Shown here: positions 1-64,000 of the stretch, one piece after another
How positions within the stretch are numbered: the stretch's first letter is position 1
Layout of the letters: the number at the start of each line of letters is the position of its first letter
NCBI RefSeq assembly: GCF_019458805.1
Contig: NZ_JAIBOA010000008.1
Location: 124,001-188,000 of the forward strand
From: Actinomadura parmotrematis
GTDB lineage: Bacteria > Actinomycetota > Actinomycetes > Streptosporangiales > Streptosporangiaceae
Length of the DNA stretch: 64,000 nt
Direction: 5' to 3'
Position numbers and translations under genes: made by a program
The notes under the pieces: generated by a model
What the model saw: only the letters and a program-made list of their open reading frames with translations
The model's database searches: none
What the model was told of the DNA's origin: nothing

Positions 1-699
1 CGTGACGGTCTTGGCGACCTGGTCGACCGGGCCCGCCCGGAACGGGCCGGCGGTGACCGGCAGCCGGTTCAGCCAGCCGGCGTTGAAGACCCGCGGGTCG
101 GCGTTGGTGGACGCCGGGTACAGGGGGCTGAACAGGCTGCGCCAGTCGGCGTAGGGGCGGGCGAAGGTCACCTTCACCTCGTCGCGGCGGCCCGGCGCGA
201 CCCGCAGGACCTGCCGGTAGCCGGTGACGGTGGCGACCTGGAAGCGCGGGTCGCGGCCGGACAGGGCGCGGGCCTGCGCGGCGAAGTCGCGGTAGCCGAT
301 CGGGCGGCCGTCCGACCAGCGCGCCCGCGGGTTGAGGCGGTAGGTGACGACCTGGCGGGGCCGCGCCGCGGTGACCCGCGCGGACGTCACGTACTCGGGC
401 ACCGGGTGCGGGACGCCCGTGGCGTCGGCGCGCATGAGGAACGGCAGGGCGCCCTGCACGACCAGGTCGACGACGCCCTTGCTGCCGTTGACGTGGTCGA
501 AGTTCCACTGGGCGGGGAACTCCGGCAGCGGCCAGCGCAGCGTGCCGCCGGCGCGGACGCGGTCGCGGGGCGCGGCGTCCACGTCGCTGGCGGGCACGCG
601 GCCGGTGGCGGGCGCGGCGGCCGGGTCGCCGGCGCGGCAGCCCGCCGGGCCCGCGGCGAGCGCCGCGCACGCCAGCGGCGCGACCAGGCGGCGCCTCAC
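1..699 (-). CDS. Oligopeptide/dipeptide ABC transporter substrate-binding lipoprotein (family 5), 3' end outside window
   Basis: Partial gene: the N-terminal 233 codons lie in the window and the rest runs off the left edge. It starts at GTG 699, overlapping the upstream ATPase stop by 4 bp (GTGA). The signal peptide is short and ends in a lipobox (Pro-Ala-Gly-Cys, Cys near residue 21), so the protein should be anchored outside the membrane. The mature part has features of family 5 binding proteins, including a 'RWSDGRPI' segment. As the last gene visible in the dppB-dppC-ATPase operon, it would capture peptides or nickel-type ligands. Peptide is the more likely ligand, but the part needed to judge specificity is missing. 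Confidence 0.88.
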   Translation of the reverse strand, partial: MRRRLVAPLACAALAAGPAGCRAGDPAAAPATGRVPASDVDAAPRDRVRAGGTLRWPLPEFPAQWNFDHVNGSKGVVDLVVQGALPFLMRADATGVPHPVPEYVTSARVTAARPRQVVTYRLNPRARWSDGRPIGYRDFAAQARALSGRDPRFQVATVTGYRQVLRVAPGRRDEVKVTFARPYADWRSLFSPLYPASTNADPRVFNAGWLNRLPVTAGPFRAGPVDQVAKTVT

Positions 700-2698
700 C
701 GTGCCCCCAGATGGTGGCAGGCCGCCGCGTGGTCGTCGTCGCCGGCCTCGGCGAGCACCGGGTCGAGCTCGGCGCAGAGCCGCGCGCGGCCCGCGTCCAG
801 GCCCGGGTGGCGGGGGCAGCGCGGCCGGAACCGGCAGCCGCCGGGCGGCGCCGACGGGTCGGGCGGGCCGCCGGGCAGCGTGACGCGGCCCTGCCGGGCG
901 CCCGGGTCGGGCACCGGGACGGCGCCGAGCAGCGCGCGGGTGTAGGGGTGCGCGGGCGTGCCGTACACGGCGCCGGCCGGGCCGATCTCGACGATGCGGC
1001 CGTGGTACATGACCGCGACGCGGTCGGCGACCGAGCGGACGACCGCGAGGTCGTGGGAGACGAACAGGTAGGCCACGCCGAGCCGGTTCTGCAGGTCGCG
1101 GAGCAGCGCCAGCACGCCCGCCCGCACCGACGCGTCCAGCGCGGCGACCGGCTCGTCGAGCAGCAGCAGCCGCGGCTCCAGCGCGAGGGCGCGGGCGATG
1201 CCGACGCGCTGGCGCTGGCCGCCCGACAGCTGCTGGGGGTAGCGGCCGGCGAGCGCGGCGTCCAGGCCGACCAGCTCCAGCAGCTCGCGGACGCGGGCGG
1301 CGGTGCGGTCCTTCGGGACGCGGTGGATGGCGAGCGGCTCGGCCAGGATCGCCGCGACGCGCATCCGCGGGTCGAGGGAGGCGAACGGGTCCTGGAACAC
1401 CACCTGCACGTCGCGGCGGAGCGCCTTGCGGCCGGCGCGGCCGAGGGCGGCGGTGTCGCGGCCGAGCACCGACACGCGGCCGCCCGGCGGCGCGGCGAGG
1501 CGCAGGATCTCCATGAGCGCGGTGGTCTTGCCGCAGCCCGACTCGCCGACGAGGCCGAGCGTCTCGCCCTCGCGCACGTCCAGGGTGATGCCGTCGACGG
1601 CGTGCACGGCCCCGACCCGCCGCTTGTAGAGGGCGCCGCGGTACTGCGGGTGGTGGCGGACGAGGCCGCTCACGTGCAGGACGGGGGGCCGCGCCCGCCG
1701 GGGCGGGCGGTCCGGCGCCGGGACGGGCTCGGGCACCGGGTAGACGGCGCCGGGCCGCTCGGTCGCGGCGAGGTTCAGGCAGGCCGCGACCTGCCCGGAC
1801 GGCGCGACCGGCAGCGCGGCGGGCTCGGTGACCGCGCACGCCGCGACCGCGACCGGGCAGCGGGTGCGGAACGGGCAGCCCTCGGCGGCGGGCGCGGCGT
1901 CGGCGGGCAGCGCGCGGACGGGCGCGCCGTCGAGGCGCGGCAGCGACCCGAGGAGCCCGATCGTGTAGGGCATCCGGGGGCGCCGGTAGACGTCGCCGAC
2001 CGGGCCGGTCTCCACCGCCCGCCCCGCGTACATGACCATGACGCGGTCGGCGAACCCGGCGACCGCCCCGAGGTCGTGGGTGATCAGCACGATGGCGGCG
2101 CCGGTGGCCTGCTGGGCGGTGCGCAGCACGTCCAGCACCTGCGCCTGGACGGTGGCGTCCAGGGAGGTGGTCGGCTCGTCGGCGACGATGGCGAGCGGGT
2201 CGTTGGCGATCGCCATCGCGATCATGACGCGCTGCCGCATGCCGCCGGAGAACTCGTGCGGGTAGGCGCGGGCGAGGCGGGCCGCGTCGGGGACGCCGAC
2301 GAGCTCCAGCAGCTCGACCGCGCGGGTGCGGGCGGCGCGGCGGGTGGCGCCGGCGTGCACCCGGATGGTCTCGGCGATCTGGTCGCCGACCTGGTGGACG
2401 GGGGTGAGCGCCGACAGCGGGTCCTGGAACACCATCGCCAGGTCCTTGCCGCGCACCCGCGACAGCGCGGCGTCGGGCAGCCCGAGCAGCTCGCGGCCGC
2501 GCAGCCGCACCGAGCCGCGGACCCGGGCGCCGGCCGGCAGCAGGCCGAGGACGGCGAGGGCGAGCGCGGACTTGCCCGACCCCGACTCCCCGACGACGCC
2601 GAGGACCTCGCCGCGCTCGACGGCGAACGACGCGCCGCGGACCGCGCGCACGTCCGGCGCGTAGTCGACGTGCAGGCCGCTCACCTGCAGCACCGGCG

Positions 2699-2702
<4 letters not shown>
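696..2702 (-). CDS. Fused dual ATP-binding subunit of oligopeptide ABC transporter (DppD-DppF type)
   Basis: The 668-residue protein holds two complete ABC ATPase domains. The first has Walker A GESGSGKS and signature SGGMRQR. The second has Walker A GESGCGKT and signature SGGQRQR. Each is followed by an oligopeptide-transporter C-terminal segment with clustered cysteines (for example 'CPFRTRCPVAVAAC'). Peptide importers usually use two separate ATPases, and the tandem fusion is common in actinomycetes. The start GTG 2702 overlaps the permease stop by 4 bp, and I prefer it because the ABC domain begins immediately after it. An open frame extends further upstream but overlies the permease gene. 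The protein should energise the two permeases encoded next to it. Confidence 0.93.
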
Positions 2703-3498
<796 letters not shown>

Positions 3499-3502
<4 letters not shown>

Positions 3503-4497
3503 CGGGCGCCCGCCCGCGCCCGCGGGTCCAGCGCGCCCTGCAGGACGTCGGAGGCGAGCCCGGCGAGCAGGACCGCCGCGGCGGCCAGGCAGTCGACGGC
3601 GGCGACGACGTTGACGTCGCCGCGGGTGATGGAGTCGATCAGCCACTCGCCGAGGCCGTGCCAGCCGAAGATCTTCTCGGTGAACATGGCGCCGAGCAGC
3701 AGCAGGCCGCTCGTGTAGGCGAAGTAGGTGGCCACCGGGACGAGGGCGGTGCGCAGGCCGTGGCGGAGCAGCGCGTCGCGGCGGCGGAGCCCCTTGGCGC
3801 GGGCGGTGCGGACGAAGTCGGCGTGCAGCACGTCCAGCATCGTGCCGCGCTGGTAACGGCAGAACAGGGCGAGCTGGGCGAGGGCGATGGTGGCCGAGGG
3901 CAGCAGCAGGTGGCGGACGCGGTCGCCGAGGCCGCCGAGCGGGCCGAACGCGCCGCCGGACGCGCCGGGGCCGGTCTCCCCGACCCAGGCGAAGAGCCGC
4001 ACGCCGGTGGCGTCGTTGACGCGGCTCGCGCCGATCTGCAGCAGCACCGCGAGGACGAACACCGGGACGGCGAGCAGCAGGTAGGAGCCGAAGGTGATGG
4101 CGCGGTCGGTCGCCCGGTGCCGGGAGACCGCCGCCCAGGCGCCGAGCAGGACGCCGAGGACGCCGCCGGCGACGGCGCCGCAGGTGAGCAGCCGCAGGCT
4201 GACCAGCAGGCGGCGGCCGAGCTCGCCGTTCACCGGGTCGCCCTGCCAGGTGCGGCCGAAGTCGCCGTGCAGGACGCCGGTGGCCCAGACGCGGTAGCGG
4301 TCGGCGAGGGGGGTGCGGTCGTTGAGGTTGAGCCGGTCGAGCTCGGCGTCGACGACGGCGGCGGGCGGCCGGGGGCTGCGGTCCTCGAACTCCGCGCGCG
4401 GCCGGAGCGCCGCCGCGGCCAGCAGGTAGGCGAGGCTGGCGGCGAGCACGGCCAGCACGGCGTGGCCCGCCAGCCGCCGCAGCAGGAAAACGAGCAT
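3499..4497 (-). CDS. Peptide ABC transporter permease, DppB/OppB type
   Basis: This 332-residue permease is the first gene of the operon. It has an N-terminal membrane helix after 'MLVFLLRRLAGH', a periplasmic-side loop, then five or so helices. An EAA-like loop is visible near 'FVRTARAKGLRRRDALLRHG'. I chose ATG 4497 because a good Shine-Dalgarno (GGGAGGGAG) sits just upstream; an in-frame upstream start lacks one. The extracytoplasmic loop carries 'LHGDFGRTWQGDPVNGELG', typical of DppB. The gene lies divergent from the sensor kinase across a 370-bp gap. Confidence 0.92.
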
Positions 4498-4867
4498 GCT
4501 CTCCCTCCCCACGCGCATGACCGTCGGTGACGAAATGCTAGTGAACCATTACGGTGCGTGCACAGTCCATGGGAGTGGGGCGACCGAACGTGACCGAACG
4601 GTGACGTCGGGGCCGAGGCGGGCCGGGAGGGGCCCGGACGGCGCCCCGAACCGGCCCCCGGGTCGGCTCGGGGCGCCGGCGTCCGCAGGCACCCCTAGCA
4701 GCGCCTTCCCCGTCCGGCGCGCCCGTTCCCCGCCCGCGCGCCCCGGCGGTCCGGCCCGTCCAGGATCGGTCCCGCGCCGTCCCGGTGTCCTGAGACGGAC
4801 GCCCCGCGCGCGCAAGGACGGCCGCCAGGACGCTTTACCATTCATTTACTCAGATCCGGGAGCGCTC
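4498..4867. other. Divergent intergenic region between peptide-transporter operon and sensor kinase
   Basis: This 370-bp non-coding stretch must hold promoters for both directions. I see no convincing sigma-70 hexamer pair. A 9-bp direct repeat, GACCGAACG, occurs at 4582-4590 and 4592-4600, exactly 10 bp apart (one helical turn), and could be a regulator site. The sequence just before the kinase (about 4830-4855) is locally AT-rich. I see no small gene. Confidence 0.4.
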
Positions 4868-6820
4868 ATGAGCACGGTGCAACGGCCGCGGCGGGCCGCG
4901 GTCGGCCTCGCGGCCCTCGCCGTCGCCGCAGTGGTCACGACGCTGATCGTCGGCCGGTGGGTGCCGGCGGACCGGCGGCTGGTCTGGTGGCACCCCGAGA
5001 TCGTCATCGCGCTGTTCTGGACGCCGGTCGCGGCGCTGCTGCTGCGGCACCGCCCGGGGCTGCGGGTCGGCTGGCTGATGCTCGTCGCGGGCGTGAGCGC
5101 CTCCTGCTACCTGCTCGCGCTGAACCTCGGCCCGCTGCTGGAGATCCACGGCCTGGCCGGGGCCGCCTTCCTGCTCTGGCTCGGCCGCTGGCTCTGGGCG
5201 ATCGACACCTTCGCGCTCACCCTGGTGCTGCCGCTGATCTTCCCCGACGGCCGGCTGGTGTCCCGCTGGTTCGCCCCGGTGCTGCTCGCGGCGTTCGCGG
5301 TCCCGCTGATCGTCTGCGTGCACCTCACCGTGGACCCGGGCGCGCGCCGCTTCCACAACGGGGTGTCGGTCTACCCCTTCCAGGACATCCCGTGGCCGAT
5401 CTCCGCGACGATCCTCGGCACCCTCGCGCTCAGCGTCGTGTCGATCCTGGTGCGGTTCGCGCGCTCGGCCCCGGACGTGCGGCGGCAGATCGCCTGGGTC
5501 GTCTACCCGGGCGTGATCGCCCAGACGATCATCTACGTGGGCGAGTCCACCCCGATCGGCGACCCGATCCGCAACATCACCATCGCGGCCGTGCCGATCT
5601 GCGTCGCGATCGCCATCACCCGCTACCGGCTCTACGACATCGACCTGGTCGTCAGCCGCACCCTGGTCTACGCGGGCCTCGTCGTCGTCATCACCGGCGT
5701 GTACTTCGCGCTGGTCGGCGCGGTCAGCATCGTCGTCGCCGACCACGGGCCGCTGACCGGCCTCGCCGGCGCGATCGCGGCGGGCGCGGTGTTCGAGCCC
5801 GCGCGGCGGCGCCTGCAGCGCGCGGTGGACCGGCTGCTGCACGGCGAGCGCGACCCCTACCGCATCGCCGACCGGCTGAACCGCACCCTGCAGACCATCT
5901 CCGACCCGGCCGCCGCCCTCGCCGCCGCCGCGTCCACCGCCCGCCGCGCGCTGCACGCCACGGGCGTCGTCATGGAGGTCCTCGACCGCGACGGCCAGCT
6001 CCTCGCCGTCGAGGAAGGCGACCTCGGCGACCGCCCCCAGCTCATCCCGCTCGTCTGGCACGGCGAGCCGGTCGGCCGGCTGATGTTCGGGGTGACCCGC
6101 GCCCCCGACGCCCGCCTCGCCGGCATCCTCGCCCGCAACCTCGCCGAGCTCGCCAACGCCACCCGCCTCGCGCTCGACGTGCAGCGCTCGCGCGAGCGGC
6201 TGCTGCGCGCCCGCGAGGAGGAGCGCCGCCGGCTCCGCCGCGACCTGCACGACGGCCTCGGCCCGACGCTCGCGAGCCTCGCCATGACGGTGGACGCCGC
6301 GCGCATCACGCTGAAGACCGACCCGGCGGCCGTCGACCCGCTGCTGGAGCACCTGCGCACCACCATGGGCCGCACCATCGGCGACATCCGCGAGCTCGTC
6401 TACGGGCTGCGCCCGCCCGCGCTGGACGACCTCGGCCTCACCGGCGCGATCCGCGCCCTCGGCGGCGTCGTCGCCAACGGCGACGGGCCCCTCGTGGACG
6501 TCCAGGTCGAGGGCGACCTCGACGACCTGCCCGCCGCCACCGAGGTCGCCGCCTACCGCATCGTCCAGGAGGCGCTCACCAACGTGCACCGGCACGCCCG
6601 CGCGGACCGCGCCACCGTCCGGCTGCTGGTGAACGGCGACCTGCACCTGTCGGTCGGCGACGACGGGATCGGCCTGCCCGAGCGGGCCCGGTCGGGCGTC
6701 GGGATGTCGTCGATGCGCGAGCGGGCCGCCGAGCTCGGCGGCACCTGCACGGTCGAGCCGGGCCCCGGCGGCGGGACGCTCGTCCGCGCCCGGCTGCCCC
6801 TCAACGGCGCGCTGAACTAG
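4868..6820 (+). CDS. Membrane-bound NarL-family sensor histidine kinase (HisKA_3 type)
   Basis: The protein has 650 residues. The N-terminal third is made of several hydrophobic helices, followed by a GAF-like region and a HisKA_3 dimerisation box 'RRRLRRDLHDGLGPTLA' with the predicted phospho-acceptor His at about residue 461. The C-terminal HATPase_c domain has 'EALTNVHRHA' (N box) and 'DDGIGLP' (G1 box). ATG 4868 is chosen because membrane helices start right after it; the open frame further upstream is non-coding in character. NarL/DesK-type kinases normally sit next to a LuxR-type response regulator, but the neighbours here are a peptide transporter and dapF, so it appears to be an orphan. 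The signal is unknown. Confidence 0.9.
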   Translation: MSTVQRPRRAAVGLAALAVAAVVTTLIVGRWVPADRRLVWWHPEIVIALFWTPVAALLLRHRPGLRVGWLMLVAGVSASCYLLALNLGPLLEIHGLAGAAFLLWLGRWLWAIDTFALTLVLPLIFPDGRLVSRWFAPVLLAAFAVPLIVCVHLTVDPGARRFHNGVSVYPFQDIPWPISATILGTLALSVVSILVRFARSAPDVRRQIAWVVYPGVIAQTIIYVGESTPIGDPIRNITIAAVPICVAIAITRYRLYDIDLVVSRTLVYAGLVVVITGVYFALVGAVSIVVADHGPLTGLAGAIAAGAVFEPARRRLQRAVDRLLHGERDPYRIADRLNRTLQTISDPAAALAAAASTARRALHATGVVMEVLDRDGQLLAVEEGDLGDRPQLIPLVWHGEPVGRLMFGVTRAPDARLAGILARNLAELANATRLALDVQRSRERLLRAREEERRRLRRDLHDGLGPTLASLAMTVDAARITLKTDPAAVDPLLEHLRTTMGRTIGDIRELVYGLRPPALDDLGLTGAIRALGGVVANGDGPLVDVQVEGDLDDLPAATEVAAYRIVQEALTNVHRHARADRATVRLLVNGDLHLSVGDDGIGLPERARSGVGMSSMRERAAELGGTCTVEPGPGGGTLVRARLPLNGALN

Positions 6821-7027
6821 CCGGCCCCCGGGAACGGGCCCGGAAAGCGGAAAGCACACCCGGTGGGAGGGCCGGCCGCCGCCCCCCGCCAAGAAGGTCG
6901 CGACCGGCCCTCAGGCACCGCGCGGATCCGGGGCTCCCATCCCGGACCCAGCGGGCCTCTCCACCAGAGGGTGTGCACGTCAAAAATTAAACCTCCGGCG
7001 GTCCCGGGGGTGAGGGACCGCTGTCCC

Positions 7028-7050
7028 GACCCCGCCGGGACCGGCGGGTC
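7028..7050. terminator. GC-rich hairpin, probable terminator between kinase and dapF
   Basis: Arms CCCGCCGG (7031-7038) and CCGGCGGG (7041-7048) are perfect complements. The stem extends by GAC/GTC through a one-base bulge. It lies 4 to 6 bp beyond the dapF stop and downstream of the convergent kinase gene, so it could serve both. There is no T-tract, as is usual in actinomycetes. Confidence 0.5.
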
Positions 7051-7053
7051 CTG

Positions 7054-7881
7054 TCACTCGGCGAGGATGATCTCACCCTCCGCGACCAGGACCGCCGGAC
7101 CCGTCAGGTGGCTTGTCAGGTCCTCCAGATCGACGGTGACGCGGCCGCCCGGCACGTCCACCGTCCAGGTCCCGCGCGGCGCGGCGGCACCGCCCCCGGC
7201 CTGCGCGATCGCGGCGGCGAGCGCCGTCGCGACGGTGCCGGTGCCGCACGAGCGGGTCTCCCCGGAGCCGCGCTCGAACACCCGCATCTCCACGTGGCGG
7301 TCGCCGAGGAACCGGTAGAACTCCACGTTCACGCCCTCGGGGAACTGCGCGGCGTCGAAACCGGGCGCCCGGCACAGGTCCAGGCCCGCGACCGGCTCGT
7401 CCACCCGGCAGGCCAGATGCGGGTTGCCGACCGAGACGGCCGCGCCCCGGTACGTCCGGCCCGCCAGCGTCGCCTCGCCGGTGCCGAGGTAGGCGGGCGG
7501 GCCCATGTCCACGCGGACGTCGCCGGCCGGGCCGAGCGCGACACGGCGGAGCCCCGCGCGGGTCGCGATGTCCCACTCGCCGGGCGCGGCGAGGCCGGCG
7601 CTCACCAGGTAGCGGGCGAAGACACGGGTGCCGTTGCCGCACATCTCGGCGATGCTGCCGTCGGCGTTGCGGTAGTCCATGAACCACTCGGCGTCCTGGC
7701 CCTCGACGGCGGGATCGGCGGCCGCCTTGGTGCGGACGGCGCGCAGCACGCCGTCGGCGCCGATGCCCGCGCGCCGGTCGCAGAGCGCCGCGACCCGCCC
7801 GGCGGTCAGCTCCAGCTCGCCGTCCGGATCGGGCAGGATGACGAAGTCGTTCTCGGTGCCGTGTCCCTTAACAAACCGCAT
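7054..7881 (-). CDS. dapF: Diaminopimelate epimerase
   Basis: This cytoplasmic enzyme interconverts LL- and meso-diaminopimelate for lysine and peptidoglycan synthesis. Length is 275 residues, normal for the family. The two active-site cysteines are visible: Cys81 in '[11 protein letters not shown]' and Cys212 in '[10 protein letters not shown]'. The N-terminal '[14 protein letters not shown]' is also characteristic. The gene overlaps the 3' end of miaA by 14 bp, so the two are probably co-transcribed and translationally coupled. This miaA-dapF arrangement is common in actinobacteria. Confidence 0.98.
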
Positions 7882-8779
7882 GCGCCGATCGTAGGGCCTG
7901 ATCCAGCAGGTCCGGCGCGTCGTAAGGCAGCCACACCACGCGCGGGTCGCGGCGGAACCAGGACTCCTGGCGGCGGGCGAACCGGCGGGTGGTGCGGACG
8001 GTGTCCTCCTTCGCCTGCGCCTCGGTCCACTCCCCCGCCAGGACCCGCAGCACCTGCGCGTACCCGAGGGCGCGCCCGGCCGTCAGCCCGTCGCGCAGCC
8101 CGGCCGCCTCCAGCCGCCGCACCTCCTCCACCAGGCCCGCCTCCCACATCCGCTCGACCCGCAGCGCGATCCGCTCGTCCAGCTCGGGGCGCGGGACGCT
8201 GAGGCCGATCTGGACGGCGGGCCGCCGGTAGCGGTGGTCCGGCATCGTCGCGGTGAACGGGCGTCCGGAGATCTCGATGACCTCCAGGGCCCGCACGAGG
8301 CGCCGCCCGTTGCTCGGCAGGATCGCGGCGGCGGCGTCCGGGTCGAGGCCGCGCAGCCGCTCGTGCAGGGCGCCGGGGCCGGACGCGGCGAGCTCGTCCT
8401 CCAGGCGGGCCCGGACCGCGGCGTCGGTGCCGGGGAACTCCAGATGGTCCAGGGCCGCCCGCACGTACAGCCCCGAACCGCCCACCAGCACCGGGACGCG
8501 GCCGCGGCCCCGGATGCCGGAGATCGCCTCGTCGGCGAGGCGCTGGTACTCGGCGACGCTCGCGGCGACCGTCACGTCCCACACGTCCAGCAGGTGGTGC
8601 GGGACGCCGCGCCGCTCCTCCGCGGTCAGCTTGGCGGTGCCGATGTCCATGCCCCGGTACAGCTGCATGGAGTCGGCGTTGACCGCCTCGCCGCCGAGGC
8701 GGAGCGCGAGGTCCACCGCCAGGTCGGACTTGCCGGCCGCGGTGGGGCCGACGACGGCAATCACATCTTGAGAGGTCAC
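7868..8779 (-). CDS. miaA: tRNA dimethylallyltransferase
   Basis: MiaA transfers the dimethylallyl group to N6 of A37 in tRNAs reading UNN codons. MiaB, encoded at 9808-11349, then methylthiolates the product. The protein has 303 residues with the P-loop GPTAAGKS at residues 11-18, the '[15 protein letters not shown]' substrate motif, and 'GGSGLYVRA' further on. All fit a complete gene. It precedes dapF with a 14-bp overlap. Confidence 0.98.
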
Positions 8780-8877
8780 GGGACCGATCCTGGCAATCGT
8801 CGGGGTAGGAATGGGGGAGGGTACGGGCGCCCGTCCACGCCGGGCGGCGCCACCGGACGAGCATCGGGGGGATGCGG

Positions 8878-9120
8878 ATGTCCATCGTCGACAAGGTCAA
8901 GGAGATGCTCGGCCAGAACGCCGGCGCCGCCAAGAAGGCCGTCGACAAGGCGGGCGACATGGTGGACCAGCGCACCGGCGGCAAGTACGCCGACAAGGTC
9001 GACCAGGTCCAGGAGAAGGCCCGCGGCTACATCGACGGCGGCGGCTCCGGGACGGCCCGGCCCCAGGAGGCGCCGCAGGAGCCCCGGCCGCAGGCGGGCG
9101 GCGAGCAGCGGCCCTCCTAG
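8878..9120 (+). CDS. Small antitoxin-family protein (Rv0909/MT0933-like)
   Basis: An 80-residue charged protein beginning '[13 protein letters not shown]' with '[21 protein letters not shown]', the pattern of the MT0933-like antitoxin family, followed by a Pro/Gln-rich tail. I prefer ATG 8878 over the in-frame ATG 8872 because the GGGGGG ribosome site ends at 8871, leaving 6 bp to 8878 and none to 8872. It is the only plus-strand gene between miaA and miaB and has no cognate toxin beside it. Family membership does not prove antitoxin activity. Its stop shares the bases CTAG with the stop of the opposite gene. Confidence 0.72.
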
Positions 9121-9797
9121 CGACGCCAGCGGGCGGCGAAGTAGCCGACGCCGTAGGGAGCCTCGTCGGCCAGCAGGTCGGCGTCGAACGCAGCCTCGCC
9201 CGCCGCGCCCGCCAGTACCTGCCACGCGGCCCGTCCCGCCGCCCGCACGCCGTCCGACAGGACGGGGTCCAGGGCGGCGAGGGCGGGCCCGTCCGCGTCG
9301 GCGAGCGCGCGCGCGACGGCCGCGTCGTAGGGGGCGGCGCGCTCGTCCAGATAGCCGGGTGCCTTTTCGGTGCGGCAGGCCGAACCGTCGCCCATGACCA
9401 GGAACGCGACGCGATCGGCCACTTCCGCGAGTTTGGCGCCGAGTTCGGCGCACTCCACCGGCGAGGCGTCGAAGGCGACCTCCTGATAGCGGACGGGCAC
9501 GTCTTTTGCGCTCCGGGCCAGCAGACGGTGTCCGATGGTGAGGGATAGCGGCAGCGCCTCCCCCTGCGGATCGCCGTGGACGGCGTCCAGGCCGTAGGGG
9601 CGCAGGGACGCCGCCACGGGTCCGTCGTAGGCGCAGGTGCGCTCGCCGCCGCCCACGACCACGACCACGTCGCCGTCCAGGGCGCGGATCGCCGCGTCGC
9701 AGGCGGCGCGCAGGCCGTCGAGTTCGGCGGCCGCCTCCCCCGCCACCTCGGGCAGCAGGATCGGCGGATGCGGGCAGACCGCGGCCGAGATGAGCAC
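9117..9797 (-). CDS. LigB-like (class III extradiol dioxygenase subunit B-like) protein
   Basis: This 226-residue protein begins 'MLISAAVCPHPPILLPEVAG', typical of actinobacterial LigB-superfamily proteins encoded beside miaB. It has 'VVVVVGGGERT' and 'VAFLVMGDGSACRTEKAPGY'. Class III dioxygenases use Fe(II) held by His and Glu. His10 in the PHPP motif is one candidate ligand, but I cannot place the full set, so the enzymatic role is unproven. It starts 10 bp after the miaB stop, suggesting one operon miaB-LigB-like. It ends in a 4-bp convergent overlap with the small antitoxin-family gene. Confidence 0.78.
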   Translation of the reverse strand: MLISAAVCPHPPILLPEVAGEAAAELDGLRAACDAAIRALDGDVVVVVGGGERTCAYDGPVAASLRPYGLDAVHGDPQGEALPLSLTIGHRLLARSAKDVPVRYQEVAFDASPVECAELGAKLAEVADRVAFLVMGDGSACRTEKAPGYLDERAAPYDAAVARALADADGPALAALDPVLSDGVRAAGRAAWQVLAGAAGEAAFDADLLADEAPYGVGYFAARWRR

Positions 9798-9807
9798 GCC
9801 GTGCCTC

Positions 9808-11349
9808 CTACGGGCAGGTGGAGCAGCCGGTCGCGGCGGCGGCGGGCTGCGCCGGGCGCCCGATGCTGGGCATGCCGAGCCCGACGCCCGCGGGCTTCGC
9901 CCGGCCCTGGCGGGCCTCCCAGGCGTCGCCCGCGCGGGTGCGGCGGACCGGCCCGGCCACGATGTCGGCGACCAGGTGGTGCGGCGCGGCGTAGGTGACC
10001 TCGACGGGCACCATGTCGCCGGGGCGGACGGCCTCGTCCGGCGCGGCGAAGTGCACCAGCCGGTTGTCGGCGGCGCGGCCCGACAGGCGGCGCGTCGCCT
10101 GGTCCTTGCGGCCCTCCCCCTCGGCGACCAGCACGTCCAGGGTCCGGCCGAGCTGGGCCCGGTTCTCCGCCCAGGAGATCTCCTCCTGGAGCGCGACCAG
10201 CCGCTCGTAGCGCTCCTGCACGACGTGCTTGGGGAGCTGCCCGTCCATCGTCGCGGCCGGGGTGCCGGGCCGCTTGGAGTACTGGAAGGTGAACGCCGAG
10301 GAGAACCGCGCCTCGCGGACCACGTGCAGCGTCTGCTCGAAGTCCTCGTCGGTCTCGCCGGGAAACCCGACGATGATGTCGGTGGTGATCGCGGCGTCGG
10401 GGATCGCGGCCCGCACCTTGCCGATGATGCCGAGGTAGCGCTCCTGCCGGTAGGAGCGGCGCATCGCCTTCAGCACCGCGTCCGAGCCCGACTGGAGCGG
10501 CATGTGCAGCGACGGCATGACGTTCGGCGTCTCGGCCATCGCCGCGATGACGTCGTCGGTGAAGTCCTTGGGGTGCGGCGAGGTGAACCGGACCCGTTCC
10601 AGGCCCGCGATGCCGCCGCACGCCCGCAGCAGGCCCGCGAAAGCGGACTGCCCGCCGCGCGTCATCTCCCGCACCTCGGCGGGCGCCGACGCGAGCGACC
10701 CGAAGCCGCTGCCGTAGGCGTTGACGTTCTGGCCGAGCAGGGTGATCTCCACGACGCCGTCGGCGACGAGCGCCTCCACCTCGGCGAGGATCTCGCCCGG
10801 CCGGCGATCGCGCTCCTTGCCCCGCAGCGACGGCACGATGCAGAACGTGCAGGTGTTGTTGCAGCCGACCGAGACCGACACCCAGGCCGCGTACGGCGAC
10901 TCGCGGCGCGTCGGCAGCGTGGAGGGGAAGGTCACGAGGGACTCCTCGATCTCCACCTGCGCCTCGTCCATCACCCGGGCGCGCTCCAGCAGCGCGGGCA
11001 GCGACCCGATGTTGTGGGTGCCGAACACCACGTCCACCCAGGGGGCGCGCCGCACGATGGTGTCGCGGTCCTTCTGCGCCAGGCAGCCGCCGACGGCGAT
11101 CTGCATCCCGGGCCGGCCGTCCTTGACCGGCCGCAGGTGCCCGAGGTTGCCGTACAGGCGGTTGTCGGCGTTCTCCCGGACGGCGCAGGTGTTGAACACG
11201 ACCACGTCGGGCTCGGCGCCCGCGGCGCGGACGTACCCGGCGTCCTCCAGCAGGCCCGACAGGCGCTCGGAGTCGTGGACGTTCATCTGGCAGCCATAGG
11301 TACGGATCTCGTACGTACGGTGGCCGCCCTCGTTCAGCGCAGCACTCAT
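9808..11349 (-). CDS. miaB: tRNA-2-methylthio-N6-dimethylallyladenosine synthase
   Basis: This radical-SAM methylthiotransferase acts after MiaA. The 513-residue protein has the N-terminal UPF0004 domain with cluster-binding Cys20, Cys55 and Cys89. The radical-SAM CxxxCxxC motif, 'GCNNTCTFC', lies at Cys163, Cys167 and Cys170. A TRAM domain follows near residues 395-460. A C-terminal tail ending 'GCSTCP' goes beyond the usual family length and carries two more cysteines. ATG 11349 is preferred; the frame stays open upstream but overlies the divergent glu promoter region and gluA. Confidence 0.97.
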
Positions 11350-11530
11350 GACAATCGCCAAGGGTACGCGCCGCGCGCCACTCCCCGCGCGCGCGTTGCG
11401 GGCGACTCCGGCCGGTCGCGCGGACAGGCCGCGACGCGCCCGGCATACTCGCCTTGATGATCTCGGTCGGCGCACGTCCACAACCGCGCCGACGTGCGCA
11501 TTCGTGATCGGATAGCAACCGTTGGATGAC

Positions 11531-11558
11531 TTGCCCGGTAATAAGCATGTCGTAAAGT
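11531..11558 (+). promoter_or_regulatory. Putative gluA promoter, leaderless transcript
   Basis: TTGCCC (11531-11536) and TAAAGT (11553-11558) are separated by 16 bp. The expected start of transcription falls at or just before the gluA ATG at 11567. No Shine-Dalgarno precedes that ATG, consistent with a leaderless mRNA. The -35 match is weak. Confidence 0.4.
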
Positions 11559-11566
11559 CCGGCTGC

Positions 11567-12373
11567 ATGACGGACAGCGCAGGCGGCCCCGAACTCACCA
11601 AGGGCGGTGACGTGGCCCCGGAAGACACGCCGGTCGGCGAGCCCCTGGTGGTGCTCGAGCACGTCAACAAGTACTTCGGCGAACTGCACGTGCTGAAGGA
11701 CATCGACCTCACCATCAACCGGGGCGAGGTCGTCGTCGTGATCGGCCCGTCCGGCGGCGGCAAGTCGACCCTCTGCCGGTCGATCAACCGGCTGGAGCCG
11801 ATCGACGGGGGCACCATCCTGGTCGACGGCGCCAAGCTGCCCGAGGAGGGCAAGCAGCTCGCCCGGCTGCGCGCCGACGTCGGCATGGTGTTCCAGTCCT
11901 TCAACCTCTTCGCCCACAAGACGATCCTGCAGAACGTCACGCTCGGGCCGATCAAGGTCCGCAAGGTGGCGAAGGCCGAGGCCGAGAAGCAGGCGATGGA
12001 GCTCCTGGAGCGGGTCGGCATCGCCGCCCAGGCGGAGAAGTTCCCCGCGCAGCTCTCCGGCGGCCAGCAGCAGCGCGCGGCGATCGCGCGGGCCCTCGCG
12101 ATGAAGCCGAAGGTGATGCTCTTCGACGAGCCCACCTCCGCGCTCGACCCCGAGATGGTCAAGGAGGTGCTGGACGTGATGACCGGCCTCGCCGCCGACG
12201 GCATGACCATGATCGTGGTGACCCACGAGATGGGGTTCGCCCGGCGCGCCGCGCAGAAGGTCGTCTTCATGGCCGACGGGCAGATCGTCGAGGAGAGCAC
12301 CCCCGACGAGTTCTTCACCAACGCGCGCACCGAACGCGCCCGCGACTTCCTCTCGAAGATCCTCTCGCACTGA
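11567..12373 (+). CDS. gluA: Glutamate ABC transporter ATP-binding protein
   Basis: The 268-residue ATPase has Walker [10 protein letters not shown], signature LSGGQQQR, Walker B 'VMLFDEP' and the H-loop 'VVTHEMGFA'. The pattern '[19 protein letters not shown]' is typical of polar amino-acid importers of the GluA/GlnQ class. It is followed by a binding protein and two permeases in the order gluA-gluB-gluC-gluD known from corynebacteria and streptomycetes. The start at ATG 11567 has no ribosome site; a leaderless message fits the upstream hexamers. An earlier in-frame TTG at 11522 is less likely. Confidence 0.95.
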
Positions 12374-12434
12374 CCTCGCACCGCCGGGCCAGAGCGGGTC
12401 CGGCGTACCTCCGCCAACCATTGGAGTACTGAAC

Positions 12435-13253
12435 ATGCGCGTTCGCACTTTCGGGGTGGCGCTCGCCGGACTGGCCGCCGCCTCCCTGGCCGCGTCCGGC
12501 TGCAGCGCCAAGAAGGACGACACCGTCGACGGCAAGAAGGAGCTCGTCGTCGGTGTCAAGGCCGACCAGCCCGGCATGGGCCTGAACACCCCCCAGGGCT
12601 TCCAGGGCATCGACATCGACGTGGCGAACTACATCGCCAAGAAGCTCGGCGCGACCAAGGTCACCTTCAAGGAGGCCAAGTCCGCCAACCGCGAGTCCTT
12701 CCTCGCCAACGGCACCGTCGACATGGTCGTCGCGACCTACTCGATCACCGCCGAGCGGCTGCCCAAGGTCACCTTCGGCGGCCCGTGGGTCGTCACCCAC
12801 CAGGACATCCTGGTCCGCGCCAACGATAACTCGATCACCAAGGTGCAGGACCTGAAGGGCAAGAAGGTCTGCCAGGTCCAGGGCTCCAACTCCTGGAAGC
12901 GCATCACCGAGGACAACAAGGTCGACGCCAAGCTCGTCCCCGCGCAGGGCTACGAGGACTGCATCGTCAAGCTGAAGGCCGGCACCCTGGACGCGGTCTC
13001 CACCGACGCGACCATCCTCGCCGGCTACGCCCAGCGCGAGGGCTCCTCGGTCAAGCTCGCCAACGCCCCCTTCACCGACGAGAAGTACGGCGTCGGCCTG
13101 AAGAAGGGCGACACCAAGGGCTGCGAGGCCGTCAACAAGGCGATCACCGACATGTACAAGGACGGCACGGCCAAGACGCTGTGGGACAAGTGGTTCGGCA
13201 AGACGAACCTGAAGTTCGACGCCACGCAGCCGCCCGCCCAGGGCTGCAGCTGA
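12435..13253 (+). CDS. gluB: Glutamate ABC transporter substrate-binding lipoprotein
   Basis: This 272-residue lipoprotein has a signal peptide ending 'LAASGC', with lipid-modified Cys at about residue 23. It then has a solute-binding family 3 fold: '[19 protein letters not shown]' near the N-terminus and '[18 protein letters not shown]' further on. These match glutamate/aspartate binding proteins. GGAG lies 9 bp before the ATG. It would deliver glutamate to GluC/GluD. Confidence 0.94.
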
Positions 13254-13329
13254 TCGCCGCCCGTCACCGACGGTGCGCCGGCGGGCCCGCGTGCGGGCCC
13301 GCCGGCGTCCCGCCAGAGGATGAGACTCC

Positions 13330-14019
13330 ATGAACTGGGACGTTCTCTTCGACTTCAGCCCGTTCGGCAAGGAATCCAGCGAGGTCCTGCAGGCGTTCTG
13401 GGCGACCGTCCGGCTCTCGGTCATGACCGGCGTGCTGTCGCTGGTCTTCGGCACGGTGCTGGTCGCGATGCGGGTGTCCCCGACGCCGGTGCTGCGCCGG
13501 GCCGGAACGGTCTACGTCAACATCTTCCGCAACACCCCGCTGACGCTGATCCTGGTGTTCACCAGCCTCGGGCTCCATGACACCCTCGGCATCAGCGTCT
13601 CCAGCGGCATCTCCGCGAACGCCTACTGGCTCGCGGTGTTCGGGTTCACCGCCTACACCTCGGCGTTCGTCTGCGAGGCGCTGCGGGCCGGCATCAACAC
13701 CGTGCCGATCGGCCAGGCCGAGGCGGCCCGCGCGATCGGGCTGCCGTTCGCGCAGTCGCTGCGGCTGGTCATCCTGCCGCAGGCGTTCCGCGCTTCGATC
13801 GCGCCGCTCGGCAGCACCCTCATCGCCATGATCAAGAACTCCACGGTGGTGTCGGTGGCCGGCTACATCGAGTCCGCGGGGCAGATGAAGCAGATGTTCG
13901 ACGACTACGGAGCCACCTTGCCGATCTTCCTCGGCTTCGCCGCCGCGTTCATGGTCCTCACCCTGCCCGCCGGGCTGCTCACCAGCTACCTGGCCAAGCG
14001 GCTGGCGGTGGTCCGGTGA
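13330..14019 (+). CDS. gluC: Glutamate ABC transporter permease
   Basis: This 229-residue polar amino-acid permease (His/Glu/Gln/Arg/opine family) has about five membrane helices. The loop 'EALRAGINTVPIGQAEAARA' contacts GluA, and 'NTPLTLILVF' is characteristic of the family. It follows gluB by 76 bp and has a ribosome site (AGAGGA). Its last bases overlap the GTG start of gluD by 4 bp, so the two permeases are probably made in equal amounts. Confidence 0.94.
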   Translation: MNWDVLFDFSPFGKESSEVLQAFWATVRLSVMTGVLSLVFGTVLVAMRVSPTPVLRRAGTVYVNIFRNTPLTLILVFTSLGLHDTLGISVSSGISANAYWLAVFGFTAYTSAFVCEALRAGINTVPIGQAEAARAIGLPFAQSLRLVILPQAFRASIAPLGSTLIAMIKNSTVVSVAGYIESAGQMKQMFDDYGATLPIFLGFAAAFMVLTLPAGLLTSYLAKRLAVVR

Positions 14020-14969
14020 GCACCGCCGCCCCCGTCCCCGCCGCGCGCAGGCCCGCGCCGAAGCGCCGCGCCGCCGAGCCGTCGGTGCTGTTCGACGCGC
14101 CGGGCCCGCGGGCGCGCCGCCGCAACGCCCTGCTGACCGTCGTCGGCTCGCTGGTGATCCTCGGGATCCTCGCCGCGATCGTCTGGCGGCTGGCCGACAA
14201 GGACCAGTTCGCCGGCAAGCTGTGGAGCCCCTTCCTCAAGGGCTCCACCTGGACCAAGTACATCCTGCCGGGCCTCGGGCACACGCTGTCGGCGGCTCTC
14301 GTCGCGGCCGTGCTCGCGCTCGCCTTCGGCATCCTGTTCGGCATCGGCCGCATGTCGGACCACGCGTGGCTGCGCGTCCCGTCCGCCGTGGTGATCGAGT
14401 TCTTCCGGGCGATCCCGCTGCTGCTGCTCATGTACTTCGTGTTCTCCGGCCCGGCGACCATCTCCGACGGGCTGAACCGCGAGCCGCCGCACGTCACCGA
14501 GTTCATGGCCGTCGTCGTCGGCCTGATGCTCTACAACGGCTCGGTGCTCGCGGAGATCTTCCGGGCCGGCATCCAGTCGCTGCCGCGCGGGCAGTCCGAG
14601 GCGGCCTACGCCCTCGGCCTCCGCAAGAACGCGGTGATGCGGCTGATCCTGGTGCCGCAGGCGGTCACCGTCATGCTGCCGGCGATCATCAGCCAGCTGG
14701 TGGTGCTGCTGAAGGACACCGCGCTCGGCTACATCATCGGCTACACCGAGCTGCTGAACTACGGCTTCAAGCAGATCCCCGCCAACTACGGCAACCTGCT
14801 GCCCGCCGCGATCGTCATCGCGGTGATCTACATCGGGCTGAACATGACGATCAGCGCCGTGGCGACGTGGCTGGAGCGGCGGCTGCGGCACAGCCGCAAG
14901 CGCGCCGCGGGCACCGTCGACACCACCGCCACGCAGCTGCCCGGCGGCGCCGCCACCGGCGCCGACTAG
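14016..14969 (+). CDS. gluD: Glutamate ABC transporter permease
   Basis: The 317-residue partner permease starts at GTG 14016 inside the gluC stop. It has a Pro/Ala/Arg-rich cytoplasmic N-terminus of about 40 residues before the first helix. The interaction loop reads 'EIFRAGIQSLPRGQSEAAYA'. The length and tail are typical of actinobacterial GluD. A perfect hairpin follows 20 bp after the stop and ends the operon. Confidence 0.94.
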   Translation: MSTAAPVPAARRPAPKRRAAEPSVLFDAPGPRARRRNALLTVVGSLVILGILAAIVWRLADKDQFAGKLWSPFLKGSTWTKYILPGLGHTLSAALVAAVLALAFGILFGIGRMSDHAWLRVPSAVVIEFFRAIPLLLLMYFVFSGPATISDGLNREPPHVTEFMAVVVGLMLYNGSVLAEIFRAGIQSLPRGQSEAAYALGLRKNAVMRLILVPQAVTVMLPAIISQLVVLLKDTALGYIIGYTELLNYGFKQIPANYGNLLPAAIVIAVIYIGLNMTISAVATWLERRLRHSRKRAAGTVDTTATQLPGGAATGAD

Positions 14970-14989
14970 GGCCGTCCGCACGCCTTCGC

Positions 14990-15021
14990 GGGGGCGCCGC
15001 CGGGAATCCGGCGGCGCCCCC
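14990..15021 (+). terminator. Hairpin terminator after gluABCD
   Basis: A perfect 14-bp stem (14990-15003 with 15008-15021; left arm GGGGGCGCCGCCGG) closes a GAAT loop. It begins 20 bp after the gluD stop and ends 16 bp before the next start. There is no T-tract. Confidence 0.8.
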
Positions 15022-15037
15022 GCCGGTTCTGGCGGGC

Positions 15038-16129
15038 ATGAGCGGTGACGTGGACGTCGTGGTGGTCGGGGCCGGGCAGGCGGGGCTGTCGGCCGGGTAC
15101 TCCCTGGCGCGCTCCCCGCTGTCGTACGTGATCCTCGACCACGCGCCGCGTCCGGGCGGCGCCTGGCAGCACCGCTGGCCGACGCTGACGCTCGGCCGGG
15201 CGCACCGCGTCCACGACCTGCCCGGGATGCCGCTCGGCGCGCCCGACCCGTCGCGGCCCGCGTCCGAGGTCGTCGCGGAGTACTTCGGCCGCTACGAGCG
15301 GGAGTTCGGCCTCGACGTCCGCCGCCCGGTGGACGTCACGTCGGTCGAGGACCTGCCGGACGGGCGGCTGCTGGCGCGCACCTCGGCGGGCGACTGGACG
15401 GCCCGCGCGCTCGTCAACGCGACCGGGACCTGGGAGCGCCCGTTCTGGCCCTACTACCCCGGCCGGGAGACCTTCCGCGGCCGCCAGCTCCACACCGCCG
15501 GCTACACGGGCCCGGCCGAGTTCGCCGGGAAACGCGTCGTGGTCGTCGGCGGGGGCGCCTCGGCCGTGCAGGCGCTCATGGAGATCGCCGACGTGGCCGC
15601 GGCGACCACCTGGGTCACGCGGCGGCCCCCGGTGTGGGCCGAGGGCGAGTTCACGCCCGAGCGGGGCCGCGCGGCGGTCGCCAAGGTCGCCGAGCGCGTC
15701 CGGCTCGGCCTGCCGCCCGGCAGCGTCGTCGGGTCGACGGGCCTGCTCCTCACGCCCGAGGTGCGGGCGGCGCGCGAGAGCGGCGTCCTGGCGCGGCGGC
15801 CGATGTTCCGGCGGGTCGTCCCGGACGGCGTCACCTGGGCGGACGGCTCGCACGTCCGTGCGGACGCCATCCTGTGGGCGACCGGCTTCCGGGCGAGCCT
15901 CGACCACCTCGCCCCGCTGGGCCTCCGCGGTCCCGGCGGCGGGATTGTGATGGATGACACAGCGGTCGCCGCCGATCCGCGCGTCCACCTCCTCGGCTAC
16001 GGCCCGTCGGCGAGCACGATCGGGGCGAACCGGGCGGGACGCGCGGCGGTGAAGCGGATCGAGCGCCTCCTGCTTTCCGGCGTTTCCGACGGAAAAGTCC
16101 CCGGCGCGGCGCCGGCCGCCCGCGGCTGA
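15038..16129 (+). CDS. FAD/NAD(P)-dependent oxidoreductase (flavin-containing monooxygenase-like)
   Basis: The 363-residue protein has an N-terminal FAD-binding Rossmann motif GAGQAGLS, a second dinucleotide motif GGGASA (about residue 170) for NAD(P)H, and 'LWATGFRA' near the C-terminus. This is the layout of FMO/CzcO-like flavoproteins, which are related to trimethylamine and Baeyer-Villiger monooxygenases. The classic FxGxxxHxxxW fingerprint is only partly present ('FRGRQLHTAGY'). The substrate cannot be inferred. ATG 15038 follows the glu terminator, and no strong ribosome site is visible. Confidence 0.85.
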   Translation: MSGDVDVVVVGAGQAGLSAGYSLARSPLSYVILDHAPRPGGAWQHRWPTLTLGRAHRVHDLPGMPLGAPDPSRPASEVVAEYFGRYEREFGLDVRRPVDVTSVEDLPDGRLLARTSAGDWTARALVNATGTWERPFWPYYPGRETFRGRQLHTAGYTGPAEFAGKRVVVVGGGASAVQALMEIADVAAATTWVTRRPPVWAEGEFTPERGRAAVAKVAERVRLGLPPGSVVGSTGLLLTPEVRAARESGVLARRPMFRRVVPDGVTWADGSHVRADAILWATGFRASLDHLAPLGLRGPGGGIVMDDTAVAADPRVHLLGYGPSASTIGANRAGRAAVKRIERLLLSGVSDGKVPGAAPAARG

Positions 16130-16217
16130 CCGTTCCGCGGTGAGCGGCTTGTATCTTTCCGAGCTCAACTGCCCCGTCATGGCCCCAACCGATCCCCGTA
16201 TGCGGGACGATTCGGTT

Positions 16218-18194
16218 ATGACCGCTCGCGCGACCCTTCCCTTCGGCTCCTGGCCCTCGCCCATCTCCGCCGCCGACGTCGCCCGCGCCGGGCTGCGCCT
16301 CGGTTTCCCCACCGTGTCGGGCACCGGGATCTGGTGGCAGGAGACCCGCCCCGAGGAGGGCGGCCGCACCACGGTCATGCATCTGGACGGCGGGCATCTC
16401 AGCGAGCTCCTGCAGGCCCCCTGGGACGCCCGGACGCGGGTCCACGAGTACGGCGGCCGGTCCTACCTGCCCGTCGCCGCCGACGGCGGGCACGTGATCG
16501 TCTTCTCCAACTACGAGGACCAGCGGCTGCACCGCCTGGACCCCGGCGACCCGAAGCCGCGGCCGCTCACCCCCGAGCCGGCCCAGCCGGGCGGGCTGCG
16601 CTACGCCGACTACGTCCTGTCGCCCGACGGCGCCGAGATCTGGTGCGTCTGCGAGGGGCACACCCCCGACGACGGCATCCGCCGCGCGATCGTGGCCGTC
16701 CCGCTGGACGGCAGCGCCGCCGAGGACCCGGCGGCCATCCGCGAGCTGGTCTCCGGATCGCACTTCTACGCCTCCCCCGCGCCGTCCCCGGGCGGCGGCC
16801 ACCTCGCCTGGGTGCAGTGGAACCACCCGCGGATGCCGTGGGACGGCACCGAGCTGCGCGTGGCGGCGCTGGAGGACGCGCGGGCCGTCGTGCCGAACTC
16901 GGGCCGCACCGTCAAGGGCGGCCTCACCGAGTCGGCGCTCGCGCCGCTCTGGGCCGACGAGAGCACCCTCTACGTGATCTCCGACTGGCCCGGCTGGTGG
17001 AACATCTACGAGATCGGCCTGCACGGCGAGTCCGCGCAGGCGCTGTACCCGGCCGAGGAGGAGTTCGCGGGCCCGCTCTGGCAGCTCGGCGGCATGCCGT
17101 ACGCGGCGCTCGCCGACGGCCGCCTCGCCGTCCTGCACGGCGAGGGCGACCAGCGGCTCGGCGTCTACGACCCCGACACGCTGGAACTCACCGACCTCGA
17201 CGTGCCCTTCACCAACTGGCAGGGCGCCCTGTCGGCGGACGGCACCACCATCGTCGGCATCGGCGGCGCCCACGACACCCCGCCCTCGCTCGTGCGGATC
17301 GACGCGGCCACCGGCCGGGCCGAGGTGCTGCGCCGCGAGCTCGACGAGCTCCCGGACGCCGCCTACCTGCCGACGCCGCGCACCGAGCGCCTGGAGGGCC
17401 GGTTCGGCCGTCCCGTCCACGCGTTCGTCTACCCGCCGTCCAGCCCCGAGGCCGAGGGCCCCGCGGGCGAGCTGCCGCCGTACGTGGTGTTCGTCCACGG
17501 CGGGCCGACCGGCCGCGCGTCGCAGACCCTCAGCCTGGAGCGGGCCTACTTCACCAGCCGCGGCATCGGCGTGATCGACGTCAACTACGGCGGGTCCGCC
17601 GGGTACGGCCGCGCCTACCGCGAGCGGCTGCGCCGCCAGTGGGGCGTCGTCGACGTCGAGGACGCCGTCGCCGCCGCCGAGGCGCTCGTCGCGGCGGGCG
17701 TCGCCGACGCGGGCCGGCTCGCGATCCGCGGCGGCAGCGCGGGCGGCTGGACGACGCTCGCGGCGATCACCCAGAACGACGTGTTCAAGGCCGCCACGTC
17801 CTACTTCGGCATCAGCGACCTGCAGTCGTTCGCGGCGACCACCCACGACTTCGAGTCGCAGTACCTGTTCGGCCTCATCGGCCCGCTGCCGGGCTTCGAG
17901 CGGGCCTACGAGGAGCGCTCGCCGCTGACCCGCGCCGACCGCACGTCCTGCCCCGTGCTGCTGCTGCAGGGCCTCGACGACCCGATCGTGCCGCCGGACC
18001 AGTCCGAGCGGTTCGCGGTGGCGCTCGCCGAGAAGAAGACGCCGTACGCCTACCTGACGTTCGAGGGCGAGTCGCACGGGTTCCGGCGGGCGTCCACGAC
18101 GATCCGCTGCCTGGAGTCCGAGCTCGCCTTCTACGGGCAGACCCTCGGTTTCGAGCCGCGCGGCGTGCAGCCGATCGACCTCACGGTCGGCTGA
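16218..18194 (+). CDS. S9-family prolyl oligopeptidase-like peptidase
   Basis: The 658-residue protein has an N-terminal beta-propeller-like region followed by an alpha/beta-hydrolase domain. The catalytic triad is visible: Ser507 in 'RGGSAGGW', Asp588 in 'LDDPIVPP' and His620 in 'GESHGF'. S9C acylaminoacyl-peptidase-type enzymes cleave short peptides. There is no signal peptide, so it is probably cytoplasmic. I chose ATG 16218 because the family N-terminus ('LPFGSWPSPISA') starts there; an in-frame upstream extension is less conserved in character. It is convergent with rny. Confidence 0.92.
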   Translation: MTARATLPFGSWPSPISAADVARAGLRLGFPTVSGTGIWWQETRPEEGGRTTVMHLDGGHLSELLQAPWDARTRVHEYGGRSYLPVAADGGHVIVFSNYEDQRLHRLDPGDPKPRPLTPEPAQPGGLRYADYVLSPDGAEIWCVCEGHTPDDGIRRAIVAVPLDGSAAEDPAAIRELVSGSHFYASPAPSPGGGHLAWVQWNHPRMPWDGTELRVAALEDARAVVPNSGRTVKGGLTESALAPLWADESTLYVISDWPGWWNIYEIGLHGESAQALYPAEEEFAGPLWQLGGMPYAALADGRLAVLHGEGDQRLGVYDPDTLELTDLDVPFTNWQGALSADGTTIVGIGGAHDTPPSLVRIDAATGRAEVLRRELDELPDAAYLPTPRTERLEGRFGRPVHAFVYPPSSPEAEGPAGELPPYVVFVHGGPTGRASQTLSLERAYFTSRGIGVIDVNYGGSAGYGRAYRERLRRQWGVVDVEDAVAAAEALVAAGVADAGRLAIRGGSAGGWTTLAAITQNDVFKAATSYFGISDLQSFAATTHDFESQYLFGLIGPLPGFERAYEERSPLTRADRTSCPVLLLQGLDDPIVPPDQSERFAVALAEKKTPYAYLTFEGESHGFRRASTTIRCLESELAFYGQTLGFEPRGVQPIDLTVG

Positions 18195-18196
18195 CC

Positions 18197-18222
18197 GCGC
18201 GGCCGGGCGGGCGGGCCCGCGC
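18197..18222. terminator. Possible bidirectional hairpin between S9 peptidase and rny
   Basis: GCGCGG (18197-18202) can pair with CCGCGC (18217-18222), with further G/C pairing inside. It fills the 27-bp gap between two convergent genes and reaches the rny stop. The stem is short for a terminator. Confidence 0.35.
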
Positions 18223-19763
18223 TACCGGGCGTACTCGGTGGCGCGGGACTCGCGGACGACGGTCACCCGGATCTGGCCGGGGTAGGTCAGCTCGTCCTCG
18301 ACCTGCTTGGCGATGTCGCGGGCGATGACCTGCGCCTGGATGTCGTCCACCGCGTCGGGCTTCACCATGACGCGGATCTCCCGGCCGGCCTGCATCGCGA
18401 ACACCTTCTCCACGCCCTCGTGCTTCTCGCGGGCGATCTGCTCCAGGCGCTCCAGCCGCTTGACGTACGCCTCCAGCGACTCGCGGCGGGCGCCGGGACG
18501 GCTGCCGCTGATGGCGTCGGCGGCCTGCGTCAGCACCGCCTCGACGGTGCGGACCTCGACCTCGTTGTGGTGCGCCTCGATGGCGTGCACGACGTCCTCG
18601 TGCTCGCCGTAGCGGCGGGCGATCTCGGCGCCGATCAGGGCGTGGCTGCCCTCCACCTCGTGGGTGAGGGCCTTGCCGATGTCGTGCAGCAGCGTGCAGC
18701 GCTTGGCCGACTCGACCGGCAGCCGCAGCTCCCCCGCCATGATCCCGGCGAGGTGCGCGGACTCGATCAGGTGCTTCAGCACGTTCTGCCCGTAGGAGGT
18801 GCGGTAGCGCAGCCGGCCGAGCAGCGCGATCAGCTCGGGGTGCATGTCGCCGATGCCGACCTCCACCAGGGCGTCCTCGCCGGCCCGCACGCAGAGCGCC
18901 TCGATCTCCTGCTTGCTGCGCTCGTGCACCTCCTCGATGCGCTGCGGGTGGATGCGGCCGTCCTGGACGAGCTTCTCCAGGGTGAGCCGGCCGACCTCGC
19001 GGCGCACCGGGTCGAAGCAGCTGAGCAGCACCGCCTCCGGCGTGTCGTCGATGATCAGGTTGACGCCGGTGGTGGTCTCGAAGGCGCGGATGTTGCGGCC
19101 CTCGCGGCCGATGATCCGGCCCTTCATCTCGTCGCCGGGCAGGTGCAGCACCGACACCACCGACTCGGCGGTCTGCTCGGCGGCGACGCGCTGGATCGCC
19201 AGCGTCACGATCTTGCGGGCGCGCTTCTCGCCCTCGGCCCGCGCCGCGTTCTCGATCTCCCGGGTGAGGGGGATCGCCTCGCGCTTCGCCTGGTTCTCGA
19301 TGGCGGCGACGAGCTCGCCCTTGGCGGCGGCCGCGGTGAGCCCGGCGGCCTGCTCCAGGACGGCGCGGCGCTCGTCCTCGACGCGGGACAGCTCCTCCTT
19401 GCGGGCCTCCAGCGCGCGCTTGGTCTCGGCGAGCCGCCCGGACCACTCCTCCAGGCGGCGCATCTCGGCGTCCAGCCGCGCCTCCCGCTCGGCGAGCCGG
19501 CCCTCGCGGCGCTCCAGGTCCTCGCGCTGGGTCCGCAGCCGCCCGCGCTGCGTCTCGGCCTCGGCCGCGGCCGCGGCGCGGGCCGACCCGGTGATCTCCT
19601 CGGCCTCGGCGCCGGCCGCGCGGACCAGCTCGGCGGCCTCCTCGCGCGCCCGCGCGTTGATCTCCTCGACGGCGCGCCGCCGCCGGACGAGCACCGCCCC
19701 GACCACCGCCGCGCCCACCAGCAGGGCCGCCAGCAGCGCCGCACCCGTCAGGACGCTCGTCAT
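18222..19763 (-). CDS. rny: Ribonuclease Y
   Basis: RNase Y is a membrane-anchored endoribonuclease that initiates mRNA decay. The 513-residue protein has one N-terminal membrane helix (about residues 6-26), then a long Ala/Glu/Arg-rich coiled coil to about 190, a KH domain ('[17 protein letters not shown]'), and an HD domain with '[12 protein letters not shown]'. ATG 19763 is preferred because the membrane helix follows at once and GGAGGG lies 8 bp upstream. It is downstream of recX on the same strand but separated by 395 bp, so it probably has its own promoter. Confidence 0.96.
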
Positions 19764-20158
19764 GGGGCAGACCCTCCCTCGCCATCGGGCTCCGCGGGGT
19801 CGGAGTCCCGTCACGCGAGGATTCACCCGCACCCCGCGGGTACGCGACGACGCCCGGGCGCCGTGGCGCCGGGCCGCGGTCCTCGTCCCGGGATGCTGTC
19901 CCCTGCACCTCTCAGCTGATCGGACGTGCGCAGATGTATGACAATCCGCAGAGCGCGGAGTAACTCCTCACTGCCGTTACGGTAAGCGGCGGGGAGGTAT
20001 TGAGCAAGCAAACGCCTGGCATTCCGGACTAACCGAACGCGCGCGTGAGGACTTCCTTACCGCCCCTGGCACGCCGCCACCTGCACGGACGCCGCCCTGT
20101 CCGAAACCCGTCCGGCTGTCAGGACCGCGTCAAGCCCGGCGTGTCTCCGGCGGCCGCG
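19764..20158. other. 395-bp leader/intergenic region between recX and rny
   Basis: No gene with convincing coding character is visible. The segment nearest rny (about 19764-19915) reads on the minus strand as a possible long 5' leader. It holds a stem around 19853-19873 formed by CCCGG/CCGGG plus CGCC/GGCG with one bulge. Further upstream (about 19925-20040) the sequence is more AT-rich and includes TTGTCA and CATACAT on the minus strand, which might be promoter elements. A 62-codon open frame here has no ribosome site. Confidence 0.4.
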
Positions 20159-21904
20159 CTAGAAGCCGCCGTCCTCGTCGGCGTCGCCGTTGAGGACCTC
20201 CTTGACGACGCGGTAGGCCAGTCCCGGCGGGTAGCCCTTGCGGGCGAGCATCCCGACCAGCCGCCGGATCTGCTTCTCGCGGTCGACGCCGCCCACCGAG
20301 CGCAGCTTGCGCCGGACGAGCTCGCGGGCGGTCCGCTCCTCCTGCTCCTCGTCGAGGGTGTGGACGGCCTCCTTGACGGTCTCGTTGTCGACGCCGCGCT
20401 GCCGCAGCTCGGCGGCGAGGGCGCGCCGCGCCAGCCCCTTGCCGCTGTGCCGGGCGCGCACCCACGCCTCGGCGAACGCCTCGTCGTCGATGAGCCCGAC
20501 GTCGGTGAAGCGGCCGAGGACCTTCTCGGCGACCTCGCCCGGGACCTCCCGCCGGCGCAGCGCCTCGGCGAGCTGCGCCCGCGTCTTGGGCGCACCGGTC
20601 AGCAGGCGCAGGCAGGTCTCCCGAGCCTTGGCCTCCCAGTCGACGGGCTTCTCGGGCCGCCTCTCCCCGACGCCCTCCCCCGCCTCCTGCTCTCCCTGCG
20701 CCTCATCCTCTCTCCGCCCAGCACGCGTACCCCGCCCGCCGAACCCCGACTCGCCGCCCTCGGCCCCCTTCCAACCCTGCCGCCCCCGCCGGCCGCCCTT
20801 CTTCCGTCCCTCCGGCCGCGAACCAGTACCACGCTCGCCCTCGGACGAGGTGTCCGTGCCGCCGCGCACCGAACCCCCGCTCGCCGCACCGCTCTTCCCG
20901 GACGGCCCGCCGAACAGACTCCCGCTGTCAGCGGGCACGGTGGCGCCGAGCGCCTCCAGCGCGGCCCGCACCTCAGCGACCTTGCCCCCCGCATCGACCT
21001 CCACCCCCTGACCGGCCGCCGCAGCCTTCCGCCCCCTCCGCACGCCCCCGCCCCGCGTCACGGACTCGACCGACGCAGCCGCAGCCGGCGCAGGCTCGGA
21101 CGGCGCAGGCTCGGACGGCGCAGGCTCGGACGGCGCAGGCTCGGACGGCGCAGGCTCGGACGGCGCAGGCTCGGACGGCGCAGGCTCGGACGGCGTGAGG
21201 GCAGTTGGTGCGGGGGCAGCAGCCGGGCGCTTGGCCGGCTCTGGTTCGGCCGCCTCTTGTTCGACCGGCTCTGGTTCGGACGACGCGGACTCGGACGACG
21301 CGGACTCGGACGGCCCGGACTCGGACGGCCCGGACTCGGTCGGCGCAGGCTCGGTCGGCGCGGGGGCGGTTGATGCGGGCTCAGCAGTAGGGCGCTTGGC
21401 CGGCTCTGGTTCGATCGGCGTGGCGGTGGTCGGGGTGGGCTTGGCAGGCGAGCGCTTGGCCGGTGCGGGCTTGGTGGGCGCGGAAATGCGCGGTGCGGGC
21501 TTGGGGGGTTCGGGGTTGGGTGTGTGAAGGGGGTTGGTTGCAAGTTCGGGTTGCGTGGAGGTGTTGGGCGGGGTGGGGGTGTTCTCGGGTGTGGATGGTC
21601 GAGGGGTGGGGCGGGAGCGGGGGTTGCGGGTGGGGGGCTTGCGGGGCTGGTGGACCGGTTCGGTGGGGATTTCCGCTGCGGGGGTGGAGAGCCAGGGGTT
21701 GGCGGGGGTGGTCCCGTCGGGCCAGCGGGGCGTGGTGGTGGGCTTGCCGAGGTCGGCGAAGGGGCCGGTGGTGGCGGGGCGCCAATCGTCGGTGGCGGGC
21801 TCGGCCGGTTCGGCGGGGGTGGACGCGGGCGGTGCCTCGTCGGTCCACGGGTTGGCGGACGGCGCGGCCCAGGCCGGGCTCTGGTCAGGGGCGTCGTCGG
21901 GCAT
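20159..21904 (-). CDS. recX: RecX regulatory protein with very long disordered N-terminal extension
   Basis: RecX binds RecA filaments and limits recombinase activity. The RecX domain occupies roughly residues 425-581 ('ARETCLRLLTGAPKTRAQLAEAL' region onward) and is complete. The preceding 420 or so residues are low-complexity and rich in Pro, Ala, Glu, Ser and Lys, including seven perfect SEPAP repeats. Typical RecX proteins have 150-270 residues, so this is unusually large. ATG 21904 is supported by GAGGA 9 bp upstream. It follows recA by 165 bp on the same strand, the standard recA-recX order. A shorter internal start cannot be excluded. Confidence 0.88.
   Translation of the reverse strand: MPDDAPDQSPAWAAPSANPWTDEAPPASTPAEPAEPATDDWRPATTGPFADLGKPTTTPRWPDGTTPANPWLSTPAAEIPTEPVHQPRKPPTRNPRSRPTPRPSTPENTPTPPNTSTQPELATNPLHTPNPEPPKPAPRISAPTKPAPAKRSPAKPTPTTATPIEPEPAKRPTAEPASTAPAPTEPAPTESGPSESGPSESASSESASSEPEPVEQEAAEPEPAKRPAAAPAPTALTPSEPAPSEPAPSEPAPSEPAPSEPAPSEPAPSEPAPAAAASVESVTRGGGVRRGRKAAAAGQGVEVDAGGKVAEVRAALEALGATVPADSGSLFGGPSGKSGAASGGSVRGGTDTSSEGERGTGSRPEGRKKGGRRGRQGWKGAEGGESGFGGRGTRAGRREDEAQGEQEAGEGVGERRPEKPVDWEAKARETCLRLLTGAPKTRAQLAEALRRREVPGEVAEKVLGRFTDVGLIDDEAFAEAWVRARHSGKGLARRALAAELRQRGVDNETVKEAVHTLDEEQEERTARELVRRKLRSVGGVDREKQIRRLVGMLARKGYPPGLAYRVVKEVLNGDADEDGGF
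21091..21195. repeat. Seven perfect 15-bp tandem repeats inside recX
   Basis: The unit CAGGCTCGGACGGCG is repeated seven times without change and encodes SEPAP on the minus strand. Perfect conservation suggests recent slippage expansion. More degenerate copies of similar Ser/Glu/Pro/Ala codons continue to about 21420. Confidence 0.95.
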
Positions 21905-22069
21905 GCGGGGCCGTCCTCGGTGTCGGGCCGGGCGGCCGGACGGCGGGCGAGCGGCGGCGCCAACAGGGAAGTGCCGTGCACCGGAGTGCCGGGCAGAGGC
22001 GCCGCCGCCCCACATAAGGGATCATCGCCTACTCGCCGTCAGGATTCACCCGAATCGGCGGATCGTTCG

Positions 22070-23227
22070 TCAGGAATCGCCGGGCGCGGGCGTGGACGCG
22101 GCCGCGGGGGTGGCCGCGGACGCGGCCGCGGCCGCCTTGGTGGTCCTGGCCGACTTGCGGCCGGTGGAGGCCGCGGGCGCCGGCGCGGCGGCGGCCACCG
22201 GGGCGGCGTCGCCCTCGGCCGGCTTGTCGACCTTGGGGCCGATGCCCAGCTTCTCCTTGATCCTCTTCTCGATGCCGTCGGCCATGTCCGGGTTGGCCTT
22301 CAGGAAGTTGCGGGCGTTCTCCTTGCCCTGGCCGAGCTGGTCGCCGTCGCAGGTGTACCAGGCGCCCGACTTGCGGACGAAGCCGTGCTCGACGCCGAGG
22401 TCGATCAGGCCGCCCTCGCGCGAGATGCCCTGCCCGTAGAGCAGGTCGAAGTCGGCGACCCGGAAGGGCGGGGCCATCTTGTTCTTGACGACCTTGACGC
22501 GGACCCGGTTGCCGACCGCCTCGGTGCCGTCCTTCAGCGTCTCGATGCGGCGCACGTCCAGCCGGACCGAGGCGTAGAACTTCAGCGCCTTGCCGCCGGT
22601 GGTGGTCTCCGGCGAGCCGAACATGACGCCGACCTTCTCGCGGAGCTGGTTGATGAAGATGACCGTGGTCTTGGTCTGGTTGATCGCGCCGGTGAGCTTG
22701 CGCAGCGCCTGGGACATCAGCCGGGCCTGGAGGCCGACGTGGCTGTCGCCCATCTCGCCTTCGATCTCGGCGCGCGGCACGAGGGCCGCGACCGAGTCGA
22801 TGATCACGATGTCGATCGAGCCGGACCGGATCAGCATGTCGGTGATCTCGAGCGCCTGCTCGCCGGTGTCGGGCTGGGAGACCAGCAGGGCGTCGATGTC
22901 GACGCCGAGCTTGCTGGCGTACTCGGGGTCGAGCGCGTGCTCGGCGTCCACGAAGGCGGCGATGCCGCCCTTGCGCTGGACGCTGGCGACCGCGTGCAGC
23001 GCGATCGAGGTCTTGCCGGACCCTTCGGGGCCGTAGACCTCGACGACGCGGCCGCGCGGCAGGCCGCCGATGCCGAGCGCGATGTCCAGCGAGATCGCGC
23101 CGGTCGGGATGACCTCGACGGGGGCGCGCGTCTCCTCGCCCATCCGCATGACCGAGCCCTTGCCGAACTGCCGCTCGATCTGGGCGAGGGCGGTCTCGAG
23201 AGCCTTCTCCCGGTCGTTCGCTGCCAT
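22070..23227 (-). CDS. recA: Recombinase RecA
   Basis: RecA catalyses strand exchange and stimulates LexA self-cleavage. The 385-residue protein has Walker A 'GPEGSGKTS', the '[14 protein letters not shown]' Walker B region, DNA-binding loop L2 near '[12 protein letters not shown]', and the 'DLLYGQGIS' motif. No intein is present. About 50 C-terminal residues form an Ala/Pro/Lys-rich tail, longer than in E. coli. The upstream DNA carries a PafBC-type promoter and a LexA-like box. Confidence 0.99.
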
Positions 23228-23304
23228 GGGGTTCCCCTCCGTCTGGGTGCCTGTCGCGGGCCTGGTGGCTCTCGCCCGGCCGTGGTGGTGCGGTGTCGGG
23301 AACG

Positions 23305-23327
23305 ACGTTACGGGGAGCCACTGACAG
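23305..23327 (-). promoter_or_regulatory. RecA-NDp (PafBC-dependent) promoter of recA
   Basis: On the minus strand CTGTCAGTG (23327-23319), eight bases, then TAACGT (23310-23305) match the mycobacterial RecA-NDp consensus tTGTCRgtg-N8-TAnnnT, with a mismatch only at the first, weakly conserved base. PafBC activates this class after DNA damage, independently of LexA. The expected transcript would start about 70 bp before the recA ATG. Confidence 0.82.
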
Positions 23328-23347
23328 TTTCGAGGTCCCTGGATTCC

Positions 23348-23356
23348 TGTGGATAA
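23348..23356 (-). promoter_or_regulatory. Single DnaA-box-like site in recA upstream region
   Basis: TTATCCACA reads on the minus strand, an exact match to the classical DnaA box. It lies between the PafBC-type promoter and the LexA-like box. A single box is weak evidence for DnaA binding. Confidence 0.4.
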
Positions 23357-23378
23357 CGTCGCGTACGGCTCACAGCTT

Positions 23379-23396
23379 ATCGAATATCCGTTCGAT
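23379..23396. promoter_or_regulatory. LexA/SOS-box-like palindrome upstream of recA
   Basis: ATCGAATATCCGTTCGAT has perfect 6-bp arms around six bases. It matches the actinobacterial/Gram-positive box GAAC-N4-GTTC at seven of eight fixed bases (GAAT in place of GAAC). It lies 152 bp upstream of recA and 90 bp upstream of the divergent ATP-grasp gene, so LexA bound here might affect both. Confidence 0.7.
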
Positions 23397-23485
23397 CAGT
23401 GCCGCGCGTGCCGATTCGCCCCGGATTCTCCGTGCGCCGGGCGCTCCGGCACCGTACGCTGGCGCCGTCCACGGAGGTCTCCATC

Positions 23486-24355
23486 ATGACGCTGACCGTC
23501 CTCTTCTGCGTCGATCCGCTGCACCCCCGGCGCGTTGACCCCCATTTCTCCCGCGAGGCCGGCGCCGTGCGCGACCACTACGGGGAGCTGGCCCTCATCG
23601 ACCACGAGGCGCTGCGCGCCGGCGACGCCGAGGCGGCCGTCCGGGCGGTCCCCCGCGACCTCGGCCCCGCCTGGTACCGCGGCTGGATGCTGAGCGGCGC
23701 CGAGTACACCGCCCTCGCCGGCGCCCTCAAGCGGCGCGGTGTGCAACTGCTCACCCATCCCGACGACTACCGGCGCGCGCACGAGCTGCCCGGCTGGCAC
23801 GACACCTTCGCCGGCCTCACCCCCAACAGCGTGTGGCGCCCCCTGCCGCCCGGCGGCGACCCCGGCGCCCCGGGCGACCTCGCCGAGCTGGTGCGCCCGC
23901 TGCGCGCCGGGCCCGGCATCGTCAAGGACTACGTGAAGTCGCGCAAGCACGAGTGGGACGCGGCCTGCTACGTCCCCGACGTCAAGGACGCGGCGGGGCT
24001 GCGGGCGGTGCTCACCGCGATGATCGCCCTCCAGGAGGAGCACCTGGCGGGCGGCGTCGTCGTGCGCGAGTTCGAGCCGTTCGACGACGGCGGCGAGGCG
24101 CGGGTGTGGTGGGTGGACGGCGAGCCGGCGCTCGTCGGCCCGCACCCCGACGAGCCCGGCGGGGAGCCGCTGCCCGAGCTGGCCGCGGTGGCCCCGGCGG
24201 TGCGCGCCCTCGGCTGCCGGTTCATCACCACCGACCTCGCCCGGCGCCCCGACGGCGCGTGGCGGGTGGTGGAGGTCGGCGACGGCCAGGTGAGCGAGCT
24301 GCCCGCGTCCGCCGATCCGATGGACCTGTACGCCCACCTTCCCGTCCCCGACTGA
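23486..24355 (+). CDS. ATP-grasp domain protein, divergent from recA
   Basis: This 289-residue protein resembles ATP-grasp-fold proteins (DUF4343-like). It has 'GPGIVKDYVKSRKHEWDAACY', a likely ATP-binding Lys segment, and 'VVEVGDGQVSELP' near the C-terminus, where Glu and Asp or Asn usually bind Mg. ATP-grasp enzymes join a carboxylate to an amine or thiol through an acyl phosphate; the substrates here are unknown. ATG 23486 has GGAGG 8 bp upstream. Its upstream region contains the LexA-like box shared with recA. Confidence 0.75.
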   Translation: MTLTVLFCVDPLHPRRVDPHFSREAGAVRDHYGELALIDHEALRAGDAEAAVRAVPRDLGPAWYRGWMLSGAEYTALAGALKRRGVQLLTHPDDYRRAHELPGWHDTFAGLTPNSVWRPLPPGGDPGAPGDLAELVRPLRAGPGIVKDYVKSRKHEWDAACYVPDVKDAAGLRAVLTAMIALQEEHLAGGVVVREFEPFDDGGEARVWWVDGEPALVGPHPDEPGGEPLPELAAVAPAVRALGCRFITTDLARRPDGAWRVVEVGDGQVSELPASADPMDLYAHLPVPD

Positions 24356-24548
24356 TCCGCGCCCGGCGGCGTCCGGTTCGTGCCGGAACGTCGTTGACCT
24401 TGCGGAACCGTAATACCGGTCCCTTCCGTCTCAGGATCGCCCACCCCTAAGCTGGGGCCCCGCGGTTGCGGATCGCCGCGCGGAAGGACCCCCTCCCGCG
24501 CCGTCCGGCCCTCCAAGGACGCCCGGTCATCCGAAGGACGTGTTCTCG

Positions 24549-24920
24549 TTGCCCCCTAACTCCCCCCGCCGGCTCAGCTCGCGAACGGTGTCGATCGGCA
24601 TGGTGAGCGCCCTGTCCCTCACCATGGTCTCGGCCTGCTCACGGTCGACGACCGCGTACTGCGTCGACCGGCAGGCGCCCGGCCTCGGCCGGACGGCGGG
24701 CGGCTACAAGATCGTCCCGGACTACCTGTGCAACCGCGGCCAGATCGACACCGGCAGCCCGTACTACAGCCGCTACTTCTGGTACTACGGCGGCAGCCGC
24801 TCCGGCGGCTACATCTCGCACGGGCGCACCTACCGGCCCAGCAAGGGCAAGATCAAGTCCAGTTCGGGCAAGACCCTCAGCCGCGGCGGCTTCGGCGGGC
24901 ACGGCCACGGGGGGAGCTGA
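24549..24920 (+). CDS. Small secreted or lipoprotein-like protein, first gene of GspS-like trio
   Basis: About 123 residues. The N-terminus has a basic stretch, a hydrophobic core ('SIGMVSALSLTMVSACS') and a Cys that could be lipidated. The mature part is rich in Gly, Tyr and Ser and ends in a His/Gly tail. I chose TTG 24549 because GAAGGA (24533-24538) sits 10 bp before it; the in-frame GTG at 24540 would leave only 1 bp. In position it resembles E. coli YjfM/YgiB (DUF1190), which is encoded next to glutathionylspermidine-synthase-like genes, but similarity is only general. A possible ECF-type promoter (GGAAC near 24385, CGTAA near 24409) lies upstream. Confidence 0.65.
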   Translation: MPPNSPRRLSSRTVSIGMVSALSLTMVSACSRSTTAYCVDRQAPGLGRTAGGYKIVPDYLCNRGQIDTGSPYYSRYFWYYGGSRSGGYISHGRTYRPSKGKIKSSSGKTLSRGGFGGHGHGGS

Positions 24921-24923
24921 GGC

Positions 24924-26081
24924 GTGCGCCGCGAGTTCAGCGACCCCCGCCCGGACTGGGCGGCGCGGGTCGAGGAGCAGGGCCTGTCCTTCCACCGGAC
25001 GGCGCATCCCGAGCATCTCAGCCGCCCCTACTGGGACGAGTCGGTGCACTACGTCTTCGAGATGGACGAGGTGCTCGCCCTGGAGGAGACGGTCGAGGAG
25101 CTGCACCGCATGTGCCTGCAGGCGGTGGAGCACGTCGTCACCACCGGCCGCTACCAGGTGCTCGGCATCCCCGACTGGGTGGCGCCGCTCATCGAGGAGT
25201 CCTGGCGCCGCCGCGACCCGCACCTGTACGGGCGCTTCGACCTGCGCTACGACGGGAACGGCCCGGCCAAGCTGCTGGAGTACAACGCCGACACCCCGAC
25301 CGCGCTGGTCGAGAGCTCGGTCGTGCAGTGGTACTGGCTGAAGGACGTCTACCCGGGCGACGACCAGTGGAACTCCATCCACGAGCGCCTCGTGGACCGC
25401 TGGAAGCGGATCGCGCCCGCCCTCGGCCCGTCCCCCGTCCACTTCGCGTGGACCAAGGAGGACGAGACGGGCGAGGAGGTCATGACGATCGCCTACATGC
25501 AGGAGACCGCCGAGGAGGCGGGCGTCCGCGGCATGGCGATCGCGATGGAGGACATCGGCTGGGATCCCGCGCGTGGCCGGTTCGTCGACCTGGCCGAGGA
25601 GGAGATCCGCACGCTCTGCAAGCTGTACCCGTGGGAGTGGATCGTCTCCGAGCCGTTCGCGCGCAGCATCCCGCAGGCGCCGACCGGCTGGATCGAGCCG
25701 ATCTGGAAGATGGTCCTGTCGAACAAGGCGCTGCTGGTGCTGCTGTGGGAGCTGTTCCCCGGCCACCCGAACCTGCTGCCGACCTACCTCAACACCCCGT
25801 CGAACCTGACCTCCTACGTGCAGAAGCCGCTGCTCGGCCGGGAGGGCGCGAGCATGCGCATCGTCCTGCCGGACGGCGAGGAGCACCGCACCGACGGCGA
25901 GTACGGCCGGGAGGGCTTCGTCTTCCAGGAGTTCTGCCCGCTGCCCGACTTCGACGGCGAGCACCCCGTGCTCGGCGCCTGGGTGGTCGAGGACGAGTCG
26001 GCGGGCCTCGGCATCCGCGAGACCGCCGGCCTGATCACCGACGACACCTCGTCCTTCGTCCCGCACCGCATCGCCCTCTGA
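24924..26081 (+). CDS. Glutathionylspermidine synthase-like ATP-grasp amide ligase
   Basis: The 385-residue protein matches the glutathionylspermidine synthase preATP-grasp/ATP-grasp family. 'RYDGNGPAKLLEYNADTPTALVE' is the hallmark segment. Mg/ATP residues are likely in 'FQEFCPLPDFDG' and near the C-terminus. The E. coli enzyme joins glutathione and spermidine. This protein lacks the amidase domain, and actinomycetes generally do not make glutathione, so the true substrate is probably different. GTG 24924 has a strong GGGGGGAG site. It sits 3 bp after the lipoprotein-like gene and 34 bp before the DUF350 gene, forming one operon. Confidence 0.88.
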   Translation: MRREFSDPRPDWAARVEEQGLSFHRTAHPEHLSRPYWDESVHYVFEMDEVLALEETVEELHRMCLQAVEHVVTTGRYQVLGIPDWVAPLIEESWRRRDPHLYGRFDLRYDGNGPAKLLEYNADTPTALVESSVVQWYWLKDVYPGDDQWNSIHERLVDRWKRIAPALGPSPVHFAWTKEDETGEEVMTIAYMQETAEEAGVRGMAIAMEDIGWDPARGRFVDLAEEEIRTLCKLYPWEWIVSEPFARSIPQAPTGWIEPIWKMVLSNKALLVLLWELFPGHPNLLPTYLNTPSNLTSYVQKPLLGREGASMRIVLPDGEEHRTDGEYGREGFVFQEFCPLPDFDGEHPVLGAWVVEDESAGLGIRETAGLITDDTSSFVPHRIAL

Positions 26082-26115
26082 CGGCGCCCGCGCACCATCC
26101 CCCTGAAGGAGAACC

Positions 26116-26580
26116 ATGACGATCCTCGCGGCCACGGACAACGAGAGCCTCGGCCACATCCTGCTGGAGGGCTCCGGGGCCCTGCTCGCCTACGCCGGCG
26201 TCGGCCTGGTGCTGTTCGTGGTGGGCTTCTACATGACCGACCTGGCCGTGCCGGGCCGGCTGATCACGGTGATCCGCGAGCACCGCAACCCGAACGCGAC
26301 GCTGCTGGCGTGCGCGTCCACGGTCGGCGTCGGCCTGATCGTGGCGGTGTCGATCTTCGCGTCGGGCGGCGACCTGGCCGAGGGCCTCACCCGCACCGCG
26401 GTGTTCGGCGCGGTCGGCATCGTGGCCCAGACGCTGGCCACGATGATCTTCGACCGGGCGATCGGGATCAAGGTGCGCTCGCTCGCCGACGACGCCGAGG
26501 ACGCGCTGGAGCCCGCCGCGATCCTGCTCGCGGTGGCCAACCTGATGATCGGTTTCGTCGTCGCCGTCGCGACCTACTAG
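26116..26580 (+). CDS. DUF350 inner-membrane protein
   Basis: The 154-residue protein has four predicted hydrophobic segments in two similar halves ('LAYAGVGLVLFVVGFYMTDL' and 'LLAVANLMIGFVVAVATY' at the ends), as in DUF350 proteins such as E. coli YjfL. AAGGAG is 5 bp before the ATG. It ends a three-gene operon with the lipoprotein-like and GspS-like genes. The same family combination in E. coli (yjfL, yjfM, yjfC) points to an envelope function that has not been defined. Confidence 0.88.
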   Translation: MTILAATDNESLGHILLEGSGALLAYAGVGLVLFVVGFYMTDLAVPGRLITVIREHRNPNATLLACASTVGVGLIVAVSIFASGGDLAEGLTRTAVFGAVGIVAQTLATMIFDRAIGIKVRSLADDAEDALEPAAILLAVANLMIGFVVAVATY

Positions 26581-26587
26581 GAGCGCC

Positions 26588-26782
26588 CTACCGCAGGGAG
26601 GCGGGCACGTCGAAGGTCGCGACGACGGCCCGCCACACCTCCTTGGCGGCGACGCCGTCGGCCAGCGCCTGGTCGACGGTGCGCCCGCCGAGGGCGGCGA
26701 TGACGTGGTCCTTCGCGACGCTCGCCGAGTAGGCGGGGCCGAACTGCTGGTCCATCCGCTGCCAGAACTGTGTGAGCCGCAC
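26588..26782 (-). CDS. DUF3046 protein
   Basis: This 64-residue protein begins 'MRLTQFWQRMDQQFGPAYS' and matches DUF3046, a short actinobacterial family usually encoded just upstream of recA. Here about 3.4 kb (the ATP-grasp and DUF350 operon) separates it from recA, an insertion in a usually tight arrangement. The function is unknown. Convergent with the DUF350 gene across 7 bp. Confidence 0.9.
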   Translation of the reverse strand: MRLTQFWQRMDQQFGPAYSASVAKDHVIAALGGRTVDQALADGVAAKEVWRAVVATFDVPASLR

Positions 26783-26817
26783 GCGGCCACGCTATCCGAC
26801 GCCGCGGGCGGCGCGGT

Positions 26818-28089
26818 TCAGGCGATGTCGCGGGCGACGTCCTCGGGCGCGCGCGGCGCGCGGTCCTGCTCGTACGCGCGGTGCAGGCCCGTCAGGTACC
26901 GCTCGACCCCCTCCACCACGCGGGCGGTCCGGTAGGACGGGAACACGTCGAAGGCGTGCTGGCCGCCCTTCATCTCGGCGTAGATGACGGGGGCGTCGGA
27001 GGCGTCGCGGAGCTTGGCGACGAAGCGGCGCGCCTCGGCGACGGGGATGAGCGAGTCCTTGCTGCCGTGGATGACGAAGAACGGCGGCGCGTCCGCGCGC
27101 AGGTAGGAGACCGGGGACGCCCGGGCGAACGCCTCGCGGTCGGTGGCGAAGGGCCGCTTGACGACGTAGCGCTCCATCAGCCGCGTGGAGCCCATCGGGA
27201 CGGGCCACGGGCCCGGTTCCACGAGGTCGTACACGCCGTAGAAGGGGACGGCGCCGCGCACCGAGGTGTCCACGTCCTCGAAGCCGGGCTGGAACTCGGG
27301 GCGGTTCGCGGTGAGCGCGACCAGCGCCGTGAGGTGGCCGCCCGCCGAACCGCCGGTGACGCAGAGGAAATCGGGGTCGGCGCCGTATTCGGCGGCGTGC
27401 TCGCGGTACCAGGCGATGAAGTGCTTCAGGTCGATCAGGGGGTCGGGCCAGGTCGCGCGGGGGCTCAGCCGGTAGTTGACGTTGAACCCGGCCCAGCCCT
27501 GCAGCGCCATGTGGTTGAGCAGCGGCAGGCCCTGCTCGCGCTTGTCGCCGATGACCCAGGCGCCGCCGTGGATCTGCATCAGCCCGGGGCGCAGCGCGCC
27601 GCCCGCCTCGGGCCGGACGTCCTCGCGCGGACGGTAGACGTCCAGTTTCAGGCGGAGGCGGCCCTCCTGCCGGTAGACGACGTTGCGGTCCACGCGGACG
27701 CCGCGGCGCGGGATCAGGCAGAGCGGCGGGACGACCAGGTGCGAGCGCGGGTAGCGGGGCGCGCCTTCGGGGTCCAGGTCGAGGGGGGCGCCGCTCTCGC
27801 GCAGGGTGACGACGGTCCGGCTCGCCGCGACGATCGTCGCGGCGGTGCCGGCGGCGCCGAGGACGCCGAGCGCGAGGCCCGCCCAGCCGGGCCGGCCGTC
27901 CAGGCCGCCGAGCGCCGCGGCGGCGGCGAGGCCGGCGATCTCGGCGGCCAGCAGGTGGGGCGCCAGCTCGATGGCCAGCCAGCCGGCGAAGAAGCTCGGC
28001 ACGAGCAGCGCCGGCTGCGGGCGCGGCAGGTAGGCGTTGACCGCGAGCAGCAGGGCCAGGGCGCCGAGGGCGAGCAGCAGGTACGGCAT
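26818..28089 (-). CDS. Membrane-anchored alpha/beta hydrolase (esterase/lipase, HSL-like)
   Basis: The 423-residue protein has three or four hydrophobic segments in the first 105 residues, followed by an alpha/beta-hydrolase domain. The oxyanion-hole motif 'IHGGAW' and nucleophile elbow GGSAGG mark the hormone-sensitive lipase class. Likely Asp and His triad partners are in 'IHGSKDSLIP' and 'KGGQHAFD'. Actinobacterial relatives include LipM-type esterases. Substrate unknown. The start at 28089 faces away from lhr, so the two share a 91-bp divergent promoter region. Confidence 0.87.
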   Translation of the reverse strand: MPYLLLALGALALLLAVNAYLPRPQPALLVPSFFAGWLAIELAPHLLAAEIAGLAAAAALGGLDGRPGWAGLALGVLGAAGTAATIVAASRTVVTLRESGAPLDLDPEGAPRYPRSHLVVPPLCLIPRRGVRVDRNVVYRQEGRLRLKLDVYRPREDVRPEAGGALRPGLMQIHGGAWVIGDKREQGLPLLNHMALQGWAGFNVNYRLSPRATWPDPLIDLKHFIAWYREHAAEYGADPDFLCVTGGSAGGHLTALVALTANRPEFQPGFEDVDTSVRGAVPFYGVYDLVEPGPWPVPMGSTRLMERYVVKRPFATDREAFARASPVSYLRADAPPFFVIHGSKDSLIPVAEARRFVAKLRDASDAPVIYAEMKGGQHAFDVFPSYRTARVVEGVERYLTGLHRAYEQDRAPRAPEDVARDIA

Positions 28090-28180
28090 GGACCCGAGGA
28101 TGCCCTGACAAGCGCTTGCTCACAAGGTGACGGGGGCCACCCCCCGCCGTTCTGTCGGACCCCCCAGGCAAGATGGGGGC

Positions 28181-31100
28181 ATGAGCGATGACGTGCTGGA
28201 ACGCTTCTCTCCGGCGACGCGCGCCTGGTTCACGGGGGCGTTCGCCGCGCCGACCGCCGCCCAGGCGGGGGCGTGGCGGTCGATCGCGGCGGGCGACAAC
28301 ACGCTGGTGGTCGCGCCGACCGGCTCGGGCAAGACGCTGTCGGCGTTCCTGTGGTCCCTGGACCGCCTGGCGACCGGCGCGCCGCCGGAGGACCCGCGGC
28401 ACCGCTGCCGCGTCCTGTACGTCTCGCCGCTGAAGGCGCTCGCGGTCGACGTCGAGCGCAACCTGCGCGCCCCGCTCACCGGCATCCGGCAGGCGGCGCG
28501 CCGCCTGGAGCTGCCCGAGCCGGACGTGCAGGTCGGCATCCGCTCCGGCGACACCCCCGCCGACGAGCGGCGCCGCCTCGCCGCCAAGCCGCCCGACATC
28601 CTCATCACCACGCCCGAGTCGCTGTTCCTGCTGCTCACCTCGCAGGCGCGCGAGGCGCTGCGCGGCGTGGAGACCGTCATCGTCGACGAGGTGCACGCCG
28701 TGGCGGGCACCAAGCGCGGCGCGCACCTGGCGCTCAGCCTGGAGCGCCTGGACGCGCTGCTGGAGCGGCCCGCGCAGCGCGTCGGGCTGTCGGCGACGGT
28801 CCGGCCGCCGGAGGAGATCGGCGCGTTCCTCGGCGGCGCGCGCCCGGCGGTCGTCGTGCAGCCGCCCTCGGACAAGGTCTTCGACCTCGACATCGTCGTG
28901 CCCGTCGAGGACATGGGCGAGATCGGCTCGTTCACCGACGACGCCGGCGACGCCGACCCGCGCCAGCGCAGCATCTGGCCGCACGTGGAGGACCGCCTCC
29001 TCGACCTCATCGAGGCGCACCGCTCCACCCTGGTCTTCGCCAACTCGCGGCGGCTCGCCGAGCGGCTCTGCGGCCGCCTGAACGAGCTGGCCTTCGAGCG
29101 CGCGGGCGGCGGCGCCGGCGAGCGCGGCGAGGGCGAGGGCCTCGCCCGCATCGGCGAGCGGGACGTGCGCCGCGCCGTCACACCGCCCTCCCCCGCGCAG
29201 GTCATGGCGCAGGCCGGGGCGCTGCGCGGCGTCCCCGCCGAGATCGCCCGCGCGCACCACGGGTCGGTGTCCAAGGAGGAGCGCGCCGTCATCGAGGACG
29301 CGCTGAAGCAGGGCCGCCTGCCCGCCGTCGTCGCGACCTCCAGCCTGGAGCTCGGCATCGACATGGGCGCGGTCGACCTCGTCGTGCAGGTCGAGTCGCC
29401 GCCGTCGGTGGCGAGCGGGCTGCAGCGCGTCGGCCGGGCCGGCCACCAGGTCGGCGCGGTGTCCAAGGGCGTGCTGTTCCCCAAGTACCGGGGCGACCTC
29501 GTGCAGACCGCCGTCGTCGCCGAGCGGATGCGCGACGGCCGCATCGAGGAGCTGCGCTACCCGCGCAACCCCCTGGACGTCCTTGCCCAGCAGATCGTCG
29601 CGATGGTCGCGATGGACGAGTGGGCGGTCGACGAGCTGGAGACGCTCGTCAAGCGCGCCGCCCCCTACGCGACGCTGCCGCGGTCGGCGCTGGAGGCCAC
29701 CCTCGACATGCTCGCGGGCCGCTACCCGAGCGACGAGTTCGGCGAGCTGCGGCCCCGCCTCGTCTGGGACCGCGTCGCGGGCGTGCTCCGCGAGCGGCCG
29801 GGCGCGCAGCGCCTCGCCGTCACCAGCGGCGGCACGATCCCCGACCGCGGCCTGTTCGGGGTGTTCCTCGCCGGCGAGAAGTCCTCGCGGGTCGGGGAGC
29901 TGGACGAGGAGATGGTCTACGAGTCGCGGGTCGGCGACGTGTTCGTGCTCGGCGCCTCGTCCTGGCGGATCGAGGACATCACCCCCGACCGCGTCCTGGT
30001 CTCCCCCGCCCCCGGCCAGCCCGGCAAGCTGCCGTTCTGGCACGGCGACGCGCTCGGCCGCCCCGTCGAGCTCGGCCGCGCCCTCGGCGCGTTCACCCGC
30101 GAGCTCGCCGAGCTGCCCGCCGAGGCCGGCCGCGCCCGCGCGGGCGCGGCGGGCCTGGACGGCTGGGCCGCCGCGAACCTGGTGTCCTACCTCGGCGAGC
30201 AGCGCGAGGCGACCGGCCACGTCCCCGACGACCGCACCCTCGTCGTCGAGCGGTTCCGCGACGAGCTCGGCGACTGGCGGATGGTCGTGCACTCCCCGCT
30301 CGGCGCCCGCGTGCACGCGCCCTGGGCCCTCGCGATCGCCGGGCGGCTGCGCGAGCGCTACGGCGTGGACGCCCAGTCCATGCACGCCGACGACGGCATC
30401 GTCCTCCGCATCCCCGACATGGACGAGCCGCCGAGCGTCGACCTCGCGGTGTTCGACGCCGAGGACGTCGAGCGGATCGTGGTGGACGAGCTCGGCGGGT
30501 CGGCGCTGTTCGCCGCCCGGTTCCGCGAGTGCGCCGCCCGGTCCCTGCTGCTGCCGCGCCGCCGCCCCGACCGGCGGACGCCGCTCTGGCAGCAGCGCCA
30601 GCGCGCCGCGCAGCTCCTCGGCGTCGCGAGCCGCTACCCCTCGTTCCCGATCGTGCTGGAGACGATGCGCGAGTGCCTCCAGGACGTGTTCGACGTCCCG
30701 GGCCTCGTGCAGGTCATGCGCGACCTGTCCGGCCGTAAGCTGCGGCTGGTCGAGGTCGAGACGCCGCAGCCGTCGCCGTACGCGCGGTCGCTGCTGTTCC
30801 ACTACGTCGGCGCGTTCATGTACGAGGGCGACTCGCCGCTCGCCGAGCGCCGGGCGCAGGCCCTCGCGCTCGACTCGGCGCTGCTCGCCGAGCTGCTCGG
30901 GCAGGCCGACCTGCGCGAGCTGCTCGACCCCGAGGTGATCACCGAGACGGAGCGGGAGCTGCAGCGCCTCGCCCCCGACCGCCGCGCCCGCGACCTGGAG
31001 GGCGCCGCCGACCTGCTGCGCGGCCTCGGCCCGCTCACCACCGGCGAGGTCGCCGAGCGCTCGGCCGAGCCGCCCGCGGCCTGGCTCGCCGAGCTGGAGG

Positions 31101-32809
31101 CGGCCCGCCGCGCCATCCGCGTCCGCATCGGCGGCGAGGAGCGCTGGTGCGCCATCGAGGACGCGGGGCGGCTCCGCGACGCGCTCGGCGCGCCGCTGCC
31201 GGTCGGCGTCCCGGAGGCGTTCCTGGAGATCGTCGACGATCCGCTGGGCGACCTGGTGTCCCGCCACGCCCGCACGCACGGCCCGTTCCGCGCCGCCGAC
31301 GCCGCGCTGCGGTTCGGGCTCGGCGCGGCGGTGGTGACCGAGACGCTGCGGCGCCTCGCCGCCGCGGGCCGCGTCGTCGAGGGCGAGTTCCTGCCCGCCT
31401 CGGCCGTCGCCGGGCCGCTCACGGGCGAGTGGTGCGACGCGGGCGTGCTGCGGACGCTGCGGCGCCGGTCCCTCGCCCGCCTCCGCGCCGAGGTCGAGCC
31501 GTCGCCGCCCGAGTCCCTCGGCCGGTTCCTGCCCGCCTGGCACGGCGTCGCGGGCGGCTCCCGGCTGCGCGGCATCGACGCGCTCGTGCAGGCGGTCGAG
31601 CAGCTCCAGGGCGCCGCGGTGCCGGCGTCGGCGCTGGAGTCGCTGATCCTGCCGTCCCGGATCGCCGGGTACACGCCCGCGCTGCTGGACGAGCTGACCT
31701 CGGCGGGCGAGGTCGTGTGGGCCGGGCAGGGCTCGCTGCCGGGCGGCGACGGCTGGGTGTCGCTCTACCTCGCCGACTCCGCGCCGCTGCTGATGCCCGC
31801 CCCCGCGGAGATCACCGTGACGCCCGTCCACCAGGCGATCCTGGACGCGCTGGACGGCGGCGGGGCGCTGTTCTTCCGCATGCTGTCCGACCGCGTCAAC
31901 GCCGCGGGCGTCACCGCCGGCGACGCCGACCTCCTCACCGCCCTGTGGGACCTGGTGTGGGCGGGCCTGCTCACCAACGACACCCTCGCGCCGCTCCGCT
32001 CGGCCCTCGGGTCGGGCCGCCCGGCGCACCGGTCGCGCTCGACGGCGCGGCGCGGCCGTCCCGTGCTGCCCTCGCGCACCGGCCCGCCGGCGGCGGCCGG
32101 GCGCTGGTGGCCGCTGCCCGAACGCGAGGGCACCGCGACGCTGCGCTCGCACGCGCTCGCCGAGGCGCTGCTGGAGCGCTACGGCATCGTCATCCGCGGC
32201 GCGGTCGCCGCCGAGCGGACGCCCGGCGGGTTCGCCGGCGTCTACCCGGTGCTGCGGGCGTTCGAGGAGAGCGGCCGGTGCCGCCGCGGCTACTTCGTGG
32301 AGGGCCTCGGCGCCGCCCAGTTCGCGCTGCCGGGCGCCGTCGACCGGCTGCGCGCGCTGCGCCCGGCCGAGCCCGCCGTCCCCGACGACCTGGCGGGCCT
32401 GTGGGAGGCGCCGGCGCAGCGCGCCGACGCGGGGCGCCGCGCGCTGGTCCTCGCCGCCGCCGACCCGGCCAACCCCTACGGCGCCGCGCTGCCCTGGCCG
32501 GAGCGTCCCGGCGAGTCCGCGAGCGGCCACAAGGCCGGGCGCAAGGCGGGCGCCCTCGTCGTCCTCGTCGACGGCCGCCTCGCCCTCTACGTCGAGCGCG
32601 GCGGGAAGACCCTGCTGACCTGGGGCGACGACATGGACACGCTGCGCCCGGCGGTGGACGCCCTGGCGCTCGCCGTCCGCGAGGGCGCCCTCGGCCGCCT
32701 CACCGTCGAGAAGGCCGACGGCGAGTCGATCAACGACTCGCCGCTCGCCGCCGCCCTGGAGTCCGCGGGCTTCCACCCCACCCCCCGGGGCCTCCGACTC
32801 CGCGCCTGA
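28181..32809 (+). CDS. lhr: Large ATP-dependent helicase Lhr
   Basis: Lhr is a 3'-to-5' SF2 helicase linked to DNA repair in mycobacteria. The 1542-residue protein has Walker A APTGSGKT (residues 45-52), DEVH box at 169-172, motif III 'GLSATVRP', and motif VI 'QRVGRAGHQ'. A winged-helix region and the long Lhr C-terminal domain with no known motif follow. Length matches full-length bacterial Lhr. ATG 28181 is preferred over an in-frame upstream ATG at 28127. GGGGG precedes it. A very long antisense open frame opposite this gene is a composition artefact. Confidence 0.96.
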   Translation: MSDDVLERFSPATRAWFTGAFAAPTAAQAGAWRSIAAGDNTLVVAPTGSGKTLSAFLWSLDRLATGAPPEDPRHRCRVLYVSPLKALAVDVERNLRAPLTGIRQAARRLELPEPDVQVGIRSGDTPADERRRLAAKPPDILITTPESLFLLLTSQAREALRGVETVIVDEVHAVAGTKRGAHLALSLERLDALLERPAQRVGLSATVRPPEEIGAFLGGARPAVVVQPPSDKVFDLDIVVPVEDMGEIGSFTDDAGDADPRQRSIWPHVEDRLLDLIEAHRSTLVFANSRRLAERLCGRLNELAFERAGGGAGERGEGEGLARIGERDVRRAVTPPSPAQVMAQAGALRGVPAEIARAHHGSVSKEERAVIEDALKQGRLPAVVATSSLELGIDMGAVDLVVQVESPPSVASGLQRVGRAGHQVGAVSKGVLFPKYRGDLVQTAVVAERMRDGRIEELRYPRNPLDVLAQQIVAMVAMDEWAVDELETLVKRAAPYATLPRSALEATLDMLAGRYPSDEFGELRPRLVWDRVAGVLRERPGAQRLAVTSGGTIPDRGLFGVFLAGEKSSRVGELDEEMVYESRVGDVFVLGASSWRIEDITPDRVLVSPAPGQPGKLPFWHGDALGRPVELGRALGAFTRELAELPAEAGRARAGAAGLDGWAAANLVSYLGEQREATGHVPDDRTLVVERFRDELGDWRMVVHSPLGARVHAPWALAIAGRLRERYGVDAQSMHADDGIVLRIPDMDEPPSVDLAVFDAEDVERIVVDELGGSALFAARFRECAARSLLLPRRRPDRRTPLWQQRQRAAQLLGVASRYPSFPIVLETMRECLQDVFDVPGLVQVMRDLSGRKLRLVEVETPQPSPYARSLLFHYVGAFMYEGDSPLAERRAQALALDSALLAELLGQADLRELLDPEVITETERELQRLAPDRRARDLEGAADLLRGLGPLTTGEVAERSAEPPAAWLAELEAARRAIRVRIGGEERWCAIEDAGRLRDALGAPLPVGVPEAFLEIVDDPLGDLVSRHARTHGPFRAADAALRFGLGAAVVTETLRRLAAAGRVVEGEFLPASAVAGPLTGEWCDAGVLRTLRRRSLARLRAEVEPSPPESLGRFLPAWHGVAGGSRLRGIDALVQAVEQLQGAAVPASALESLILPSRIAGYTPALLDELTSAGEVVWAGQGSLPGGDGWVSLYLADSAPLLMPAPAEITVTPVHQAILDALDGGGALFFRMLSDRVNAAGVTAGDADLLTALWDLVWAGLLTNDTLAPLRSALGSGRPAHRSRSTARRGRPVLPSRTGPPAAAGRWWPLPEREGTATLRSHALAEALLERYGIVIRGAVAAERTPGGFAGVYPVLRAFEESGRCRRGYFVEGLGAAQFALPGAVDRLRALRPAEPAVPDDLAGLWEAPAQRADAGRRALVLAAADPANPYGAALPWPERPGESASGHKAGRKAGALVVLVDGRLALYVERGGKTLLTWGDDMDTLRPAVDALALAVREGALGRLTVEKADGESINDSPLAAALESAGFHPTPRGLRLRA

Positions 32810-32832
32810 CCGCCCCGTCCCCGGCGGGGCGG
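32810..32832. terminator. Bidirectional hairpin between lhr and secA2
   Basis: CCGCCCCG (32810-32817) and CGGGGCGG (32825-32832) are perfect complements around a 7-base loop. It fills the gap between two convergent genes. Confidence 0.65.
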
Positions 32833-32833
32833 G

Positions 32834-35110
32834 TCAGCGCCTGCCGCGGCGGAACAGGGCGACGAGGCCCTTGAAGGCGCGCTCGTCGAGGCTGCCGAAC
32901 GGGTTGTCGTGGACGAGGTAGGTCCAGGTCGCCGACGGGCGGGTGAGGCCGGCGGCGTCCAGGTCGATGGCGCCGCCGGCGGCGGTGAGCTGCTCGAACG
33001 CCTTCACGCTGCGCTCGCGGGCCTGCACCGGCAGGCGCTTGCCCGCCGGGACGGCCTCGCGGTTGAACTCCACCAGCGGGTCGAGGCCCCGGCCGAGGGA
33101 GCGCAGGTGGATGCCCTCGCGCAGCTCGGCGAGGTAGGCCAGGTGGTCGGCCCACACGCGGTCGAGCTGGTAGAGGCAGACCTGCCGGGCGGCGTCCGCG
33201 ACGGCGTCCGCCCCGGCCTCCTCGACCAGCTCGGCGTGCTTGGCGGCGGCGTGCTCGGCCATGGTGCGGTCGCCGAGGTCGCCGTCCAGGACGCCGTCGC
33301 GCTCGGCGAGCAGCGCCGCCCGCTGCAGCCCGATCAGCCGGTTGTACCGCCAGGTGTTGCGGTGGATCTCCAGGTCGACGCCCTCGGCGACGCGCTGCGC
33401 GTGCCCGACGATCCAGTCGGCGCCCTTGTCCTCGACGAGGCCGTCGTCGCCGGCCGGCCCCTCGTACCGCTCGTCGGGCGCGTAGCGGGTCACCAGGTCG
33501 TCCTGGAGGCTGGCGAGGAACACTGACGCGCCCGGGTCGCCCTGGCGGCCGGCGCGGCCGCGCAGCTGGTCGTCCAGGCGGCTGGAGTGGTAGCGGCCGG
33601 TGCCGATGACCAGGAGGCCGCCGAGGTCCGCGACGCCGTCGCCCAGGCGGATGTCGGTGCCGCGCCCGGCGATCTGGGTGGACACGGTGATCGCGGCGCG
33701 CTCCCCCGCCCGCGCGATGATCGCGGCCTCCTCGGCGTCGTTCTTGGCGTTCAGCACGACCGGTTCCAGGCCCGCCCTGCGCAGCCGCCGGGCGAGGCGC
33801 TCGGACGCGGCGACGTCCTCGGTGCCGACGAGCACGGGGCGGCCGGTGGCGTGCGCCGCGGCGATCTGCTCGACGACCGCGACGTCCTTGTCGGTGGCGG
33901 TCGCGTACAGCCGGTCGGGCCGGTCGTCGCGGACGCACGGCCGGTTCGGCGGGACGACGGCGATCTCCAGCGCGTAGAACTCGCGGAGCTGGTCCGCGAC
34001 CGCCAGCGCGGTGCCGGTCATCCCGGCGCGGCGCGGGTAGCGGCCGATCAGCTCCTGCACGGTGAGGGAGTCGAGGATCTCGCCGCTCGGCGAGGACGCC
34101 AGCGCCTCCTTGGCCTCCACCGCCGCCTGCAGCCCGTCCGGCCAGCGCTGCAGCAGCGCGACCCGGCCCCGCGACTCGCTGATCAGCTTCACCGCGCCGT
34201 CGCGGACGATGTAGTCGACGTCGCGGTGCAGCAGCGCCTCGGCGTGCAGGGCGACGTTGACGGCGGTGAGGGCGTCCAGGTTCTCCGGCGCGTACAGGTC
34301 GATGCCGCCGAGGGCGCGCTCGACCTCGCGGGCGCCCGCCGCGGTGAGCTGGACGTTGCGGTTCTCGCCGTCGGTCGTGTAGTCGCGGCCGGCCCGCAGC
34401 CGCCGGGCGAGGTCGGCGTGGGCGGGGTCGGCGGCGTCGAGGTCGGTCGCGCCGGCGAGGACGAGCGGCACCATCGCCTCGTCCACCAGCACCGAGTCGG
34501 CCTCGTCGATCAGCGCGACCGACGGGGCGGGCTGCACCCGGTCGGCGGCGCCGGTGACGAGGCGGTCGCGCAGCAGGTCGAAGCCGACCTCGCTGACCGG
34601 CGCGTAGGCGACGTCGGCGGCGTAGGCGGCGCGGCGCTCCTCCGGGGTGGAGGACTGGCCGATCCAGCCGACGGTGACGCCGAGCAGGTCGTACAGGGGC
34701 CGCATCCACTCGGCGTCGCGGCGGGCGAGGTAGTCGTTGACCGACATCAGGTGGACGCGCTCGCCGCGCAGCGCGTACCCGGCGGCGGCGAGCGCGCCCG
34801 CGAGCGTCTTGCCCTCGCCGGTCGCCATCTCCGCGACGTGGCCCGACAGCAGCGCGAGCGTCCCGACGAGCTGGACGTCGAAGGGCCGCTCGCCGAGGGC
34901 GCGCTCGGCGGCCTCGCGGCCGAGCGCGCAGAACTCGGCGAGGTCCTCCTTCCCGCGCAGGGCGGCGGCCGCGGCCGTCAGCTCGGCGTCCGTCAGCTCC
35001 CGGACGCGGCCGGCGCGCTCGCCGGCCCGCGCGACGACGGCCTGGAAGGGCGCCAGGTCGGCGCTGCCCGGCCGCTGCACCAGGCGGCGGAACCGGTCAC
35101 GCAACGCCAT
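32834..35110 (-). CDS. secA2: Accessory preprotein translocase ATPase SecA2
   Basis: This 758-residue protein has the SecA motor core: Walker A 'MATGEGKT', 'MSVNDYLARRDAEWM', 'VALIDEADSVLVDEA', and 'TQIAGRGTDIRLGDGVADLGG'. It is shorter than housekeeping SecA1 (over 900 residues) and lacks the C-terminal zinc tail, as expected for actinobacterial SecA2. SecA2 exports a small set of proteins, often without classical signal peptides, through SecYEG. No other accessory Sec gene is nearby. Confidence 0.93.
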   Translation of the reverse strand: MALRDRFRRLVQRPGSADLAPFQAVVARAGERAGRVRELTDAELTAAAAALRGKEDLAEFCALGREAAERALGERPFDVQLVGTLALLSGHVAEMATGEGKTLAGALAAAGYALRGERVHLMSVNDYLARRDAEWMRPLYDLLGVTVGWIGQSSTPEERRAAYAADVAYAPVSEVGFDLLRDRLVTGAADRVQPAPSVALIDEADSVLVDEAMVPLVLAGATDLDAADPAHADLARRLRAGRDYTTDGENRNVQLTAAGAREVERALGGIDLYAPENLDALTAVNVALHAEALLHRDVDYIVRDGAVKLISESRGRVALLQRWPDGLQAAVEAKEALASSPSGEILDSLTVQELIGRYPRRAGMTGTALAVADQLREFYALEIAVVPPNRPCVRDDRPDRLYATATDKDVAVVEQIAAAHATGRPVLVGTEDVAASERLARRLRRAGLEPVVLNAKNDAEEAAIIARAGERAAITVSTQIAGRGTDIRLGDGVADLGGLLVIGTGRYHSSRLDDQLRGRAGRQGDPGASVFLASLQDDLVTRYAPDERYEGPAGDDGLVEDKGADWIVGHAQRVAEGVDLEIHRNTWRYNRLIGLQRAALLAERDGVLDGDLGDRTMAEHAAAKHAELVEEAGADAVADAARQVCLYQLDRVWADHLAYLAELREGIHLRSLGRGLDPLVEFNREAVPAGKRLPVQARERSVKAFEQLTAAGGAIDLDAAGLTRPSATWTYLVHDNPFGSLDERAFKGLVALFRRGRR

Positions 35111-35235
35111 CTCGGCACCTCCGATACTCGATCACGCATTCCCAACGGACCCGCGCGGCGGGCCGTTCCCCGCCGCGCCGGCCGTCTGCCGATCATGTAT
35201 ACCCGTGCCGGGGCGCCCCGGACCGCACCGGAGGC

Positions 35236-36243
35236 CTACCTCGCCTGCTGCTGAGCCCGGCGCCGCGGGCGGAGCAGGGCCGCCGCGGTGAGCAGCAGGC
35301 CGACGCCGCTCGCGGCGAGCGGCAGGACGGTGCGCAGCAGCGTGATCGTGAGGGCGCTGTCGCGGGACTTGTCGGCCAGGTCCGCGCGGACCTTCGGCGT
35401 CATCCGCAGGTCCATGTCGGCGGCGACGAGGGTGCCCCGGCCGCCGGGGCCGTGCAGGACGGTGGAGACCTTCTGGTGGCGGTCGACGGTGACGCCGGTG
35501 CGCGGGTCCACCCAGATGGTGACGTCGGCGGCGTAGTACCGGTCGGCGGGCACCGCGGCGTCCTCGCCGTGGCCGGCGGGCAGGCCGAGCAGCGAGCGCG
35601 GCATCGCCGGGACGGTGCCGACCTTGGTCGGCGGGACGTGCTGGACGAACCGGTAGGTCCGGATGCCCTCGACGGTGTCCTGCCCGGCGTAGCGGGCGGG
35701 CCAGGCGCGGCGGGTGCCGGAGTCGTACAGCGGGTAGTCGGCGCGGTCGACGCCGATCGGCCAGAACAGCCCGAGGCCCTCCTGCCGGACGCGGGTGTCG
35801 CCGTCGAGGGCGGCGCCGCAGCAAGTGGACAGCCGCCCGGTGCGGCGGTCGAAGGCGAACCGCTGGGTGGACAGGGTGACGCGGGTGCCGCGGTCGAGGT
35901 CCTCCAGCGCGGAGAAGGAGTCCCAGACGGCGGTGTCGCCGGTGCTGCTGCCGGGGGCGCCGCGGACGGTGCCGGTGTAGGTGAGGGTGGCGCCCCGGAC
36001 GGTCTTCAGGGCGCCCTGGTCGAAGTAGGTAGCGCCGGCCGCGACGAGCGTCGTCGTCTGGTAGATGTCGGTCGGGGCGACGATGAGCTGCGGGGCGATG
36101 TAGAAGCGCGTGAGCGGGCCGAGGGCGGTGAGGCAGACGCCGGCGGCGAGGAGGGCGCCGCGGCCGGGGCCGACGCGCAGCCGCCGGTCGGGGGCGGGCG
36201 CGGGGGGCGGGGGCAGGACGCCCGTCTGCTCGGATGCTGACAT
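35236..36243 (-). CDS. DUF3068 (PorA-family-like) membrane protein
   Basis: The 335-residue protein has an N-terminal membrane helix ('GALLAAGVCLTALGPLTRFY'), a large extracytoplasmic region with repeated beta-rich Tyr/Asp/Gly segments, and a C-terminal membrane helix followed by an Arg-rich tail. This is the DUF3068 architecture of actinobacteria. ATG 36243 has GGAGGG 5 bp upstream; the longer frame upstream is a low-complexity artefact. Two neighbouring Cys ('STCCGAA') are notable for an exported domain. Function unknown. Confidence 0.85.
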   Translation of the reverse strand: MSASEQTGVLPPPPAPAPDRRLRVGPGRGALLAAGVCLTALGPLTRFYIAPQLIVAPTDIYQTTTLVAAGATYFDQGALKTVRGATLTYTGTVRGAPGSSTGDTAVWDSFSALEDLDRGTRVTLSTQRFAFDRRTGRLSTCCGAALDGDTRVRQEGLGLFWPIGVDRADYPLYDSGTRRAWPARYAGQDTVEGIRTYRFVQHVPPTKVGTVPAMPRSLLGLPAGHGEDAAVPADRYYAADVTIWVDPRTGVTVDRHQKVSTVLHGPGGRGTLVAADMDLRMTPKVRADLADKSRDSALTITLLRTVLPLAASGVGLLLTAAALLRPRRRAQQQAR

Positions 36244-36593
36244 GGACCCTCCGGGGGTGGGACGGCAGGGACGATTCCTGGCCTCCCCCGAAAGCGGCCC
36301 GGGCCGCCGCGCACCGGACCGCCGCCGTGGCGGCCCGGCGGTCCCGCGACCCGTGCGTGCAGTATGTCCCGGGCGGGCCCGGCGCGCCATCGGTCTGATC
36401 GCCGGTTCCGGCCGCGCCGCCCGCCCCGCGCGTCCCGGCCGGCCCGTCCCGGGCGGGCCGGGACCGGGGGCCCGCAGGTCGGAGGCCGATCTCCTCCCTG
36501 GGGTGGATTCGCGCCGCCACCGATTCCTGGGATGATCCTGTGACACGGGGATGCGGCGGTCCGGGGAAAGGCCGCCGCGGAACGGGGTTCGCC
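36244..36593. other. 350-bp intergenic region upstream of DUF3068
   Basis: No conserved gene is seen. It contains an inverted repeat (36317-36324 with 36336-36343, arms GACCGCCG/CGGCGGTC, 11-base loop) that would lie in the leader of the DUF3068 message. Promoters for both directions must be here, but none is recognisable. Confidence 0.35.
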
Positions 36594-36725
36594 ATGATTG
36601 CCAAGACGCGCTACGAGGCCGCGCAGCGGCGCCGGCGCCGGATCATCAGCCGGACGGTCCTCGACCGCGCCCTCCAGGACGCGCGCCGCGACGCGCCCGC
36701 CGAGGCGGCCGAGCCGGCCAAGTAG
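36594..36725 (+). CDS. Small basic hypothetical protein
   Basis: A 43-residue frame, ATG 36594 to TAG, with a highly GC-biased third position and a basic helix-like N-terminus ('YEAAQRRRRRIISRTVLD'). I recognise no family. The ribosome site is weak (GGGG 8 bp upstream), and a longer frame from GTG 36540 is possible. It is convergent with the ROK gene at 36739. It may not be a real gene. Confidence 0.4.
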   Translation: MIAKTRYEAAQRRRRRIISRTVLDRALQDARRDAPAEAAEPAK

Positions 36726-36738
36726 GCCGCCGGGCGGG

Positions 36739-37956
36739 TCAAGCCCCGGCGGAGAACACCTCGTCGCGGGCCTGCTCCAGCGCGGCGTGCAGCGCGCCGC
36801 GCAGCACCGGCGCGCCGTCCACCTCGGTCACCTCGACGGTCGGCCGGGTCGGGGTGATGCGCCCGACGACGCGCTCGATGCGGGCGGCGAGGGGCCGGCC
36901 GCCGGCCCGCCCGAGCTGCCCGGACAGCACCACCAGGCCGGGGTCCAGGACGATGTTGACCGACGCGACGCCGTAGGCGATGCGGCTGGCGAGCTCGTCC
37001 AGGAAGGCGCCGCCGCCGTCCTCGTCGGCGGCCGCCGCCCGCACGCACTCGACGGCGGTCGGCTCGGCGACGCCGTGCCGGTGCGCGAGCTCGCGGACGG
37101 CGTCGGCGCCGACGAGCGAGCCGTAGCCGCCGGCGAGCGCCGGGATGCCCCAGCTGGTCGACTCGGTGACGCCCTCCGAGCGCGGCGCCGGGCGGGCGGT
37201 GCCGACGGCGAGCGGGACGCCGGGGACGGGCAGGTAGCCGATCTCGCCGGCGCCGCCCGAGCGGCCGCGGTGCAGCCGGCCGCCGATCGTGACCGACAGG
37301 CCGATGCCGCGGTCGAGCCAGACGAGCGCGAAGTCCTCCGCGCCCCGCGCGGCGCCGTAGGCGCGTTCGGCGAGCGCGGCGAGGTTGACGTCGTTCTCGA
37401 TGGTGACGGGGCGGCGCAGGTCGGTGCGGAGCGCGGCGAGGACGCCCTCGTGCCAGGCGGGCAGGTCGAACGCGAACTGCACGTCGCCCGAGCGGGGGTC
37501 GACGACGCCGGGGGTGCCGATGACGAAGGCGCTGAGCCGGTCGACGCCGACCTTGGCCGACCGGCACGCCTTGACCACGGCGCTGTGCACCAGTCTGACG
37601 GGGTTGTCGGATCCGTTCGGGTCGACGGTAACCTGGGCCGCGATACGCCCCGTGATGTCGGCGACGCCCGCGGTCACGCCCTTCGGGCCGACCTCCAGCC
37701 CGGCGACGTAGGCGCTGGACGGCACCACGGCGTACAGCGCGGCGTTCGGCCCGCGGCCGCCCGCCTGCGCGCCGACGACCTGGACCAGGCCGCGCTCCTC
37801 CAGCCGGGACAGCAACTGGGAGGCGGTGACCTTCGACAGCCCCGTGCGCTCCCCGATCTGGGCGCGGGTGAGCGGTCCCTGCCCCACGAGCAGGTCCAGC
37901 GCCGCGCGGTCGTTGAGCTCGCGCAGCAACCTCGGCGTCCCCGGCCGGTTGGCCAT
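36739..37956 (-). CDS. ROK-family transcriptional repressor (NagC/XylR type)
   Basis: The 405-residue protein has an N-terminal winged helix ('TRAQIGERTGLSKVTASQLL', about residues 30-50) followed by a ROK sugar-binding domain with 'ENDVNLAALAERAYG'. The ROK zinc-cysteine motif is not evident. It lies divergent from a sugar ABC importer and a GH3 hexosaminidase, so it is very likely their repressor, released by an amino sugar or related ligand. GAGGGG precedes ATG 37956. The 265-bp divergent region contains a palindromic operator candidate. Confidence 0.92.
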   Translation of the reverse strand: MANRPGTPRLLRELNDRAALDLLVGQGPLTRAQIGERTGLSKVTASQLLSRLEERGLVQVVGAQAGGRGPNAALYAVVPSSAYVAGLEVGPKGVTAGVADITGRIAAQVTVDPNGSDNPVRLVHSAVVKACRSAKVGVDRLSAFVIGTPGVVDPRSGDVQFAFDLPAWHEGVLAALRTDLRRPVTIENDVNLAALAERAYGAARGAEDFALVWLDRGIGLSVTIGGRLHRGRSGGAGEIGYLPVPGVPLAVGTARPAPRSEGVTESTSWGIPALAGGYGSLVGADAVRELAHRHGVAEPTAVECVRAAAADEDGGGAFLDELASRIAYGVASVNIVLDPGLVVLSGQLGRAGGRPLAARIERVVGRITPTRPTVEVTEVDGAPVLRGALHAALEQARDEVFSAGA

Positions 37957-37998
37957 GCCGCACCCCTCGAAGTCTCAATCCGCTAACGAGCGGTTTTG

Positions 37999-38017
37999 TT
38001 TAGGAAAGTTTCTTGTT
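37999..38017. promoter_or_regulatory. Putative ROK-repressor operator
   Basis: TTTAGGAAAGTTTCTTGTT is an imperfect palindrome centred on GGAAAGTTTC, in the form often seen for actinobacterial ROK regulators (TTAGGAAA-TTTCCTAA). Flanking CTAAC (37983) and GTTAG (38015) are complementary. The AT-rich stretch stands out in very GC-rich DNA and lies just upstream of the ROK start. Confidence 0.6.
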
Positions 38018-38221
38018 AGTTTACCCGCAAGCGCCCCGGCGCCCCTCCCCGAGGGGCCGGGAACGCGGCGCAGCAGCAGTACGCCAAGTGGCGAGCAGGG
38101 CGCCCGCGAGCGGTGCCGAGGACGAGATCGGGCATGGACCCCGACCCTAGAGGGTCGGGGCCGGGTCCGAAGGCACCGCGGGCCGGACGGCACGCGAGGC
38201 GATGCCGGAAAGGAACCCCCC

Positions 38222-39496
38222 ATGAAGTACATCAAGATTGCGGCCGCGACGGCCGCGATCGCCCTGGCCGCCACGGCCTGCGGCGGCTCGGACGACAAGA
38301 AGGACGACTCGTCGGCCGCCAAGGACCCGGCCCAGCTCAAGGTCTGGATGATGGGCGAGGGCACGCCCGAGCAGACCAAGTTCCTCGACGGCGTCGAGAC
38401 GGACTTCAAGCAGAAGCACCCGAACACCGACGTCGTCGTCAAGTACGTGCCGTGGCCGCAGGTCGCCGCGACCTTCCAGAAGGCGACGGCGGGCGGCGAG
38501 GGCCCCGACGTCACCGAGGTCGGCAACACCGACGTGCAGTCGCACGTGGCGTCCGGCGACTTCGCCGACATCTCCGACGAGTACGGCAAGTGGAGCGACG
38601 GCTCGACGCTGAACAAGTCGGCGCTGGAGAACGACAAGTCCGACGGCAAGGTGTACGGCGTGCCGTGGTACGGCGGCGTCCGGGGCATCTGGTACCGCAA
38701 GGACTGGTTCACCGAGCTGAACATCGCCCAGCCGAAGACCTGGGACGAGCTGCGCGCGGCCGCCAAGAAGATCCAGGACGCCAAGAAGGTCCCGGGCATC
38801 GGCGCGCCGAGCGACCAGACCAACGCCCTGGTCTCCTTCATCTGGGGCAACGGCGGCGAGGTGGCCACCAAGGACGGCGGCAAGTGGGTCGGCAAGCTCG
38901 ACCAGCCGCAGGCCAAGGAGGCCGTCGAGTACTACGCCGGCCTCGTCTCCAAGGACAAGGTCGCCCCGACCAAGTACATCGGCAAGAACGAGCTGCAGGG
39001 CCCGCAGCAGGACTTCGCGCTCGGCAAGCTCGGCATGTACATCGACGGCAGCTGGGCGCTCGCCCAGATGAAGAAGATCAGCCCGAAGAACGCCGCGAAC
39101 TGGGCGGTCTTCCCGATCCCGTCGAAGACCGGCGGCAACGCGCCGACGATGGCGGGCGGCTCGGACCTCGCGGTGTGGAAGGACTCCAAGGCCAAGTCCG
39201 CGGCGTTCGACTACATCACCGTGCTGAACGACGCCAAGAACGCCAAGGCGTGGGCCGACCTGTCCGGCTTCTCCTCGATGCGCTCGGACGTGAAGTTCTC
39301 CGACCCGGTGCTGGAGCCCTTCACCGCGATCGCGGGCAACACCAAGTTCACCCCGATCAGCGCCGGCTGGGCCGAGTTCGAGCAGTCCAAGAAGGTGCTG
39401 CCGAACGCGCTGAAGGCCATCATGCAGGGCAAGTCCGCCGACGGCGAGCTGAAGAAGGCCAACGAGCAGGCCAACAGCCTGCTCAACGCCTCCTGA
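38222..39496 (+). CDS. Carbohydrate ABC transporter substrate-binding lipoprotein (family 1)
   Basis: The 424-residue lipoprotein has a signal peptide ending 'LAATAC', Cys at residue 20. It has the extracellular binding fold of family 1: 'LKVWMMGEGTPEQTKFLDGV' and 'VPWYGGVRGIWYRKDWF' resemble sugar binders for oligosaccharides such as chitobiose or trehalose-like ligands. AAAGGAA is 6 bp before ATG 38222. First gene of a four-gene operon under the divergent ROK repressor. Confidence 0.93.
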   Translation: MKYIKIAAATAAIALAATACGGSDDKKDDSSAAKDPAQLKVWMMGEGTPEQTKFLDGVETDFKQKHPNTDVVVKYVPWPQVAATFQKATAGGEGPDVTEVGNTDVQSHVASGDFADISDEYGKWSDGSTLNKSALENDKSDGKVYGVPWYGGVRGIWYRKDWFTELNIAQPKTWDELRAAAKKIQDAKKVPGIGAPSDQTNALVSFIWGNGGEVATKDGGKWVGKLDQPQAKEAVEYYAGLVSKDKVAPTKYIGKNELQGPQQDFALGKLGMYIDGSWALAQMKKISPKNAANWAVFPIPSKTGGNAPTMAGGSDLAVWKDSKAKSAAFDYITVLNDAKNAKAWADLSGFSSMRSDVKFSDPVLEPFTAIAGNTKFTPISAGWAEFEQSKKVLPNALKAIMQGKSADGELKKANEQANSLLNAS

Positions 39497-39572
39497 CGCC
39501 CGCCGCCCCTCCCGGGGGCGCGCTCCCCCGAGGCCCCCGCCCCCTGCCCTCCCGCCTGATCGGACCGAATGC

Positions 39573-40544
39573 ATGATCGACACCGCCCCCGCGGTGGGCC
39601 GGGCGCCGGACCGGAGCTCCTCCGGGCCGCCCCGGCGCCGCCGCCGGCCCCGCCTCGGGCCGTACCTGCTGATCGCGCCGACGCTGGCGGTCATCGCCGT
39701 CCTCACCCTGTGGCCGATGGTGCAGATCGGCCTCATGTCGTTCCAGAAGGTCGGCAACCGCCAGCTCCGCGGCGAGCCCGCCGAGTCGGTGGGCGCCGAG
39801 AACTACCGGCAGATCTTCGACGACCCGTTCTTCTGGCAGACGCTCCGGCAGACGGTGCTGTTCGCCGTGGTGGCGGTGTCGCTCACCCTGCTCGTCGGCA
39901 CCCTGATCGGGCTGCTGCTGCACAAGCTGGGCGGCCGCATGTCGAACCTCGTCGCGAGCGGCGTCATGATCGCCTGGGCGACGCCGCCGGTGACCGCCGC
40001 CATCGTCTTCTACTGGCTGTTCGGCACGACCGGCGGCGCCGTCAACTGGACCCTCGACGCCCTGCCCGACTGGCTGGTCGGCGGCGGCTGGGCCGACTAC
40101 AACTGGTTCGGCAGCCCGCTGCCCACCTACACCGTGCTCACCGTCTGCGTCGTCTGGCAGGCGTGCCCGTTCGTCGCGGTGTCGGTGCTGGCCGGCCTGA
40201 AGAGCGTGCCGAGCGAGCTGTACGAGGCCGCCCGGGTGGACGGCTCGGGGCCGTGGCGCTCGTTCTGGAGCATCACCTTCCCGCTGCTGAAGCCCATCTT
40301 CATGGTCCTGCTGGTGATGTCGATCATCTGGGACTTCAAGGTGTTCACCCAGCTGTTCATCATGGCCGGGATGGCCAACCGGGACGCCTTCAACCTGTCG
40401 CTGTACGCCTACTCCGAGGCGTTCGGGTCGCTGAACCCCAAGCTCGGGCTCGGCTCGGCCATCGCGATGGTGCTGACGGTGCTCCTGCTCGTCGTCACGG
40501 CCCTGTACGTGCGGGTCATGGTCCGTCAGGGGGAGACCAAGTGA
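39573..40544 (+). CDS. Carbohydrate ABC transporter permease (MsmF/MalF type)
   Basis: The 323-residue permease has an Arg/Pro-rich cytoplasmic N-terminus and six membrane helices. The EAA loop 'ELYEAARVDGSGPWRSFWSI' contacts the ATPase. No sugar ATPase gene is in the operon, so a shared MsiK-type ATPase encoded elsewhere is expected, as in other actinomycetes. Its stop overlaps the next start by 4 bp. Confidence 0.94.
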   Translation: MIDTAPAVGRAPDRSSSGPPRRRRRPRLGPYLLIAPTLAVIAVLTLWPMVQIGLMSFQKVGNRQLRGEPAESVGAENYRQIFDDPFFWQTLRQTVLFAVVAVSLTLLVGTLIGLLLHKLGGRMSNLVASGVMIAWATPPVTAAIVFYWLFGTTGGAVNWTLDALPDWLVGGGWADYNWFGSPLPTYTVLTVCVVWQACPFVAVSVLAGLKSVPSELYEAARVDGSGPWRSFWSITFPLLKPIFMVLLVMSIIWDFKVFTQLFIMAGMANRDAFNLSLYAYSEAFGSLNPKLGLGSAIAMVLTVLLLVVTALYVRVMVRQGETK

Positions 40545-41383
40545 GGCCGCGGCTCCTGCGCAGGTTCGCGCTGAACGCCACCGGGATCGCGGTGTTCGCG
40601 CTGTCGGTGTTCCCCGTCTTCTGGATGGTGTCCACCGCCTTCAAGCCCAACGACGAGATCTTCTCCAGCACCCCGCACCCGCTGCCCGAGCACCCGACGG
40701 TGCGGCACTTCCACGACGTGCTGACGGGCCGGATCGCCGAGGTGGCGTTCTGGGAGTACTTCCGCAACAGCCTCATCCTGGCGGTCGTCACCGTCGTCGT
40801 GTCGGGCCTGCTCGCGCTGCTCGCGGCGACCGCGATCGCCCGGTACCGCTTCCGGTTCCGCACCACGTTCATGGTGCTGCTGCTGGTCGTGCAGATGGTG
40901 CCGCTGGAGGCGCTGGTCATCCCGCTGTTCCTCGACGCGCGGCGGCTGCAGCTGCTGAACAGCCTGGCCGGGCTGGCGGCCGTCTACATCGCCTTCGCGG
41001 TGCCGTTCGCCATCCTCATGCTGCGCGGCTTCGTCGCCGCGGTGCCGAAGGAGCTGGAGGAGGCCGCCGCGATCGACGGCGCCGGGCCGGTGCGCACGTT
41101 CTTCACCGTGCTGCTGCCGCTGGTCGCCCCGGGCCTCGTGGCGACGAGCATCTTCTCGTTCATCACCGCCTGGAACGAGTTCATCTTCGCCTACACCTTC
41201 CTCGACGACCAGGACAAGTTCACCTTGCCGATCATGCTGCAGTACTACTTCGGCCACAACAGCACCGCGTGGGGGCCGATCATGGCGGCGTCCACCCTGC
41301 TGACGGTCCCGGTCATCGTGTTCTTCCTGCTGGTCCAGCGCCGCATGGTCTCGGGCCTCACCGCCGGGGCGGTGAAGGGATGA
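40541..41383 (+). CDS. Carbohydrate ABC transporter permease (MsmG/MalG type)
   Basis: This 280-residue permease starts at GTG 40541 inside the preceding stop (GTGA). It has six helices and the EAA loop 'ELEEAAAIDGAGPVRTFFTV'. The 'AWNEFIFAYTFL' segment is typical of MalG-type permeases. It overlaps the GH3 gene by 4 bp (ATGA), so transport and hydrolysis are translationally coupled. Confidence 0.94.
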   Translation: MRPRLLRRFALNATGIAVFALSVFPVFWMVSTAFKPNDEIFSSTPHPLPEHPTVRHFHDVLTGRIAEVAFWEYFRNSLILAVVTVVVSGLLALLAATAIARYRFRFRTTFMVLLLVVQMVPLEALVIPLFLDARRLQLLNSLAGLAAVYIAFAVPFAILMLRGFVAAVPKELEEAAAIDGAGPVRTFFTVLLPLVAPGLVATSIFSFITAWNEFIFAYTFLDDQDKFTLPIMLQYYFGHNSTAWGPIMAASTLLTVPVIVFFLLVQRRMVSGLTAGAVKG

Positions 41384-42831
41384 CCGGCGAGATCTCCCGG
41401 CTCGCCCGCGGCACGCTGCTGCCCGGCTTCGCCGGCGCCACCGCCCCGCGCTGGCTGCTGGCGGAGGTGGAGCGCGGCCTCGGCGGCGTCACCCTGTTCG
41501 CCATCAACGGCAACGTGCCGGACGCGGCGGGCCTCGCCGCGCTGACCGCCGGGCTCGCCGCCGCCGGCGACCCGCTGATCACCATCGACGAGGAGGGCGG
41601 CGACGTCACCCGCCTCGGCGGGCACCGGACCGCGAGCCCCTACCCCGGCAACGCCGCGCTCGGCGCCGCCGACGACCCCGAGCTCACCCGCCGCGTCTAC
41701 CGCTCGCTCGGCGCCGAGCTGGCCGCGGTCGGCGTGAACCTCAACTTCGCGCCGTCGGTGGACGTCAACACCGCCGCCGACAACCCGGTGATCGGCACCC
41801 GCTCGTTCGGGTCCGACCCGGAGCTGGTGGCCCGGCACGCCGCCGCGGCCGTCGTCGGCACGCAGGAGGCGGGCGTCGCTGCCTGCGCCAAGCACTTCCC
41901 CGGCCACGGCGCGACCGTCGAGGACTCCCACCTCGGCGTCCCGGTCGTGGACGCCGACCTGGACCTGCTGGACCGCCGCGAGCTCGTCCCGTTCCGCGCC
42001 GCGATCGCGGCCGGGGCGCGGGCGGTCATGACCGCCCACCTGGACCTGCCGAAGATCACCGGCGGGGTGCCGGCCACGCTGTCCCCCGCCGTGATCACCG
42101 GCCTGCTCCGCGAGCACCTCGGCTACGGCGGCGTCATCGTCACCGACGCCCTGGACATGGACGGCGCGTCCGGCGCGATCGGCATCCCCGAGGCGGCGGT
42201 GCGGGCGCTCATCGCGGGCGCCGACCTGCTCTGCCTCGGCCCGCGCGAGCACGAGGACAGCGTCCGCGCGGTCCTCGCCGCCGTCGAGGAGGCCGTGCGC
42301 AGCGGCCGGCTGCCGCTGGAGCGGCTGGCCGACGCGGGGGCGCGCACGGCCGCCCTGCGGGCGTGGGCGTCGGGCCGCGGGCCCGTCGCGCTGGACCGGG
42401 AGGCCGGGCTGGAGGCCGCCCGCCGGGCGGTGCGCGTCACCGGCGACCTGCCCACCCTCGCCGGCCGGCCGCTCGTCGTGCAGGCCGAGGCCGGCGGCAA
42501 CATCGCGGTCGGCCCGACGCCGTGGGGGCTCGGGCCGCTCGGGGACGGCGCCGAGACGGTCCGGGCCGTAGGGGACGCGGCCGAAGCCGGACCCCTGCTG
42601 GAACGTGCCACCGGGCGCGGGCTGGTGATCGTTCTGCGGGACGCGCACCGGCACGCCGGGCAGCGCGGGCTCGCGTCCGCGCTGCTCGCGGCCCGTCCCG
42701 ACGCCGTCCTCGTGGAGATGGGCCTGCCGGTGTGGCGGCCCGAGGGGGCCGTCCACGTGGCGACCTACGGGGCGGCCGCGGCGAACGCCCGCGCCGCCGT
42801 CGAGACGCTCGGGCTGACCCCGGCGGGGTGA
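41380..42831 (+). CDS. Glycoside hydrolase family 3 beta-N-acetylhexosaminidase (NagZ-like)
   Basis: The 483-residue protein has the NagZ-type histidine motif KHFPGHG (residues 171-177) and the nucleophile region 'TDALDMDGA' (Asp256). No signal peptide is present, so it works in the cytoplasm on imported sugar. A C-terminal domain of about 150 residues follows, as in NagZ-phosphorylase-type GH3 enzymes. Together with the ROK repressor and ABC importer this suggests uptake and cleavage of N-acetylglucosamine-containing disaccharides. Start ATG 41380 overlaps the permease stop. Confidence 0.93.
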   Translation: MTGEISRLARGTLLPGFAGATAPRWLLAEVERGLGGVTLFAINGNVPDAAGLAALTAGLAAAGDPLITIDEEGGDVTRLGGHRTASPYPGNAALGAADDPELTRRVYRSLGAELAAVGVNLNFAPSVDVNTAADNPVIGTRSFGSDPELVARHAAAAVVGTQEAGVAACAKHFPGHGATVEDSHLGVPVVDADLDLLDRRELVPFRAAIAAGARAVMTAHLDLPKITGGVPATLSPAVITGLLREHLGYGGVIVTDALDMDGASGAIGIPEAAVRALIAGADLLCLGPREHEDSVRAVLAAVEEAVRSGRLPLERLADAGARTAALRAWASGRGPVALDREAGLEAARRAVRVTGDLPTLAGRPLVVQAEAGGNIAVGPTPWGLGPLGDGAETVRAVGDAAEAGPLLERATGRGLVIVLRDAHRHAGQRGLASALLAARPDAVLVEMGLPVWRPEGAVHVATYGAAAANARAAVETLGLTPAG

Positions 42832-42842
42832 ACCGGCGCGGA

Positions 42843-42869
42843 CCGGCATACCCTCATAGGGTGTGCCGG
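42843..42869 (+). terminator. Hairpin terminator after sugar operon
   Basis: A 12-bp stem (42843-42854 with 42858-42869) with one G-U pair closes a CAT loop. It starts 11 bp after the GH3 stop. Confidence 0.7.
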
Positions 42870-42950
42870 GCCGCGTCCCGGCGGCAGGGTGCGCCGGGGA
42901 CCGCCCGGCGGTAAGCCCAACCAGTCCGATCGGCAAGGGATAATACGTAC

Positions 42951-43415
42951 ATGCGATTGTCCGCTCGGGTCGACTACGCGCTGCGGGCCTCCGCTGAGCT
43001 GTCGGTGGCGGGGAGCCATCCGGTGACCGCCGTCCAGCTCGCCGAGGCGCAGCGCATCCCGCCCAAGTTCCTGGAGAACATCCTCGGGCAGCTGCGCCGC
43101 TCCGGCCTGGTGCGCAGCCAGCGAGGCCCCGAGGGCGGGTACTGGCTGGCCCGCCCGGCCGACCAGATCTCCCTCGCCGACATCATCCGCGCCATCGACG
43201 GGCCGCTGCTCGGCGTCCGCGGCGAGCGCCCCGAGCACGTGGGCTACGAGGGCCCCGCGCGCTCCCTGCAGGAGGTGTGGATCGCGCTGCGCGCCAGCGA
43301 GCGCGGCATCCTGGAGAGCGTCACCCTCCAGCACATCGCGTCCGGGGAGCTGCCGGAGCCGGTCCGCAAGCTCACCGAGGATCCCGCCGCCTGGGAGAGC
43401 CCCTCCTTCCTCTGA
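42951..43415 (+). CDS. Rrf2-family transcriptional regulator without cysteines
   Basis: The 154-residue protein has the Rrf2 winged helix: 'YALRAAELS'-like start, 'LAEAQRIPPKFLENILGQLR' and 'GLVRSQRGPEGGYWLARP'. It contains no cysteine at all, so it cannot hold the Fe-S cluster of IscR, NsrR or RsrR and more likely senses a small ligand. AAGGGA lies 10 bp before ATG 42951, with GATAAT (42939-42944) overlapping; the latter could be a -10 box for a leaderless message. The nei gene starts 1 bp after its stop. Confidence 0.9.
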   Translation: MRLSARVDYALRASAELSVAGSHPVTAVQLAEAQRIPPKFLENILGQLRRSGLVRSQRGPEGGYWLARPADQISLADIIRAIDGPLLGVRGERPEHVGYEGPARSLQEVWIALRASERGILESVTLQHIASGELPEPVRKLTEDPAAWESPSFL

Positions 43416-43416
43416 C

Positions 43417-44205
43417 ATGCCCGAAGGCGACGTCGTCTGGAAGGCCGCCCGGCGCCTGCACGAGGCGCTCGCCGGGCGGACGCTGACGCGCACCGACTTC
43501 CGGGTGCCCCGCTACGCCACCGCCGACCTCGCCGGGCGCGGCGTCGTGGACACCGTCTCGTACGGCAAGCACCTGCTCACCCGCGTCGAGGGCGGCGTCA
43601 CGGTGCACACGCACCTGAGGATGGACGGCCGGTGGAGCGTCCAGCGGCCCGGTCCGGCGCCCCGCGACCACCGCGTCCGGCTCGTCCTCGCCAACGCCGG
43701 GGCGCAGGCCGTCGGCTACTCGCTCGGCGTCGTGGAGCTGCTGCCCACCGACCGCGAGGACGGCGTCGTCGGGCACCTCGGTCCCGACCTGCTCGGCGAC
43801 GGCTGGGGCGCGGACACGGCCGCCGAGGCCGTCCGGCGCCTCGCCGAGCAGCCCGACCGCGCCATCGGCGAGGCGCTGCTCGACCAGACGCGCCTCGCCG
43901 GCATCGGCAACATCTACAAGGCCGAGATCCTGTTCCTGCGCGGCACGGACCCCTGGACGGCCGTCCGCGACGTCCCCGACCTGCCCGGCATGGTCGACCT
44001 GGCGCACCGGCTGATGTTCGCCAACCGGGCCCGCACCGGGCACGTCACCACCGGCGACGTCCGGCCGGGCCGCCGCTGGTGGGCCTACGGGCGCGGCGGG
44101 AAGCCCTGCCGCCGCTGCGGGACGCGGATCCGCCAGGGCGAGCAGGCGTCCGGCGTCGGCGAGCGGGTCGTCTACTGGTGCCCGCGCTGCCAGCCGCGCC
44201 GCTGA
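43417..44205 (+). CDS. nei: Fpg/Nei-family DNA glycosylase (endonuclease VIII-like)
   Basis: The enzyme removes oxidised bases and cuts the abasic strand. The 262-residue protein starts 'MPEGDVV', where Pro2 is the catalytic nucleophile and Glu3 the general acid. The helix-two-turn-helix region holds 'LDQTRLAGIGNIYKAEILF', and a C-terminal zinc finger has 'PCRRCG' and 'WCPRC'. The MPEGD start points to Nei rather than Fpg. It is translationally linked to the Rrf2 gene. Its 3' end overlaps the tail of the opposite sigma-factor remnant by 34 bp. Confidence 0.95.
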   Translation: MPEGDVVWKAARRLHEALAGRTLTRTDFRVPRYATADLAGRGVVDTVSYGKHLLTRVEGGVTVHTHLRMDGRWSVQRPGPAPRDHRVRLVLANAGAQAVGYSLGVVELLPTDREDGVVGHLGPDLLGDGWGADTAAEAVRRLAEQPDRAIGEALLDQTRLAGIGNIYKAEILFLRGTDPWTAVRDVPDLPGMVDLAHRLMFANRARTGHVTTGDVRPGRRWWAYGRGGKPCRRCGTRIRQGEQASGVGERVVYWCPRCQPRR

Positions 44206-45392
44206 GGCAGCGCGTCGCGGCGGGCGCGCAGGAAGTCCCGCTCGGCGCGGTTGCCGGTGCGCTCCTCGGCCGCCCGGTACGCCTCGGCGGCCTCGGCGCG
44301 GCGGCCGAGCCGGGCGAGCAGGTCGGCGCGGACGGCGTGGAAGGTGTAGAGGCGGTCGAGGTCCAGGGCGTCCACGGCGGCGAGGGCGGCCGCGGGGCCG
44401 TCCACCTCGGCGAGCGCGACGGCCCGGTTGAGCGCGGCGACCGGCGTCGGCGCGCAGGCCAGGAGCAGGTCGTAGAGGGCGAGGACCTGGCGCCAGTCGG
44501 TGGGCGGCGGGTCGGTGTGCACCGCGTTGATCGCCGCCTGGAGCTGGTACGGGCCGGGGGCGCCGCGCCGCAGGCAGCGGCGGACGAGGGCGCGGCCCTC
44601 CTCGATCAGCGCGGCGTCCTAGCGGGCGCGGTCCTGCGCGGGCAGCGGCACGAGCTCGCCCGCCGGGCCGGTGCGGGCGGGGCGGCGGCCCTCCAGCAGC
44701 AGCATGAGGGCGAGCAGGCCGAGCGCCTCGGGCTCGTCGGGCATGAGACCGGCGAGCAGCCGGGCGAGCCGGATCGCCTCCGCGCACGTCCCGGCGTCCG
44801 CCAGGTCGGGGCCGGCGGCGGCGGTGTACCCGGCGTTGAAGATCAGGTAGAGCACCGCGAGGACGGCCCGCAGCCGGTCCGGCAGGTCGGCCTCGGCCGG
44901 GACGCGGTAGGGGACGCCGGCCGCGCGGATCTTGGCCTTGGCGCGCACCAGCCGCTGCGCCATCGTCGCCTCGGGCACCACGAAGGCGCGGGCGATCTCG
45001 GCGGTGGACAGGCCGCCGAGCAGCCGCAGGGTGAGCGCGACCCGCGCCTCCGCGGCGAGCGCCGGATGGCAGCAGGTGAAGATCAGCCGGAGCCGGTCGT
45101 CGCGCACGGGGCCCTCCTCGGTGTCCGGCGGGGCGTGCAGGAGCGCCGCCTCGGCCTGCCGGGCGCCCCGGGTCGCCTCGCGGCGCAGCCGGTCGACGGC
45201 CCGGCGGCGCGCGGTGGTGAGGATCCAGCCGGCCGGGCTCGGCGGGACGCCGTCGCGCGGCCAGCGGTCCAGCGCGACGGCGAAGGCGTCCTGGACGGCC
45301 TCCTCGGCGAGGTCGAGGTCGCCGAGGAGGCCGGCCAGGACGGCGACGGCGCGGCCGTACTCGCGCCGGAACACCTCCTCGACGCTCGTCAC
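44172..45392 (-). pseudogene. ECF42-like sigma factor gene interrupted by an in-frame amber codon
   Basis: From GTG 45392 the frame encodes 257 residues with sigma region 2 ('[20 protein letters not shown]', '[17 protein letters not shown]') and region 4 ('[20 protein letters not shown]'). It stops at TAG 44621-44619 just after 'PLPAQDRAR'. The same frame continues past the stop for about 149 residues of clear family sequence ('DAALIEEGRALVRRCLRRGA', 'AAINAVHTDPPPTDW', TPR-like 'RYTFHAVRADLLARLG'-type segment). Relatives have Trp at the stop position, so TGG has probably become TAG. The C-terminal TPR-like extension is a hallmark of ECF42 and is reported to matter for activity, so the truncated protein may be inactive. 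Amber readthrough or a sequencing error is possible. It overlaps its DGPF partner by 4 bp. Confidence 0.85.
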
Positions 45393-45742
45393 GCGCCCTC
45401 GGCGAAGTGGAACGGCCGGACCTCGATCGGCAGCGTGGTCGCCCCGGCGAGCCGCTCGCCCCACTTCAGCGCGGCGTCGAGGTCGGGCGCCCGCACGATG
45501 GTGAACCCGCCGAGGTACTCCTTGGCCTCGGCGTAGGGCCCGTCGGTCAGGACCGTCCCGCCGCCCTCCGCGCGCAGCACGGTCGCCGTCGCGGGGGCCT
45601 CCAGGCCGCCGGAGAACACCCACGCCCCCGCGTCCCGCATCTCGGCGTTCAGGACCTTCAGGTCGGCGTCGATCCGCGCCAGCACCGCGTCGTCCGGCCG
45701 CGGCCCCTCCGGCTGCATGACGCTGAGCAGGTAGTGCTTCAT
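45389..45742 (-). CDS. YCII-related (DGPF-type) protein, partner of ECF42-like sigma factor
   Basis: The 117-residue protein begins '[13 protein letters not shown]' and has '[18 protein letters not shown]', the DGPF/DGPY motif of YCII-fold proteins encoded with ECF42 sigma genes. Such proteins are usually targets of the sigma factor. ATG 45742 has GAGGAC 6 bp upstream. It is the first gene of the operon and overlaps the sigma start (GTGA). The biochemical role is unknown. Confidence 0.9.
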
Positions 45743-45827
45743 GATCTGTCCTCTCGTCGTCCCTGTTCTCACCCTCTACACGAACGGCCGACCCCCTATC
45801 TCGACACCCGCCCCGGAATTTCTTCAT

Positions 45828-45879
45828 TTGTCAGGGGTAGCCTGACGTTCTAGGGTCGGTGTCAGGATCAGCCTGACGT
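45828..45879 (+). promoter_or_regulatory. Promoter with two flanking inverted-repeat operators
   Basis: TTGTCA (45828-45833) and TAGGGT (45851-45856) are separated by 17 bp. Two near-identical 19-bp elements of the form GTCAGG-N4-GCCTGACGT lie at 45830-45848 and 45861-45879, 31 bp apart. One overlaps the -35 box, the other covers the likely start of transcription and reaches the ribosome site. This is a classic repression layout, probably autoregulation by the downstream HTH protein. Confidence 0.68.
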
Positions 45880-45889
45880 GGAGGTGGGC

Positions 45890-46249
45890 ATGGAGTTCCT
45901 GGAAACGCCGCGGTGCTCGTTCTGCGGGCGGTCGCACACCGAGGTCGCCAAGCTCGTGGCCGGGCCGGGGGTGCACATCTGCGACGAGTGCGTGGACCTC
46001 GCGGATTCGATCATCGCCGAGTACCGGAACGCGAAGATCGAGGTGCGGCTGCCGCTCTGGGAGGACCTCGGCGACGAGGAGATGCTCGAGCACCTCCCGC
46101 GCGTCGTCGCGGTCGCCGACCAGGTCGAGGCGAACCTGCGGCTCTGGGTGCGGGAGCTGCGGCGGCGCGGCGTCACCTGGACGCGGATCGGCGCCGCCCT
46201 CGGCATCACGCGGCAGTCGGCCTGGGAGCGGTTCTCCGGCGAGGAGTGA
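45890..46249 (+). CDS. ClpX-type zinc-finger protein with C-terminal helix-turn-helix
   Basis: The 119-residue protein has a C4 zinc finger like the ClpX N-terminus (Cys9, Cys12, Cys31, Cys34; 'CSFCGRS' and 'CDECVDLAD'), an acidic middle region, and a C-terminal HTH-like segment '[20 protein letters not shown]'. It has no AAA+ domain. ATG 45890 is preferred for the GGAGGTGG site. It is probably a small DNA-binding regulator that dimerises through the zinc finger. Its own promoter carries two matching operators. Similar Zn-finger/HTH proteins exist in actinobacteria, but I know of no defined function. Confidence 0.8.
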
Positions 46250-46413
46250 GGTCCCGCCCCTCCGGCGTCCCGGGAGGTCGGAACGTGTCAAGGGCGTTCC
46301 TGCGGGTAAGCGGCGCCCGCCACTGCGATTCCACCCCGCCACCCGCACACCAGCGGCACCGACACGAGGGGGACCGACATGGGAACGCCGGAACCGAAGG
46401 ACGGAGGCGGCCG

Positions 46414-47076
46414 ATGCTGATGCTGACCGTGCCGGGGGTCTACCGGCCGCAGACCGACACCCGGCTGCTCTGCGAGGCGCTCCGCACCGCGTCCGTCGCG
46501 CCGGGCGCGGCGCTGCTCGACGTGTGCACCGGCAGCGGCGCCGTCGCGATCGCCGGGGCGCTCCTCGGCGCGCGCAGCGCCACCGCCGTGGACCTGTCGC
46601 GGCGCGCCGCGCTGACCGCCCGCGCCAACGCCCGCCTGCGCCGCGTGAACGTGCGGGTGCTGCGCGGCGACCTGTTCGGGCCCGTCGCGGGCGAGCGGTT
46701 CGACGTCATCACCGCCAACCCGCCCTACGTGCCGTGCGACCGGCCGCCGGGCGCGCACAGCCGGGCGCGGGCCTGGGACGCCGGCCGGGACGGGCGTGAC
46801 GGCATCGACCGCATCTGCGCCGGCGCGGCGGAGCTGCTCGCGCCCGGCGGCACCCTGCTGATGGTGCACTCGGCCGTCTGCGGTGTGGCCGAGACGCTCG
46901 GGACGCTGCGCGAGCGGAATCTCAAGGCCGCCGTGGTGGCGCGCCGCACGATCCCGTTCGGCCCGGTGATGCGCTCCCGGGCCGCCGACCTGAAGGCGTG
47001 GGGGCTTCTCGCCCCCGGCCAGGAGCACGAGGAAGTGGTGGTGATCCGTGCCGACCGAGCCGAGAAGCGCGGCTGA
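46414..47076 (+). CDS. HemK/PrmC-like class I methyltransferase
   Basis: The 220-residue protein has SAM motif I 'LLDVCTGSGAVAI', an acidic motif II, and the catalytic 'ANPPYVP' (N-P-P-Y) of enzymes that methylate amide or amine nitrogens. The N-terminal helical domain of PrmC is absent, so this is probably not the release-factor methylase. GGAGG lies 6 bp before ATG 46414. A 13-codon upstream frame with its own ribosome site overlaps the start. It is followed by a CDGSH gene overlapping by 29 bp. Confidence 0.85.
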   Translation: MLMLTVPGVYRPQTDTRLLCEALRTASVAPGAALLDVCTGSGAVAIAGALLGARSATAVDLSRRAALTARANARLRRVNVRVLRGDLFGPVAGERFDVITANPPYVPCDRPPGAHSRARAWDAGRDGRDGIDRICAGAAELLAPGGTLLMVHSAVCGVAETLGTLRERNLKAAVVARRTIPFGPVMRSRAADLKAWGLLAPGQEHEEVVVIRADRAEKRG

Positions 47077-47305
47077 CGGCGCGCCGCGGCGCGTCCTGCT
47101 GGACCCGGCCGGCCCGGTGCTGGTGGAGGGCCCGGTCGAGGCCGTCCTGCCGGACGGCTCGACGGTGGTGTCCGACCGGTTCATGGTGGCGCTCTGCACG
47201 TGCCGCCGCAGCCGGCGGTTCCCGTTCTGCGACACCAGCCACCGGCGCAAGGTGCGGTCGGGGGCCGCCCGGGAGGACTCCCCGGACGGCCCGCCGGACG
47301 CCTGA
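47048..47305 (+). CDS. CDGSH iron-sulphur domain protein
   Basis: The 85-residue protein carries the CDGSH motif CTCRRSRRFPFCDTSH, with Cys50, Cys52, Cys61 and His65 as expected ligands of a [2Fe-2S] cluster. CDGSH proteins transfer electrons or clusters. The GTG start 47048 lies within the end of the methyltransferase gene, so translation is coupled. Its close neighbour on the other strand is a predicted diiron oxidase, for which it may be an electron donor (inference). Confidence 0.92.
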   Translation: MPTEPRSAADGAPRRVLLDPAGPVLVEGPVEAVLPDGSTVVSDRFMVALCTCRRSRRFPFCDTSHRRKVRSGAAREDSPDGPPDA

Positions 47306-47307
47306 TC

Positions 47308-48336
47308 TCAGCCCGCCGCGGGCCCGTCCGGAAGGGGGGCCCGCAGCGAGCTGCGGCCCGCGCGCCAGGACGCCAGCAGGTGGCCGCCGAGGCGCTCCTC
47401 CAGCAGCTCGGTGGCCTGCACGCCGAAGACGACGTCGGCGGCGAGCCCGGGCTCGCGGTCCAGCAGGTCGCCGATCACGTCGCGGCGGAGGACCTGCTCG
47501 TGGACGGCGTCGGCCTCGATGTGCTCGGTGAAGAACAGCACGCACTCGGGGGCGGCGCCGAAGCGCTCCAGCGCGACGGCCATGCGGTGCGCGCTCGGCG
47601 CCGTGGTGATCTCCGCGGCGGCGAAGTGCCCGACCATGGCGGCGCGCAGCGACCGGTGCAGGCCGAACAGCGACATCATGTTGACGGTGGCGAGCGCGGC
47701 GGCCGGGACGGCGTCGAAGTAGGCCAGGTAGCCGTCGTCCAGGCCGGCGCCGCGCAGCAGGTCGGCGAACAGCCGCGCGTGGACGCGCTCGGCGCGCCCG
47801 CCCCCGTACTCGTCGAACTCCACCGCCACCAGGGACGCCTTGGCGCGGCCCTCCAGGCGCGGGATCAGCCAGGCGTGCGGGTCGGCCTCCTTCAGGTGGT
47901 ACAGCGACCGGTGGACGAAGTACTCGCGCATCTGCCACCAGGCGCCCTCGTCCTTGAGGTGGTGGGAGACGCCGCGCGCGTCGAGGTCCTCCACCAGCAG
48001 GGCGTCCAGCGTGCCGGCGACATCGTCGCCGCCCGGCACGCCGGCGCGCAGCGCGCCCAGGAACACCCGTTCCAGGGCGGCGCGGAACGCCAGCAGGCCG
48101 AGGTCCCACTCCCAGTCGGCGTCCACGCCGTCGAAGCCCCGGTAGTGCAGCTCGTAGCAGATGTAGAGGGCCGCCTGGAGGTCGTCGCCGAAAGGGTCCG
48201 CACCGTCGGCGCCGGCGGGCGGGACGGGGTGGCCGGGCGGGTGGCGCAGGGCCGTCACGACGGCCTCCGACAGCGGGCCGCGCGGCGGCGGCAGCGGCGC
48301 CGCCGTGCGAGATGGGGTGAGCGTGCTCTCGGTCAT
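47308..48336 (-). CDS. Iron-containing redox enzyme, haem-oxygenase-like diiron family
   Basis: The 342-residue protein matches the 'iron-containing redox enzyme' family, all-helical haem-oxygenase-like diiron oxidases. Candidate ligand segments are 'CYELHYRGFDG', 'VEFDEYGGGR', 'HRSLYHLKEADPH' and 'FFTEHIEADAVHE'. Known members oxidise amino acids or fatty acids using a diiron centre. GGAGGAG precedes ATG 48336, which overlaps the ligase stop by 4 bp. It ends 3 bp from the convergent CDGSH gene. Confidence 0.85.
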   Translation of the reverse strand: MTESTLTPSRTAAPLPPPRGPLSEAVVTALRHPPGHPVPPAGADGADPFGDDLQAALYICYELHYRGFDGVDADWEWDLGLLAFRAALERVFLGALRAGVPGGDDVAGTLDALLVEDLDARGVSHHLKDEGAWWQMREYFVHRSLYHLKEADPHAWLIPRLEGRAKASLVAVEFDEYGGGRAERVHARLFADLLRGAGLDDGYLAYFDAVPAAALATVNMMSLFGLHRSLRAAMVGHFAAAEITTAPSAHRMAVALERFGAAPECVLFFTEHIEADAVHEQVLRRDVIGDLLDREPGLAADVVFGVQATELLEERLGGHLLASWRAGRSSLRAPLPDGPAAG

Positions 48337-49493
48337 GGATCTCCTCCTTGCAGGGGGTGGGCGGCGATCGTGTCGAGCAGGGCGGGCAGGCCGCGCGCGG
48401 CGGCGCGGCGCTGGCGGTCGGCGCCGGTGCCCTCACGGTCGAGGCGTCCGACGAGGGTGCGGACGGCGGCATCGTCGCCGGCGTCCTCCAGGGCGTCGCG
48501 GACGTGGTCCAGCAGCTCGTCCAGCAGATCGCGGGCCGGGACGCGCTGCTCGCGCACGGGGTGCACGGCGGGACCGGCGAGGCCGTACCGGGCGGCCGAC
48601 CAGACGGCGGCCGCGCAGACCTGGTCGTCGGCTGCGGGCGCCTCGCGGCCCGCGGCGAGGTCGTCCAGCGCGGTGCGGACGAGCGCCCGGGTCAGGGCCG
48701 CTTGCAGGACGGCGTCGGCGGGCGCGGCGGCGGTGTCGGCCGCCCGCACCTCCACCGTCGGGAACCGCGACGAGGGCCGGGCCAGCCAGAACGTCATGGC
48801 CTCGTCCACCAGCACGCCGCACTCGACGAGGCGTTCCAGGCGGGCGCGGTAGGCGGCGGCGGACCCGAAGCGCGGCGGGACGCCCGAGCCGGGGAAGCGG
48901 GCCTGCTCCAGCATCCGCCAGCTCTGGTAGCCGGTGTCGCGGCCCCGGTCGGACGGCGAGTTGGCCGACACCGCGAGCAGCGTCGGCAGCCACGGCCGCA
49001 GGTGGTCGGTGACCGCGACGGCGTGGTCCAGGTCGGGGACGCCGACGTGGACGTGGCAGCCGCAGCTCTCGTAGCCGCGCACGACCTGCTCGTACAGGTC
49101 CGCGATGGCGGTGAAGCGCTCCCCTTCGGTGAAGGGCGCGTCGGGGGCGGGCGCGACGGGCGTCCCGGTCGCGATCGGCAGCGCGCCCTCGGCCGCGGCG
49201 GCCGCCGCGAGGCGCGCGCGGCCGTCGGCGAGCTCGGCGCAGAGCGCGTCCAGGCTCGTGTGGACGCCGGTGACCGACTCGACCTGCGCCGCCGTCAGCT
49301 CGGCGCTGAACCGCGCCGCCGCGACGCCGCGCGACGCCCGCGCGCGCCGCAGCACCGGCCCGGCCCGCGCCACCGTCGCCCCGGTGGCCGGATCCACCAG
49401 CAGGAACTCCTCCTCGACGCCCATCGTGAGCGCGGCGGACGGCGCGCCGCGCTCGGCGGCGGCGCGGTCCTCGGCGCGGACGGTCGGTCCCAT
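48333..49493 (-). CDS. Carboxylate-amine ligase, glutamate-cysteine ligase 2 (YbdK) type
   Basis: The 386-residue protein has the YbdK/GCS2 signature 'MGVEEEFLLVDPATG' near residue 24 and 'CGCHVHVGVPD', where His and Glu bind Mg-ATP. These enzymes form gamma-glutamyl-amine bonds; in actinomycetes the product is often not glutathione. AGGAGA lies 5 bp before ATG 49493. It heads a two-gene operon with the haem-oxygenase-like gene. Substrate unknown. Confidence 0.9.
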   Translation of the reverse strand: MGPTVRAEDRAAAERGAPSAALTMGVEEEFLLVDPATGATVARAGPVLRRARASRGVAAARFSAELTAAQVESVTGVHTSLDALCAELADGRARLAAAAAAEGALPIATGTPVAPAPDAPFTEGERFTAIADLYEQVVRGYESCGCHVHVGVPDLDHAVAVTDHLRPWLPTLLAVSANSPSDRGRDTGYQSWRMLEQARFPGSGVPPRFGSAAAYRARLERLVECGVLVDEAMTFWLARPSSRFPTVEVRAADTAAAPADAVLQAALTRALVRTALDDLAAGREAPAADDQVCAAAVWSAARYGLAGPAVHPVREQRVPARDLLDELLDHVRDALEDAGDDAAVRTLVGRLDREGTGADRQRRAAARGLPALLDTIAAHPLQGGDP

Positions 49494-49664
49494 GGGATCT
49501 CCTGTGGCAGGTGGTACCCGCCGCCCCTGCCCACCAGCGGCGATGTGAATCCCCGGGACGAAGCAGGCGGGAAGCGTCTTTGTCGACTTTTCTCCTCTAC
49601 GGGACGCATGAACGCGTCCCACCGGGTAGGAGGCGCGGCCCGGACGGACCTGGAGGGCGGGAGC

Positions 49665-50141
49665 ATGCAACGTGCGAAGACCGCGGCGGCCGCGGCGACG
49701 GCCGCCGCCGGAGCGGGAGCGGCCGCCTGGTGGCTGAAGTCCCGGTCCGGTGCGCCGGAGAACGCCGAGCGCTGGCTCGTCGTCACCGTGAACCGGCCGC
49801 CGGGCGAACTGGCGGCGGGCCTCGCGCCCGCACCGCTCGCGCGGCTGCCGGAACCGCTCGCCGAACTCGGCGACGACATCGTCGTCGAGGTGCGGCCCGC
49901 GCCCGGCGGCAAGGGCACCGAGCTGGCCGCGCGGCTGCGCGACCCCCGGCGCGCGGGCGTCGTCGACCGCGTCCGCGGCAACGACCCGCGCCAGCAGGTG
50001 CGCTCGGCGCTCCGCGACGCCAAGTCGCTGCTGGAGACCGGCGAGGTGCTGCTGCCGGACCTGCCGACGACGCGGCCGACGCCGGTCGGCGAGGTGCTGG
50101 AGCTCGCGACCCGGCGCGCGGGCGGGGAGGGACGGCTGTGA
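49665..50141 (+). CDS. Hypothetical membrane-anchored protein
   Basis: This 158-residue protein has an Ala-rich N-terminal helix ('[18 protein letters not shown]'), then a soluble alpha/beta region ('RWLVVTVNRPPGELA', 'DDIVVEVRPAPGGKGTELA') that faintly resembles an SRPBCC/polyketide-cyclase-like fold. I do not recognise a family. ATG 49665 has GGAGGG nearby. Its stop overlaps the alcohol dehydrogenase start by 4 bp, so the two are made together. Confidence 0.7.
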   Translation: MQRAKTAAAAATAAAGAGAAAWWLKSRSGAPENAERWLVVTVNRPPGELAAGLAPAPLARLPEPLAELGDDIVVEVRPAPGGKGTELAARLRDPRRAGVVDRVRGNDPRQQVRSALRDAKSLLETGEVLLPDLPTTRPTPVGEVLELATRRAGGEGRL

Positions 50142-51313
50142 AGGCGCTCTGCTGGCAAGGCGTCAACGACCTGTCGGTCGAGGAGGTCCCCGACCCGGGG
50201 ATCCGCAACCGGCAGGACGCCGTCGTCAAGGTGCTGGCCAGCACCACCTGCGGCTCGGACCTGCACCTGCTCGGCGGCTACATCCCGGCGATGCGCGCCG
50301 GCGACGTCATCGGGCACGAGTTCCTCGGCGAGATCGTCGAGGTCGGCCCGGACGTGTCCCGGCACAAGGTCGGCGACCGGGTCGTCGTCTGCTCGTTCAT
50401 CGGCTGCGGCCGCTGCTGGTACTGCGAGAACGACCTCTGGTCGCTCTGCGACAACAGCAACACCAACCCCGGCATCGCCCAGGCGATGTGGGGCTACGAG
50501 ACCGGCGGCGTGTTCGGCTACTCCCACGCCATGGGCGGGTTCCGGGGCGCGCACGCCGAGTACGTCCGCGTCCCCTACGCCGACCAGGGCGCCTTCCCGG
50601 TGCCCGAGGGCGTCGACGACGCGAGCGCGGTGTTCGCCTCGGACGCGGCGCCGACCGGCTGGATGGGCGCCGACCTCGGCGGGGTGAAGCCCGGCGACAC
50701 CGTCGCGGTCTGGGGCTGCGGCGCCGTCGGGCAGATGGCCGCGCGGGCGGCGATGCTGCTCGGCGCCGAGCGCGTCGTCGCGATCGACCGGCTGCCCGAG
50801 CGGCTGGACATGACGCGCCGCCGCATCGGCTGCGAGACGCTCGACTACACCGCCACCGACGTCGGCGCCGAGCTGCGCGAGCTGACCGGCGGGCGCGGCC
50901 CGGACGTGTGCATCGAGGCCGTCGGCATGGAGGCCCACGACACCGGCCCGCAGCACTGGTACGACAAGGCCAAGCAGATGACGCGGCTGCAGACCGAGCG
51001 CCCGGCCGCCGTGCGGGAGGCCATCCACGCCTGCCGCAAGGGCGGCTCGGTGTTCGTCCTCGGCGTCTACGCCGGGCTCGCCGACAAGTTCCCGCTCGGC
51101 GCGATGATGAACAAGGGCCTCACCCTGCGCGGCGCGCAGATGCACGGCCACCGCTACATCCCGATGCTGCTCGACCGCATCGCCAAGGGCGAGCTGAGCA
51201 CCGGGCACCTCGCGACGCACACCATGCCGCTGGACGAGGCGCCGAAGGGCTACGACCTGTTCAAGAACAAGAAGGACGGCTGCGTGCGCGCCGTCTTCCG
51301 CCCCGCCGGCTGA
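50138..51313 (+). CDS. Zinc-dependent alcohol dehydrogenase (formaldehyde dehydrogenase-like MDR)
   Basis: The 391-residue enzyme has the catalytic zinc site ('STTCGSDLH' and 'GHEFLGEI'), a structural zinc loop of four cysteines ('GCGRCWYCENDLWSLC') and the NAD-binding motif 'GCGAVGQMAAR'. This subgroup resembles glutathione-independent formaldehyde dehydrogenases. It starts at GTG 50138, within the end of the upstream membrane-protein gene. A perfect hairpin follows the stop. Confidence 0.93.
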   Translation: MKALCWQGVNDLSVEEVPDPGIRNRQDAVVKVLASTTCGSDLHLLGGYIPAMRAGDVIGHEFLGEIVEVGPDVSRHKVGDRVVVCSFIGCGRCWYCENDLWSLCDNSNTNPGIAQAMWGYETGGVFGYSHAMGGFRGAHAEYVRVPYADQGAFPVPEGVDDASAVFASDAAPTGWMGADLGGVKPGDTVAVWGCGAVGQMAARAAMLLGAERVVAIDRLPERLDMTRRRIGCETLDYTATDVGAELRELTGGRGPDVCIEAVGMEAHDTGPQHWYDKAKQMTRLQTERPAAVREAIHACRKGGSVFVLGVYAGLADKFPLGAMMNKGLTLRGAQMHGHRYIPMLLDRIAKGELSTGHLATHTMPLDEAPKGYDLFKNKKDGCVRAVFRPAG

Positions 51314-51329
51314 CGGGGCCCGGAAACGG

Positions 51330-51361
51330 CCCCGCCGGGCCACCCTCGAGGCCCGGCGGGG
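51330..51361. terminator. Bidirectional hairpin terminator
   Basis: A perfect 12-bp stem (51330-51341 with 51350-51361; CCCCGCCGGGCC) closes an 8-base loop, between the dehydrogenase and the convergent GNAT gene. Confidence 0.85.
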
Positions 51362-51362
51362 C

Positions 51363-51848
51363 TCAGCCGCGTCCGGGGGCGAGATCCTTGCCGAAGCAGA
51401 GGCTCATGGCGCCGCCGATGTACTCGCCGAACTGCGGGATCGCGGTGTACCCGGCCCGCTCGTACAGGCGGAGGGCGGCGTGCTGGCGCGGGCCGGTCTC
51501 CAGCACCAGGCGGGTGAGGCCGAGCGCGGCGGCGCGCTCCTCCAGGGCCGCCAGGAGGCGCGCGGCGAGGCGCAGTCCGCGCGCCTCGGGCGCCACGTAC
51601 ATGCGCTTGATCTCGCCGGCGCCCGCGCCGACGCGGCGGACGGCGCCGCAGCCGACGGGCGTCCCGTCCACGCGCGCGACGAGGAACGCGCCGCTGCCGG
51701 GGGCGACCTGCTCGCCGGTGAGGGTGAAGTGGTTGTCCTCCGGGTCGTAGAGGCCGCGCAGCTCGGCGTTCAGCGCGGCGATGAGGGCTTGGGCGTCCGC
51801 GCCGTCCATGGGCTCGTCCGCGATGGCGACGTCACCGGTCACGTTCAT
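51363..51848 (-). CDS. GNAT-family N-acetyltransferase
   Basis: The 161-residue protein has the acetyl-CoA site 'IKRMYVAPEARGLRLAARLL', with a slightly altered QxxGxG/A loop, and 'ALRLYERAGYTAIPQFGEY' at the C-terminus. It resembles PhoB-type small GNATs of unknown substrate. ATG 51848 is preferred; the frame extends upstream over a non-coding region. The 261 bp between it and the divergent isochorismatase gene hold no recognisable site. Confidence 0.9.
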   Translation of the reverse strand: MNVTGDVAIADEPMDGADAQALIAALNAELRGLYDPEDNHFTLTGEQVAPGSGAFLVARVDGTPVGCGAVRRVGAGAGEIKRMYVAPEARGLRLAARLLAALEERAAALGLTRLVLETGPRQHAALRLYERAGYTAIPQFGEYIGGAMSLCFGKDLAPGRG

Positions 51849-52109
51849 GGGTGCAGCGTAGGGGCCGCCCGCCGGTCCGGCGCCGACCGCCCCGGCGGCA
51901 CCGGACCGGCGGCCTCGCACCGGCCCGGGGACGTGGGGACCGGCGCGGCCCGGGGGCCGCCACCGCGCCCATGCCCGCCCCGTGACCTGCGCAAAGGCGC
52001 CGGGTCGCGACCTTTGCCCGGTCCGGAGCGGGGATCTCCGGCGGATCGGCCGCGGATCTCCCCTGGATCTGCGTTCGGCGCTGTCGGTGCCGGGGACTAC
52101 GGTGCCGCC

Positions 52110-52658
52110 ATGACGACGCTCGCCGGACGGCCGAACACCGCACTGCTCGTGATCGATGTGCAGAAGGGGGTGCTGGAGGGCGCCCCGGCCCGCGACACGG
52201 TCATCGCCAACATCGGCGCGCTCCTCGCGCGGGCGCGCGCCGAGGGCGTGCCGGTCGTGTGGGTGCAGCACTCCGACGAGGACCTCGTCAAGGGCAGCGA
52301 GGCGTGGGAGTACGTGCCCGAGCTGGCGCCCGCCGGCGCCGAGCCGCTCGTCCACAAGGTCCACGGCGACGCGTTCGAGGGCACCGGCCTGGAGGGCCTG
52401 CTCGCCGAGCGCGGCGCCGGCCGCCTCGTCCTCACCGGCGCGCAGACCGACATGTGCATCCGCGCGACCGCCCACGGCGCCTTCACCCGCGGCTACGACG
52501 TCACCCTGGTCGCCGACGCCCACACCACCGAGGACCTCACCGCCCACGGCGCTCCCCCGCCCGAGCAGGTCATCGCCCACACGAACCTGTACTGGAGCTG
52601 GCAGTCCGCCCCCGGCCGCCACGCCGAGGTAGCGCCCACGGCCGAAATCGTCTTCTGA
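52110..52658 (+). CDS. Isochorismatase-family cysteine hydrolase
   Basis: The 182-residue protein has the family triad Asp16 ('LLVIDVQKG'), Lys83 ('VHKVHGDAF') and Cys116 ('GAQTDMCIRAT'). Members hydrolyse amides such as nicotinamide, carbamates or ureas. The substrate is not clear from sequence. ATG 52110 lacks a strong ribosome site. Convergent with the DUF4259 gene across 4 bp. Confidence 0.92.
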   Translation: MTTLAGRPNTALLVIDVQKGVLEGAPARDTVIANIGALLARARAEGVPVVWVQHSDEDLVKGSEAWEYVPELAPAGAEPLVHKVHGDAFEGTGLEGLLAERGAGRLVLTGAQTDMCIRATAHGAFTRGYDVTLVADAHTTEDLTAHGAPPPEQVIAHTNLYWSWQSAPGRHAEVAPTAEIVF

Positions 52659-52662
52659 CGGG

Positions 52663-53544
52663 TCAGGCGTCGGCGCTCTTGAGGTCCTGCTCGGCCATCC
52701 AGAGCAGGACGGCGGTGTCGGCGCCGCCGCGCCGCACCACGCGGGTGCCGTGCATGAGGACGCCGGTGCCGTGCTCCTCGTCCCAGCCGCAGGCGAACTG
52801 CAGGCCGACGTAAGGCATGCCGCCCTTGGAGAGCGGGTGGATGTTGACGCCGGTGAGGGTCGAGCCTTCCCGCGCTTCGTCGCCGAGGTCGTCGCGGGCG
52901 TCCCGGAACTCGGCGAGCACGGCGGGGCGCGCGGCGTTCCAGAGGGCGGGCAGGTGCGCGACCGTCCAGGCGATGGCGGCGTGCTCGGCGTCCGTCAGCG
53001 GTCCGTCCTCGCGACCCTCGGGCGCGTAGATCAGCTCGGCGGAGATGCGCGTGGCGGGGCCGCCGCCTTCGGAGACGAGGTGCGCCTTCCAGAAGAACTC
53101 GTCCCAGAAGAAGGCGCCGGCGCTGATCTCAGGGGCGCGGGGCGCCGCCTCCAGCACGGCCGCCAGCCCGCGGACGACGGCGAACCACTCGGCGCCCTGC
53201 TCCTCGCCGCCCCAAAGCTCGGGCAGCTCGCTGTCGTCGCTGGTCACGCGCGCGAGCGCGCGGAGCGCGATGCCGTAGATTTCCGGATGCAGGACCGGCA
53301 CCGGCTCGTCCGGCCCGTAGACCGTGGTGACCGGCGCACCGCCGGGACACTGCGCGGCGACCAGGGCCGCCGCCGCGATCGCCACGTCCCCCGCAGAGGC
53401 GTCAAGGCCGCCCTCGGCGTCGGCCGCAGCCTCCAGCGCCCACCGGATCAACGCCGAACGCTCCGCCTCGGCCACCTCGTCCAGATCTCCGCTGAAGTCG
53501 GCCGCACGATCGTTGTCGAAAGGCCCAGTCCCCCAGGTACCCAT
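52663..53544 (-). CDS. DUF4259 protein with C-terminal extension
   Basis: This 293-residue protein starts 'MGTWGTGPFDNDRAADFSGD', the hallmark of DUF4259 (usually about 130 residues). An extra 150-residue region follows with 'EWFAVVRG' and 'GGMPYVGLQFACGWDEEHGTG', possibly a domain of its own. Function unknown. Confidence 0.85.
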   Translation of the reverse strand: MGTWGTGPFDNDRAADFSGDLDEVAEAERSALIRWALEAAADAEGGLDASAGDVAIAAAALVAAQCPGGAPVTTVYGPDEPVPVLHPEIYGIALRALARVTSDDSELPELWGGEEQGAEWFAVVRGLAAVLEAAPRAPEISAGAFFWDEFFWKAHLVSEGGGPATRISAELIYAPEGREDGPLTDAEHAAIAWTVAHLPALWNAARPAVLAEFRDARDDLGDEAREGSTLTGVNIHPLSKGGMPYVGLQFACGWDEEHGTGVLMHGTRVVRRGGADTAVLLWMAEQDLKSADA

Positions 53545-53681
53545 GCGCGCCCCTCTCCGCTGTTGCGGAAAGGCTAGGCACCCCCACCGACATTCCGATC
53601 ATCCCTCGTCACCCGCACCGCAGGCCCACCAGCATCCGACGCCTCGGCAACAGCAACCTAACGACCACGCGGTCACCCCTC

Positions 53682-53743
53682 GTTGACTTGCGGCGTGTTG
53701 GCCCATGAGAGCGCTCCCACAGGCCAACACGCCGCAAGTCAAC
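53682..53743. repeat. Perfect 22-bp inverted repeat with 18-base loop
   Basis: The arms (53682-53703 and 53722-53743) are exact reverse complements, starting GTTGACTTGCGG and ending CCGCAAGTCAAC. They lie 52 bp downstream of the DUF397 stop and 138 bp upstream of the DUF4259 start. The sequence is less GC-rich than the usual terminators here. No flanking duplication is seen. It may terminate the XRE-DUF397 message or be a dispersed repeat. Confidence 0.9.
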
Positions 53744-53794
53744 TTTCAGCGACCGGGTGGTCACCGCCTCTTTCGCCTTGCCGGCGGGTTGCGG

Positions 53795-54160
53795 TCAGGT
53801 GCGCTTGAGCGTTTTGATCAGGGCTGCCCACTCCGCCGGCCGGAAAGCGAGCGTTCCGCCGTCCGGGTCCCTGGAGTCGCGTGTCAGGATCACATGGCCG
53901 CCCGATGCCGCCTCTACGCAGTTGTTCGTCGTGCCGCTGTGGCTGCTCTTCTGCCATGTCGGCGCCACCTCGACGCATTCGCCGGTCGTGCCGCTGCGGC
54001 CGCTCTTTCGCCAGGCCAATGCCACCTCGACGCATTCGCCGCCCTGCTCAGCGCTGCGGGAAGATGTGCGCCATGCCGGAGCAACTTCGATGCAATCACC
54101 GCCTTGCGTGCCGCTGTGGCTGCTCTTCCGCCATACCAGCCCGGCCTCATGTCCTCTCAT
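53795..54160 (-). CDS. DUF397 protein with four tandem N-terminal motif copies
   Basis: DUF397 proteins have about 60-70 residues with one motif W(R/K)KSSxSGxxGxCVEVA followed by 'RDSKDPDGP...F'. This 121-residue version has four copies in tandem: VWRKSSHSGTQGGDCIEVAP, AWRTSSRSAEQGGECVEVAL, AWRKSGRSGTTGECVEVAP, TWQKSSHSGTTNNCVEAAS, then one C-terminal half ('LTRDSRDPDGG'). The copies are also similar in DNA, so duplication is recent. It follows the XRE gene with a 14-bp overlap, the standard regulator/partner pair of streptomycetes. Confidence 0.9.
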   Translation of the reverse strand: MRGHEAGLVWRKSSHSGTQGGDCIEVAPAWRTSSRSAEQGGECVEVALAWRKSGRSGTTGECVEVAPTWQKSSHSGTTNNCVEAASGGHVILTRDSRDPDGGTLAFRPAEWAALIKTLKRT

Positions 54161-55022
54161 AGGCCGACAGTAACCCTTCGATCATCGTCTTGGACTCGTC
54201 GCAGTTCAAAGCCATTCCGCGCAGCACGTCGAACACCGCCTTGTAGGGCGCTATCTCCTTCTCGGTCTCCAGATAGGAGATCATCGTCAGCGTGTCGAGC
54301 GCCACGACCTCGAGCTCACCCTCCTGACCCACATGAAGGATCTTGAAGGAACCGTTCATTCCAGGATGGCCAGGCAAGCTGTTCGGCAAGATCTGCAAGG
54401 AGATGTTGGGGCGTTCCGCAAGGTTAAGAAGATGCCTCAACTGCGTCTGCATGACGCTGGCCCCGCCCACGACATGATGCAAGACGGCCTCGTCCACGAG
54501 CGCGCGGAGAAGCGGAGCCCCCCGACGCTCGATGATCTCTTGCCTGAGCAAGCGTGTTGCGATCAAACGGCGCTTCCGTTCGGCATCATCTTTGAACGGC
54601 CCGAGCGCAATGATCGCTTCGATGTAGGCAGGCGTCTGAAGCAGGCCCGGAACGATGGTCAGGTCCAAGGAGTCGATCAGAACTGCGTCCGCCTCCAGAC
54701 TGATGAGATCCATGCTCTCCGGGGAGAGCGTGCCGTCGTACGCCTGCCACCAGCCTTTGGAGGTGGCGTCGCGGGCGGTTTCGGCGAGGCGGAAGAGGGT
54801 GGCGCGGCGGCGGGGGTCGGTGATGCCGTAGCGGTCGAGGACGTTCTCCAGGGCGGGGCGGCGGATGCCGCGCATGCCCGTCTCCAGCTTGGACATGGCC
54901 GAGTGGCTGCGGTTGAGCAGCCGCGCGGCCTGCTGGAGGCTGAGGTCGCGCTCCTCGCGGATGCGGCGCAGCTCGTTGCCGAGGCGCCGGCGGCGGACGT
55001 TCGGGAGCCCGGTATCCGGCAT
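54147..55022 (-). CDS. XRE-family regulator with DUF5753 domain
   Basis: The 291-residue protein has an HTH near residues 15-60 ('LGNELRRIREERDLSLQQAA', 'SHSAMSKLETGMRGI') and the actinobacterial DUF5753 ligand or dimerisation region, including 'IVPGLLQTPAYIEAI'. Related WhiJ-like regulators control development and antibiotic production through DUF397 partners. ATG 55022 is preferred. It lies divergent from an HATPase gene, and an 18-bp palindrome lies between. Confidence 0.94.
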   Translation of the reverse strand: MPDTGLPNVRRRRLGNELRRIREERDLSLQQAARLLNRSHSAMSKLETGMRGIRRPALENVLDRYGITDPRRRATLFRLAETARDATSKGWWQAYDGTLSPESMDLISLEADAVLIDSLDLTIVPGLLQTPAYIEAIIALGPFKDDAERKRRLIATRLLRQEIIERRGAPLLRALVDEAVLHHVVGGASVMQTQLRHLLNLAERPNISLQILPNSLPGHPGMNGSFKILHVGQEGELEVVALDTLTMISYLETEKEIAPYKAVFDVLRGMALNCDESKTMIEGLLSAYERT

Positions 55023-55070
55023 GGAGTAATCATGCGGCCACGGAACGGCGCGGGCCACCCGAACTGCGGG

Positions 55071-55104
55071 TTTGTCACATGTGACAAAGTGCGGCCCGCA
55101 CTTT
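55071..55104. promoter_or_regulatory. Two adjacent palindromes between XRE and HATPase genes
   Basis: TTTGTCACATGTGACAAA (55071-55088) is a perfect 18-bp palindrome. AAAGTGCGG-C-CCGCACTTT (55086-55104) overlaps it and has perfect 9-bp arms. They lie 49 bp before the XRE start and 90 bp before the HATPase start, and are likely operators of the XRE protein. Confidence 0.7.
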
Positions 55105-55193
55105 GGCAGTGGGGCCGTTCGTCTCGTCCCCGCCGACGATTACAGTCCGTTCGGTTCATTCTTGCGGCGTTGCCGGCAGGAAGGGGATCGGGG

Positions 55194-55598
55194 ATGGCCA
55201 TCAGTGACACCGCGACGCGGATCGAGGTGCTGCGGGTGCCGGGCGTGGAGCGGGCGGTCGGGCATGTGCGGCGCTGGCTGCGGGACGTGGCCGGGCCGGG
55301 GCATCCGGCCCTGGACGACTGCACGCTCTGCGCGTCCGAGCTGGTCACCAACGCGCTGCGCTACAGCGCCTCGGGGCTGGACGGCGGGCAGGTGCTGGTG
55401 GAGCTCGGGCTGACGGGGCCGCGCCTCCGGCTTGAGGTGCTGGACGACGGCGGGGGCGTCACCGTCCCCCGCGCCGCCGACCGGGGCGAGGAGGCCGTGC
55501 GGGGGCGGGGGCTGCGGATCGTGGCCGGGTGCGCGGACGCGTGGGGCGTGCGGCGCGACGGCGACCGGTACGCGGTCTGGGCGGTGCTGGGAGGTTGA
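55194..55598 (+). CDS. ATP-binding protein, anti-sigma-factor-like HATPase_c2
   Basis: This 134-residue protein is a stand-alone GHKL domain of the RsbW/SpoIIAB class, with 'CASELVTNALRYSASG' (N box) and 'RLEVLDDGGGVTVP' and 'GRGLRIVAGCADAWGVR' (G boxes). Such proteins bind sigma factors or antagonists. It sits with XRE and DUF397 genes in many actinomycete clusters. GGAAGGGG lies 8 bp before ATG 55194. Confidence 0.9.
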   Translation: MAISDTATRIEVLRVPGVERAVGHVRRWLRDVAGPGHPALDDCTLCASELVTNALRYSASGLDGGQVLVELGLTGPRLRLEVLDDGGGVTVPRAADRGEEAVRGRGLRIVAGCADAWGVRRDGDRYAVWAVLGG

Positions 55599-55630
55599 TC
55601 GCGGCCGCCGGCGGCCCGCAGAGTGGGGGC

Positions 55631-56776
55631 ATGGATCCCCAGGACCGGATCGGCCGGCTCGCCGACGGGCTCGCGGCCGCCGGGCGGCTCACCGACCCGC
55701 GCTGGCGGGACGGCCTGCGGGCCGTCCCCCGCCACCTGTTCGCGCCCGAGCGGGCCTGGGCGGTCCCCGACCGGCCGCGCGCGGCGGGCGTCGCCATCGA
55801 CCGGGTCGAGGCGCCCGTCGCCTGGTGGGACATGGTGTACGCGGACGCCGCGATCGCCGTGCAGGTCGACGACGGGCGCGGCGACCCGGCCGAGCGGGCC
55901 GGGACGTGGACGAGCTCGCTGTCGGCGCCCGGGATCGTGCTGCCGTTCCTGGAGGCGCTCGGCGCCCTCGACCACCACCGCGTCCTGGAGGTCGGGACGG
56001 GGACGGGCTGGACGGCGGGCCTGCTCGCCTGGCGGGTCGGGGCGCCGAACGTGACGTCGGTGGAGGTCGACGCGGCGCTGTCGGAGCGGGCCGCGGCGAA
56101 CCTGGAGGCGGCGGGCCTCGCCCCGCGCCTCGTCGTCGGGGACGGCGCCGAGGGCCACCCGGACGGCGCCCCCTACGACCGCGTCCACGTGACGTGCGGC
56201 GTGGAGCGGGTGCCCGCCGCCTGGGTGCGGCAGTGCCGCCCCGGCGCGGTGATCGTGCTGCCCTGGTCGCCGGGGTGGGGCGTCGGGCACCTGGCACGGC
56301 TGGTGGTGGGCGACGGCGCGGCGGTCGGCCGGCTGACCGGTCCGGCCGGGTTCATGATGATGCGGGCGCAGCGGCGCCCGTTCGGGCCGCCCGGCGGCGC
56401 CGGGCCCGTCGCGGAGTCGGCGACCCGGATCGATCCGCGGACGCTGGTCGGCGCCTCCCCCGGCGCCGACCTCATGGTCAACGCGCGGGTGCCGGGCGTG
56501 CGGACGCACCTGGAGTCGGCGCAGGACGGCACCGTCCGCGTGTGGGCGGTCCTGGACGGGTCGCCGGACGGGACGGCATGGGCGACGGCCGACTTCGTCC
56601 CCGGCAGCCGCGAGTTCACCGTCCGGCAGGCCGGGCCGCGCCGCCTCTGGGACGAGATCGAGGCCGCCTACCTGGACTGGGTCGCGCTCGGCCAGCCCGG
56701 CCGCGACCGGTTCGGCCTCGCCGTGGACGGCGGCGGGCAGCGCGTCTGGCTGGACCGCCCGGACGCGGCCCCGTGA
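55631..56776 (+). CDS. PCMT-like (protein-L-isoaspartate O-methyltransferase family) methyltransferase
   Basis: The 381-residue protein has the PCMT layout: 'RWRDGLRAVPRHLFAPERAW', SAM motif 'VLEVGTGTGWTAGLLAW', 'DDGRG' and 'TWTSSLSAPGIV' upstream. A C-terminal extension of about 170 residues resembles that of methyltransferases encoded near modified peptides in actinomycetes. No precursor peptide gene is visible here. It starts 32 bp after the HATPase stop on the same strand. Confidence 0.85.
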   Translation: MDPQDRIGRLADGLAAAGRLTDPRWRDGLRAVPRHLFAPERAWAVPDRPRAAGVAIDRVEAPVAWWDMVYADAAIAVQVDDGRGDPAERAGTWTSSLSAPGIVLPFLEALGALDHHRVLEVGTGTGWTAGLLAWRVGAPNVTSVEVDAALSERAAANLEAAGLAPRLVVGDGAEGHPDGAPYDRVHVTCGVERVPAAWVRQCRPGAVIVLPWSPGWGVGHLARLVVGDGAAVGRLTGPAGFMMMRAQRRPFGPPGGAGPVAESATRIDPRTLVGASPGADLMVNARVPGVRTHLESAQDGTVRVWAVLDGSPDGTAWATADFVPGSREFTVRQAGPRRLWDEIEAAYLDWVALGQPGRDRFGLAVDGGGQRVWLDRPDAAP

Positions 56777-56778
56777 AC

Positions 56779-56819
56779 GCGCGAGGACCCCGGCCCGCCG
56801 GGGGCCGGGGTCCTCGCGC
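56779..56819. terminator. Strong bidirectional hairpin terminator
   Basis: A perfect 18-bp stem (56779-56796 with 56802-56819, left arm GCGCGAGGACCCCGGCCC) closes a 5-base loop between the methyltransferase and the convergent dps gene. Confidence 0.9.
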
Positions 56820-56832
56820 TACAGCCCGCGCG

Positions 56833-57300
56833 TCAGGACTGCGCCTGGAACATCCAGTGCTGCTTCTCCAGCTCGGCCGTGATGGCGATCAGCAGGTCCT
56901 GGGAGACCGGGTCGGCCTCCTCGGTGGCCTCGATCCGCTCGCGGAACCGGCCGACGATCTGGCCGAGGGTGTCGGTCACGGCGGCGAGCGCCTTGTCGTC
57001 GGCGATGTAGCCGGCGTCCAGCTGGGTCAGCTCGGTGCGGTCGGCGACCGTCTGCACGCGCCCGTCGGGGTTGACCCCGATGGCGACGGCGCGCTCGGCG
57101 ACGTTGTCCATGCCGTCGCGGGCGAGGGCCACGACCTCGTCGAGGTGCTCGTGGACGGACTTGAAGCTGCGGCCGGTGAGGTTCCAGTGCGCCTGCTTGG
57201 CCAGCAGGGAGAGGTCGATCAGGTCGATCAGGGCGCCCTGCAGGGCCTCCCCGGCGGTCTTGCGGTCACTGGCCTTCAGCGGGCTCTTGACGGTGGCCAC
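56833..57300 (-). CDS. dps: Dps-family ferritin-like DNA-protection protein
   Basis: The 155-residue protein has the Dps ferroxidase pattern 'KQAHWNLTGRSFKSVHEHLDE' and 'DNVAERAVAIG'. It forms a dodecamer that oxidises and stores iron and can protect DNA. GTG 57300 has GGAAGGAG about 7 bp upstream, which settles the start. A second Dps elsewhere in the genome is likely, as is usual. Confidence 0.95.
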   Translation of the reverse strand: MATVKSPLKASDRKTAGEALQGALIDLIDLSLLAKQAHWNLTGRSFKSVHEHLDEVVALARDGMDNVAERAVAIGVNPDGRVQTVADRTELTQLDAGYIADDKALAAVTDTLGQIVGRFRERIEATEEADPVSQDLLIAITAELEKQHWMFQAQS

Positions 57301-57466
57301 GGCGGGCTCCTTCCGCGTCGTTGCGAAGTTGTCGGCTACAACCCTGGAAGGTCCCCGTTTATCCCCGTCGTACTCGTGAGGCGCCCCACATCCCGCCGGG
57401 GCGGGGGCCCGGCCGGGACGCCGTGTCAGGACGCGGATGCCAGACCGCTCCGGCGGACGGCGGCGG

Positions 57467-57820
57467 TCAGGCGGCCACCATGTCCGCGCGCAGCTCGCCG
57501 GTGATCTCCTCGGGGGTCTCCGGGATGCTCTCGGCGGTGATGCGCTCGTGCGCGGGCGCGCCCGCCATGACGGGCTCGTGCTGCAGCTCGGCGAGGGCGA
57601 GGGCGTCGGAGACCTCGCGCAGCACGTGCGAGAGGGGGACGCCGAGCGCCTTGCAGATCGAGGCGAGCAGTTCCGAGGACGCCTCCTTCTGACCCCGTTC
57701 GACCTCGGAGAGGTAGCCGAGGGAAACCCGCGCGGCGGCGGACACCTCGCGGAGGGTGCGTCCCTGGCGCAGCCGCAGCTGCCGCAGTACGTCACCGAGC
57801 AGCTGGCGAAGCAGGACCAT
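57467..57820 (-). CDS. clgR: ClgR-type XRE regulator of Clp protease genes
   Basis: The 117-residue protein has an HTH at about 15-70 ('[20 protein letters not shown]', '[21 protein letters not shown]') matching ClgR, the activator of clp genes. It ends Val-Ala-Ala; ClgR of streptomycetes is itself degraded by ClpP and has a C-terminal AA end. It lies downstream of cinA on the same strand, as in other actinobacteria. Confidence 0.92.
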
Positions 57821-57907
57821 GCGTCTCGCTCCCTCCCTCAGTACGGACCATCTGCCGCTTCCACCGTACCCGCCCGGGCGGTGAGCGCGTCAGACCGTCG
57901 ATTTCGT

Positions 57908-57920
57908 GTTCGCTCGGAAC
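57908..57920. promoter_or_regulatory. Possible ClgR box upstream of clgR
   Basis: GTTCGCTCGGAAC lies 88 bp upstream of the clgR ATG. It is an inverted repeat (GTTC/GAAC) and begins with the GTTCGC half-site known from streptomycete ClgR boxes. The second half is imperfect. Confidence 0.4.
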
Positions 57921-57938
57921 GTAACGCTGTAATCAGCC

Positions 57939-59207
57939 CTACTCTTCCCGAGTGCCTCGAGCGTGGTCGGTCACCGGCTCCCCGTCAAGTCCGAGCAGGA
58001 GCCGTCGTAGCTGTTCAAGGGCGTGCACGACGGTCATCCGGCGCACCACGCCGCGCGTCTCGGGGCCGGTTCCGGACACGGGAAGTCGCGGATCGACCAC
58101 GCGGGGCGACCCGTCCGGCCCGGCGACGCCGATGTAGACGGTGCCGACGGCCCGCCCGTCCTGCGGTTCGGGGCCGGCGACGCCGGTGACCGCGACGCCG
58201 TAGGCGGCGCCGAACCGGTCGCGGACGCCGGTGGCCATGGCGGCGGCGACGTCCGGGTGGACGGCGCCGTGCTCGGCCAGCAGGTCGGCGGGGACGCCGA
58301 GCTGGCGGTGCTTCTGCTCGGTGGCGTAGGTGACCATGCCGCCCGCGTAGGTGGCCGACGACCCGGGCATCCGGGTGAGCTCGGCGCCGATCAGGCCGCC
58401 GGTCAGGGACTCGGCGGTCGCGACGGTCGCGCCGCGCTCGGCGAGCAGCCGGTGCACGACGGCGTCGAGGGTGTCGGCGCCCGCGCCGTAGACGGCGTCG
58501 CCGAGCAGCGCCCGGACGCGCTCCTCCACGCCGTCGATCAGCGCGTCGGGCGCGGTGATGCGGACGTTGACGGCGGCCGGGTCGGGCAGGTAGGCGAGCT
58601 TGACGTCCGCCAGGGCCTCGACCTCAGCGAGCGCACTGGCGATCACCGATTCCCAGACGCCCGCGGTGCGCAGGGTGCGGCGGACGAGGCGGGCCGGCCC
58701 GGCGAGCTCGGGCAGCACCACCTCCTCCATGATCGTCCGCATCTCGAAGGGGACGCCGGGCAGCGCGTAGACCGGCCCGCCGGGCAGCTCGACGCGGAGG
58801 CCGGGGGCGCTGCCCGCGGTGTTGGCGAGGATGCGGGCGCCCTCGGGCAGCTCGGCCATGCGGAGCGCCATCGGCTTCAGCTCGCGGCCGGCGGCGGCGA
58901 CGCGCTCGCGCAGCCGCCGCTCCAGCCCGGCGTCGCGGACGAGCGGGGCGCCCGCTGCCTTGGCGAGCGCCTCGCGGGTGAGGTCGTCGTAGGTGGGGCC
59001 GAGGCCACCGGTGGTGATCACCGCGTCGGCGCGGCCGAGCGCGCTCCGCAGTGCCGCGACGATCACGTCCAGCTCGTCGCCGACCACCACGCTGCGGGTG
59101 ACGTCCACCCCGTGGTCGGTGAGGCGGCGGCCGAGCCAGGCCGCGTTCCCGTTGACCGTGTCGCCGAGCAGCAGCTCGTCCCCGATCGTCAGCAGTTCGA
59201 CCCGCAC
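57939..59207 (-). CDS. cinA: Competence/damage-inducible protein CinA
   Basis: The 422-residue protein has an N-terminal molybdopterin-binding-like domain ('LLTIGDELLLGDTVNGN', 'ITTGGLGPTYDDLT') and a C-terminal CinA deamidase domain ('ATAESLTGGLIGAELT', 'GVAGPEPQDGRAVGTVYIG'). CinA hydrolyses NMN and ADP-ribose-type pyrophosphates. GTG 59207 has GAGGAGG upstream. In many actinobacteria it directly follows pgsA; here a 1.9-kb block separates them. Confidence 0.96.
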   Translation of the reverse strand: MRVELLTIGDELLLGDTVNGNAAWLGRRLTDHGVDVTRSVVVGDELDVIVAALRSALGRADAVITTGGLGPTYDDLTREALAKAAGAPLVRDAGLERRLRERVAAAGRELKPMALRMAELPEGARILANTAGSAPGLRVELPGGPVYALPGVPFEMRTIMEEVVLPELAGPARLVRRTLRTAGVWESVIASALAEVEALADVKLAYLPDPAAVNVRITAPDALIDGVEERVRALLGDAVYGAGADTLDAVVHRLLAERGATVATAESLTGGLIGAELTRMPGSSATYAGGMVTYATEQKHRQLGVPADLLAEHGAVHPDVAAAMATGVRDRFGAAYGVAVTGVAGPEPQDGRAVGTVYIGVAGPDGSPRVVDPRLPVSGTGPETRGVVRRMTVVHALEQLRRLLLGLDGEPVTDHARGTREE

Positions 59208-59241
59208 CCGGCGCCTCCTCGGTCCCGTCCGCCCCCCGAAT

Positions 59242-59757
59242 CTAGCGCCGCCGGGCGAGCTTGCGCAGCACCGCTCCGCAGCGGCGCGCGTAGGCGCGCT
59301 GCAGGACCGGCACGATCGGGCCGCCGAGGCGGGCGGCGCGCGAGCAGGGGCGGCTGAACGCGGTGACGGTCAGCCAGACGTCGTCCTCGGCGTCGCGGTG
59401 CACGACGAACGCCTCCTCGCCGCAGGCCGGATGGCCCGGCAGCGTCCCGTAGGCCCAGCCGACGCGGTCCTCCCGCTCCACCGTCCAGACGACCCGGCAC
59501 GGCGCCTTCATCCGGAGGGGGCCGACGCCGAGGCCGATGACGACGCCGACGCCCGGCGCGGCGCGGCGGGCCGTCGCGTCCACCCGGGCGGGCAGCGCCC
59601 GGTGCATCCAGAACTCCATCAGCGCGTCGCCCGCCTCGCGCAGGGCGCCCGGCCCGTGGCCGACCAGCGTGCGGACCCGCAGGTGCTTGTAGCCGTCCGG
59701 CAGGTCCAGCGTCTCGGTGGCGCCGACCTCCGGGTAGGTGAACTCCTGATCGCTCAT
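59242..59757 (-). CDS. DUF1990 protein
   Basis: The 171-residue protein matches DUF1990: 'FTYPEVGAT', 'GLGVGPLRMKAPCRVVWTVE', 'GWAYGTLPGHPACGEEAF'. These proteins are cytoplasmic and often encoded with YndJ. ATG 59757 overlaps the YndJ-like stop by 4 bp. Function unknown. Confidence 0.88.
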   Translation of the reverse strand: MSDQEFTYPEVGATETLDLPDGYKHLRVRTLVGHGPGALREAGDALMEFWMHRALPARVDATARRAAPGVGVVIGLGVGPLRMKAPCRVVWTVEREDRVGWAYGTLPGHPACGEEAFVVHRDAEDDVWLTVTAFSRPCSRAARLGGPIVPVLQRAYARRCGAVLRKLARRR

Positions 59758-60566
59758 GCCCGCCTCCTGCCCTCCGTGTCCCGCTTGACCCGGCTCCACG
59801 CCAGCATCCCGCACAGCCCGAAGCCGAGCGCGTTGCCCACCCCGTGGGTCGCCGCCATCCAGCCGAGGGTCGGGTGGACGAGCCCGGACGCCTCGCCGAG
59901 CGCCCACCAGAGCGCCAGCACCATCGTCGCGGCGAGGACCGCCGAGGACGCCAGCAGCAGCGCGCGGGCGGCCCGGTCGCCGGCCGGCCGGACGTCCCGC
60001 CAGGTCAGCCAGCCGACCAGCCACATGCCGGCGGTGAGCACGACGGCGCCGGCGAACTCGACCCACTCGCCGGTGAAGTAGCCGGCGAGGACGACCAGCG
60101 TCCCGAGCGGGACGCTGGCGGCGGCCGCGCGCCGGCCGGGCCCGGCGGTCCGCCCGACGAGCCCGGCGATGAGGGCGGCGGCGAACCCGGCGAAGTGGAA
60201 GTGGGCGACGGTCAGCGACAGGATCCGCAGGGAGAAGCCGAACAGGTGCAGCCCGCCCCGCTCGGCGACGAGCGCCGTGGCGGCGACCAGCGGCATGACG
60301 AGGGCGAGCGCGACGGCCGCCTCGGCCGCGTCGGCCCGCCAGCGGCGGCGGGGCGCCCGCGCGGCGACGGCGAGGGCCGCGGCGGCGTAGCAGGCGGCGA
60401 GGGCGACGGCCGCGGGGCCGCGCGGCAGCCAGAGGGCGGCGGCGCCCGCGACGGCGCCGGCCGCCCAGATCCGCCGGGTGCCGCCGGGCACGCCGGCGAG
60501 CCGCAGCCCGAGGGGGACGACCAGCAGCATGCCGGTCATGACGACGAGGTTCACCAGCGCGCTCAC
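59754..60566 (-). CDS. YndJ-like multi-pass membrane protein
   Basis: The 270-residue protein has eight or so hydrophobic segments and 'AHFHFAGFAAALI' and 'HPTLGWMAATHGVGNALGF', typical of YndJ-family membrane proteins. I chose GTG 60566 because AAAGGAGG lies 4-5 bp upstream; the frame is open to a TTG at 60590 within the operator. The pair YndJ-DUF1990 is conserved, and its role is not known to me. Confidence 0.83.
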   Translation of the reverse strand: MSALVNLVVMTGMLLVVPLGLRLAGVPGGTRRIWAAGAVAGAAALWLPRGPAAVALAACYAAAALAVAARAPRRRWRADAAEAAVALALVMPLVAATALVAERGGLHLFGFSLRILSLTVAHFHFAGFAAALIAGLVGRTAGPGRRAAAASVPLGTLVVLAGYFTGEWVEFAGAVVLTAGMWLVGWLTWRDVRPAGDRAARALLLASSAVLAATMVLALWWALGEASGLVHPTLGWMAATHGVGNALGFGLCGMLAWSRVKRDTEGRRRA

Positions 60567-60575
60567 GGCGCCTCC

Positions 60576-60621
60576 TTTGAACGTGTTCAAGTCGCATCCT
60601 AGAGGATTCTGAACACGTTCA
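60576..60621 (-). promoter_or_regulatory. Paired operators and promoter of YndJ-DUF1990 operon
   Basis: TGAACGTGTTCA (60578-60589) and TGAACACGTTCA (60610-60621) are the same 12-bp element in opposite orientations, 32 bp apart (three helical turns). A minus-strand -10 box TAGGAT lies at 60601-60596, between them. One copy overlaps the -35 region and the other the start of transcription and ribosome site. The form suits a TetR-type repressor. The regulator gene is not in the window. Confidence 0.72.
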
Positions 60622-60694
60622 AAAGTGTGCCGTCCGCCACCCCGCTCCCCCGCGCACTATTGTCGTCCTGCAAGCATCTTCCCCGGGGAGCCCC

Positions 60695-61048
60695 ATGACG
60701 CCGCTGCAGATCGACACCCGCACCGCCGGCGGGGTCACGGTCGTCGCGCTGGCCGGGGAGCTCGACCTCGGCGCGAGCGCGCGGGCCGACGACGCGGTCC
60801 GCGCGGCCCAGGCCGACGCCGCGCACCCGCACCTCGTGCTCGACCTGCACGCGCTCGACTTCATGGACTCGGCGGGCCTCAACGTGCTGATCACCGCCTA
60901 CCGGCGCGCCGCCGCCGCGGGCCGCTACCTGGCGCTCTGCGGGCTGCGCCCCGACACCGCGCGGGTGCTCGACATCGCCGGGCTGCGCGCGCACTTCACC
61001 GTCCACGACACCCTGGACGCCGCCCTCGCAGGCGCGCCCGCGCACTGA
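60695..61048 (+). CDS. STAS-domain anti-sigma factor antagonist
   Basis: The 117-residue STAS protein has 'VVALAGELDLGAS' and the phosphorylation-loop motif 'DFMDSAGLNVLITA', where Ser in DSAG is the usual phospho-acceptor. It would bind an RsbW-like anti-sigma kinase. No such kinase or sigma gene is adjacent; the HATPase at 55194 is 5 kb away. GGGGAG precedes ATG 60695. Confidence 0.93.
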   Translation: MTPLQIDTRTAGGVTVVALAGELDLGASARADDAVRAAQADAAHPHLVLDLHALDFMDSAGLNVLITAYRRAAAAGRYLALCGLRPDTARVLDIAGLRAHFTVHDTLDAALAGAPAH

Positions 61049-61094
61049 TCCGGAGCTTGCCGCGCGGCAAGCGTCCCGGCCGGGCGGGGCCGCG

Positions 61095-61685
61095 TCAGGC
61101 GACCGTCCGGGTGCCGCGCCCCGCCGCCCGGAGCCGCCACGCCCGCACGACGTAGTCCACGCCGGTGACGACCGTGACGACGACCGCCGCGCCCATGAGC
61201 GCCCAGCGGACCGGGTCCAGCGGGCCCGGCAGGATGTAGAAGCCGATCGCGAAGACCTGCAGCATCGTCTTCAGCTTGCCGCCCTTGCTGGCCGGGATCA
61301 CCCCGTACCGGATGACGGCGAAGCGCAGCAGGGTGATGCCGATCTCGCGGACCAGGATCACCGCCGGCACCCACCACCACAGCTCGCCGAGCGCGGCGAG
61401 GATGATGAGCGCGGCGCCGGTCAGCGCCTTGTCGGCGATCGGGTCGGCGATCTTGCCGAAGTCGGTGACCCAGCCGTACTTGCGGGCCAGATCGCCGTCG
61501 ATCTTGTCGGTGACCGAGGCCGCGGCGAACACCGCGAACGCCGCGAGCCGCCAGCCCGTGCCGTCCTGCCACATCAGCCAGGCGAACAGCGGGACGAGCG
61601 CGATGCGCAGGAGCGTCAGCAGGTTGGCGGCGTTGTAGACGCTCGGCGGGGGCGGCGCCACCGGCCCCCGGGCCTCGGAGATCAT
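61095..61685 (-). CDS. pgsA: CDP-diacylglycerol-glycerol-3-phosphate 3-phosphatidyltransferase (PgsA)
   Basis: This membrane enzyme makes phosphatidylglycerol phosphate. The 196-residue protein has the CDP-alcohol phosphotransferase motif from '[13 protein letters not shown]' to 'DPIADK', giving D-x2-D-G-x2-A-R-x8-G-x3-D-x3-D. Several membrane helices follow. ATG 61685 overlaps the rimO stop by 4 bp (ATGA). Confidence 0.96.
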
Positions 61686-63100
61686 GCGGGGTCCGCCACC
61701 AGGTCGACGCCGTCGCTGCCGGCGACCCGCACCCGCACCAGGGAGCCGGTCGCCAGGCCCTCCCCCCGCACCAGGACGGTGCCGTCCACCTCGGGGGCCT
61801 GGTGCTCCGCGCGGCCCTCGTACCCGCCGTCCTCGGCCGCGCCCTCGATCAGCACGGTGAGCTCGGTCCCGATCCGGTCCTCGGCGCGCTGGGCGGTCAG
61901 CTCGTCGGCGAGCGCCGACAGGTCCTCGACGCGGCGGGCGATCTCGCCGGCGTCGACCTTGCCGGGCAGGTTCACCGCCTCGGTGCCGTCCTCGTCGGAG
62001 TAGCCGAACACCCCGATCGCGTCCATCCGGGCGCCCTCCAGGAACGCGGCGAGCTCCTCGAAGTCGTCCTCGGACTCGCCGGGGAACCCGACGATGAAGT
62101 TGGACCGCACGCCCGCCTCGGGGACCTGCTCGCGGATGGTCTCCAGCAGCTCCAGGAACCGCTCCCGGTCGCCGAAGCGCCGCATGGACCGCAGCACCGG
62201 CCCGCTCGCGTGCTGGAACGACAGGTCGAAGTACGGGGCGACGCCGGGCGTCCCGCACAGCACGTCGATCAGGCCGGGGCGGAGCTCGGCGGGCTGCAGG
62301 TAGCTGACCCGCACCCGCTCGATGCCGTCCACGGCCGCCAGCCGCGGCAGCAGCTTCTCCAGCGCCCGCAGGTCGCCGAGGTCCTTGCCGTAGGAGGTGG
62401 AGTTCTCGCTGACCAGGAACAGCTCGCGCACGTCGTGCCCGGCGAGCCAGCGCGCCTCTTCCAGCACCTCCGCCGGCGGCCGCGACACGTACGCGCCGCG
62501 GAAGGCGGGGATGGCGCAGAAGGTGCAGCGCCGGTCGCAGCCCGAGGCCAGCTTCAGCGGCGCGACGGGCCCGCCGCCGAGGCGGCGCCGCAGCACCCGC
62601 GGGCCGGACGCGGGCGCGAGGCCCTCGGGCAGGTCGGGCTCGGCGCCGTGGCCGGGGATCGCGACGGCGGGCGCCGAGGCGTGCCGGTCGACCGGGCTGA
62701 TCGGCAGCAGGGTGCGGCGGTCGCGCGGCGCGTGCGCGGTGATCGTGCGGCCCGCCATGACGTCGTCCAGCCGCGCGCCGATGTCGCGGTAGTCGTCGAA
62801 GCCGAGGACGGCGTCGGCCTCCTCCAGCTCGCCCGCGAGCTCGGCGCCGTAGCGCTCGGCCATGCAGCCCGCGGCGACGACCTTGGCGCCCGACTCGTGC
62901 GCGGCGAGCAGCGTGTCGATCGAGTCCTTCTTCGCCGCGTCGATGAAGCCGCAGGTGTTCACGACCACCACGTCGGCGCCCTCGGCGGAGTCGGTCAGGT
63001 CCCATCCGGCGCCCTCCATGCGGGCGGCGAGCTCTTCGGAGTCGACCTCGTTGCGGGCGCATCCGAGCGTGACGAGATTGACCGTGCGGCGTGTGGACAT
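61682..63100 (-). CDS. rimO: Ribosomal protein uS12 methylthiotransferase
   Basis: RimO methylthiolates an aspartate of ribosomal protein S12. The 472-residue protein has MTTase-domain Cys14, Cys50 and Cys79, and radical-SAM cysteines Cys188, Cys192 and Cys195 ('GCDRRCTFC'). A TRAM domain is at the C-terminus. ATG 63100 is chosen; an in-frame GTG lies 6 bp earlier. A perfect palindrome abuts the start, and no clear Shine-Dalgarno is seen. Confidence 0.96.
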
Positions 63101-63119
63101 GCCCACTACGGTAGTGGGC
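63101..63119. promoter_or_regulatory. Palindrome abutting the rimO start codon
   Basis: GCCCACTAC-G-GTAGTGGGC has perfect 9-bp arms around a single base and ends directly at the rimO ATG. It may be an operator, or an mRNA hairpin, between the rodZ-like and rimO genes. The tight one-base centre favours a protein-binding site. Confidence 0.45.
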
Positions 63120-63167
63120 GCGGGTCGCTGAGCCGACCAGAGCCGGCGGATCCCCCGCCGCCGCAGG

Positions 63168-63905
63168 TCAGGCGGGGCGCGGGTCGTCCAGGCCGAAGGA
63201 GTAGCGCACCAGGCCGTCGCGGCGGGTGGCCTTGAAGGCCTCGCCGTTGACGGTCAGCCGCAGCGCGCGCATGTCGTCGGTCAGGATCGTGATCTTCTTG
63301 CGGCCCTTCCAGGACCTGTCCCGCCCCTTGCCGATCACACCGTCGAAGATCGTCTTCTTGTCGGCGCGCACCCGCACCCAGACGCCCCGGCGCGCCGTCA
63401 CCTTCAGCTCGACCTTGGTGCGGGCCGGCTGCGCGGCCTGCGCGGCGTCCTGGCCGGCGGTGGGCGACGGCGACGGCTGCGGCGCGGCGGCGACCTGGCG
63501 GGCGGTGTGCCGCTCGCCGCCGTCGCGGTCGCCGGCGACCTGGAAGAGGCCGACGACGAGCAGCGCCGCGACGGCGAACGCCATCGCGGCCGTCCAGTTC
63601 GGGGTGCGGCGCTCGCGGAACGCGACGGGCTTCTCCGGCTCGAACGCCGCGACCGCCGACACCGGCTGCGGCGCGCCGCCGTGGGCCTCGTCGAAGTCGC
63701 GGACGAGCGGGTCGGGGTCGACGCCGACGGCCCGCGCGATGCTGCGGATGTGGCCGCGCGCGTAGAAGTTGCCGCCGCAGGAGGCGTAGTCGTCGTTCTC
63801 GATGCCGCGGATGACCGTCTCGCGGATCCGGGTCCGCTGGCTCACCTGGGTGACCGTGAGACCGGCCCGTCGACGTCCGTCCGCCAGGGTCTCACCGATG
63901 CTCAC
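63168..63905 (-). CDS. RodZ-like HTH/membrane/DUF4115 protein
   Basis: The 245-residue protein has an N-terminal HTH_25 domain ('[20 protein letters not shown]', '[16 protein letters not shown]'), one membrane helix near residues 103-121 ('[19 protein letters not shown]'), a Pro/Ala linker and a C-terminal DUF4115 domain. RodZ links the cell-shape machinery to the membrane in rods; the role in filamentous actinomycetes without typical MreB placement is unclear. GTG 63905 is preferred, with GGAGGGA 6 bp upstream; an earlier GTG at 63920 overlaps that site. Confidence 0.88.
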
Positions 63906-64000
63906 GCGGTCTCCCTCCACTGCTGCGGCGCTCCCAGTCTAGGAACGGGCGTGCCCGCTCGGCGACCGGCAACACGTTCGAAACAGGGCAAGATTTCGCA

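Follow-up and report, generated by a model that had tools for sequence, protein, structure and literature searches.

Four genes lie side by side in a 64,000-nucleotide stretch of Actinomadura parmotrematis DNA (the window), and their arrangement raises the question of whether they work together and, if so, in which chemistry. On the forward strand, the gene of a small HemK2/MTQ2-like class I SAM methyltransferase with an NPPY motif (MTase; 46414–47076) overlaps by 29 bp that of a NEET-type CDGSH iron-sulfur protein carrying the motif CxC-x2-S-x3-P-x-CDTSH (47048–47305). On the reverse strand, the gene of a GCS2/YbdK-type carboxylate-amine ligase (48333–49493) overlaps by 4 bp the start of a haem-oxygenase-like diiron oxidase/oxygenase gene (HDO; 47308–48336); the two probably form one operon. 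The pairs converge with 2 bp between them (47306–47307). An earlier sequence-only reading had described these genes and their convergent, overlapping layout, and all were found in place; its four family calls also held, each profile match exceeding its cut-off. The forward-strand gene of a zinc-dependent alcohol dehydrogenase (50138–51313; PF08240, PF00107) is a neighbour that serves here as context, and no membership is claimed for it.

The HDO matched PF14518 in the profile search with 191.6 bits (cut-off 28.9). Its diiron ligands E150, E176, H186, H272, D276 and H279 (E, E, H and HxxxDxxH) were invariant in 58 of 58 aligned HDOs, with the same spacing as in SznF when aligned on that protein, and all six were intact in 172 of 174 HDOs (the window HDO plus 173 other loci). 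These counts rule out a degenerate oxidase and bear out the diiron assignment, which the sequence-only reading had staked on the ligands. The two HDOs with an incomplete set were L067, at a contig end, and L068, the most divergent match (35% identity).

A haem-oxygenase-like helical fold was predicted for the HDO by AlphaFold2 (pLDDT 94.4). When the model was compared by VIA-align, the Z scores were 33.3 for HrmI, 29.7 for SznF and 28.6 for RohS, with lower values for FlcD (24.6–25.6), CADD (20.2), UndA (17.1) and BesC (16.4). Model residues 20–327 superposed on HrmI and 10–338 on SznF, which includes the N-terminal helical part, and CADD, UndA and BesC superposed only from about residue 103. 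This part is not unique to N-oxygenases, because FlcD also aligned, over residues 10–329. The predicted fold is nearest to the N-oxygenases HrmI, SznF and RohS, at 14–22% identity in the structural alignments. Chemistry of the UndA, BesC or CADD type is less likely, since the fold scores of these enzymes fall far below those of the three N-oxygenases.

The CDGSH protein, of 85 aa, matched PF09360 with 62.2 bits (cut-off 29.5). The 3Cys-1His motif was present in 143 of 143 CDGSH proteins encoded within 3 kb of an HDO, that of the window included; they were counted by ORF profiles because the gene caller skips many short CDGSH genes. The MTase scored 102.7 bits against TIGR00537 (HemK2/MTQ2; cut-off 87), its nearest PDB relative was N6AMT1/HEMK2, and in an alignment of 92 orthologues NPPY (N102–Y105) was at least 95% conserved. 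Where the HemK2-like form was missing, a PrmC-like methyltransferase with a DPPW-type motif often adjoined HDO and CDGSH. A glycosyltransferase gene occurred in 18 of 173 HDO loci, 16 of them without a HemK-type MTase; a third methyltransferase class lay upstream in some loci of this type, and one case was a glycosyltransferase-HDO fusion. A PDB search with the glycosyltransferase returned no useful relative.

Conservation was assessed in 173 other HDO loci, namely 35 from a phylum sample, 80 from named genomes (the best 80 of 354 relatives) and 58 from a class sample used as hold-out. These loci are related to one another, the sample sets may share species, and the P values ignore phylogeny. 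The controls, 39 regions of the hold-out genomes, were not random; several contigs were chosen via the ligase search, so that GCS2 paralogues are over-represented (5 of the 39 regions contain one). CDGSH was found within 3 kb of the HDO in 142 of 173 loci, and a methyltransferase in 111 (missing in 62); no HDO or CDGSH occurred in the 39 control regions. For the 31 loci where CDGSH was not found within 3 kb, some lie on short contigs, and a remote or weak CDGSH would escape. Of 148 genomes of the class, 70 had HDO. In this set, with phylogeny ignored, each of the 24 MTase-bearing genomes had HDO as well, and 50 of 69 CDGSH matches lay within 2.5 kb of an HDO. Sixteen CDGSH matches came from genomes without HDO, which indicates that CDGSH has other uses.

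Among 40 genomes of the own genus, 29 carried both the MTase and HDO, and in all 29 the two lay within 500 bp of each other. Of the 22 genomes with ligase and HDO, 16 had them this close, in each case on one strand. Genomes with the MTase and no HDO were rare (1 of 30), as were those with HDO and no MTase (4 of 33). Chance neighbours are ruled out by the counts in the class (24/24 and 50/69), the genus (29/29) and the controls (0/39), and the association that had been noticed at a single locus was thus retained elsewhere. HDO and CDGSH form the core of the module, and the MTase is its usual third member. The four-gene set recurs across much of the phylum, for the most part amid stress-response genes, and is not a random cluster.

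The ligase takes a different place. It exceeded the cut-offs of PF04107 (145.8 bits; 21), NF010041 (368.3; 332) and TIGR02050 (235.4; 176.4), its PDB relatives were 1tt4 and 1r8g, and in an alignment of 62 rows G25–F30 (GVEEEF), H147/H149, R193, E248 and R250 were at least 98% conserved. Of 173 loci, 61 had a GCS2 gene within 3 kb of HDO, almost all of them from the close clade, and 112 did not; none of the 58 hold-out loci had one at this distance. The ligase is therefore a member in one clade only, and its obligate membership is ruled out. This bears on the pathway first proposed for the locus, oxidation of a glutamyl-linked amine or amino acid followed by methylation. An oxidation with CDGSH as electron donor, and a methylation, fit the conserved HDO-CDGSH-MTase trio, and the nearest folds are those of N-oxygenases, but the glutamyl-linked substrate cannot be a general rule given the distribution of the ligase.

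An unexpected feature, which the sequence-only reading did not contain, was that the setting of the module appears to be SigB/SigF-type general stress. A candidate promoter of this type on the forward strand (46285–46308) consists of GTGT (46285–46288), N15 and GGGTA (46304–46308), a weaker GTGT form, and ends 105 bp before the MTase start. Of the two operons at this locus, only MTase-CDGSH had such a candidate, and the ligase-HDO operon had no match. Of 244 module genes that lead an operon, 68 had the relaxed form of GTTT-N13-17-GGGTA upstream and 0 had the reversed motif; among control genes, 8 of 387 had the relaxed form. The remaining 176 of the 244 module leaders had no such motif. In the hold-out loci, the motif was carried by 18 of 69 module leaders and 43 of 595 other leaders; the control genes, drawn from the same genomes, gave 8 of 387 (P=1.3e-10 for module leaders against controls, phylogeny ignored). 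A first promoter scan had given 9 of 65 for GCS2 against 93 of 1414 for other local genes, and the signal became clear only when operon leaders were set against distant controls.

Many stress and redox genes were among the neighbour clusters found by similarity. Stress markers were picked on the first two locus sets and tested on the hold-out. Of the 58 hold-out loci, 14 had a SigB/SigF gene no more than 10 kb away, compared with 0 of 39 controls (with an iterated profile, 14 of 58 and 1 of 39). A FAD-Rieske gene was found in 8 of 58 against 0 of 39, and dehydrogenases related to the one at 50138–51313 lay within 10 kb in 17 of 58 against 1 of 39. STAS, PP2C, hemerythrin, Ku, CsbD, DUF4383 and other stress seeds were not singly enriched in the hold-out set. 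On the Streptomyces plasmid p65_CHABEC, MTase-CDGSH-HDO was flanked by two SigB/SigF/SigG genes, and in one lineage Ku/LigD DNA-repair genes adjoined HDO. Such a setting makes a niche biosynthetic cluster less likely.

What is known of HDOs comes mostly from natural-product pathways. HrmI, the N-oxygenase of hormaomycin biosynthesis, and the N-oxygenases SznF (streptozotocin) and RohS (azomycin) share with the window HDO the PF14518 family, the six ligands in the SznF spacing and the N-terminal helical part. However, the window HDO is paired with CDGSH, belongs to a type found in stress islands and in 70 of 148 class genomes, and had no recognised biosynthetic cluster among its neighbour clusters by similarity.

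Here, the reading we favour, at a confidence approaching but not reaching an even balance, is that the module is a stress-induced oxidative pathway in which CDGSH feeds electrons to an N-oxygenase-like HDO. A SigB/SigF-type sigma factor would cause HDO to be made under stress, and its diiron centre would activate O2. We infer that the [2Fe-2S] cluster of CDGSH hands electrons singly to the diiron site, and the cluster would probably be refilled from NAD(P)H via a flavin reductase. An NADPH-dependent FMN reductase gene was found within 3 kb of HDO in 7 of 173 loci, which were few and related. MitoNEET has been described as accepting electrons from FMNH2 and as able to pass them to O2 or ubiquinone (PMC9490426). 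Judging from its nearest structural relatives, HDO would most likely carry out an oxidation at nitrogen, with a small amine or amino acid as substrate. The HemK-type MTase would then methylate the product, which another lineage may glycosylate instead, and in the window's clade the ligase may couple glutamate or another amino acid to the amine, either ahead of its oxidation or afterwards. The full proposition is more tentative and, taken whole, rather doubtful: CDGSH would be the dedicated physiological redox partner of a widespread clade of HDO N-oxygenases and, with the HemK-type MTase, would constitute an actinobacterial general-stress pathway to an N-oxidised, methylated (or glycosylated) protective metabolite, ligase-extended in one clade.

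Two explanations, about as probable as each other, compete with this reading, and we regard each as improbable yet serious. The first is that HDO and CDGSH are a detoxifier, in which electrons from NAD(P)H, relayed by flavin and then CDGSH, would reach the diiron site and turn O2 or H2O2 into water with no dedicated small-molecule product; the MTase and ligase would be stress genes with separate jobs. The general-stress setting and the Ku/LigD neighbours are consistent with it, as is DtpC of Acinetobacter baumannii. This predicted HDO is co-transcribed with katE, keeps H2O2 down in dried cells and depends on its ligand residues (PMC13232832). By its description, DtpC resembles the window HDO in apparently standing outside classical natural-product clusters and in its link to oxidative or drying stress; it differs in its co-transcription with katE, and the part of that report available names no CDGSH or methyltransferase partner (PMC13232832). 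The N-oxygenases as nearest folds also speak against a detoxifier. Chemistry beyond scavenging is suggested by the overlap of ligase and HDO and by the methyltransferase, which accompanies HDO in 111 of 173 loci and has more than one sequence form.

The second concerns the MTase. HemK-type enzymes are known as protein methyltransferases, and this one might be a protein N5-glutamine (or other) methyltransferase acting on a protein, perhaps HDO or a translation factor, rather than on a small molecule. The TIGR00537 match and the N6AMT1/HEMK2 relationship agree with this, and the alternative methyltransferase of other families is PrmC-like. However, unlike HemK2/MTQ2, the MTase tracks HDO and not the translation machinery: the class counts and the few genus exceptions given above both run counter to a protein target.

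Quite unlikely, in our view, is that the genes belong to a stress regulon independently of one another and are clustered only through common regulation. Unrelated stress genes abound around them, and the promoter motif extends to the wider neighbourhoods (the 43 of 595 other leaders). However, gene order and strand have been rearranged many times, and HDO, CDGSH and MTase have stayed adjacent and often overlap, with other stress genes coming and going; this counts against shared regulation alone, which would not favour these particular neighbours.

NEET proteins are also known for cluster transfer. That CDGSH delivers iron or an iron-sulfur cluster, loading or repairing a labile HDO diiron site under stress and donating no electrons, has little probability: NEET clusters are described as labile (PMC6006223), HrmI (9n1e) was reportedly crystallised partly loaded and SznF in apo and mononuclear forms, and constant pairing with HDO would be expected of a metallochaperone as well, but this gene pairing, its sole support from the module, fits electron donation equally.

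The stress-induced oxidative pathway that we prefer has a possible counterpart in the SigF regulon of M. smegmatis, which uses a promoter of the GTTT-N15-GGGTA type and has the GTGT form of the window among its tabulated forms (PMC4694148). Its listed members include the FAD-dependent oxidoreductase MSMEG_0670, the dehydrogenase MSMEG_0671 and MSMEG_1771, a 'methylase, putative', and MSMEG_1772 has the same promoter type (PMC4694148). As a lead, MSMEG_1771–1772 could be the MTase and CDGSH genes, since 696 minus 29 bp allows a gene of the size of the window MTase. None of the 396 genomes searched in that genus contained the published M. smegmatis promoter sequence, and an open-access literature search gave no useful paper naming CDGSH together with HemK2 or smegmatis.

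The window proteins also differ from the other systems they resemble. The ligase shares the NF010041 and TIGR02050 matches with YbdK-type GCS2 enzymes and departs from them in its co-orientation with HDO and its restriction to one clade. The CDGSH protein has the 3Cys-1His motif of mitoNEET/CISD but is encoded beside an O2-activating enzyme. A link between CDGSH and HDO was not found in print in open-access literature searches, of which the one for the family name covered titles and the starts of abstracts. RohS was assayed with an artificial donor, PMS with NADH (PMC10724926).

The four genes may encode an uncharacterised pathway of oxidation, with an iron-sulfur protein as possible electron source for an oxygen-using diiron enzyme. 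Most HDOs of this phylum-wide clade have a CDGSH gene next to them, which suggests a natural donor for HDO that can be tested, and a role for bacterial CDGSH proteins that can be tested as well. The stress setting would make HDO chemistry part of core stress physiology rather than a source of niche products, in agreement with the recent report on DtpC.

The four genes lay as two convergent, overlapping pairs. On the plus strand, the gene of a HemK2/MTQ2-like methyltransferase (MTase; 46414-47076) overlapped that of the NEET-type iron-sulfur protein CDGSH (47048-47305) by 29 bp. On the minus strand, the gene of the haem-oxygenase-like diiron protein (HDO; 47308-48336) overlapped that of the GCS2/YbdK-type carboxylate-amine ligase (GCS2; 48333-49493) by 4 bp, and 2 bp separated the pairs. 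All four families were assigned above curated cut-offs, and the arrangement described in the sequence-only reading was real, including coordinates, overlaps and gap. Directly upstream of the MTase operon lay the gene of a small ClpX-type C4 zinc-finger protein (PF06689; 45878-46249, plus strand). At 44172-45742 on the minus strand, a sigma-like gene, which we take to be of the ECF type, adjoined a small, presumably YCII-like gene; the sigma-like gene was apparently divided between two frames, 44619-45392 and 44172-44522, which may reflect a frameshift.

HDO (query P0003) was matched in 39/198 genomes of a phylum sample and in 70/148 genomes of a class sample (E 1e-20). In the class sample, MTase occurred in 24 genomes, all 24 of which also carried HDO (hypergeometric P 1.3e-9, uncorrected for phylogeny). 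CDGSH occurred in 67 of these 148 genomes, 51 of them with HDO, and HDO was located within 2.5 kb of 50/69 CDGSH matches, again uncorrected for phylogeny. Among 173 other HDO loci (35 from the phylum sample, 80 from named genomes and 58 from the class sample, used as a hold-out), the neighbours within 3 kb were CDGSH (142), MTase (111), GCS2 (61) and glycosyltransferase (GT; 18), and 21 loci had none of the four. Neither HDO nor CDGSH was present in any of 39 control regions elsewhere in the hold-out genomes, and the gene association noticed in the window was borne out. The most frequent order was GCS2> HDO> <CDGSH <MTase; HDO> MTase> CDGSH> and MTase> CDGSH> HDO> were also met. Of 40 genomes of the window's own genus, 33 had HDO, 30 MTase and 23 this type of ligase; MTase adjoined HDO in 29/29 genomes having both, and GCS2 in 16/22, co-oriented every time. 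Therefore, HDO and CDGSH form the core of the module, which MTase joins as the usual third member and to which one clade has added the ligase. A second ligase, 61% identical to that of the window, was found elsewhere in the same genome (G000:C16:114165-115274), on a contig with no HDO match.

In other families, a PrmC-like MTase with a DPPW-type motif replaced the HemK2-like enzyme. One lineage, which included relatives in the window's own family, showed the order HDO> GT> <CDGSH, and some of its loci had a third MTase class upstream. The HemK-type MTase was absent from 16/18 GT loci, and in one locus (L151, 9418-11856) HDO was fused to a family-2-like GT in a single open frame of 813 aa. We infer that MTase and GT are alternative decorations of one product.

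The diiron ligands, on which the sequence-only reading depended, were intact. E150, E176, H186, H272, D276 and H279 were invariant in an alignment of 58 HDO relatives, and in a profile alignment they fell on the SznF residues that we take to bind iron. The pattern E-x25-E-x9-H ... HxxxDxxH was found in 172/174 HDOs; the exceptions were L067, a fragment at a contig end, and L068, the match with the greatest divergence. The AlphaFold2 model of HDO (mean pLDDT 94.4) was closest in VIA-align to HrmI (Z 33.3, rmsd 2.3, 302 aligned), SznF (Z 29.7, rmsd 2.9, 304 aligned) and RohS (Z 28.6, rmsd 2.7, 277 aligned), followed at lower Z by FlcD (24.6-25.6), CADD (20.2), UndA (17.1) and BesC (16.4). Because HrmI, SznF and RohS are N-oxygenases, nitrogen oxidation would be the best guess for the reaction, a common fold demonstrating no function.

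In Mycobacterium smegmatis, one report placed MSMEG_1771 ("methylase") and MSMEG_1772 under SigF control, with a GTTT-N15-GGGTA site listed 29 bp from the start of MSMEG_1771 and 696 bp from that of MSMEG_1772 (PMC4694148). These would be one site, leaving room for a gene of MTase length, and the two genes are putative counterparts of MTase and CDGSH. The published promoter was not found in the 396 genomes of the genus searched. A relaxed motif, G[GT][TG]T-N13-17-GGG[TA]A, scanned upstream of operon-leading genes only, preceded module leaders in 11/40, 39/135 and 18/69 cases in three sets (68/244 in total; reversed motif 0/244), compared with 8/387 control genes (reversed 7/387); the hold-out set differed from controls of the same genomes at P 1.3e-10. 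In the window, MTase alone had such a site, a candidate promoter GTGT-N15-GGGTA at 46285-46308. Other leaders in hold-out neighbourhoods were enriched too (43/595, P 0.00016), and by this measure HDO neighbourhoods look like stress islands.

Clustering of the neighbouring genes, with family scans of some of these genes, recovered FAD-Rieske oxidoreductases, zinc alcohol dehydrogenases, hemerythrin-like proteins, SigB/SigF-type sigma factors, anti-sigma-like and SpoIIE-type phosphatase genes, and Ku/LigD. When seeds from these loci were run on the 58 fresh loci and the 39 control regions, enrichment was found for SigB/F sigma factors (14/58 vs 0/39, P 0.00036; one control region acquired a match with an iterated profile), FAD-Rieske (8/58 vs 0/39, P 0.013), zinc alcohol dehydrogenase (17/58 vs 1/39, P 0.0005) and GT (11/58 vs 0/39, P 0.002). 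STAS, PP2C, Ku, hemerythrin, CsbD and several more seeds showed no enrichment singly in this comparison. On the annotated plasmid p65_CHABEC, MTase, CDGSH and HDO were flanked by two SigB/SigF/SigG genes, and on a plasmid of Streptomyces sp. NBC_00984, HDO, CDGSH and a HemK2/MTQ2 MTase stood next to gas-vesicle genes and a Rieske protein.

Gas-vesicle clusters (GvpA/J, GvpF/L, GvpG, GvpK) were located within 10 kb of HDO in 5/173 loci (L151, L153, L157 (upstream of HDO), L172, L198) and also on one Streptomyces plasmid (locus L249, 581-4414), compared with 0/39 controls. Ku and LigD-type end-joining genes adjoined HDO in one lineage, and another had Ku 6-8 kb away (L059, L062, L063; L160, L164, L177).

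Stress would turn on the operons; CDGSH, reduced via flavin, would supply electrons to the diiron site, and HDO would oxidize a small nitrogen compound. MTase would then cap the product, and in the window's clade an amino acid would be coupled to the amine by the ligase. The counts above support both the regulation and the gene association; electron transfer from CDGSH to HDO is a reasoned proposal, and substrate, step order and product are guesses. MitoNEET transfers electrons of FMNH2 to O2 or ubiquinone (PMC9490426), and the RohS assay used PMS and NADH (PMC10724926). A gene of NADPH-dependent FMN reductase (PF03358), a possible electron source, was found within 3 kb of HDO in 7/173 loci (L034, L072, L125, L129, L136, L141, L143). 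The chief rival is that HDO may detoxify without any substrate, as DtpC of Acinetobacter baumannii suggests, a predicted HDO that restrained H2O2 in dried cells and required its ligand residues (PMC13232832).

The sequence-only reading had proposed a small oxidative pathway on a glutamyl-linked amine or amino acid, with CDGSH as donor and methylation last. This idea is supported in part: the gene combination proved to be conserved, the ligase, near HDO in 61/173 loci, did not hold as a constant member, and a proposed role in stress is added. Open-access searches for CDGSH with HDO, HemK2, Streptomyces gene clusters, the family name or smegmatis returned nothing relevant. The enzyme families are already known; of their conserved combination and setting, no description was found in that literature.
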